DNA from: Mycoplasmatota bacterium
Lineage (GTDB): Bacteria; Bacillota_I; Bacilli_A; Izemoplasmatales; Izemoplasmataceae
Direction: 5' to 3'
Assembly (NCBI GenBank): GCA_030595255.1
Contig: JAUVDP010000011.1
Span: forward strand, 1-33,772
DNA: 33,772 nucleotides
The notes beneath the pieces were generated by a model. That model did no database searches and was not told the DNA's origin. It saw only the letters and a list, made by a program, of their open reading frames with translations. Made by a program: the position numbers and the translations under genes. Below are positions 1 to 33,772 of the stretch, piece by piece. The stretch's first letter is position 1. Each line of letters starts with the position of its first letter.

Positions 1-34
1 TATCAAACTCTAATATCTCTATATCAAAATGCAT
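1..34 (-). CDS. 5' end of a minus-strand gene cut by the window edge; possibly mutS2
   Basis: Reading leftwards from an ATG at 34-32 gives 11 codons (MHFDIEILEFD) before the window ends. A good ribosome binding site (AGGAGTGAT) lies just upstream, and an extended -10 box further upstream, so this is a real gene start. The ILEFD ending resembles the N-terminus of MutS2 proteins, which usually have a LEFxKI-type motif there, and mutS2 lies near rnhC in several Bacilli. Eleven residues are too few for a firm name; the identity is an inference. Confidence 0.45.
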   Translation of the reverse strand, partial: MHFDIEILEFD

Positions 35-55
35 ATTATCACTCCTAGCAATACT

Positions 56-64
56 ATTTTATCA
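56..64 (-). promoter_or_regulatory. Extended -10 promoter for the truncated leftmost gene
   Basis: On the minus strand the sequence reads TGATAAAAT, that is TGN followed by a near-consensus -10 box, about 20 bases before the ribosome binding site of the leftmost gene. No convincing -35 is present. It faces away from the rnhC promoter. Confidence 0.4.
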
Positions 65-71
65 AATATTA

Positions 72-80
72 TGTTAAAAT
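72..80 (+). promoter_or_regulatory. Extended -10 promoter for rnhC
   Basis: TGTTAAAAT (TGN plus TAAAAT) lies about 10 bases upstream of the rnhC Shine-Dalgarno sequence. The -35 region is not recognisable. The rnhC leader would be very short. Confidence 0.4.
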
Positions 81-101
81 AATAGTAGTGAGGTGGTTTT
101 T

Positions 102-1028
102 TTGAACTTTGTCATGAAATTAACAAAAAATGAGACTTTAAAAATTGTAAAGTTTTATCGAGATTATGCTTCAGATTCTAAAAATGAATCTGTCCTTTTC
201 TTTGCGAAAACTGAATTTGTTGCTGTCACTGTTTACTCTTCTAACAAAGTAATGTTTCAAGGGGAAGATGCGATGGCTGAATATAAGATGTGGGTAGCTA
301 TGCTTAATTATATTGACGATACACCTACTAAAAAGCCCTCTACTACTAAGAAAATAGAACAAGTCCAAGACTATTTCTTAGAATCAATTGGTAGTGATGA
401 AGTAGGTAAAGGAGACTTCTTTGGACCTTTAGTAGTTTGTGCTGCTTATTTAGATTATCGTAATTTAGATTTTATAAAAGAACTTGGAATTGATGACTCT
501 AAAAAACTAACAGATGAAAAAATATTAGTTTTAGGAGAACAACTTGCTAATAAAATAACATATAGTTTATTAACACTTCATAACGAAAAGTTTAATGATT
601 TAACTGAAAAAGGATATAACTTGAATAAACTAAATGCTTATTTACACAATAAAGCTATCTTAAATCTATTAGCTAAACTAAACACAGAACCACCAGTAAT
701 TTTAGATCAATTCGTAAATAAGAACTTATATTTTAACTACTTAAAAGATGAATCTGATATATACAAAGATGTAATATTTAAAGAAAAAGCAGAAAGCAAA
801 CAAGCCTCAGTTGCGATAGCGAGTATTATCGCAAGATATGCCTTCTTAAAGCATTTTGATAAAATTAGTATAGATAGTGGTTTCGACTTGTTAAAAGGAG
901 CCAGTAAAGAGGTAGACCTATTAACTGCGAAAATAATTAAAGCAAAAGGTGAATTATTTTTAAGAAAATATGCGAAGGTTAACTATAAAACTTTAACTAA
1001 AGCAAAAGATATGTTAAAAGATATGTAA
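102..1028 (+). CDS. rnhC: Ribonuclease HIII
   Basis: Endonuclease that cuts the RNA strand of RNA/DNA hybrids, a replication and repair function of the cytosol. The 308-residue product has a TBP-like N-terminal substrate-binding region (about 1-85) followed by a type 2 RNase H catalytic domain opening with SIGSDEVGKGDFFGP, where the Asp-Glu pair near residue 99-100 is the metal-binding DE signature. IDDSKKL follows at about 130, as in the family. The start is set by the ribosome binding site: a GAGGTGG sequence at 90-96 is followed after five T bases by TTG at 102. An in-frame GTG at 93 lies inside that site, and the ATG at 114 is too far away. The frame runs to TAA at 1026-1028. Length is normal for RNase HIII. 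Confidence 0.93.
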   Translation: MNFVMKLTKNETLKIVKFYRDYASDSKNESVLFFAKTEFVAVTVYSSNKVMFQGEDAMAEYKMWVAMLNYIDDTPTKKPSTTKKIEQVQDYFLESIGSDEVGKGDFFGPLVVCAAYLDYRNLDFIKELGIDDSKKLTDEKILVLGEQLANKITYSLLTLHNEKFNDLTEKGYNLNKLNAYLHNKAILNLLAKLNTEPPVILDQFVNKNLYFNYLKDESDIYKDVIFKEKAESKQASVAIASIIARYAFLKHFDKISIDSGFDLLKGASKEVDLLTAKIIKAKGELFLRKYAKVNYKTLTKAKDMLKDM

Positions 1029-1033
1029 TAAGA

Positions 1034-1062
1034 TTGTATTAACTTAATTTGTAATATATAAT
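1034..1062 (+). promoter_or_regulatory. Sigma-A-type promoter of the ferritin gene
   Basis: TTGTAT (1034-1039) and TATAAT (1057-1062) are separated by exactly 17 bases. The expected transcript start is near 1069, which puts the upstream ATG at 1068 at the very edge of the transcript and supports the TTG at 1089 as the real start. I see no Fur-like palindrome over the promoter. Confidence 0.6.
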
Positions 1063-1088
1063 AATTTATGAAAAAGGAGATGATTTTT

Positions 1089-1586
1089 TTGGAGAAACAA
1101 TTAGAAGCAGCAATAAACGAACAACTAAATTTTGAAATTGAATCAGCGCATATATATTTAGCTATGGCTGGATATATCGCTACACTTGGATTAGAAGGTT
1201 TTGAATCATGGTTTATGGTTCAATATGAAGAAGAAATATCACATGCTAGAAAATTTATAGATTATGTAAACGAACGTGGTGGAAGAGTTAATATTAAAGG
1301 ATTTATTGATCCTGAAAATGAATTTAAATCATTATTAGACACTTTAGAAATTTCTTTAAATCATGAAAAAGAAGTTACTAGAAGAATTAATAACTTAATG
1401 AGAATAGCTTATGAAATTCATGATTACGCAGCTATAAGCTTCTTACAATGGTATATCGATGAACAAGTTGAGGAGCTTGCGACGTTTACTAAAGCGATAC
1501 AAGATGTTAAGCTTGTTAAGGACGCAGGGCTTTATATGCTTGATAAAGAGTTCGGTACAAGAGTGTTCGTTCCAATTCCAAAATAA
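1089..1586 (+). CDS. ftnA: Ferritin-like iron storage protein (with an atypical 3' end)
   Basis: Non-haem bacterial ferritin of 165 residues, a four-helix bundle that oxidises Fe2+ and stores the mineral in a 24-subunit shell. Ferroxidase-type residues are in place: E16 in NFEIESAHIYL, E49 and H52 in YEEEISHAR, E93 in NHEKEVT, Q126 and E128-E129 in DEQVEE. AAGGAG at 1074-1079 sits 9 bases before the TTG at 1089, giving the family-typical start MEKQLEAAINEQ; the ATG at 1068 precedes that site. From codon 125 (1461) to the stop, base composition changes: I count about 40% GC by hand, with codons such as GAG, GCG, ACG, CTT and GGG, against the A/T-ending codons before it. A second copy of this 3' end, about 26% GC, lies at 2277-2402. 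The gene ends in a strong bidirectional terminator. Confidence 0.93.
   Translation: MEKQLEAAINEQLNFEIESAHIYLAMAGYIATLGLEGFESWFMVQYEEEISHARKFIDYVNERGGRVNIKGFIDPENEFKSLLDTLEISLNHEKEVTRRINNLMRIAYEIHDYAAISFLQWYIDEQVEELATFTKAIQDVKLVKDAGLYMLDKEFGTRVFVPIPK
1461..1475 (+). repeat. Left copy of the direct repeat at the ferritin tail junction
   Basis: GAACAAGTTGAGGAG encodes EQVEE (codons 125-129) of the intact ferritin. The copy at 2277-2291 differs at one base (GAAGAG instead of GAGGAG). The change in base composition inside the ferritin gene begins at this point. It may mark a recombination junction. Confidence 0.6.
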
Positions 1587-1599
1587 TAAATAATTGTTC

Positions 1600-1634
1600 A
1601 AAAAAAACGACTCTATTCGATAGAGTCGTTTTTT
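1600..1634. terminator. Bidirectional terminator between ftnA and the 60-residue membrane gene
   Basis: Perfect 10-bp stem ACGACTCTAT / ATAGAGTCGT (1607-1616 and 1620-1629) with a TCG loop, extended by an A run on the left and a T run on the right, so it works on both strands. The last codons and the stop (1613-1615) of the minus-strand gene lie inside the stem. Confidence 0.85.
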
Positions 1635-1795
1635 GTTTTTTGGTTGATAATTATTCCAACAAAATTCATAATCAAAGCAAACCACATAAAAAATACAATT
1701 ATCTCTGGTATTGCCTTCCTAAATATTAAATGAAAAATTATTACAATGAATAATATTAAATAAAGACCCATTGCACCTTTTGAAAAAATATGCAT
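1613..1795 (-). CDS. Small membrane protein, 60 residues
   Basis: Not recognised. The product has two hydrophobic segments (about 8-27 and 30-51) separated by a short charged turn (RKAIPE), then a polar tail (NQKTKNDSIE), so it is probably a two-span membrane hairpin. Its start ATG is preceded by a strong site (AAAGGGGTGTGATG), which argues for a real gene despite its size. It lies 34 bases downstream of the zinc-ribbon membrane gene and was probably transcribed with it. Its last codons and stop lie inside the shared terminator. It sits between the two ferritin tails and could have arrived with the current tail. No function is offered. Confidence 0.6.
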   Translation of the reverse strand: MHIFSKGAMGLYLILFIVIIFHLIFRKAIPEIIVFFMWFALIMNFVGIIINQKTKNDSIE

Positions 1796-1829
1796 TTACA
1801 TCACACCCCTTTTAATTATGTTTAATAAC

Positions 1830-2114
1830 TTATCTTACTTCATATGGAATTAGTAATAATTGAATAACCGCCATTATAATACCTGACGATAACAAGATAA
1901 CAGTAAATCTTAATATATTTTTATCAATAGGTACATTTAATACAAATAGAACAATAACAAATATAAAGTAGGCTATACTAATAGACGCTGTCCATTTTTT
2001 TGAGCCCCCAAGTTTTGAGTTGCAATTTTCACATTCCATTGTTCTTGTTGACGATAGAAATTTAATGTTCATTGCTTTTATAGTTTTCTTGTTGCAATTT
2101 GGACATTTCCTCAT
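1830..2114 (-). CDS. Zinc-ribbon membrane protein, 94 residues
   Basis: The N-terminus carries two CxxC pairs, CPNC at 4-7 and CENC at 28-31, about 20 residues apart, a typical short zinc ribbon. Two hydrophobic segments follow (about 45-62 and 68-90) with PIDKN between them. The arrangement suggests a small two-span membrane protein with a cytosolic metal-binding head; the partner is unknown. A clear ribosome binding site (AAGGAGAGG) precedes the ATG, and an extended -10 box lies at 2146-2154. It is the first gene of a two-gene unit with the 60-residue protein. Similar zinc-ribbon/membrane proteins without assigned function are common in Bacillota. Confidence 0.65.
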   Translation of the reverse strand: MRKCPNCNKKTIKAMNIKFLSSTRTMECENCNSKLGGSKKWTASISIAYFIFVIVLFVLNVPIDKNILRFTVILLSSGIIMAVIQLLLIPYEVR

Positions 2115-2145
2115 AAGTATCCCTCTCCTTTTTATACATAAACAT

Positions 2146-2154
2146 ATTATACCA
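2146..2154 (-). promoter_or_regulatory. Extended -10 promoter of the zinc-ribbon membrane gene
   Basis: Minus strand reads TGGTATAAT, a perfect -10 with TGN extension, about 20 bases before the AAGGAG site. No good -35 is seen. Confidence 0.55.
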
Positions 2155-2270
2155 TAAGAATGAAATTATATATATTTTTTTGTTTCAATGGTTTACTTGC
2201 AACAGATTGAGACAAACTGAAACAAACTTTGCTTAGTAAAGCCGTTTGTCCTTCTCCAATTAGTACCTCA

Positions 2271-2402
2271 GTCTACGAACAAGTTGAAGAGGAAGATAAT
2301 TTCACTAAACTAATTGATAAAGTTAAATTAGTAAAAGATGCTGGTTTATATCATTTAGATAAAGAAGTTGGAACTAGAGTATTTGTACCAATTCCTAAAT
2401 AA
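2271..2402 (+). pseudogene. Displaced ferritin 3' end (remnant)
   Basis: The frame 2271-2402 translates as VYEQVEEEDNFTK... ending DKEVGTRVFVPIPK and TAA. From 2277, 33 of 41 residues match the C-terminus of the intact ferritin without a gap, yet most codons differ synonymously. There is no start codon, ribosome binding site or ferritin body upstream. The EQVEEE form is closer to common ferritins than the EQVEEL of the intact gene. Hand-counted GC is about 26%, in line with its surroundings, against about 40% for the attached tail. It looks like the original end of the gene, or of a second ferritin, cut off from its body. A terminator follows at 2443. Confidence 0.85.
2277..2291 (+). repeat. 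Right copy of the direct repeat at the ferritin tail junction
   Basis: GAACAAGTTGAAGAG, 14 of 15 bases identical to 1461-1475. It starts the displaced ferritin tail. The two copies are 816 bases apart and enclose the current ferritin tail, a terminator and two minus-strand membrane genes. Confidence 0.6.
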
Positions 2403-2442
2403 TACTTTATTAACGATAGGGACTAAATAATTAATTGTTAAC

Positions 2443-2470
2443 AAAAAAGACGAATAATCGTCTTTTTTTT
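2443..2470. terminator. Bidirectional terminator after the ferritin remnant
   Basis: Stem AAAAAAGACGA / TCGTCTTTTTT with loop ATAA (2443-2453, 2458-2468) followed by T bases. On the plus strand it would have ended the old ferritin transcript; on the minus strand it serves the 72-residue gene whose stop is at 2472-2474. Confidence 0.8.
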
Positions 2471-2471
2471 A

Positions 2472-2690
2472 TTATGTTTTATTTATATCTACGGGAATAA
2501 CGTCTCTAAAAAACTGTAATATGATAACTATTAAAAACATTGTAATAGATACTCCTATCAATTTAATAATAACAAGTAAATCTTTATAATATCCGTATTG
2601 ACTATCATAAAACATTGAAATTAGCAGAAGAATTATAGCAACACAAAAGAATAAAAATTGTAGCACACTTATTGTATCTGTTTTACTCAC
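2472..2690 (-). CDS. Small membrane protein, 72 residues
   Basis: Not recognised. Two long hydrophobic segments (about 8-26 and 38-60) are joined by a tyrosine-rich, acidic loop (FYDSQYGYYKD); the C-terminus is polar. The start is a GTG at 2690-2688, placed 8 bases after GAAGGAG; the longer frame that begins further upstream would start before the likely promoter (TGTTATAAT at 2712-2720). It faces the ferritin remnant and shares its terminator. Like the two other small membrane genes here it has no visible relation to ferritin. Confidence 0.55.
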   Translation of the reverse strand: MSKTDTISVLQFLFFCVAIILLLISMFYDSQYGYYKDLLVIIKLIGVSITMFLIVIILQFFRDVIPVDINKT

Positions 2691-2711
2691 ATTCTCATCT
2701 CCTTCGTTAAT

Positions 2712-2720
2712 ATTATAACA
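2712..2720 (-). promoter_or_regulatory. Extended -10 promoter of the 72-residue membrane gene
   Basis: Minus strand TGTTATAAT, 20 or so bases before the GTG start. No clear -35. Confidence 0.5.
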
Positions 2721-2778
2721 TAGTAAGATTCTATTATAGTAATTCTTTAATATCAATTTCTTGGTAGTTTAGCAAACT

Positions 2779-2806
2779 AAAACGAGATGAAAATTCATCT
2801 CGTTTT
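2779..2806. terminator. Orphan hairpin between divergent genes
   Basis: Perfect 12-bp stem AAAACGAGATGA / TCATCTCGTTTT with a four-base loop, flanked by short A and T runs. It has the form of a bidirectional terminator, but no complete gene ends here: the flanking genes start at 2690 (minus) and 2877 (plus). It may insulate the two promoters or be left over from a lost gene. Confidence 0.6.
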
Positions 2807-2876
2807 CTTATTATAACCATAAAATATCCATATCTTTTTAATATACTAAAAGTATTAAAGACTATGAGGTGTTTAT

Positions 2877-3872
2877 ATGTCGAAAAAATTAAAATTTATT
2901 TTACTTCTACTTTTAAGCTTAACTAGTGTATTCTTTGCGGAAGTAATTTCAGGTAGTATGAAGTTTCCATTGTATGATTTATGGGGTTGGTTTATTGTTA
3001 TACCTCTATATGGTCTTCATACAATAGTTCTTTTATATATTATTACTAAATACACCGATAATAAAAGAGTTCTATTTAGTACTCTCTTCTTCGCAGGTGT
3101 ATTATTTGGACTATATGAAGCTTACCTCACTAAAGTATTATGGGTTGGCTTAAATGATGAACCATTAATCTTTTTAGATATATCAGTAATGGATTTCATT
3201 GTTTTAGTATTCTTATGGCATCCAATTATGTCATTTATAATTCCTTCTCTTGTATTTGAAGGATTTATGACAAATAGTAATAATCTATTCCAAGGGTTAC
3301 CAAATAAAGTTAAGAATTTTGCTATAAAGAAAAAGTTAAGAATTACTTTATTTATATTTATAGGTGCCTTCTTATCATTTAACTCTTTAGGACCTTTAGA
3401 ATTACTTCTATCAGGATTTGGTATGGGATTACCTATCTTATTGATTTATTATTTACTTAGAAAGAAGGATATTCATACTAAATATTCTTTAGAAGAAATA
3501 CTACCAAGTAATAAAGGATTTATTATATGTATTGTATTACTATCAATCATGTATATATCAATGGGACTATTTATTCAAAGAGATGTTTTAACTTTAAATA
3601 ATCAGTTATCAATTTGGGTATTATACATAATCTTTGGATTATTATTCTACTTTAAATTAAGAGGTAATAACTTAGAAGAAGTTGATGAAGTAATTAAAGA
3701 ACCAATAGCTTTTAAATACATGATAATATATTTATTAATTATAGTTATCGCAGGAGTATTATTAGTTACTGTGAATTGGTATTTAGGTTCTCAGTTACTG
3801 TTTATGGTACTAACATGGATCTTCTGGATGTTCCTAGGTCTTGCATTATTATACTATAGCTTATTACATTAA
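2877..3872 (+). CDS. Polytopic membrane protein of unknown function, 331 residues
   Basis: Not recognised. About nine or ten hydrophobic segments cover nearly the whole chain; the first follows an MSKKLK start typical of a positive-inside N-terminus. Polar loops include NNLFQGLPNKVKNF (about 135-148) and KLRGNNLEEVDEVIKEP (about 260-276). GLYEAYLTKVLW near 80 and the F/G-rich stretch FNSLGPLELLLSGFGMG near 168-184 stand out as possible functional motifs. The ATG follows GAGGTG by five bases. It is a single-gene unit with its own terminator. No transporter or enzyme family signature is visible to me. Confidence 0.75.
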   Translation: MSKKLKFILLLLLSLTSVFFAEVISGSMKFPLYDLWGWFIVIPLYGLHTIVLLYIITKYTDNKRVLFSTLFFAGVLFGLYEAYLTKVLWVGLNDEPLIFLDISVMDFIVLVFLWHPIMSFIIPSLVFEGFMTNSNNLFQGLPNKVKNFAIKKKLRITLFIFIGAFLSFNSLGPLELLLSGFGMGLPILLIYYLLRKKDIHTKYSLEEILPSNKGFIICIVLLSIMYISMGLFIQRDVLTLNNQLSIWVLYIIFGLLFYFKLRGNNLEEVDEVIKEPIAFKYMIIYLLIIVIAGVLLVTVNWYLGSQLLFMVLTWIFWMFLGLALLYYSLLH

Positions 3873-3900
3873 AAAAAGACTAAAAAGTCTTTTTTTAATG
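3867..3900 (+). terminator. Terminator of the polytopic membrane gene
   Basis: Perfect 15-bp stem (3867-3881 with 3886-3900) around an AAAA loop; the descending arm contains seven T bases. It overlaps the stop codon of the plus-strand gene and also the end of the relic frame on the minus strand. Confidence 0.75.
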
Positions 3901-4102
3901 TAATTTTTCTAAATTCAATAACAGAACTAGTTGGAACATATACTTCTAAATTGATGTAATACAGGGCGTCTTCTACACCTTCGTGAATAAGCTCATTTTC
4001 ACCGTTTAATACATATTCAATTGATCTATCTTGATTAAATATACTAAATTCTATTCCGTCTAATCCTAATACTTTATATGTTCCAGGTTTTAAAGTAACT
4101 CT
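3869..4102 (-). pseudogene. Startless relic reading frame, about 77 codons
   Basis: Minus-strand frame that stays open from 4102 down to TAA at 3871-3869 and reads like protein (LKPGTYKVLGLDG..., SIEYVLNGENELIHEGVEDA, YVPTSSVIEFRKITLKK). Immediately upstream comes an in-frame TAA (4105-4103), and the only nearby ATG (4117-4115) is cut off by that stop after four codons and has no ribosome binding site. The GTYKV pattern followed by alternating beta-type segments recalls small beta-sandwich repeats of secreted Bacillota proteins, but this is weak. Probably the C-terminal remainder of a gene whose 5' part was deleted, directly behind the yolD stop. Confidence 0.5.
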
Positions 4103-4118
4103 TTAGCAATTAAACATT

Positions 4119-4448
4119 TTATATTATTTCAATATTAATAATCTGTAAGGCTGAAACAAAGGCTTCATCTACAAATATGAGTTTATTATATATATCGGTC
4201 CTTGATATAACTCCTTCTATTTCATAAATCGCACCATCTCTAAAATACTTAATTATCACTTCGTTCTTAAATAAATACGCTACTTCTAGCTTATAGTTTA
4301 GTTCAGATTGTTGATCAATACTTAGTATTGGCATTTCTTTTTTAGTTCTGCCATTTAATAAATCTACAATATGGTCTCCTTGTTCTAATAAAGCATTAAA
4401 CGGCATCCATTTCATCATCTTACGATCATGATATACATAACTAGGCAT
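4119..4448 (-). CDS. yolD: YolD-like protein, partner of the Y-family polymerase
   Basis: 109 residues. The N-terminal DRKMMKWMPFNALLEQ matches the YolD family hallmark (R-G-x-x-K-W-x-P-F-x-x-L-x-E-Q), and the rest is a small beta-rich domain (VIIKYFRDGAIYEIEGVISR...). YolD-like proteins are found beside UvrX/UmuC-type polymerases in Bacillus and its phages and are presumed to assist or control them; the molecular role is not settled. The ATG at 4448 follows AGGTGG; the in-frame GTG at 4457 lies within that site. The start overlaps the end of the polymerase gene by 8 bases, so the two are translationally coupled. Confidence 0.85.
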   Translation of the reverse strand: MPSYVYHDRKMMKWMPFNALLEQGDHIVDLLNGRTKKEMPILSIDQQSELNYKLEVAYLFKNEVIIKYFRDGAIYEIEGVISRTDIYNKLIFVDEAFVSALQIINIEII

Positions 4449-5706
4449 TATGGCCACCTACCATCTTATTACGTGCTTGCACAGTTGAAGAACTGAGTAA
4501 ACTAGAAGCTCGTAATACTGTATTTTTACCATATCTAAACTTAATATTATCTATTGAAGATTGGATTTTATGTTCAGTAATAACTTTATTCATGTCTTTA
4601 AATAGATTTAACTGAATATAGTATTCTTCTACTAAATTAGTAGTACGTATTGTTACTTTCCTAATAGGTGAACCATCATAAAAAGTATCAAATATCTCCA
4701 TACATGAATTGTATATCTCAGCTTCATTATTAGTAGGAAAAGTTAATGTTAACTGTCTATTAAAGCCACCTTTAGTGTCTTTAGAATAAGATATTCCTAA
4801 GTTAATTGTATAAGCTTTTTTCTTTCCTTCTCTTAATCTTTTAGTAACTGTATCAGTCATTTCTAAAATAATTTGAGCAATGTCATCACCATAATAATCA
4901 TGAAACAGTGTTTGTCCCATTCCATAACTTTTATTTACTGGTTTGTAGGCTAATTTTTCACTAATAATAGACATATCAATTCCATGACTATGGTAATAGA
5001 GTTCTGCACCCATTATTCCGTAAAACTTTACAAGTCGTTCTAAAGGATAATGTGCTAAGTCTCCTACTGTGTGAATTCCTAGTCTATTTAGATTACGTTC
5101 CATATTAATTCCAATACCCCATATTTTAGATAATGGAGTAATAGGCCATAGCTTATAAGGTATATCAGAGTAGTCCCAGTTAGCTATAAATGTAGGTGAC
5201 TTTTTACTTTCAATATCAAGAGCGAGTTTACTCATTAACATGTTTGGTCCTATCCCACAAGTCGCTGGTATTTTGGTAGATAGTAAGATGTCTTTAAGAA
5301 TCATCTCAGCTATCTCTTCAGATGTTTTTTGATAATAACTAGTGTAACTGGTCAAATCAAGAAAGACCTCATCTACTGAATAAATATGCATATCTTCAAA
5401 AGATACATACTTTAGGTAAATTTCAATAATTCTTGTTGAGAACTCTAAGTACTTCTGCATTCTAGGTTTTGCGAAGATAATTGAAGGGTCATCAGGTAAC
5501 TCATAAACTCGGCATCTCCCTTTAACACCTCTTAATTTCAAGTAAGGAGTAACTGCAAGTACAACACTTCCATTTGAACGTGATCTATCTGCGACTACTA
5601 AAGGTGTAGTAAACGGATTAAGACCTCTTAAAGCGCATTCTACAGACGCATAAAAACTTTTTAAGTCTATGCATATAATTTCTCTATGTAGTTTTAATTC
5701 TTCCAT
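4441..5706 (-). CDS. Y-family DNA polymerase, UvrX/UmuC type
   Basis: Translesion polymerase of 421 residues. Catalytic carboxylates are visible: D14 in IDLKSFYASVE (motif I with steric-gate region) and D112-E113 in YSVDEVFLDLT (motif III). A helix-hairpin-helix-like stretch follows (IWGIGINMERNLNRLGIHTVGDL, around 195-215), then a little-finger domain with repeated beta strands. VVLAVTPYLKLRGVKG is characteristic of the UvrX/YqjW branch. The start has an excellent site (AAGGAGGTG, 8 bases before ATG). No LexA/DinR operator of the CGAAC-N4-GTTCG type overlaps its promoter, so SOS control is not apparent. It is co-transcribed with yolD. Confidence 0.93.
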   Translation of the reverse strand: MEELKLHREIICIDLKSFYASVECALRGLNPFTTPLVVADRSRSNGSVVLAVTPYLKLRGVKGRCRVYELPDDPSIIFAKPRMQKYLEFSTRIIEIYLKYVSFEDMHIYSVDEVFLDLTSYTSYYQKTSEEIAEMILKDILLSTKIPATCGIGPNMLMSKLALDIESKKSPTFIANWDYSDIPYKLWPITPLSKIWGIGINMERNLNRLGIHTVGDLAHYPLERLVKFYGIMGAELYYHSHGIDMSIISEKLAYKPVNKSYGMGQTLFHDYYGDDIAQIILEMTDTVTKRLREGKKKAYTINLGISYSKDTKGGFNRQLTLTFPTNNEAEIYNSCMEIFDTFYDGSPIRKVTIRTTNLVEEYYIQLNLFKDMNKVITEHKIQSSIDNIKFRYGKNTVLRASSLLSSSTVQARNKMVGGHNA

Positions 5707-5738
5707 TTATGACACCTCCTTCTTAATAACATATTTTA

Positions 5739-5767
5739 ATTATATACATAAAATTATCAATTTTCAA
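5739..5767 (-). promoter_or_regulatory. Promoter of the polymerase-yolD unit
   Basis: Minus strand TTGAAA (5767-5762), 17-base spacer, TATAAT (5744-5739), a near-perfect sigma-A promoter, about 20 bases before the AAGGAGG site. Confidence 0.75.
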
Positions 5768-5784
5768 GATACCTAAAATTACAA

Positions 5785-5810
5785 AAACACCACTAAAGCT
5801 AGTAGTGTTT
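5785..5810 (-). terminator. Second hairpin terminator upstream of the polymerase promoter
   Basis: 11-bp stem (5785-5795 with 5800-5810, one G-T pair) and a four-base loop; on the minus strand it is followed by GTTTTTG and further T-rich sequence. It lies between the terminator of the phospholipase-like gene and the polymerase promoter, so it would stop read-through into the polymerase. Confidence 0.6.
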
Positions 5811-5836
5811 ACGTTAATAACTTATTAAAAAAAATT

Positions 5837-5865
5837 ATAAAAAAAGCAACTTTTTCAAGTTGCTT
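5837..5865 (-). terminator. Terminator of the long minus-strand lspA/rluD unit
   Basis: Stem AAGCAACTT / AAGTTGCTT (5844-5852, 5857-5865) followed on the minus strand by seven T bases. The hairpin begins at the stop codon of the phospholipase-like gene. Confidence 0.85.
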
Positions 5866-6814
5866 ATTTTCGGTATATATTGAAATATTGCATAACACCT
5901 GGGTGGTCACAATTAAGTCCTGTGTTATAAGATAAATTAGTAAAGACCTTACTAAGGTCAATATCTTCATCTTCTAAGACATACTGTCCAACACTATCAA
6001 TCATTTCAGTTGCAAAAGTAACTGCTTGGTCATATAACTCCATTACTGAATAGTTATATTCTTCATTAGTTACTGGATGATACCAAGTATGTTTTTCTTT
6101 ATTTAAAAAATCATATTTTTCGATGTGATTGAACATTGACATATCTTGGAAGAACATATCGTGTTTTTTATTAATTAAATCGAGAAATTTGAAAATAAGT
6201 TTTTTAATTCCTCTTTTATCTTTTACAAATCTTTTAATATTTTTTCTCATTTCAACCGTACTTATTAAATACATAACACCACCATTATCTTTATCATATA
6301 CTTCCTTTAAGATATGGTCCCATATTTTCATAATTTCAAGTGATGGAGAATGAAGTGGGAAATATTTAGTGTTTAAATTCATCTTACGAGGTTTAATACC
6401 AGTATCTTCTTCTATTAGTACTGCGTCTATTGATCTTTCAAATTTAAGATGAAGTCCTCTCCAGTTATGAGTTCTTTTATCATCTTTTTTATAAACACCT
6501 ACATGATTGTATACGTAAGGATGAATTTTAACATCAAGTGCATAATGACAAATAAATCCTACTAAAAATGAATAACTATCTACAGTTAAATTCTCTTTAA
6601 CATAATTTGTCATAATCTTAAGTAGTAAATCAGTATCTTTACGATGCATTGCATCAGCGTATTTACGGTATTCCCGGTGATCTTTACTAAAAAAATTGTA
6701 GTAAAGAGGATCTGGACCTTGTGCAGCATTTGATACTATTTTTTTATTAAAATCATATTCAATATTTTTTATAACATCTTCTGCCATACGGCTATGCATA
6801 TATATATCTGCCAC
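5864..6814 (-). CDS. Zinc-dependent phospholipase C-like protein
   Basis: 316 residues, no signal peptide. The pattern H7, GPDP (33-36), H90-D94-H98 (CHYALDVKIHPY) and H122-E126-D130 (LHLKFERSID) fits the zinc-dependent phospholipase C/P1-nuclease fold, where His and Asp residues bind two or three metals. Cytosolic members of this fold in Bacillota have no assigned substrate, so this need not be a phospholipase. The start is a GTG placed 7 bases after AGAGGG; an ATG five codons later is the alternative. It is the last gene of the unit, 11 bases after rluD. Confidence 0.75.
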   Translation of the reverse strand: MADIYMHSRMAEDVIKNIEYDFNKKIVSNAAQGPDPLYYNFFSKDHREYRKYADAMHRKDTDLLLKIMTNYVKENLTVDSYSFLVGFICHYALDVKIHPYVYNHVGVYKKDDKRTHNWRGLHLKFERSIDAVLIEEDTGIKPRKMNLNTKYFPLHSPSLEIMKIWDHILKEVYDKDNGGVMYLISTVEMRKNIKRFVKDKRGIKKLIFKFLDLINKKHDMFFQDMSMFNHIEKYDFLNKEKHTWYHPVTNEEYNYSVMELYDQAVTFATEMIDSVGQYVLEDEDIDLSKVFTNLSYNTGLNCDHPGVMQYFNIYRK

Positions 6815-6825
6815 AACTAATCCCT

Positions 6826-7719
6826 CTATTCTATATTATCCAAATATTCTTTAAAATATTTAGGTAACTCTGCTTCAAATTCCATATATTCTGAAGTAAT
6901 AGGATGATCAAATCCTAAAACTCTAGCATGTAAAAATTGTCCATGCGTTGTATCAGTTTTTCTAGTTCCGTATTTTGGATCACCAACAAGTGGATATCCA
7001 ATATATTTTAAATGAACTCTGATTTGATGTGTTCTCCCAGTTTCAAGTACACATTCAATTAATGTTTGTTTAGTAAATCTTTCAATAACAGTAAAGTTAG
7101 TAACTGCTTCTTTACCATTTTCAACACAAGCCATCTTTTGTCTATTTCTTGGATCTCTACCAATAGGTGCATTAATTCTACCTCTATTATGAGGTATTAC
7201 ACCTTCAACAAGCGCTGTATATTTTCTAGTAACAGTCTTAAGTCTTAACTGTTCACCTAAGTTTTCTACTGCTTTTTCAGATTTTGCGACTACAAGTAAT
7301 CCACTAGTTTCTTTATCAATTCTATGAACAATACCAGGTCTAATTTCACCTTTAATAGCTTTTAAATCTTTAATATGATAAAGCAAAGCATTAACTAGCG
7401 TTCCATCCCAGTTACCTGCTCCTGGATGAACTACCATATTATAATCTTTATTAACAACAAGTAAATCATTATCTTGATAAACAATTTCTAAAGGAAGATT
7501 TTCGGGTTTTAAATCAATGATTCTTTCTTCCATTTCTTCAACTGTGATTAAATCTCCAGTCTTAACTTTATAATTCGCTTTAGTAGATACTTCGTTTACT
7601 AAAACAAAGTCTTCTTTAATCATAGCTTGAACTTTACTTCTTGATACTTCTAAGATTTCACTTAAAAACTTATCAATTCTCTCAAAGTTATTTACGGCTT
7701 CTATTTTTATTTCTTGCAT
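6826..7719 (-). CDS. rluD: Large-subunit rRNA pseudouridine synthase, RluA/RluD family
   Basis: Converts uridines of 23S rRNA to pseudouridine. 297 residues: S4 RNA-binding domain at about 11-61 (ERIDKFLSEILEVSRSKVQ), then the catalytic domain with HRIDKETSGLL at 132-142, where D135 is the catalytic aspartate, and RTHQIRVH near 230. The family covers RluD, RluC and YlyB-type enzymes; the target site cannot be read from sequence. AAAGGAGG precedes the ATG. Its start overlaps the lspA 3' end by 32 bases, the conserved lspA-rluD pairing of Bacillota. Confidence 0.92.
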   Translation of the reverse strand: MQEIKIEAVNNFERIDKFLSEILEVSRSKVQAMIKEDFVLVNEVSTKANYKVKTGDLITVEEMEERIIDLKPENLPLEIVYQDNDLLVVNKDYNMVVHPGAGNWDGTLVNALLYHIKDLKAIKGEIRPGIVHRIDKETSGLLVVAKSEKAVENLGEQLRLKTVTRKYTALVEGVIPHNRGRINAPIGRDPRNRQKMACVENGKEAVTNFTVIERFTKQTLIECVLETGRTHQIRVHLKYIGYPLVGDPKYGTRKTDTTHGQFLHARVLGFDHPITSEYMEFEAELPKYFKEYLDNIE

Positions 7720-8185
7720 TAATTAAGTCCTCCTTTAAAATGTCAAACGCAAAGATAGTAACACCCACAACAAGGGCTATATCTGCGACATTAAATGTTG
7801 GGAAATCGTACCCAAATATATAAAAATCTAAAAAGTCTACAACGTATCCAAATAATAGACGATCAATAAAATTACCAATTGCTCCTGCAATTAATAAAAC
7901 TATTGAAAAAGAATATAGTTTTTTATTATCAAAATCAGCTTCTTTAATTAAATAATAAAATAACCCAAAAGCAAGAGCTGTGATAAGGAAGAAAATAAAC
8001 ATTTCTCCACCAAGTATTCCCCAAGCTCCTCCATCGTTACGATGTGATGAGATATAAAAGAAATCCTTTATCACTTCAATACTTTCAAACTGATTCATAG
8101 TGTTAGCTATAAGTTGTTTAGTAATTTGATCTAGTATAACTATTAAAGTTACACTAGCCAATAAAATATAATGTTTCTTTTTCAT
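7688..8185 (-). CDS. lspA: Lipoprotein signal peptidase (signal peptidase II)
   Basis: Membrane aspartyl protease that removes the signal peptide of diacylglyceryl-modified prolipoproteins. 165 residues with four membrane spans (about 6-24, 61-80, 92-110, 133-152). Conserved blocks are present: LDQITK at 19-24, HRNDGGAWG at 48-56, GNFIDRL at 104-110, and the catalytic aspartates D117 (VVDF) and D135 (FNVADIAL). The basic tail NARNKNRSRK is encoded in the overlap with rluD. GAGGTG precedes the ATG. Its presence shows that the organism makes lipoproteins. Confidence 0.95.
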   Translation of the reverse strand: MKKKHYILLASVTLIVILDQITKQLIANTMNQFESIEVIKDFFYISSHRNDGGAWGILGGEMFIFFLITALAFGLFYYLIKEADFDNKKLYSFSIVLLIAGAIGNFIDRLLFGYVVDFLDFYIFGYDFPTFNVADIALVVGVTIFAFDILKEDLINARNKNRSRK

Positions 8186-8200
8186 AAAAATGCACCTCTT

Positions 8201-8563
8201 TTAAATGTAATACAAATATATTAAATATCCAACCACAAAAGTAACTGAAATATCAATAACTGAGATTAATACTAATATATTATATAAAATTTTATAATTA
8301 ATTTCCAATGCTTTGTTTTGATAATTTATTAATGTTTCAACAATTACTTTATTAGCAAAAAAACTTATTGAAATAACTACTATATAAAGCACCAGCAACA
8401 AGTATAACAAGTATGGAACATAAAGTACAATAATATTCGCAAATAATAATACAAATAATCCACTAGGTACTATAAAGAAAATAAACCCAGTTAAAAAACT
8501 TTTTACTATTTCAGAAACCGTATAGTAATTCCTTAATCTAATAATGTTTTTTTCTTTATTCAT
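8201..8563 (-). CDS. Hypothetical membrane protein, 120 residues
   Basis: Not recognised. A charged N-terminus (MNKEKNIIRLRNYY) is followed by four hydrophobic stretches (about 24-46, 48-67, 87-100, 103-119). The ATG at 8563 overlaps the end of the protease gene by 8 bases and follows AGGATGGTGAT. A longer frame reaches an ATG at 8581, but that has no ribosome binding site. It sits 15 bases upstream of lspA in the same unit. Confidence 0.65.
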   Translation of the reverse strand: MNKEKNIIRLRNYYTVSEIVKSFLTGFIFFIVPSGLFVLLFANIIVLYVPYLLYLLLVLYIVVISISFFANKVIVETLINYQNKALEINYKILYNILVLISVIDISVTFVVGYLIYLYYI

Positions 8564-9563
8564 TATTATCACCATCCTCATAATTTAAAAGATAGTTAAG
8601 AGCGTCATCAAATGTATTAACTCCAACAATAATCATATCAGTATTTAAGGTATTATAAACTTCCATTGCATCATCATAATTACCACTCGCAAACGGAACA
8701 AAAAAGATATCAATATTATTCATATCAGATGTATAAATCTTTTGCTCGATACTACCAATACCACCAACAGTTCCATCGATATTAATAGTCCCAGTTCCAC
8801 CTATTTTTAAGCCATGAGTTAAGTCAAAATCAGATAACTGATTATAGATATAAAGTGATTGAATAAGACCACCACTTGGCCCAGATGTAAGAGAATCAAT
8901 AAGTCTATATTCAACTTCAGTACTTAATATATTAGAGAAGTTACTAATAGATATTCCAACACTACATAATTCATCAGTTACTTGATTTTTAGTAACTGTG
9001 AAATCTAGTGTTTCATCATCTCTTAAAATAGTAAATACTACAGTATCTAAACACTGTATTTCACTAACATTAATCGATATTCCATCTCGTTTAATATCTA
9101 AAATCTTATCCCCAATTTCTAATGTATCTTCATCTAAATAATTCCAAGTCAAATACACTGTTAAATACGTTTCATATTCTATTTGATAATTAGTATTTTC
9201 AATACCAATTATTAAACTTGTATAAAGTGAATCATCTTTCATTAAATAACTCATAACCTTTAAATCACTTACTACTAAATTATCATAATATTCAGGAAAC
9301 TCTGTAACAAATACTTTTCTTTCAGCACTTCCAATTAAGTACTGAAGGTACGTAATTCCTTTTAAAGATATAACACTTGTAGTATGAAATGATCCTATTG
9401 CTTCATAGTCATTATTTACTACAATAAACTGATTTACATTATCGTTATACCCAGGAGCTGTTAGGTTATATTCAACCTTAAAAATACTTATAAACATAAG
9501 TGGTATAAAGAATAATAAAAAAACTATAATCAGTTTTTTATATTTTAAAAATGATAGTTTCAT
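8556..9563 (-). CDS. ylbL: PDZ/Lon-type membrane protease, YlbL/SepM family
   Basis: 335 residues. An N-terminal membrane anchor (10-29) is followed by the family-typical YNLTAPGYNDNV near 32-43, a PDZ-like region (about 120-195, with EIGDKILDI), and a Lon-type proteolytic domain. The catalytic dyad is visible: S230 in SGPSGGL and K275 in IEQK, 45 residues apart. The catalytic part lies outside the cell. In B. subtilis YlbL is linked to removal of a damage-induced division inhibitor, and streptococcal SepM processes a peptide pheromone; the substrate here is unknown. The gene starts inside the comEB stop (TAATG). Confidence 0.88.
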   Translation of the reverse strand: MKLSFLKYKKLIIVFLLFFIPLMFISIFKVEYNLTAPGYNDNVNQFIVVNNDYEAIGSFHTTSVISLKGITYLQYLIGSAERKVFVTEFPEYYDNLVVSDLKVMSYLMKDDSLYTSLIIGIENTNYQIEYETYLTVYLTWNYLDEDTLEIGDKILDIKRDGISINVSEIQCLDTVVFTILRDDETLDFTVTKNQVTDELCSVGISISNFSNILSTEVEYRLIDSLTSGPSGGLIQSLYIYNQLSDFDLTHGLKIGGTGTINIDGTVGGIGSIEQKIYTSDMNNIDIFFVPFASGNYDDAMEVYNTLNTDMIIVGVNTFDDALNYLLNYEDGDNNE

Positions 9564-10030
9564 TATTTAACTGAAACTTTAATCATTTCCATTTGTCTAT
9601 AAACAATTTTTGCACTGTCAAACATCTTTCTAGAAGCAATAAATGCTAATTCATCATGATATTTATCTTCTAAATATACTACTTCTTTTATTCCGCTTTG
9701 AATGATTAACTTAGCACATTCATTACATGGAAATAAAGTAACATATAATGTTGAGTTATCTAAACTAACAGTAGAATTCAATATCGCATTAGGTTCAGCA
9801 TGTACAACATAAGGGTATTTAGAATCTAAAAAGTCATCACCGTTTTTCCAAGGAAATACATCATCTTCTACTCCATAAGGAAACCCATTATATCCTATTC
9901 CTACAATTCTTTTTTTATCATTTACAATACAAGCTCCAACTTGAGTTGAAGGGTCTTTAGAACGCATTGCGCTTAGTAATGCAACACCCATAAAGTATTT
10001 ATCCCAAGAAATATAATCAGTTCTCTTCAT
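9563..10030 (-). CDS. comEB: dCMP deaminase (ComEB family)
   Basis: Deaminates dCMP to dUMP, feeding thymidylate synthesis. 155 residues with the zinc site HAE (H77, E79) and PCNEC (C102, C105) of the cytidine/deoxycytidylate deaminase fold; KDPSTQVGACIV near 25-36 and GYNGFP near 46-51 are typical of dCMP deaminases. AAGGAGG, which overlaps the end of psuG, fixes the ATG at 10030; the first possible codon at 10060 would add ten residues and lacks a site. It shares a transcription unit with the pseudouridine genes. Confidence 0.93.
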   Translation of the reverse strand: MKRTDYISWDKYFMGVALLSAMRSKDPSTQVGACIVNDKKRIVGIGYNGFPYGVEDDVFPWKNGDDFLDSKYPYVVHAEPNAILNSTVSLDNSTLYVTLFPCNECAKLIIQSGIKEVVYLEDKYHDELAFIASRKMFDSAKIVYRQMEMIKVSVK

Positions 10031-10031
10031 C

Positions 10032-10955
10032 TTATTTTCCTCCTTGTGCTGTATATTCATTACTAATCCTACTAGCTAATTTACAGTTATTGTATACTAA
10101 AGCAATATTAGATTTTAAAGAATCTCCTTTTGTTAATTCAACAATCTTACCTAGTAAATAAGGAGTTTGTTCTTTACCTATAATTCCTAACTTATCCATT
10201 TCAATTATCGCATCATCAATTACTTTACCAATTACTTCATTATTCATTGAGAATTCTAAAGGAATCGGATTAGCTACTAAAACCCCACCGTTTAAATTAA
10301 GATCGTATTTAGTTTTTAAGACGTTTGCTATTTCACGAGGTGTATCTATTTTGAAGTTAACATCAAATTTAGATACTCTACTATAAAAAGCAGGTAACAT
10401 CTTAGTTTGATATCCAATAACAGGGACACCTTTGGTTTCTAAGTATTCTAGTGTTAAACCTAAATCTAAAATAGATTTAACTCCAGCACACACTACTAAG
10501 ACATTAGTAATTGCTAGTTCTTCAAGGTCAGCTGAGATATCAAAACTAGTTTCAGCTCCTCTATGAACCCCACCAATTCCACCTGTTGCAAACACTTTAA
10601 TTCCAGCTAAACTCGATATATACATTGTAGCAGATACTGTAGTTGCTCCATCAATTTTATTAGCAACATTATAAGCTATATCTCTTCTTGATGTTTTCAT
10701 AATACCTGTTCCTGTTTTACCTAGATAATCAAGTTCTTCACTTGTTAGTCCTATTTTTAACTTACCGTTTAAAATAGCGATAGTCGCTGGTATACTACCA
10801 TTTTCTCTTACTATTTCTTCACAACGAATTGCTGTTTCAACATTTTTAGGATAAGGCATTCCATGTGATATTATTGTTGATTCTAATGCTACTATTGGTA
10901 ATCCATTATCAATTGCATTTTGTACTTCTTTACTATATTCTATATAATTTTTCAT
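10032..10955 (-). CDS. psuG: Pseudouridine-5'-phosphate glycosidase
   Basis: Splits pseudouridine 5'-phosphate into uracil and ribose 5-phosphate. 307 residues covering the full Indigoidine-A-like domain. Family signatures: ALESTIISHGMPYPKN at about 24-39, GKTGTGIMKTSRRDI around 78-92, VFATGGIGGVHRGAE around 120-135, and LVANPIP near 230. The start overlaps the psuK stop by four bases (ATGA), so both enzymes of the two-step route are coupled. Confidence 0.95.
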   Translation of the reverse strand: MKNYIEYSKEVQNAIDNGLPIVALESTIISHGMPYPKNVETAIRCEEIVRENGSIPATIAILNGKLKIGLTSEELDYLGKTGTGIMKTSRRDIAYNVANKIDGATTVSATMYISSLAGIKVFATGGIGGVHRGAETSFDISADLEELAITNVLVVCAGVKSILDLGLTLEYLETKGVPVIGYQTKMLPAFYSRVSKFDVNFKIDTPREIANVLKTKYDLNLNGGVLVANPIPLEFSMNNEVIGKVIDDAIIEMDKLGIIGKEQTPYLLGKIVELTKGDSLKSNIALVYNNCKLASRISNEYTAQGGK

Positions 10956-11845
10956 AGTTTATTCACCTCTTCTATATTTAAAAGTTCACTAGTTGAGTTA
11001 TTTGACGATAACGTAATATAAGCTACCTTAACTGCGAATTTAAGTTTTTCCATATCAGTTACACCTTTTAGCATTCCGTGGACATATCCACTAAGAAATG
11101 CATCACCTGCCCCTGTTGCATTAACGATATTATCGTGTTTAAGTGGTGTAATTACTTCTCTCTTCTCTTTTTTACTTAAAATAATGTCTTTATCTTGATT
11201 TGTAATTAAAAGCGTATTGGCGCCTTTTAAATGAAGTTCATCAATTTGATTTATAACCGCTGTTTCCATTGTTAATTCATTTAATTCAATTTGATTTAAC
11301 TTAAGTACTGATATATAGCTTAAATGATTTTTAAGTTTAACAACTTTATGAGCTGAGACAGCATCCATTACTATTGTTTTATCTTGATATGTACTAAGTA
11401 AATAATGAAGTGTTTCTTCACTTAAATTATTATCAATAACAATCACATCAAACTTATTAATAAATTTCTTCTTAGTTTCAAAGAATTCTTTATTCAACTT
11501 ATTAGTAATCTCCATATCATTCAATCCAATAAAGAGATCGTTATCTTTATCCATAACACCTAAATAGACACTATTAGATTCATTTTTTATTTTTAAAGAT
11601 TCTGAAACATCAATACCCATTTCTTCTAAACTACGGTAAGCACTTAAAGAAAAATAATCATCTCCAAAAACCGTTATGAAATGAACATCATGTTCTAATC
11701 TACATAAATTTTCAGCTATATTTCTACCTACTCCACCAAAAGCTATATGAATCTTAGCTAGGTTAGAATCATGAAGACTGTAGTCACTATTAGACTTTGC
11801 GAATATATCAATATTCTGAGCACCTATTATTAAAACATCACTCAT
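10952..11845 (-). CDS. psuK: Pseudouridine kinase (PfkB family)
   Basis: Phosphorylates pseudouridine at the 5' position for PsuG. 297 residues of ribokinase fold. GGVGRNIAENLCRL near 37-50 is the PsuK form of the first PfkB signature; NATGAGDAFLSGY near 238-250 holds the catalytic Asp of the second. The ATG at 11845 follows GTAGGTGAG; an in-frame GTG at 11854 is part of that site. It lies 9 bases after msrA. Substrate assignment rests on the coupled psuG. Confidence 0.92.
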   Translation of the reverse strand: MSDVLIIGAQNIDIFAKSNSDYSLHDSNLAKIHIAFGGVGRNIAENLCRLEHDVHFITVFGDDYFSLSAYRSLEEMGIDVSESLKIKNESNSVYLGVMDKDNDLFIGLNDMEITNKLNKEFFETKKKFINKFDVIVIDNNLSEETLHYLLSTYQDKTIVMDAVSAHKVVKLKNHLSYISVLKLNQIELNELTMETAVINQIDELHLKGANTLLITNQDKDIILSKKEKREVITPLKHDNIVNATGAGDAFLSGYVHGMLKGVTDMEKLKFAVKVAYITLSSNNSTSELLNIEEVNKL

Positions 11846-11854
11846 ATAACTCAC

Positions 11855-12340
11855 CTACTTTATATTTTTATAACTTTCTAAATCGACATGGCAGTAGCCA
11901 TGTTTATTTTTGTTTAAATAATCTTGATGATACTCTTCAGCAATAAAGAATTCAAGATTGGTTTTTAGTTCAATAACAATAGCTTTTTGATATTCATTTT
12001 GTCTAATATTTATATAGCTATGAATAAAATCAAGCATCTCAGCACTATAGTTATAAATCCCAGTACGATACTGAATGCCTTTATCATTACCTTGTTTATT
12101 AATTAATGTTGGATCAATAATATTAAAAAGGTGATCTAGTAATTTCTTAAATGAAATTACATCTTCATCAAATTTAATATATACAGCTTCAGCGTGCCCA
12201 CTTGCGTTACATACTTCTTCATAACTAGTCTGCCCTTCACCCGCAATATATCCAACCTCTGTGTTAGTTACACCCTCTAATTGTTTAAAATAAGCTTCTA
12301 CTCCCCAAAAACATCCACCTGCGAATACGATTGATTTCAT
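11855..12340 (-). CDS. msrA: Peptide methionine sulfoxide reductase A
   Basis: Reduces methionine-S-sulfoxide in proteins and free methionine. 161 residues with the catalytic GGCFWG (Cys 10), GHAEAV and YHQDYL near the C-terminus, and a further Cys in KHGYCHVD near 150. GGAGG 8 bases before the ATG at 12340 sets the start; the TTG at 12355 is within the site. There is no fused or adjacent msrB. Confidence 0.95.
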   Translation of the reverse strand: MKSIVFAGGCFWGVEAYFKQLEGVTNTEVGYIAGEGQTSYEEVCNASGHAEAVYIKFDEDVISFKKLLDHLFNIIDPTLINKQGNDKGIQYRTGIYNYSAEMLDFIHSYINIRQNEYQKAIVIELKTNLEFFIAEEYHQDYLNKNKHGYCHVDLESYKNIK

Positions 12341-12463
12341 ACGTTTATCCTCCAATATAATTTCTTTTATTAAAGCCGTTTTACTATCAGTATATAATTC
12401 TCTATCAATGTTGTTTAAATTAATTTTAAAAGTTTATATTATAGTTATTTTATTCTGAGTAAT

Positions 12464-13147
12464 TTACTCAATAATTTTATTTATTATATAACTAGCCATT
12501 ATAATACCTGCAGTAGCAGGTACAAAGCTATTTGATGAAGGATTACTTACTTCATTATCCACTTTAAATGGAACTTCCTTTGAATAGACAACTGGGACTT
12601 CACCATTTATTCTTAAGCTTCTTAATTTCTTTCTAATTACTTTCGCAATAGGATCATAACTAGTTTTAGATATTTCACTTATTTCAATTAATTCAGGATG
12701 AAGTTTATTTCCCATTCCCATTGATGAAATAATTGGAATATTATTACTTAATGCTTCTTTTATAATATCAATTTTAAATGTGACAGTATCAATTGCGTCA
12801 CATACAAAATCTAATTTATGATTTAATATTTTAGATTTTGTATCTAGGTTATAAAACTCATGATACGTCGTTATCTTTAAATCAGGATTAATATCTAATA
12901 ACCTTTCTTTCATCACTTCTACTTTAGGTTTCCCTACAGTACTACTTAACGCAATTATTTGACGGTTAACATTTGTTAGATCAACGACACTTTTATCAAC
13001 TATAATTAATTCACCTATACCACTTCTTGCGAGTGTTTCACAAGCGTGTCCACCAACTCCACCAATACCTAATACTAAAACTGCGCTATTAGATAGTAGC
13101 TTAAATTTAGTATTTCCAATTTGTTCAATTGTTCTTTTAAATCTCAT
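12464..13147 (-). CDS. tcdA: tRNA threonylcarbamoyladenosine dehydratase
   Basis: E1-like (ThiF/MoeB fold) enzyme that cyclises t6A at position 37 of ANN-decoding tRNAs to ct6A. 227 residues: N-terminal RTIEQIG, the nucleotide-binding loop GIGGVGGHACETLARSGIG near 27-45, DLTNVNRQ near 55-62, and CDAIDT near 115. There are no CxxC zinc pairs and no catalytic Cys of ThiF/MoeB type, which supports TcdA/CsdL over sulfur-carrier activation. AGAGGA precedes the ATG. The roughly 120 bases to msrA hold no clear terminator; a short TGAGTAA/TTACTCA palindrome overlaps the stop. Confidence 0.9.
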   Translation of the reverse strand: MRFKRTIEQIGNTKFKLLSNSAVLVLGIGGVGGHACETLARSGIGELIIVDKSVVDLTNVNRQIIALSSTVGKPKVEVMKERLLDINPDLKITTYHEFYNLDTKSKILNHKLDFVCDAIDTVTFKIDIIKEALSNNIPIISSMGMGNKLHPELIEISEISKTSYDPIAKVIRKKLRSLRINGEVPVVYSKEVPFKVDNEVSNPSSNSFVPATAGIIMASYIINKIIE

Positions 13148-13186
13148 AATTGTGTCCTCTTAGAAAAATGACTACCAAGGCAGCCA

Positions 13187-13615
13187 TTATCTTTTCATTA
13201 AGTTTATGTTAAAGTATTTTTGACCTACTGCGTACAGTAAGAGATAAGTAATTAAGAATAATGGAATAATAATATGTGGGACATAAAACTCTTTTCCACC
13301 TAAGTAAATAAAGAGTATCCCTGTACCAAGTATTCCAAAAGCTGAAATAATAATTAGCCATAGGAATTCTTTAGAATACGATGGCTTTAATTTTCTTTGA
13401 AAATGATCTCTAGTTATTAAAATAAATGTTAGTCCAACTATAAAAGTTAATGCTGCAATTATATCTGCAACCAAAATAATTCTATTTGCACTAGTTACTA
13501 AATGAAGATCAACAATATAAGCAAAAACAACTAGTATTGGCACTAATAATATACTAAAGGAATTAAATAGAATCAGGTTTATTTGGAATGAGTTATAAAC
13601 TTTTTTTCTTTTCAT
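13187..13615 (-). CDS. Hypothetical membrane protein, 142 residues
   Basis: Not recognised. Four hydrophobic segments (about 14-34, 44-66, 84-104, 112-132) alternate with basic loops (RDHFQRKLKPSYSK), consistent with a four-span integral membrane protein. Its ATG overlaps the permease stop (TAATG), so it is translated with it and may work with it. No catalytic motif is seen. Confidence 0.7.
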   Translation of the reverse strand: MKRKKVYNSFQINLILFNSFSILLVPILVVFAYIVDLHLVTSANRIILVADIIAALTFIVGLTFILITRDHFQRKLKPSYSKEFLWLIIISAFGILGTGILFIYLGGKEFYVPHIIIPLFLITYLLLYAVGQKYFNINLMKR

Positions 13616-14766
13616 TATGCTTTAGCTGCGGCAGGTGGTGCGTTGCCCTCATTGATTTTAATCAATTCTTTTTTCTCTTTATAAAATTCAATTAAAACTC
13701 TAATTGTAGCTGCAATAGGTGAAGCGAATATAACACCTAATGTTCCAAATAAACTTCCGAAGAATAAGATTGATACGATAATTATTAATGGGTGAATCGA
13801 TAGTTGTCTACCCATAATGATTGGTTGGAATATATTCCCTTCAATAAATTGAAGTCCAACATTAACACCAACAACAAATAAAGGATTTACTCCTCCTGGT
13901 TGATCTCTAGTGATTACTGCGTAAATTACAACAGGAATCATTGCGATTATAGCACCAAAGTAAGGAATAATGTTAGTTACACCAACAATTAATCCAAAGA
14001 TAAAGAAATATTTCAATCCGATTAATTTATAAATAATTGTAGCTACAGTACCAATTGCAACCATTAAGAATAATTGCCCACGTACATAAGCTCCAACTGT
14101 TTGATTTAAACGTGATCCAAGTTCACTTGTTCCTTTTTCATATTTAGTAGGAATAATTGAACGTAATGAATCATTTACTAGTTCGTAATCTAATAAGTAG
14201 AACAGTAACAAGATTGGTAAGATGAAGATAATTGTTATAATACTAAGCATTGTACTAGATACTTTTGATGATAAATTATCAGCAGCATCAGCGATAGTAG
14301 TTTCAACTAATCCTGAATCGTTAATAGTATCAGCTAACCAATCATAAACTTCTTGTCCAAAAATAAAATTAGTTTTGAATTCACCTTTGAAGTAATCAGA
14401 GATCGCATCATAATCGCCTCCTGGTTCAAAGAACTCAGCTACTTGATCTAAAACAAATGGAGTAATGTAGTAAAACATAAGTCCAATAACTACAGCTGTT
14501 GCGATATAAACAATAGTAACACTAAGACCACGTGGTCCTACTCCTCTTCGTTCTAGTAATTTGATTATTGGGTAGATAACAAGTGATATTAACCAAGCCA
14601 ATGCAACAGGTACTAATACTGATCCAAAAGCACCTAATACTTTGTTCCAAACAGAACTAAATTGACTTGCCATAAATAAAACAGCTAAAAATAATAGAAT
14701 AATACCTAATACTTTTAGGGCCTTGTTTAATGTTTTATCGCTAAGTAGTTTATTTTTTTCATCCAT
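13615..14766 (-). CDS. AI-2E family transporter (permease)
   Basis: 383 residues with about eight membrane spans: two near the N-terminus (18-38, 42-66), one at 80-105, then, after a polar segment of about 65 residues (DQVAEFFEPGGDYD... to SSKVSS), five more. The sequence around GLIVGVTNIIPYFGAIIAMIP near 262-282 and GRQLSIHPLIIIVSILFFGSLFG near 325-347 is diagnostic of the AI-2E (TqsA/YdiK) family. Members have been tied to autoinducer-2 export, sodium/proton antiport and other roles, so the substrate is open. The C-terminus ends in an alanine-rich tail (APPAAAKA). GAAGGA precedes the ATG. Confidence 0.9.
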   Translation of the reverse strand: MDEKNKLLSDKTLNKALKVLGIILLFLAVLFMASQFSSVWNKVLGAFGSVLVPVALAWLISLVIYPIIKLLERRGVGPRGLSVTIVYIATAVVIGLMFYYITPFVLDQVAEFFEPGGDYDAISDYFKGEFKTNFIFGQEVYDWLADTINDSGLVETTIADAADNLSSKVSSTMLSIITIIFILPILLLFYLLDYELVNDSLRSIIPTKYEKGTSELGSRLNQTVGAYVRGQLFLMVAIGTVATIIYKLIGLKYFFIFGLIVGVTNIIPYFGAIIAMIPVVIYAVITRDQPGGVNPLFVVGVNVGLQFIEGNIFQPIIMGRQLSIHPLIIIVSILFFGSLFGTLGVIFASPIAATIRVLIEFYKEKKELIKINEGNAPPAAAKA

Positions 14767-14791
14767 CTTCTCACGTCCTTCAACTCATTTA

Positions 14792-14800
14792 ATTATATCA
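14792..14800 (-). promoter_or_regulatory. Extended -10 promoter upstream of the AI-2E permease unit
   Basis: Minus strand TGATATAAT in the 54-base gap between aspS and the permease gene; no -35 match. It probably starts a transcript that runs through tcdA and beyond. Confidence 0.45.
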
Positions 14801-14820
14801 TAAATATTATATATATAAAA

Positions 14821-16569
14821 TTATTTAGTAGTTTTAATAGATAATTCAGTTAATTGTTCACTCGCAACTCTACTTGGCGCAGAAGTTAATAAACACTGTG
14901 CACTATTTGTTTTAGGGAATGCGACAACATCTCTAATATTTTCTGTGTGTACTAATAACATGATTAATCTGTCTAATCCAAAGGCAATTCCACCATGAGG
15001 AGGAGTTCCATATTTAAGAGCATCAATCAAAAAACCGAATTTTGCTTGTTGTTCTTCTTTACTAATTCCTAAGATATCAAATACTTGATTTTGAACAGCT
15101 TCTTTATGAATTCTAATACTTCCTCCACCAAGTTCTTGTCCCTGAACTACAAGGTCATAGCAATATGCAATTGCTTTAGATGGGTCAGTTTTTAATAATT
15201 CAACGTCTTCATCTTTAACCATTGTGAAAGGATGATGAAGACTGAAATATCTACTATGTTCTTCTTTATATTCAAACATTGGCCAATCAACTACCCATAT
15301 AAAATCGTAATCTTCATTACTATATAAATTTTGTTCTTTAGCAATGTGATTTCTTAAATTACCTAGTGATTGATTAACAATACTTTCTTTATCACTAACT
15401 ATTAATACTAAATCTCCATTTTCCATTTTAGCTTGTTCAATTATTTTAGCTTGTTGTTCTTCATTTAAGAACTTAATGATTCCTCCACCTAAAACTCCAT
15501 CATTAAGTTTTAAGAAAGCAAGTCCTTTAGCTCTGTATTTCTTAACAAAATTAGTTAGTTTATCAATACCTTTTCTACTGTATAAATTAGCTCCATTTTT
15601 AACAGTAATAGACTTAACTATTCCACCATTATCAATGTTTGAAGTGAAAACTCCAAAGCTAGTCGTACTAGCAAATTCAGTAATATTAGTCAGATGCATA
15701 TTGAATCTAGTATCTGGCTTATCTACACCATATTTATCCATAGCTTCTTTATAAGTAATTATTGGGAAAGCATCAGTTAAATCTACATTTTTTACTTTCT
15801 TCATAACATGTTTAATCATTCTTTCACTTATATCTAAAATCTCATCTTGACCCATAAAACTAGTCTCAATATCAATTTGTGTAAATTCAGGTTGTCTATC
15901 ACTTCTTAAATCTTCATCTCTAAAGCACTTAGCAATTTGATAATATCTTTCAAATCCAGATACCATTAATAACTGTTTAAAGATTTGAGGTGATTGAGGT
16001 AAAGCATAAAACTCTCCACCGTTTATTCTAGAAGGTACTAAATAATCACGTGCCCCCTCAGGTGTACTCTTAGTTAAAATAGGTGTTTCAAATTCAATAA
16101 ATGTCTCATTATTTAAGAATTCACGAACAGCAGTTGTTGCTTGATGTCTAACTAAAAACGTATTTTGCATTACTGGTCTTCTTAAATCTAAGTATCTATA
16201 TTTTAGTCTTACTTCTTCTAAAGCATCAGTTTCATCCGCAATAATTAGCGGTGTAGTTGCAGCGTCATTCAAGATATTCATCTCAGATACTTCTACTTCA
16301 ATATCACCTGTAGGTATATTCTTATTTTTCGAAGCTCTTTCAATTACTTTACCAGTTACTTCTAAAACATATTCATTTTTAATTTCTAATGTTTTAGCAT
16401 ATAAAGGTGAATCAGGATTAAAAGCTAGTTGTGTGATTCCATGGATATCGCGAAGATCAATAAATACTAATCCTCCTAAGTCTCTTTTTTTGGAAACCCA
16501 CCCTTTTAATACAACACTTTGTCCAATATTATTTATATTTAATTCTCCGTTATTATTAGTTCTCTTCAT
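14821..16569 (-). CDS. aspS: Aspartyl-tRNA synthetase
   Basis: Class II synthetase of 582 residues, the length of the bacterial type with the GAD insertion. Order: OB-fold anticodon-binding domain (about 1-100, VVLKGWVSKKRDLGGLVFID), motif 1/2 region with PQSPQIFKQLLMVSGF and FRDEDLRSDRQPEFTQ, GAD domain (about 280-410), and motif 3 GIAFGLDRLIMLL near 538. AAAGGAG fixes the ATG at 16569; an in-frame TTG at 16593 lies within hisS. It is co-transcribed with hisS 17 bases upstream. Whether it is discriminating or non-discriminating for tRNA-Asn cannot be decided by eye. Confidence 0.96.
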   Translation of the reverse strand: MKRTNNNGELNINNIGQSVVLKGWVSKKRDLGGLVFIDLRDIHGITQLAFNPDSPLYAKTLEIKNEYVLEVTGKVIERASKNKNIPTGDIEVEVSEMNILNDAATTPLIIADETDALEEVRLKYRYLDLRRPVMQNTFLVRHQATTAVREFLNNETFIEFETPILTKSTPEGARDYLVPSRINGGEFYALPQSPQIFKQLLMVSGFERYYQIAKCFRDEDLRSDRQPEFTQIDIETSFMGQDEILDISERMIKHVMKKVKNVDLTDAFPIITYKEAMDKYGVDKPDTRFNMHLTNITEFASTTSFGVFTSNIDNGGIVKSITVKNGANLYSRKGIDKLTNFVKKYRAKGLAFLKLNDGVLGGGIIKFLNEEQQAKIIEQAKMENGDLVLIVSDKESIVNQSLGNLRNHIAKEQNLYSNEDYDFIWVVDWPMFEYKEEHSRYFSLHHPFTMVKDEDVELLKTDPSKAIAYCYDLVVQGQELGGGSIRIHKEAVQNQVFDILGISKEEQQAKFGFLIDALKYGTPPHGGIAFGLDRLIMLLVHTENIRDVVAFPKTNSAQCLLTSAPSRVASEQLTELSIKTTK

Positions 16570-16586
16570 CTTTCTATTCTCCTTTA

Positions 16587-17918
16587 TTAGCAACTACAAG
16601 TTCCTGATTCGTTTTCACAATCTTCATCACAATCATGTTCTTCTTGTGCTGGATTCATTAATTCTGTAATTATATGATTGTATAGTTTATGTTTGTTTAT
16701 TCTTACTTCCTGTTTAGTAATTTGGTCTTTAACATTAATCATTTCTTCTTCTTTTTCTTTTTCACCGTAAATTGCGATAAATCTAGCATTTAAAAAATCT
16801 GCTTGTTTAAATTTACCTTTCATTGCTTTATCTAAAAAGTCAATATCACTTGATAATCCACCAAGGCGACATCTATTTAATATAGCCATTCCGTCTTCTT
16901 TTTGTTCTTCTCCAAGGATCATTAAATATAAGTGTACAAACTTAGGATCCCCTTCAAAATTGATGCTTTCAAGAGCAAACATTAATCTTTCAAGTCCAAA
17001 TGAGAATCCAACACCAGGAACATCAGGTCCACCTAAACTTTTAACCAAATTATTGTATCTTCCACCACCACAAATTGTATTTTGAGCACCTAAAGTTTCT
17101 AAGTTAGCGTTAACTTCAAATACTGTATGTGTGTAATAATCAAATCCTCTAACAAGATTTTTATCTATTACATAATTAATTCCCATACTATTTAAATATT
17201 TAACAACTCCATCAAAGTGTTGTTTAGATGTTTCATTTAAATAATCGACTGGCTTAGGTGCATTCTTAAGTAATTCAGTATCTTTATCTACTTTACAATC
17301 CAAAATACGAAGAGGATTCTTAATATATCTAGTTTGGCAGTCTTTACATAAAGTACCTATATCTTCTTTTAAATAGTTTATAAGTGCTTCTTTGTGTAAA
17401 GCTTTTGATTCTTCATCACCAATTGTATTTATATGAACTTCAACATCATTAATTTTTAATGCTTTTAAAATACTAACTGCGTAACTAATAATTTCTGCAT
17501 CAAGCATTGGATTATTACTCCCAAACGCTTCAGCTCCAAACTGTACAAATTGACGATATCTTCCCTTTTGAGGGCGTTCATATCTAAACATGTTTCCAAT
17601 ATAATAAAGCTTCTGTACAGGCACTTTATCAGCATATAATTTATTTTCAATATAACTACGAACTACTCCCGCAGTTCCTTCGGGACGTAATGTATTACTA
17701 CGTTTTCCTCGATCAATAAAATCATATGTTTCTTTAGATACAATATCAGTATCTTCACCAACACCACGGTGGAATAACTCTGTATTCTCAAAGATTGGTG
17801 TTCTAATTTCACTGTAGTTATATAACTTACTTACATTTCTTATAGTTCTTTCTAGACTTTGCCATTTACCTGTTTCACTTGGTAGTAAATCGTAAGTCCC
17901 TTTCATCTTTTGAAACAT
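16587..17918 (-). CDS. hisS: Histidyl-tRNA synthetase with a Cys-rich acidic C-terminal tail
   Basis: Class II synthetase, 443 residues. Motif 2 is RYERPQKGRYRQF (near 112-124); RGFDYYTHTVFE and GGGRYNNLV are the HisRS-specific histidine A and substrate blocks; motif 3 is GVGFSFGLERL. The anticodon-binding domain spans about 325-420. The last 18 or so residues, EEHDCDEDCENESGTCSC, are unusual: four Cys and one His amid acidic residues, which looks like a metal- or thiol-reactive appendage. The ATG at 17918 follows AAAGGAGTGAT. A T-box leader controls this gene and aspS. Confidence 0.96.
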   Translation of the reverse strand: MFQKMKGTYDLLPSETGKWQSLERTIRNVSKLYNYSEIRTPIFENTELFHRGVGEDTDIVSKETYDFIDRGKRSNTLRPEGTAGVVRSYIENKLYADKVPVQKLYYIGNMFRYERPQKGRYRQFVQFGAEAFGSNNPMLDAEIISYAVSILKALKINDVEVHINTIGDEESKALHKEALINYLKEDIGTLCKDCQTRYIKNPLRILDCKVDKDTELLKNAPKPVDYLNETSKQHFDGVVKYLNSMGINYVIDKNLVRGFDYYTHTVFEVNANLETLGAQNTICGGGRYNNLVKSLGGPDVPGVGFSFGLERLMFALESINFEGDPKFVHLYLMILGEEQKEDGMAILNRCRLGGLSSDIDFLDKAMKGKFKQADFLNARFIAIYGEKEKEEEMINVKDQITKQEVRINKHKLYNHIITELMNPAQEEHDCDEDCENESGTCSC

Positions 17919-17934
17919 CAAATCACTCCTTTAT

Positions 17935-18162
17935 AATAAAAAAATCGCCCTAAATCTAAGGGCGAAACAAATCCGCGGTACCACCTTAGTTCCTAGTACA
18001 ACTAGGCCCTCATACTCTTAACGTGAGTAGTCGTCTTTTTCTACTATTTTCAAAAAAGCCCTCAAAAGTGTCTTCGTTAACCCTTAATGTAGATACTTTC
18101 ACCAGCTGTATCTTTCTCTTTCCATTAGTTTTTTAACTACTTTTCTTTATCATTGGTTTACA
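17935..18162 (-). promoter_or_regulatory. T-box riboswitch leader of hisS-aspS, probable His (CAC) specifier
   Basis: Read on the minus strand, the leader contains the T-box core AAGGTGGTACCGCG (17987-17974), the antiterminator element that pairs with uncharged tRNA. It is followed by a terminator hairpin TCGCCCT/AGGGCGA with seven T bases (17965-17938). The upstream Stem I includes AGAGAAAGATAC and CTGGTGAAAG and ends GACACTTTTGAGG, in which CAC at 18070-18068 sits where the specifier codon normally lies. Uncharged tRNA-His would therefore favour read-through into hisS and aspS. Confidence 0.92.
17938..17965 (-). terminator. Intrinsic terminator of the hisS T-box
   Basis: Seven-bp GC-rich stem (17945-17951 with 17959-17965) and seven T bases on the minus strand, 20 bases before the hisS start. 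It is the regulated element of the T-box. Confidence 0.88.
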
Positions 18163-18168
18163 TTGTTG

Positions 18169-18197
18169 ATTATACAGTTAAATGCCCTCATAGTCAA
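18169..18197 (-). promoter_or_regulatory. Promoter of the hisS T-box transcript
   Basis: Minus strand TTGACT (18197-18192), 17-base spacer, TATAAT (18174-18169). The -35 lies in the last codons of the acetyltransferase gene upstream. Start of transcription is expected near 18162. Confidence 0.8.
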
Positions 18198-18786
18198 CTT
18201 TAAAAGCTTGTTTAAATTCTTTAACCCAAGTTACTTTACCACCAAAATAATCTTCTTTTGTAATTGATGCAACTCCTTCATCAATTATTTCACCATCATA
18301 GTTTTTAAATTTGTTTCTTAAAATCCCTTCAAAAGTAAATTCTAATTTTTCACAAACCCTTTTACTACGCTCATTAAATAGAAAGTATCCGTATGCTAAT
18401 CTACTAAGATGTAAAACCTCAAATCCGTAAATTATTACAGCTTTTGCTGCTTCAGTCATTATACCTTTATTCCAATAATTTGGACTAAGCACAAACCCAA
18501 TTTCAGCTTTATACTCTTTATATGTATGAATTTCAATTGTACCAACCATTTTGTTATGTTCTTTATAATGGATAGCATAAATACCTGGTTGTCCATATTC
18601 ACGTTTCTTTATAGCATATTTTATAAACTCATCAGTTTCATCTGTTGACACGTGAGGTTTCCACCCAGCATTAGGACCAACAAGTGGATTTGATGCATAT
18701 TCAAAAATATCATCAATATCTAATAATGATATTTCTTTTAATATCAGTCTTTTTGTTTCTAGTCTTGGTAATAATAATTTATTCAT
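18178..18786 (-). CDS. GNAT acetyltransferase, RimJ/RimL-like
   Basis: 202 residues. The opening LETKRLILKEISLLDIDDIFEYAS is the standard RimJ/RimL-type N-terminus, and EIGFVLSPNYWNKGIMTEAAKAVI near 93-116 is the acetyl-CoA-binding region, with N-KGI in place of the usual GxG/A loop. NERSKRVCEKLEF and NFEGILR-like FTFEGILRNKF complete the fold. The family acetylates N-termini of ribosomal proteins, antibiotics or amino acids; the substrate here is unknown. It starts four bases after the preceding acetyltransferase, and its 3' end contains the -35 box for hisS. Confidence 0.85.
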   Translation of the reverse strand: MNKLLLPRLETKRLILKEISLLDIDDIFEYASNPLVGPNAGWKPHVSTDETDEFIKYAIKKREYGQPGIYAIHYKEHNKMVGTIEIHTYKEYKAEIGFVLSPNYWNKGIMTEAAKAVIIYGFEVLHLSRLAYGYFLFNERSKRVCEKLEFTFEGILRNKFKNYDGEIIDEGVASITKEDYFGGKVTWVKEFKQAFKVDYEGI

Positions 18787-18790
18787 AATA

Positions 18791-19585
18791 TTACTCCTTT
18801 TTAAGCATTACCCATTTATCAACATCTTTAAATCCAAGTCTTTTATAAATGTTTCCTGCCTTAGGATTATCGTAAAATAAACATAAATATTTATTCTTTT
18901 CATCAAAATATTCTTTCATTAATTCTTTCATTAAAATAGTGGCAAGTCCTCTACCTCTAGCTTCTTTTAGTGTCGCTACTGCGACTACCATGGCGCTTTT
19001 TGTAGTTTCAGCAGTTGTTGCGACAGTTGATAGAATTTTACCATCTTCTTCAATAAATAAAGTAGACCCCATTTTTAAAGCTATTAATTGGCCTCTTACA
19101 TAATCATCTTTTGTTTTCTTCTCATACCCAAATTCTTCTATTGTAGATAAGGTATCGTATAGTTTTTCACAATGTTCTTTAGTAGAAGCTTTAATTACTT
19201 CGTATTTGGTATTAGTGATTTCTTCTTCTAAAGTGTAAGCTTCACAAAAATACATTGGCTGAACTTTAAAGTCTTTGAAATAAGGAATTAGTTTATCAAA
19301 AATACTTTGTGCACCACTTAAGTATTTAAATTTATGATTCGCAAAAATATTTAGCCAATCTTCATTAAAAGTTCTACCATGAGCGTAAAAAATACTGTTT
19401 TCTCTATAAAATAACAATACAGCAACATAGTTGTTATCTTCATCAAATTCTCCATATAATGATTGGAAGTCTCTTCCAAATCCAAATGCTTCAACATCAC
19501 CAATAATAAAAATATTTAGTGATCCTTCAACGTATAAATATTTTAGTAGTGAATCTCTATCTGATTCAATTAATTTTCTAATCAT
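18791..19585 (-). CDS. GNAT-family acetyltransferase with an extended N-terminal half
   Basis: 264 residues. The C-terminal half holds the acetyl-CoA loop (ATLKEARGRGLATILMKEL, near 203-221) and the family ending NIYKRLGFKDVDKW. The N-terminal half (LIESDRDSLLKYLYVEGSLNIFIIGDVEAFGF...) matches a two-domain arrangement seen in several Bacillota acetyltransferases. The substrate is not known. The ATG at 19585 lies 4 bases past the dtd stop; the ribosome binding site is weak (AAGTGAT), so translation is probably coupled to dtd. Confidence 0.8.
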   Translation of the reverse strand: MIRKLIESDRDSLLKYLYVEGSLNIFIIGDVEAFGFGRDFQSLYGEFDEDNNYVAVLLFYRENSIFYAHGRTFNEDWLNIFANHKFKYLSGAQSIFDKLIPYFKDFKVQPMYFCEAYTLEEEITNTKYEVIKASTKEHCEKLYDTLSTIEEFGYEKKTKDDYVRGQLIALKMGSTLFIEEDGKILSTVATTAETTKSAMVVAVATLKEARGRGLATILMKELMKEYFDEKNKYLCLFYDNPKAGNIYKRLGFKDVDKWVMLKKE

Positions 19586-19589
19586 ATTA

Positions 19590-20033
19590 TCACTTGCTTT
19601 CAAGTATTATTGTGACAGGTCCATCATTAGTTAGACTTATATCCATATGCTTTCCAAAGGCTCCATTCAGCGTATTAATACTAAAGTCTTTTTTTAGAAT
19701 TCTTGATAGTTCTAAGTATAATTCTAGAGCTTTTTTAGGTTCTAAAGCTTTAGTAAATGATGGTCTATTTCCCTTAGATGTATCACCATATAATGTGAAT
19801 TGAGATATTGATAAAATCTCATAATTCATATCTAAAATACTCCTATTTAACTTGCCATCTTCATCTTCAAATATTCTTAAATTAGCTATCTTTTTAGCTA
19901 TGTACTTTACTTCTTCTATTGAATCATTTTGCGTAAATCCTACTAGTAATAAGTAACCGTTATTAATGCTTGAAATTACTTTATTATCTACCGTGCAAGA
20001 TGCTTCTTTAACTCTTTGAATTACTACTTTCAT
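19590..20033 (-). CDS. dtd: D-aminoacyl-tRNA deacylase
   Basis: Homodimeric editing enzyme that removes D-amino acids (and glycine on tRNA-Ala) from tRNA. 147 residues, full length. The active-site block SQFTLYGDTSKGNRPSF at 77-93 and the cross-subunit NDGPVTI near 137-143, containing the Gly-cisPro-type element, are both present. The start overlaps the relA stop by one base. It ends with TGA, evidence that TGA is not a Trp codon here. The order relA-dtd is conserved in Bacillota. Confidence 0.95.
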   Translation of the reverse strand: MKVVIQRVKEASCTVDNKVISSINNGYLLLVGFTQNDSIEEVKYIAKKIANLRIFEDEDGKLNRSILDMNYEILSISQFTLYGDTSKGNRPSFTKALEPKKALELYLELSRILKKDFSINTLNGAFGKHMDISLTNDGPVTIILESK

Positions 20034-22204
20034 TACTTCATCATCCTCTCAATAGAGAAGACACCTTTTAGTTTTTGAAGGTTAAGTATTACAGTTTCTA
20101 AAACTTGTTTATTACCAAGGCTTAGTTTTAATTTAATAATCCCTTCTTGACGCTTATTAGTTGATGCAGCAACTTGATTAATCTTTGCTTTTGCTGCTGT
20201 GATAGTATTAATAATTTCGGCTAATACATTATCTCTATTAGAAACTATTAATTTAATATTTACGTTATACATTCTATGAGTATCATTACCCCAAAATACT
20301 TCGATATGTCTGTTTTTATCAAGTGCGGCTAAGTTATTGCATTTAGTTCTATGAACTGCGATACCGACACCTTTTGAAATGTATCCAGTAATTCTATCTC
20401 CAGGGATTGGAGTACAGCAGTTCGATAGCTTAATAGAAGGATTTTTAAGACCTTCAACAATTACATTAGATTCACTTTTTTGATCTATATAAACTGATTC
20501 ATTTATTTTTTGAATAAGATCTTCTTCTGTATATTCAATACTTCCAACTAAGGCATTAACTGCGCTTCCTGGTGAAATGGTATTCTTCCCAATTTCATAG
20601 TATAAATCTTCAACAGTTTTAGCACCTTTTTTTCTAAATAATTTATTGACATTTTTATCATTTAAAGTAATTGAAGCATTTCTTGAATTAACTTCTCTAG
20701 TTAAATCTTCTTTACCCATTTCTACTAAAACATCTCTTCTTCTTTTGTTTAAGTAGTTTTTAATTTTTGATTTAGCGTTAGAAGTCTTAACTATTTTTAG
20801 CCAGTTATCATTAGGACCAAATGAATTAACACTTGTTTTCATATTAACGATATCACCTGTACTAAGTTCATATTCAAGAGGAACTATTTTACCATTAACT
20901 ATTGCACCTACAGTTTTAATACCTACTTGCGTATGTATTCTAAATGCAAAATCAAGTGGAGTAGCTCCTTTTGGTAAATCTATAATATCTCCAGCTGGAG
21001 TAAAGACGTAAACATTAGAATGGAAAATATCATCTCTAAGTAAATTTAAAACATCAGAATCATTCTCAGATTCTTTAGTAAAGTTAATTAAATCCCCATA
21101 CCATTTTAATTTCTTAGAAACTTCTTCAGTCATTTTTAAGTTTCCTTTACTTTCTTTGTAAGCCCAGTGAGCAGCAACACCGTATTCAGCAATACTATCC
21201 ATCTCTTCATTCCTAATTTGAATCTCATATACTTTACCATTAGCAATAACAGATGTATGAAGTGACTGGTAAAGATTTGGCTTAGGCATTGCAATATAGT
21301 CTTTAAATCTATTTGGAATAGGTGTCCATTTACTATGAATTATACCAATAGTACGATAACAACTTTCAATATCATCAACAATAATTCTTAAAGCTAAAAG
21401 ATCATAAATTTCATCAAACTCTTTTTGACGAGTTATCATTTTTTTATGAACAGAATAGATATTTTTAATACGTCCTTTTACATTACAAGCAACATTATTT
21501 TCTGTAAGTAAATATGCAATATTTGTTTGCATTAATTCTAAATCTGCTTCTCTATTTAGTTTAGTATCACTAATTAGTTTAGCAATCCTTTTAAATTTTG
21601 AAGGATTAATATATTTAAATGCCGTATCTTCAAGTTCTGCTTTCATGATATTCATCCCTAATCTGTGAGCTAAAGGTGCATAAATATCCATAGTTTCATT
21701 TGCGATACGTAATTGTTTTTCTTCTGGAAGTGAATCTAGTGTTCTCATGTTATTTAATCTATCAGCAAGCTTAACAATAACAACTCGAATGTCTTTTGCC
21801 ATTGCAATCAACATTTTTTGATAGTTTTTAGCTTGTGCTTGTATCTTTGTAGATTCAAGCACTTTACCTTTGAATTTATATTGCCCTAACTTAGTTACAC
21901 CTTCAGTTAAAAGAGCTACTTCTTCTCCAAACATATCTTTAACTTCTTCATATGAAGCTGAAGTATCTTCAATAACGTCATGAAGTAATCCTGCCATTAT
22001 CGTAATTGGATCTGTATGTAACTCACTTAAAATGAAGGCAACATCGAGTGGGTGAACGATATAAGGATCACCTGATTTTCGAAATTGACCTTCATGTTTA
22101 TTTAAGGCAAAGTTATAAGCATCTTGAATCATATCAAGATGCTCTTTTTTTGTTATATAAAGTTTAAGACTACTTTCTAGTTCTCTAAAACTAGGTGTTC
22201 TCAT
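20033..22204 (-). CDS. relA: Bifunctional (p)ppGpp synthetase/hydrolase (RelA/SpoT homologue)
   Basis: Makes and degrades the stringent-response alarmone. 723 residues in the long RSH order: HD hydrolase domain (H51, H75-D76 in LLHDVIEDT), synthetase domain (DEIYDLLALRIIV near 236 and PKPNLYQSLHTSV near 300), TGS domain (VYVFTPAGDIIDLPKGATP near 385), a Cys-His region (NCCTPIPGD near 575) and a C-terminal ACT domain (about 645-723). An intact HD motif indicates that hydrolysis is kept. The ATG at 22204 follows AAGGTGG; the in-frame GTG at 22213 is inside that site. Next to apt, as usual. Confidence 0.96.
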   Translation of the reverse strand: MRTPSFRELESSLKLYITKKEHLDMIQDAYNFALNKHEGQFRKSGDPYIVHPLDVAFILSELHTDPITIMAGLLHDVIEDTSASYEEVKDMFGEEVALLTEGVTKLGQYKFKGKVLESTKIQAQAKNYQKMLIAMAKDIRVVIVKLADRLNNMRTLDSLPEEKQLRIANETMDIYAPLAHRLGMNIMKAELEDTAFKYINPSKFKRIAKLISDTKLNREADLELMQTNIAYLLTENNVACNVKGRIKNIYSVHKKMITRQKEFDEIYDLLALRIIVDDIESCYRTIGIIHSKWTPIPNRFKDYIAMPKPNLYQSLHTSVIANGKVYEIQIRNEEMDSIAEYGVAAHWAYKESKGNLKMTEEVSKKLKWYGDLINFTKESENDSDVLNLLRDDIFHSNVYVFTPAGDIIDLPKGATPLDFAFRIHTQVGIKTVGAIVNGKIVPLEYELSTGDIVNMKTSVNSFGPNDNWLKIVKTSNAKSKIKNYLNKRRRDVLVEMGKEDLTREVNSRNASITLNDKNVNKLFRKKGAKTVEDLYYEIGKNTISPGSAVNALVGSIEYTEEDLIQKINESVYIDQKSESNVIVEGLKNPSIKLSNCCTPIPGDRITGYISKGVGIAVHRTKCNNLAALDKNRHIEVFWGNDTHRMYNVNIKLIVSNRDNVLAEIINTITAAKAKINQVAASTNKRQEGIIKLKLSLGNKQVLETVILNLQKLKGVFSIERMMK

Positions 22205-22222
22205 AAAAACCACCTTCTTATG

Positions 22223-22735
22223 TTAATAACTCATTAATGATAAAACTTTGTAGTTATCAATTTTATCTCTTCCTTTTAAGTCTACTAATTCAATTAAGAA
22301 TGCAATACCAGCAACGATACCGCCAGATTTTTCTATTAACCCTATAGTAGCTTCAATAGTTCCACCTGTAGCTAATAAATCATCGATAATTAATACTTTT
22401 TGTCCTTTTTTAATATCACCTTTATGTAAACAAAGAGTATTAGATCCATATTCTAAATCATAACTATATGAAATAACTTCTCTAGGTAATTTATTTGGTT
22501 TTCTTACTGGAATAAATCCAATTCCTAGTTGTGTAGCAACAGGACATCCAAAAATAAATCCTCTAGCATCAGGACCAACAATAATATCTGCCCCTATTTC
22601 ATTAGTAAAATTAACAAATTGTTGAGTAGCATAGTGGAATGCTTTTCCATCTGCGATTAATGGTGTGATATCTTTGAATTGAATTCCTTGGATTGGGAAA
22701 TCTGGTACATTTGCAATGTAATCTTTTAAATTCAT
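22223..22735 (-). CDS. apt: Adenine phosphoribosyltransferase
   Basis: Salvages adenine to AMP with PRPP. 170 residues; [14 protein letters not shown] at 13-26 and the PRPP loop [13 protein letters not shown] at 114-126 are intact; RKPNKLPRE is the flexible loop. GGAGG lies 8 bases before the ATG. First gene of the apt-relA-dtd unit, which links purine salvage to alarmone synthesis. Confidence 0.95.
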
Positions 22736-22770
22736 AATCTAATCCTCCATATTTTTATATATTATTTACT

Positions 22771-22779
22771 ATTATATCA
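22771..22779 (-). promoter_or_regulatory. Extended -10 promoter of apt
   Basis: Minus strand TGATATAAT in the 74-base gap between recJ and apt. The surrounding TTTTGATATAATAGTAAA is repeated exactly at the parE promoter (32607-32624). An AT-only hairpin overlaps the box. No good -35. Confidence 0.5.
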
Positions 22780-22809
22780 AAAGATATAATGTTTTAATCC
22801 TTTTTTATA

Positions 22810-24381
22810 TTAATTAACTATATAATCTTCAATTAAAATTTGTATTTTTGATTTTCCTCTAAATGAATTAATATCTAAACGTCCTATTAAAGCCACATTT
22901 GATCTATTAGTGATTTTTGTGTACATATTTTTATTATTAAAAAATATTGCTTCACAATTACTATTAATAATTATTTTTGTATGTTGTCCGGTAATTAAGT
23001 ACTTTCCTTTTACCTTCACATCATCAAATAAGAATAAACAGTCTTTTAAATCATATCGATCTAAATTCATTACTTGTTTAATATCTAATTTGTAAATATC
23101 AATAGCTCCTTCAACTTCAGTTATGTCTTTCCTAACTGCGCTTGGTACAAGTTGATTAAATCTATTTTTAAACTCATCTAAGTATTCTTTTTTAAATTCT
23201 AGTCCTGCGGCGTTACGATGTCCTCCGTGTCTTATAAGTATATCGCTTATTTCACCTAAAATATATATAACATCAACACCATTGTAACTACGGATACTTC
23301 CTTTGTACGTATATTCTTCTTCTTTTAATACAACACTTACTTTAGAAAATTCATTAGCTAACCTTGAAGCAACTATCCCAATAACACCTTCATGCATTTT
23401 AGGTGAATGAATAATTAAACTTGGTTTGTCTTCTTCAAGTAAATTTAAAGCTTCTTCATATAATATTTTTGTAAGCTTTTTTCTTTTGTTGTTATTTTCT
23501 TCAATTTCACTTAAATATTTTGAAGCATCGAGTTTTTCAGTTGATTCAAAAAGTTGAACAGCAAGCTTAGCAGACTTCATTCTACCGCAAGCATTTATTC
23601 TAGGTGCTATTTTGAACTGAATATCAGCTACACTAGGTCTTTCTAAATTCAAGAAGTTGATAAGTGAAGCGAATCCTAAGTTATCAGAATTAGCCATTTT
23701 TTTAAGTCCTAAGTTAACAATAGCTCTATTCTCATCTATAAGAGGCATCATATCAGCAACTGTGCCTAAAGCAACAATATCGATATATTCCATGCTATCA
23801 TCACCAATTAAAGCTTGAATTAATTTAAATGCTACACCAACACCAGCAAGTGGTTTAAATGGATACTCAGATAATCCAGTATGAATTATTGAAAATGCAT
23901 CTGGAAGTTCATTTTCCATTTCATGATGATCAGTAATAATTAATTCAACATTATTGTCTTTTAAGATTTTTGCTTCCTTAACAGACTTGATTCCGTTGTC
24001 AACTGTAATAACTAAATTATAACCTTCATTTATAATGTCATATGCCTTTGAAACACTTAACCCATATCCATCAATAAATCTATTTGGAATGTCATAACTG
24101 ACACTACCACCTAAGTTTTTTATTGTTTGATAAAGAATATAAGTACTAGTAATTCCATCAACATCATAGTCTCCATATATTAATATTAGTTCTTTGTTTT
24201 TAATTGCATTCATAATACGGTCAACTGTTTTATTCATATCTTTTAAAAGGTATGGATCATTAAATGAAGTTTCATCTAAATTGAATAATTTGATATAGTT
24301 ATCGACTCCTCGAGAACGATAAATTCCCTCGACCAGTTTGTTTTGGTCTAAAGAAGTGTTTTTTATTTTCCATCTATTCAT
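22810..24381 (-). CDS. recJ: Single-stranded-DNA-specific exonuclease RecJ, short form
   Basis: 5'-3' exonuclease of recombination and mismatch repair. 523 residues: DHH domain with GDYDVDG (70-76) and TDHHEME (150-156), and DHHA1 domain with HGGHRNAAG near 390. After the DHHA1 part there is only an OB-fold-like end (ITGQHTKIIIN... IGRLDINSFRGKSKIQI). The chain is much shorter than B. subtilis RecJ, so the C-terminal extra domain is absent; the catalytic core is complete. AGGAGAGG precedes the ATG. It lies 36 bases downstream of argS. Confidence 0.93.
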   Translation of the reverse strand: MNRWKIKNTSLDQNKLVEGIYRSRGVDNYIKLFNLDETSFNDPYLLKDMNKTVDRIMNAIKNKELILIYGDYDVDGITSTYILYQTIKNLGGSVSYDIPNRFIDGYGLSVSKAYDIINEGYNLVITVDNGIKSVKEAKILKDNNVELIITDHHEMENELPDAFSIIHTGLSEYPFKPLAGVGVAFKLIQALIGDDSMEYIDIVALGTVADMMPLIDENRAIVNLGLKKMANSDNLGFASLINFLNLERPSVADIQFKIAPRINACGRMKSAKLAVQLFESTEKLDASKYLSEIEENNNKRKKLTKILYEEALNLLEEDKPSLIIHSPKMHEGVIGIVASRLANEFSKVSVVLKEEEYTYKGSIRSYNGVDVIYILGEISDILIRHGGHRNAAGLEFKKEYLDEFKNRFNQLVPSAVRKDITEVEGAIDIYKLDIKQVMNLDRYDLKDCLFLFDDVKVKGKYLITGQHTKIIINSNCEAIFFNNKNMYTKITNRSNVALIGRLDINSFRGKSKIQILIEDYIVN

Positions 24382-24417
24382 GGACCTCTCCTAACCTTAA
24401 GAGCGTATTGACCACCC

Positions 24418-26073
24418 TTACATTTTATTTGGAGCGCTAACTCCTACTAAATTTAAAGCGATTTTAAGTATAGTTTTAGTAGCTTTTAACAATGCTAAAC
24501 GTTCCATAGTGTTTGTATGGTCAGCAGTAATTACCTGCTCATCATTATAGAAACTATGGAATGCTGAAGCTAAACTATTAATGTAATTTGTTACTTTATG
24601 AGGTGCTCTTTGAATTGCAGATTGTCTTAATGCATCTTCAAAATTAGCAAGTAATGAAATTAGTTCAAATGCTTTATCACTTGATAAAGTTGTGAATGTT
24701 GTTGGTAGATCATCAACATTAAATCCTTTTGATTTAGCGGTGTTAAAAATACTATTTATTCTAGCATGAGCATATTGAACATAGTAAACAGGATTCTCAT
24801 TAGTTTGTTTTAAGGCAAGATCTAAATCTAAATCCATATGTGTATTTAAACTTCTCATTGCGAAGAAATATCTTATAGGATCTACTCCTACTTCATCAAT
24901 TAAATCTCTTAAAGTTATGGCCTTACCACTTCTTTTCGACATTTTAACTTCTTCACCGTTTTGTAGAACTTTAACCATTTGTAATATTTCAATTTCTAAA
25001 ATACCAGATTTTCCTCCTACCATTTCAAGTGCTGCTGTTATTCTATCAATATATCCATGGTGATCACCACCCAAGATATCAATAAGCATTGTGTATCCTC
25101 TTTCAAGTTTATTCTTATGATAAGCAATATCTGGAGTTACATATGTATAAGTACCATCACTTTTCACAATAACTCTATCTTTTTCATCATTATAATTGCT
25201 TGTCTTAAGCCATAAAGCACCTTCAAATTCGTAAGTGAAATTATTTTCTTTCAAAAATTCAACAGTTTTAGCAACTAAGTTATTCTCATATAATGTTTTT
25301 TCACTAAACCAAACATCAAATTCAACTCCAAAATCTTTTAAATCCTTAATAAGTTCATTAAGTAAGTTTTGAACTCCATTTTCTTTAAAGAATTCAAATG
25401 CATTTTTGTTATTAACAAACTTAGTTCCAAATTCATCAAAAAATCTTTTAGCTGATTCAATAATTTCAGGACCATGATATCCATCTTTTGGCATCTCAGT
25501 AGGAATACCACAAATTTCTAAATATCTTGCTTGAATACTTAAAGCTAGATTATTAATTTGATTTCCTGCATCATTTACATAATACTCTCTAGTAACATCA
25601 TATCCAGCTTTTTTCATAATTCTACTTAAAGAATCCCCAGCTGAAGCGCCTCTTGCGTGTCCTATATGTAAGCTACCAGTAGGATTAACACTTACATATT
25701 CTATATTTAAGCGTTCTCCCTTACCTAAATCTAAAGTACCATATTCTTCTCCTTGACTATTAATATCATTTATAATCTCAGTTAAAAAAGCTTTATCTAA
25801 GTAAATATTAATAAATCCAGGATTAGCAACTTTAATCTCACTAACAAAAACTTCTGTCTTATCAAATTTCTCTACTATTTCTTCAGCAATTTTAAAAGGA
25901 GCCTTTCTAGCAATTCTTGCAAGTTTCATTGCAATATTAGAAGAGTAATCTCCATTTGATTTATCTTTAGGAGATTCAAGTTCAATTTGAAGCCCCTCTT
26001 CAAAATACCCTAACTCAATTAGTGTATTTTTAAATTCATCTTTAATTTTAAGTTTTAATTCTTGTAATTTCAT
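24418..26073 (-). CDS. argS: Arginyl-tRNA synthetase
   Basis: Class I synthetase, 551 residues. N-terminal additional domain (about 1-110), HIGH signature at 136-139 (GSLHIGHARGASAGD), YYVNDAGNQ near 162-170, MSKRSGKA as the KMSKS equivalent near 377-384, and a helical DALR anticodon-binding domain (about 425-551) that ends LKIALNLVGVSAPNKM. GAGGTG precedes the ATG. It is 9 bases after nadC. No T-box is seen before it; it depends on the upstream promoter. Confidence 0.96.
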   Translation of the reverse strand: MKLQELKLKIKDEFKNTLIELGYFEEGLQIELESPKDKSNGDYSSNIAMKLARIARKAPFKIAEEIVEKFDKTEVFVSEIKVANPGFINIYLDKAFLTEIINDINSQGEEYGTLDLGKGERLNIEYVSVNPTGSLHIGHARGASAGDSLSRIMKKAGYDVTREYYVNDAGNQINNLALSIQARYLEICGIPTEMPKDGYHGPEIIESAKRFFDEFGTKFVNNKNAFEFFKENGVQNLLNELIKDLKDFGVEFDVWFSEKTLYENNLVAKTVEFLKENNFTYEFEGALWLKTSNYNDEKDRVIVKSDGTYTYVTPDIAYHKNKLERGYTMLIDILGGDHHGYIDRITAALEMVGGKSGILEIEILQMVKVLQNGEEVKMSKRSGKAITLRDLIDEVGVDPIRYFFAMRSLNTHMDLDLDLALKQTNENPVYYVQYAHARINSIFNTAKSKGFNVDDLPTTFTTLSSDKAFELISLLANFEDALRQSAIQRAPHKVTNYINSLASAFHSFYNDEQVITADHTNTMERLALLKATKTILKIALNLVGVSAPNKM

Positions 26074-26082
26074 AATGCACCT

Positions 26083-26907
26083 CTATTTATTAAATTTCAA
26101 ACTAATATCCATTGCTTTATAAGAATGTGTCAAAGCACCAACACTTATAAAATCAACACCAGTTTCTGCTACACCTTTAATTCTATTCAAAACCATATTT
26201 CCACTTGCTTCTAAAAGTTTCCCTTTATTTGAAGTTACACATTTTTCCATTAATTCATTTGTCATATTATCAAGCATATCGATATCGCAATCTGTTTCAA
26301 TCGCTTCTAAAAACTGTGTATAATCTTCAACTTCTACTTCGATTTTTATTGAGTGGTCAATTTTTGATTTAATTATCTCTACAGCTTTTGTTATCGAACC
26401 TGCAGCTTTAATATGATTATCCTTTATCATTACTTGATCACTTAAACTATATCTATGATTTATTCCGCCACCATGAACAACAGCCATTTTTTCTAAAATC
26501 CTTAAGTTTGGAGTGGTCTTTCTAGTATCTAAAATCTTAGTATCTAAATTCCCGACCTCTTTAACAAATTCACTTGTTAAAGTAGCAACTCCGCACATTC
26601 TTTGAAAGAGATTTAATGCCACTCTTTCTCCTTTTAATATCGACCTAGATTTACCGCTAATTATAGCAATTACATTTCCCAAATCTACATTCTTTCCATC
26701 ACCGTTTATCACCTTGAAATAGACGTCTTTATCTACTAATTCAAAGACTCTACGCATGACTTCAACACCACTAATAATCCCTGGTTCCTTAGCAATAAAA
26801 ACACCCTCACTAACTTCACTACTAAATAGATTATCTGTAGTAACATCAATAGTAGGGATGTCTTCTTTCAAAGCATTCAAAATAATATTATCAATTGTTT
26901 TATTCAT
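26083..26907 (-). CDS. nadC: Nicotinate-nucleotide pyrophosphorylase (quinolinate phosphoribosyltransferase)
   Basis: Converts quinolinate and PRPP to nicotinate mononucleotide. 274 residues: N-terminal open-faced sandwich, GERVALNLFQRMCGVAT near 93-110, TRKTTPNLRILEK near 130, HRYSLSDQVMIKDNHI near 153-168, and EVEVEDYTQFLEA near 195. These contain the Arg, His and Lys residues that bind quinolinate. The ATG at 26907 follows ATAGGTGATT. nadA and nadB are not in this window. It stands directly behind the Fic-like/winged-helix gene (9-base gap). Confidence 0.93.
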   Translation of the reverse strand: MNKTIDNIILNALKEDIPTIDVTTDNLFSSEVSEGVFIAKEPGIISGVEVMRRVFELVDKDVYFKVINGDGKNVDLGNVIAIISGKSRSILKGERVALNLFQRMCGVATLTSEFVKEVGNLDTKILDTRKTTPNLRILEKMAVVHGGGINHRYSLSDQVMIKDNHIKAAGSITKAVEIIKSKIDHSIKIEVEVEDYTQFLEAIETDCDIDMLDNMTNELMEKCVTSNKGKLLEASGNMVLNRIKGVAETGVDFISVGALTHSYKAMDISLKFNK

Positions 26908-26916
26908 AATAATCAC

Positions 26917-27987
26917 CTATAAATTTAGATCTAGTTGTTCGTAAACAACTTTCTTATTTTTTGATTCAAATAGCTTAATCCATTTGGCACTTCTACCTTT
27001 ACCTAATGGTCGAATTTTTTCTTCATCTCTTAGTCTCTTTAAAGTACGATTTATTGTTGAATCAGAGATGTAAGGATGCGCAATTCTTATATCATCTTTA
27101 CTAAATACGTCATCAAGTTTATGGATAGTATTTTCAACATTATTCGACTTATTTAAATGAGCATCAAATTCATGATCTCTAATTAGTAAATTAATTTTAT
27201 TGTATGCTTGTAAAGAAACATTAATTACAAATCTATGGAAAGGAAGTAACTGACTAAAGCCTTCTACCCAGTTATAAGATGCATTTCTTAACACTCTATA
27301 AAACTCATCTTTATTCTCGTTTAATAGCTCCATGAAGCTAATAAATTCAAAAGCCTCATAAGAATTTGTAATCAATAATATATATAAAAGAAGAATTCCA
27401 ATTTCTTCATTTTTTTCTATAAAAGGAGCAATATTAATAAAATCGACAAAGAAATTAATTGCAATATATGATATCTCATATTTATTATCACTAGTAATTG
27501 AATGATATAAAGAAATGATTTGATCTAAGTCTTCTCTTTTAGAAGTAAGTTTACCATTATATAGATTAATTTTATTTGATTTCTTTTCAGTTTTTTTGAA
27601 TCCTAATTTATTTTCATTTAGGACGTCTTTATATAAGAAATTAAGCAAATCAAAAACTTCATTTGTCATAAGCTCAAATGTAGAAGTTTCTTTGTGTATT
27701 TTTATAAATACTTTTTTTAAATTCAGAATAAATTTTTCATCTTTATTTTTAGGTAAAATGTCTTTATAAATCAAAGATTTTAATCTTGTTTCACTAACAT
27801 TTAACTCTAAAAATTTAACAAAATAGTAAGTATCATTGTTTATGGTTTGACGCACCATAACTTGATAATCTGAATTTAATGCCTCATGATTATAATCATT
27901 CATACCTATGGATTTATAGATATTAATATAAGCCATTATAATGTCATGAGGGACCTGCGTTCTATTAATATTTGTTAAACAATTCAT
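26917..27987 (-). CDS. Fic-fold protein with a lost catalytic motif and C-terminal winged helix
   Basis: 356 residues. The middle (about 160-270) follows the Fic core: an F-V-D-F-I-N-I helix end, then APFIEKNEEIGILLLYILL at 187-205, then FEFISFMELLNENKDEFYRVL, the usual helix pair after the Fic loop. Aligned to HPFxDGNGRxGR, His is Ala, Gly is Lys, the second Gly is Glu and Arg is Glu, so AMP transfer as in active Fic enzymes is unlikely. Residues about 290-342 (FSKDDIRIAHPYISDSTINRTLKRL...EEKIRPLGKGRSAKW) form a winged helix with a clear recognition helix and wing. The ATG at 27987 follows GAGGTGATT. It is first in the nadC-argS-recJ unit; a regulatory role is plausible but inferred. Confidence 0.65.
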   Translation of the reverse strand: MNCLTNINRTQVPHDIIMAYINIYKSIGMNDYNHEALNSDYQVMVRQTINNDTYYFVKFLELNVSETRLKSLIYKDILPKNKDEKFILNLKKVFIKIHKETSTFELMTNEVFDLLNFLYKDVLNENKLGFKKTEKKSNKINLYNGKLTSKREDLDQIISLYHSITSDNKYEISYIAINFFVDFINIAPFIEKNEEIGILLLYILLITNSYEAFEFISFMELLNENKDEFYRVLRNASYNWVEGFSQLLPFHRFVINVSLQAYNKINLLIRDHEFDAHLNKSNNVENTIHKLDDVFSKDDIRIAHPYISDSTINRTLKRLRDEEKIRPLGKGRSAKWIKLFESKNKKVVYEQLDLNL

Positions 27988-28021
27988 CGCAATCACCTCA
28001 AACATACCATTTATATACTTT

Positions 28022-28049
28022 ATTTTACTACATTTAGCGAAAAATACAA
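28022..28049 (-). promoter_or_regulatory. Promoter of the Fic-like/nadC/argS/recJ unit
   Basis: Minus strand TTGTAT (28049-28044), 16-base spacer, TAAAAT (28027-28022), 35 bases or so before the start codon. No clear inverted-repeat operator is visible around it. Confidence 0.5.
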
Positions 28050-28097
28050 TTAATTTGTTCCTTTATTATGCTCATTTAGAAAAAAAATGAATATGTT

Positions 28098-28127
28098 TAA
28101 AGAAAAAAGCAGCAAAAGCTGCTTTTT
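28098..28127 (-). terminator. Terminator of parE-parC
   Basis: 10-bp stem AAAAAGCAGC / GCTGCTTTTT (28104-28113, 28118-28127) with a tetraloop, followed on the minus strand by TTTTTTCTTT. It starts within the parC stop codon. Confidence 0.85.
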
Positions 28128-30642
28128 ATTCAAATAATTTTTGTTGAATTAGGTCTGTATTTATCTCTTTTTCATAATCACTTATTGGAGAAATAGTATC
28201 ATCTATTTCTAGTTCTTCTATATTCATAAATAGTGGTTTTCCGAATCTTGGTTTAACAAATGATTTACCATTACCTGTTTTATCTGTTTTTACGTCAAAT
28301 GCACTTATTAGAACTCTTGTTTTTGTTGTATTTATAGAAATAATAGCTCTATTTTTATATTGTGTAGCATTCATTAAACATAAATCAGTAATTAAGAATG
28401 GATTAGATTTAACTATTTTATATATTTGAACACCTTTGTTAGTACGTTTCTTCTTAGGAATATCAGATATATTAACACGTTTTATCGTTCCTCTATGTGT
28501 AAGAATTAATAGATCATTATACTCCTTAAGTACAATTCCTGATGAAAGTTTTTGTTTTGGAGGCAAGTTCATACCTTTAACTCCTTTTGCAGTAGTACTT
28601 GTTATAGGTACTTCAGACATGTTCATTCTAAGGCCAAGACCTTTGCTAGAAACGATCAAAACTTCGGCATCTAATGAATCGGTCAAGTCTATACCAACAA
28701 CTTCATCATTTTTATTTAAGTTAATAGCTTTTATAGTTTTTGAGTATCTACTAACATTAAATTCTTCTAGTTTAGTTAACTTAATTAGGTTAGATTTAGT
28801 AGTAAAGAATAAGTGAATATCTGCATTAAAATCAGTAACGTGTACAATTTTAATAAAAATTTCATCTTCTTCTAGTTGAACAATGTTATTAATATGTGTT
28901 CCTAATTCTTTCCATTTATAATCAGGCACTTCAAATACCGGAAGATAAATATAGTTACCTTTATTAGTAAATATAAGTATCGTATCTAGTGTTGAAACCT
29001 CATTAACAAACAACATAGAATCATTATCTTTAAGTCCTGGTTTATCAGTAGCTTTGTATGACCTTGGAGTAGATTTTTTAACATAACCTTCTCTAGTGAT
29101 TCCAAGAAATACTTGTTCGTTAGTTACTAGTTCTTCTTTTGAAATAGTAATTTTTTCTATTTCAGTCTCTATTTCTGATCTTCTTGGTGTAGCTAAAATT
29201 TTAATCATGCTATGTAATTCTTCTTTAACTACTCTTTGTAGATCTTCTTCATTGTGCAATATCTTATTTAATTCATCAATTGTGATGTTTAGATTTTCAT
29301 TTTCTTTTTGTAGAGCACCTATATCAGTATTTGATAGTCTATATAGTTGTAAAGTAACAATTGCTTCTGATTGTTCTTCAGTAAATTTATATTTTCTAAT
29401 TAATTTTGATTTAGCATCTTTTTTGTCCTTTGAAGCTCTAATTAAAGCGATAACATCATCTAGGACATCCATCATTTTAATAATACCATCAACAATGTGC
29501 AATCTTTTTTGTGCCTTTCTTAGTTGATAATTAGATCTATTAGTTACTACTATCTTTTGGTGTAATATATATGCATCAATTATTTTAAACATACCACTTA
29601 AAACAGGTCTTTTATTGATAATCGAAACCATATTATAATTGTATGATTTAGATAAATCTGTTTTTTTATGTAAAAAGTTTAATATGAAATCAGCATCTGC
29701 GTCTTTTTTAATATCAATTACAATTCTTAATCCATCTCTATCTGATTCATCTCTTACTTCAGCAATACCTTCTACCTTTTTCTTGATTCTAATGTCATCC
29801 ATTTTACGAACAAGCGTAGCTTTATTAACTTCATAAGGTAATTCAGTTATAATAATTGATTTATCTTCGATATATGCTTTTGATTTTATTATAATTCGAC
29901 CTCTACCAGTATCAAGTGCTTGTCTAATTTGATCTTTTCCTTGTACTATTGCACCTGATGGGAAGTCTGGTCCTTTAACAATTTTCATTAAATCGTCAAT
30001 TGTCATTTCTGGATCATCAATTCTTCTAATTACTGCTTTAATAATTTCTCTTAAATTATGTGGAGGAATTTCAGTAGCATATCCAGCTGAAATACCAGTT
30101 GCTCCATTAACTAATAAGTTTGGATATCTAGCAGGTAAAACTGTAGGTTCATATTCTTCATCATCAAAGTTAGGAACAAAATCTACTGTTCTTTTATCAA
30201 TATCCTTTAGTAAATATTCACTCATTTTACTCATTCGTGCTTCAGTATATCGCATAGCAGCGGCACTATCTCCATCAATTGAACCATTATTACCATGCAT
30301 ATCAATAAGTGGATTTCTTATTTTCCATGTTTGTGAAAGTCTTACCATAGCATCATAAATAGAAGTATCTCCATGAGGATGATACTTACCAATAACGTCT
30401 CCAACTATACGTGCAGACTTTTTATATGGTTTATCACTAAACATTCCTAGTTTATACATTGAATAAAGTATTCTTCTTTGTACAGGTTTAAGACCATCTC
30501 TAACATCAGGTAATGCACGGTCTTGAATAATATATTTAGAATATCTACCAAATCTATCGCCAACGATATCTTCTAAATTTTCTACAATTATCTTTTGGTT
30601 TACGTAATCTTCTATTTCTTCAAGTACTTTTCTCTTAGCCAT
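28126..30642 (-). CDS. parC: DNA topoisomerase IV subunit A
   Basis: Decatenates replicated chromosomes with ParE. 838 residues: breakage-reunion domain with catalytic Y132 ([10 protein letters not shown]), coiled-coil tower (about 365-480), then a beta-pinwheel C-terminal domain. [16 protein letters not shown] and ATEIPPHNL are ParC rather than GyrA forms, and the GyrA-box (QRRGGKG) is absent from the C-terminal part. In the quinolone-determining region, HPHGD is followed by T93 where many ParC proteins have Ser, and D97 stands at the position of Glu/Asp. It starts 2 bases after parE. Confidence 0.94.
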
Positions 30643-30644
30643 CT

Positions 30645-32579
30645 TTAGTCCTCAATTACAAAGTTGTCTTCAGTACTGAATTCAACATTATTTTCAATCC
30701 AGTCACGTCTTGGTTCAACTTTATCTCCCATAAGTATCGTAATTCGCTGGTCGGCATCAGCTAAATCTTCTATATTTACTTGAATAAGTGTTCTTGTTTT
30801 AGGATCCATTGTTGTTTCCCACAACTGAGTAGCATTCATTTCTCCTAAACCTTTAAATCTTTGAATATTATAGTTTTTATGTGGAGCTGTTAAAGTAGTT
30901 AACTCTTCATCACTCCAAGCATATTCAATAATTGTTTTATTTCTGATTCTTCTAGTAACTTTGTAAAGAGGTGGTAAAGCAATATATACTTTATTTGCCT
31001 CTACTAATTCTCTCATGTATCTAAAGAAGAATGTAAGTAATAATACTTGGATGTGAGCACCATCGGTATCAGCATCTGTCATAATGATTACTTTATCATA
31101 ATTACATTTTGTTATATCAAAATCAGGACCAAGTCCTGCACCAATTGTATGAATGATTGTGTTTACTTCTTCATTTTTTAATACATCTTCTATCTTAGCT
31201 TTTTCTGTATTAATAACTTTACCTCTTAATGGTAAAATAGCTTGGAACCTTCTATCACGGCCTTGTTTAGCACTTCCACCAGCACTATCACCTTCGACTA
31301 AGTATAATTCATTTCGACTAGGGTCTTTTCTTTGAGCAGGTGATAGCTTTCCAGAAAGGTTAGTTTCAATCTTACTTTTTTTCTTTTCAAGCCTAGCTTC
31401 TTCTCTTGCACGTCTTGCAGCATCTCTTGCCATTGAGGCTTTTAATGCTCTTTCAATTAAGGTGAATGTTAAGTTATTATTCTCTTCTAAAAAATACGTC
31501 ATTTTCTCAGATACAACTTGTTCAACAGCACTTCTTGCATCAGGAGTTCCTAATTTATTTTTAGTTTGGCCTTCAAATTGAAGTAAATTTTCGGGTATTC
31601 TTATAGATAGAACTGTAGTAAGTCCTTCTCTAATATCTGCACCTTCTAATTTTTTTCCATTTTTTACAAGTCCAACTTTAGCTCCATATTCATTAAATAA
31701 TTTAGTTAAAGCAGATTTGTATCCCGTTTCATGAGTACCACCATCTTTAGTACGAACATTATTTACGAATGAAACTAATTGATCTGAATAAGATTTTGTA
31801 AATTGAAATGCAACTTCAACTTCAATATCTAGTGCTGTTCCTTCTAAAATTTTTGTTTCATGAACTACTAATTTATTAGAATCTATAAAATCAACATATG
31901 AGATAATACCATCTTTATAAAAATATTCATCTCTTGTCTTTGATCTCTCGTCAATTAGGATAACTCGTAATCCTTTAAGTAAAAAGGCACTTTCTCTCAA
32001 GCGCTCAGTTAAAGCATTATAGCTGAATACAGTAGTAGTAAAAATCTCAGACATTGGTCTAAACCAAACTGTAGTCCCAGTTTCTTTAGTTTCCCCAATA
32101 ACTTTTAATTTTGATACTTTTTGTCCACCTTCAGTAAACTTAATATTGTATGTTTTACCATCTCTATGAACAGTAACATCAACAAACTCACTTAAGGCAT
32201 TAACAACACTTGCACCAACACCATGTAATCCACCAGAAACTTTGTATCCACCAGCTTGTCCAAATTTACCACCAGCATGTAATTTTGTATAGATAATTTC
32301 AATTGCGCTTTTACCAGTTTTATGCATTCCTACTGGTACACCTCTACCGTTATCTGAAACAACAATACTATTATCTTCTTTTACAGTAACAGTTATTTCA
32401 GTTCCGTAACCTGCAAGTACTTCATCAATTGCATTATCTACAATTTCCCATACTAAATGATGAAGCCCTCTAGAATCAGTACTTCCGATATACATACCGG
32501 GTCTTTTTCTAACAGCTTCTAGTTCTTCAAGGATTTGAATTGATTCCTCATTATACGTATTTAATAAATCTTCTGCCAT
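30645..32579 (-). CDS. parE: DNA topoisomerase IV subunit B
   Basis: ATPase subunit of topoisomerase IV, 644 residues. GHKL ATP site: [15 protein letters not shown] near 44-58 and [11 protein letters not shown] near 71-81, with [17 protein letters not shown] near 112-128; transducer domain; TOPRIM domain with [15 protein letters not shown] near 430 and [11 protein letters not shown] near 504. Pairing with parC and closeness to plsY match the Bacillota parE-parC locus and separate it from gyrB. The ATG at 32579 has only an imperfect site (GGGATGTG); a longer frame to 32594 has none. Confidence 0.94.
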
Positions 32580-32612
32580 AAAAACACATCCCATCTTGTA
32601 ACTACTTTTACT

Positions 32613-32621
32613 ATTATATCA
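32613..32621 (-). promoter_or_regulatory. Extended -10 promoter of parE-parC
   Basis: Minus strand TGATATAAT about 30 bases before the parE start, within the same 18-base sequence as at the apt promoter. The -35 is poor. Confidence 0.55.
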
Positions 32622-32641
32622 AAATGAAATTGATTTTTATA

Positions 32642-32670
32642 GTGAAATTTTAAATTTCTTATGTTATAAT
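32642..32670 (+). promoter_or_regulatory. Promoter of plsY
   Basis: GTGAAA (32642-32647), 17-base spacer, TATAAT (32665-32670) with a TGT extension at 32662-32664. It diverges from the parE promoter in the 123-base gap. Confidence 0.6.
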
Positions 32671-32702
32671 TCAGTAAGAATACAATATTTGGAGTGATTT
32701 TT

Positions 32703-33299
32703 ATGAATTTTCAATACATACTATTAGTAATTGCATACCTTATAGGATCGATACCTTTTTCAGTTATTTTCGGAAAATCAATTAAGGGAATTGATGTTAG
32801 AAAACACGGTTCTGGAAATCCTGGAGGAACAAATTCCTTACGATTTTTAGGAAAAAAAGTTGGAGCTCTAATTATCTTTTTTGATGTATTAAAAGGAGCA
32901 ATAATTGTTCTCCTAGTCCGCTTTGAAGTCTTCGGAGACATTCCTTTACTTCACGAGCTTGCTTATGGATTTGCAGCTTCATTTGGCCATGCATTCTCTC
33001 CATTTATTAAATTTAAAGGTGGAAAAGCTGTTGGAACTACTGCTGGTGCTTATGCAGCTTACAATTTATACTATTTACCAATTGGAGTAGTTGTTTTTCT
33101 GATAGTTCTTAAATCAACCAAGTTTGTTAGTGTCGGTTCAACAAGCGTTGCAATTTTAATTGTTGTTTTTGCTTTAGTTGCTCAAGATTATTATATGTTA
33201 TTCTATGCAAGTTCATCAATGATATTAATAATATATAGACACAAATCAAATTATAAAAATATTTTAAATAAAATTGAACCAAAAGTTACTTGGATATAA
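32703..33299 (+). CDS. plsY: Acyl-phosphate glycerol-3-phosphate acyltransferase
   Basis: Membrane enzyme that acylates glycerol 3-phosphate from acyl-phosphate, the first step of phospholipid synthesis. 198 residues, about five to seven spans. Motif 1 is AYLIGSIPFSVIFGK (near 10-24), with RKHGSGNPGGTNSLR (near 32-46) as the phosphate loop, motif 2 GHAFSPFIKFKGGKAVGT (near 94-111) and motif 3 near the C-terminus (KSTKFVSVGS). GGAGTGATTT precedes the ATG at 32703; the in-frame GTG at 32694 is part of the ribosome binding site. plsX and plsC are not in this window. Confidence 0.95.
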   Translation: MNFQYILLVIAYLIGSIPFSVIFGKSIKGIDVRKHGSGNPGGTNSLRFLGKKVGALIIFFDVLKGAIIVLLVRFEVFGDIPLLHELAYGFAASFGHAFSPFIKFKGGKAVGTTAGAYAAYNLYYLPIGVVVFLIVLKSTKFVSVGSTSVAILIVVFALVAQDYYMLFYASSSMILIIYRHKSNYKNILNKIEPKVTWI

Positions 33300-33325
33300 A
33301 AAAAGTGAGTGAAAACTCACTTTTT
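33298..33325. terminator. Bidirectional terminator between plsY and the VOC gene
   Basis: 11-bp stem AAAAAGTGAGT / ACTCACTTTTT (33300-33310, 33315-33325), loop GAAA. The plsY stop touches the left side and the minus-strand TGA stop (33319-33317) is within the right arm. Confidence 0.85.
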
Positions 33326-33703
33326 ATATTTTCTAGTCTCATCAGATACCATTTCTAAATAATTTTCTACATATGGTTCCCAAAATTCAACTACTTTTCC
33401 AAGAATATCTTCAATTTGAGAAAACTTACCATAACTATATTCTTGTATTTCACTAATAACTTTTACATTCTTTTTCTTAAGATTAATCATAAACTCTTCT
33501 AAATTATCAACAGTGAAATTTAAAATTGGTTCAGCATCACTTTTTCGATTGAAAGTAATGTGAGTTAATACATTAGGTTCTAAGAAACTCAAACCGTAAT
33601 CAGATACAGTTACATCTAAAATTTCATGATACCATTTAGTCAATTTTTTATGATCATCATCAAGTTTTAAGAATATTCCACCAATGCCAGTTATCTTTGC
33701 CAT
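33317..33703 (-). CDS. VOC-superfamily (glyoxalase/bleomycin-resistance fold) protein
   Basis: 128 residues forming one complete pair of beta-alpha-beta-beta-beta units. GIGGIFLKLDDDHKKLTKWYHEILDVTVSDYG opens the first module and NFTVDNLEEFMINLKKKNVKVISEIQEYSYGKFSQIEDILGKVVEFWEP the second; E in VVEFWEP is the usual metal ligand, while the first-strand ligand position is less clear. Members range from glyoxalases to antibiotic-binding proteins, so no substrate is given. GAGGTGAT precedes the ATG. It ends with TGA inside the terminator shared with plsY. Confidence 0.85.
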   Translation of the reverse strand: MAKITGIGGIFLKLDDDHKKLTKWYHEILDVTVSDYGLSFLEPNVLTHITFNRKSDAEPILNFTVDNLEEFMINLKKKNVKVISEIQEYSYGKFSQIEDILGKVVEFWEPYVENYLEMVSDETRKYKK

Positions 33704-33721
33704 ACTATCACCTCTACTTAT

Positions 33722-33730
33722 ATAATACCA
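33722..33730 (-). promoter_or_regulatory. Extended -10-like promoter of the VOC gene
   Basis: Minus strand TGGTATTAT (TGN plus TATTAT), close to the GAGGTGAT site, so the leader would be short. Confidence 0.35.
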
Positions 33731-33733
33731 TAT

Positions 33734-33768
33734 TAAAAAAAGAATACCTAAAAAGTAGGTATTCTTTT
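33734..33768 (-). terminator. Terminator of a gene beyond the right window edge
   Basis: 13-bp stem AAAAGAATACCTA / TAGGTATTCTTTT (33738-33750, 33756-33768) followed on the minus strand by further T bases. It would end a minus-strand transcript coming from outside the window, just before the VOC promoter; plus-strand function is also possible. Confidence 0.6.
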
Positions 33769-33772
33769 ATAT

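Follow-up and report, generated by a model that had tools for sequence, protein, structure and literature searches.

A ferritin gene with two 3' ends

Why should an intact ferritin gene be followed by a second copy of its own 3' end, and which of the two ends did the gene originally have? The question is raised by the window analyzed here, the whole stretch of 33,772 nucleotides that is contig C23 of the draft genome of an uncultured Izemoplasma-type bacterium (1.6 Mb, 88 contigs, 89.7% complete, 2.76% contamination). The order along the contig is RNase HIII, ferritin, small minus-strand ORFs, and a gene of 331 aa. The ferritin gene is intact from TTG 1089 to 1586 and matches PF00210 as a whole gene (E 6e-38). 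Its TTG lies nine bases behind AAGGAG, and an equivalent start is found in the genomes G004 (TTG) and G005 (ATG). The mechanical ORF listing counts the gene from ATG 1068, while codons are numbered here from TTG 1089, and with this translation the initial annotation's placement of codon 125 at position 1461 holds. The features of the locus are as follows.

1089..1460, plus strand: native ferritin body, codons 1-124, from the TTG start (the first in-frame ATG is 1068)
1461..1586, plus strand: tail A, divergent replacement 3' end of ferritin, codons 125-165 and stop, 126 bp
1461..1471, plus strand: left copy of the common core GAACAAGTTGA, from sequence comparison
1602..1634, no strand: terminator-like hairpin after tail A, 15-nt arms, 100% complementary, resembling the hairpin behind the G005 ferritin
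1613..1795, minus strand: hydrophobic ORF of 60 aa, payload, from the ORF listing
1830..2114, minus strand: ORF of 94 aa, payload, with a CxxC zinc-ribbon-like N-terminus and hydrophobic segments as read from the sequence
2115..2276, no strand: right end of the insert, ferritin-body similarity not detected
2277..2287, plus strand: right copy of the common core GAACAAGTTGA, from sequence comparison
2277..2402, plus strand: tail B, original ferritin 3' end, orphaned, frame open to the stop
From TTG 2229: ORF spanning tail B, a mechanical call only
2403..2468, no strand: probably native 3' UTR and terminator-like hairpin (arms 2443-2453/2458-2468)
2472..2756, minus strand: hydrophobic ORF, 94 aa from TTG, shorter start possible
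2877..3872, plus strand: 331-aa gene, immediately after ferritin in HR2, 94.3% DNA identity to HR2

The first 15 bases are GAACAAGTTGAGGAG in tail A and GAACAAGTTGAAGAG in tail B, with one mismatch, and the 11 bases GAACAAGTTGA are the sole sequence common to both junctions before the first difference. Over 41 codons the two tails have 14 identical codons, 19 synonymous differences and 8 residue changes, which leaves 33/41 residues identical, and neither tail contains a frame break. The second ferritin 3' end that the initial annotation had described at 2277 is thereby confirmed. Tail A and tail B retrieve each other by tblastn (E 8e-17, 31 loci), and full-length ferritin retrieves tail B in a search of the whole genome with an E of 1.4e-13, which excludes chance similarity. 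Between the tails pS is 0.87, a synonymous distance beyond correction, and pN is 0.19. Both tails thus show purifying selection and were long selected as protein, in line with the earlier proposal that both had evolved as working protein before the event.

The uninterrupted gene in relatives

A relative in which the ferritin body continues directly into the 2277-2402 sequence had been suggested as the arrangement to look for, and it is found in the nearest relative in the collection, Ca. Izimaplasma HR2 (G001, contig JRFF01000047.1). There the body runs straight into the tail-B sequence without 1461-2276, and the counterparts of window positions 1-1460 and 2277-2402 are contiguous. The body is identical to that of HR2 at 386/393 bases (98.2%, counted from 1068) and tail B to the HR2 ferritin tail at 118/126 bases (93.7%); for the neighboring RNase HIII and 331-aa genes the identities are 86.6% and 94.3%. 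The empty site in HR2 shows that 1461-2276 was inserted and that the ferritin gene once ended in the orphan at 2277-2402, as the initial annotation had proposed. We consider it very probable that these 816 bp are a derived insertion at ferritin codon 125 with replacement of the tail.

Other relatives agree with the HR2 arrangement. Twenty-three tails were read as DNA, three from this genome's bin (A, B, and C, the last on contig C1) and 20 from other genomes, and 18 of these 20 ferritins, HR2 included, are uninterrupted through codon 125. The other two are cut by contig ends, G044 on a contig that begins 27 bases ahead of the tail and G002 on one that stops within it. An order-wide search gave a ferritin match in 43 of 90 genomes, own included, and the tail-only matches in it were the two of this genome and the contig-edge fragment of G044; G071 matched only to residue 150, where its contig ends. 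The relatives read as DNA do not share the present arrangement; its presence in all of them had been named by the initial annotation as an outcome that would speak against an insertion. A second such outcome, a remnant that groups with a separate second ferritin, did not occur either: no separate full-length ferritin with tail B was found in this genome (89.7% complete), and the sole other PF00210 match is distant and, at 27.5 bits, barely above the cut-off.

The contig of G002 (L110, G002:C62, 1-26) ends 26 bases into the ferritin tail, directly behind the core, which could reflect variation at the ferritin site in that population, or chance. Within our window, a second difference from HR2 lies at 2403-2764, where 362 bp (UTR, hairpin, and minus-strand hydrophobic ORF) have no HR2 counterpart. 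The segment 2403-2468 has short matches behind the G004 ferritin (38 nt, 84%) and behind tail C (48 nt, 85%). Since the UTR resembles those of G004 and C1, HR2 more probably lost this stretch than our window gained it by a further insertion.

Divergence and origin of the replacement end

Tail A differs from HR2 at 44/123 bases, versus 7/393 for the body (Fisher p 1.3e-23), and is 69% identical to the HR2 tail. Judged by its sequence, tail A is foreign to the ferritin body. Among the best 75 aligned rows only tail A reads EQVEEL, while the 74 others, including the row of body plus tail B, read EQVEEE. The last 72 nt of tail A together with 48 nt past the stop (insert positions 55-174) are 80% identical to G005, so tail A is genus-like. 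Neither the 90 genomes of the order nor a single scan of named genome contigs yielded a donor of tail A.

Separate trees of body and tail had been proposed as a check. In them the body is sister to HR2 with support of 100/100 and tail B falls with HR2 (67/96, not starred). Tail A has a long branch and groups only weakly, with G011 and G036 (75/79, flagged for long-branch effects), and tail C groups with G004 (84/73). An AU test on the 123-column tail alignment did not reject a clade of tail A, tail B and HR2 (p 0.23), and a clade of tail A and tail B had p 0.15. The trees covered a set without G048 (51% GC), G002, G044, L029, L035 and distant phyla. Because the AU test leaves the clade of tail A, tail B and HR2 standing, the case for a foreign tail rests on pairwise divergence and not on the tree.

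GC is 39.7% in tail A (about 40% had been estimated by hand count), 26.2% in tail B (earlier given as about 26%), and 28.0% in the body (1068-1460), and 1.2% of 126-bp windows in the 33.8-kb window reach a GC content at least as high as that of tail A. The remainder of the insert (1587-2276) has 27.2%, which is host-like, and its two ORFs have 24.6 and 28.1%. The composition break claimed at 1461 thus stands for the 126 bp of tail A but not for the rest of the insert. Composition by itself would not prove foreign origin. The earlier suggestion that the whole segment came from a related genome is supported only in part: tail A is homologous to tails of the genus, but no donor was found, the payload is host-like in composition, and the AU test at p 0.23 leaves the tail A, tail B and HR2 clade in place.

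Contents of the insert

Behind tail A, the insert contains the terminator and two minus-strand genes noted before, seen here as the hairpin at 1602-1634 and the ORFs of 60 aa and 94 aa. The 60-aa ORF had no Pfam or PHROGs match, and tblastn over the loci used retrieved only itself. The 94-aa ORF has matches in 4/90 genomes of the order, own included, the others at 30-32% identity and the best of them in G079 (31%, E 9.6e-15). At the DNA level, in a search that scored at most 6 candidates per genome, 1587-2276 gave only short matches of 25-79 bases in 8/90 genomes, own genome apart. An Rfam search of 1-4200 at the gathering threshold returned nothing. No recombinase was found in 1461-2276 and no integrase match in the ferritin loci searched, in agreement with the lack of an integrase reported by the initial annotation.

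The mobility of the insert is unproven. Window positions 1000-2800 and tail A had no match in plasmids, tail B had none in phages, and the tail alignment was without a relative among viral contigs. The idea that an orphan ferritin tail is carried by viruses, phages or plasmids was set aside, since the pattern and tail searches showed no such carrier. A 20-base pattern occurred in 30 viral loci, 28 of which were without ferritin-like context by eye. In the two others, both IMG/VR viral contigs, a complete ferritin gene with an EQVEEED stretch is present, L126 at 1746-2279 on the minus strand and L134 at 4506-4979 on the plus strand; with 178 and 158 codons and PF00210 E-values of 2.8e-25 and 5.3e-21 these are whole genes and not tails.

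The region behind ferritin varies among the genomes of the family, mostly by minus-strand genes of differing sizes, with a conserved gene of the Y-family-polymerase type (named from sequence) further downstream in seven other loci. This variability suggests that recombination here is favored by any route. In the library searched, no paper contained both Izemoplasma and ferritin, and among the titles listed no ferritin gene-end element was recognized. The predicted chimeric ferritin keeps the PF00210 fold match and the conserved EQVEE segment, and it can be aligned with solved ferritins from residue 9 to residue 169 of 172.

A second orphan tail on contig C1

Contig C1 of the same bin (L116, 3,994 bp) carries tail C, which is frameshifted, is 91% identical to the G004 tail, and has its start no more than about 9 bp from GAACAAG. 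To its left are an IS110 transposase and a gene for a 60-aa XRE protein that weakly resembles RstR phage repressors (E 7.6e-5, well short of the cut-off). To its right are a 137-aa ORF, with one other weak match in 90 genomes (G005, E 2e-4), the remnant of a second XRE gene, and feoB. One possibility is that C1 shows the right end of a further insertion at this codon whose ferritin body lies off the contig; another is that it carries a ferritin decayed beside feoB. We estimate that two random truncation points over some 500 bp would agree within nine bases in a few per cent of cases. The feoB of C1 shares 86% identity with a further partial feoB on C47 of this bin, so C1 may belong to another strain or species, and tail C is therefore counted as supporting and not decisive.

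Two further comparisons on C1 were discarded. For a decayed ferritin body ahead of tail C, one scoring put 3/7 ferritin bodies at fractions of 0.004, 0.005 and 0.015, but the signal did not survive a best-of-15 null (0.155-0.46). Common right ends of the insert and C1 amount to a gapped match whose fractions run from 0.008 to 0.9 by scoring scheme, mostly non-significant. On the same contig (G000:C1, 1528-2581), two copies of the XRE gene (161 bp, 80% identical, the second the remnant) flank tail C and the 137-aa ORF.

Possible routes of entry at codon 125

The best-fitting reading, to which our analysis gives an even chance, is site-specific entry by crossover between a circle and the gene, following the logic of e14 in icd and with CIME-like content (both compared below). 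The segment would have entered as a small circle by a single crossover inside the 11-base core GAACAAGTTGA, bringing its own gene end (tail A and terminator) beside two small minus-strand genes. Ferritin would stay readable with a new C-terminus and the old end would be displaced 816 bp downstream. The recombinase would have acted in trans, been on a part since lost, or been a host Xer protein. As it encodes no recombinase, the segment would be either a remnant or a CIME-like passenger devoid of an integrase, moved in trans or by an enzyme that it has since lost.

This circle crossover would account for what is seen at the right junction. No ferritin body was detected ahead of tail B: tblastn of the body on 1587-2276 gave a best E of 1.5, and a comparison with the last 80 bases of the insert detected none (null fraction 0.19-0.86), as the initial annotation had noted of the 2277 copy. 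Sharing of the core only, together with the lack of a detected body before tail B, is explained in one step by a crossover between circle and gene, while homologous recombination over a longer shared stretch would have left a copy of the body before tail B. The identity of the core at both junctions, GAACAAGTTGA at 1461 and 2277, is partly explained by conserved coding. Because GAACAAGTTGARGAG encodes the invariant EQVEE, its being conserved does not by itself point to an att site. A transposition that duplicated an 11-bp target was rejected because it leaves unexplained a ferritin tail in exact register at the start of the insert.

Among the alternatives, linear foreign DNA from a ferritin region could have entered by one homologous crossover and one illegitimate join, with microhomology to GAAC at the right junction. 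Homology-facilitated illegitimate recombination has been described in three species with natural competence and during conjugation in E. coli (PMC3240628). It makes a dedicated recombinase unnecessary, and the variable stretch behind ferritin across the family indicates that the spot receives foreign DNA. However, the illegitimate join must hit the exact base of the homologous crossover by chance, with just 11 identical bases at that point, and the same accident would be required for tail C. We regard this route as unlikely, if the most serious of the competitors.

A two-step history is somewhat less probable again. Here a circle or a second ferritin with tail A recombines by homology to give a tandem, and the redundant body before tail B is later deleted. 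Ordinary Campbell integration requires no special enzyme, and tail C could then be a decayed second ferritin near feoB. Against this, the deletion would need an endpoint exactly at codon 125, the frame of tail B is still open though useless there, and neither 1587-2276 nor its last 80 bases retain the trace of a ferritin body that the deleted copy might have left in the searches described above. An assembly or binning artefact that fused the ferritins of two strains is very improbable: the bin is a draft of 88 contigs with 2.76% contamination, and C1 may be foreign, but assembly overlaps are usually longer than the 11-15 bases shared at the junctions, HR2 is matched by the contig on either side of the insert (1-1460 and 2765-3875, where the HR2 contig ends), and the next genes of the contig follow the order of G005.

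Comparison with known elements

The closest parallel to circle entry at a gene end is the prophage e14 of E. coli K-12. In the account of PMC11148124, e14 is inserted in icd after codon 362, resupplies 54 C-terminal residues with two residue changes, leaves a duplicate end, icdC, of 165 bp, and has its own putative integrase gene intE. As described there, e14 resembles the ferritin insert in lying within the 3' part of a protein-coding gene, in bringing a homologous in-frame end that replaces the old one, and in leaving the other end behind as a duplicate. At ferritin we find the uninterrupted target in HR2, the in-frame replacement end, and the original end on the far side. Unlike e14, the ferritin insert has 816 bp and no recombinase, and its replacement end differs at 8/41 residues. 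Because no integrase is encoded by the element, the insert is not classed as an integrative element. Gene-end restoration is known for mobile DNA; what is unusual here is the ferritin target and that no recombination enzyme is aboard.

PMC5704250 uses CIME for an element without integration and transfer genes in which attL and attR are kept. In the terms of that definition the insert resembles a CIME in being without integration and transfer genes, with its ends as candidate att sites only. An integrase-less stretch between tRNA-Arg repeats occurs elsewhere in this genome (see below). Unlike a CIME, it has no integrative element found beside it at ferritin in the loci read. The term was coined for ICE remnants larger than this insert, and in size too the two differ.

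Integron gene cassettes are short units that carry genes for small membrane proteins and are joined through a short core, and the insert is like them in each of these respects. It differs from them in being a single unit, with no significant attC-like fold in 2160-2295 (z -1.67 and -0.47 on the two strands) and no dedicated integron-integrase model over cut-off. Four of the five recombinases of the genome were scanned, the set leaving out L121 (in-frame stop), and all were below the cut-off for TIGR02249 and NF011946. XerD and XerC pass NF040815 (243.2 and 222.4 bits, cut-off 220), a XerA model also described as 'integron integrase'. An integron-like cassette was ruled out on the fold and on the dedicated models.

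Extending circle entry beyond this locus is doubtful. In that extension, ferritin codon 125 (GAACAAGTTGA) might be where a whole family of elements, all below one kilobase and free of integrase, enters the genomes of Izemoplasma-type bacteria, each element carrying the ferritin tail of its previous host, so that the C-terminal part of ferritin and EQVEEE would be exchanged between lineages as a by-product, with tail A (EQVEEL) and tail C (G004-like) as two entries. If circle entry at the present locus is right, it would be a small, clear case in which mobile DNA has given a housekeeping protein a divergent new end. The rewritten end differs at 8/41 residues, including one that is constant across the 74 other rows of the best 75 listed. 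With both the empty and the filled state defined, integrase-less elements of Mollicutes-like genomes could be put to the test at this site. If chance recombination is the true explanation, it is an ordinary, well-preserved exchange of a gene end.

Recombinases elsewhere in the genome

The genome contains five PF00589 matches (XerC, XerD and three of the phage type), none of them on the ferritin contig. No PF00239 serine recombinase matched in this genome, in a search whose control was positive in 10/14 genomes. Two of the three phage-type integrases adjoin tRNA-Arg repeats. On contig C75 (L159) the tRNA-Arg(TCT) gene is at 315-391, with further copies of its 3' half at 5319-5371 and 12146-12200. 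The first copy is followed by an integrase and a rolling-circle Rep, the third by a second integrase, with integrase matches nowhere else on that contig. Between the second and third copies are an ABC transporter and two radical-SAM proteins, with no integrase match, so this genome does contain integrase-less passengers between att-like repeats, a point in favor of circle entry at ferritin. The C75 integrases were rejected as movers of the ferritin insert because the 53-58-bp repeats that they adjoin are the 3' half of tRNA-Arg and not the ferritin core.

Taken by itself, the C75 locus (G000:C75, 315-13151) is a tandem accretion at tRNA-Arg(TCT) with three copies of its 3' half. On another contig (L160, G000:C42, 1331-3632), a phage-type integrase with an in-frame TAG lies beside a HipA-like gene and an XRE-like ORF.
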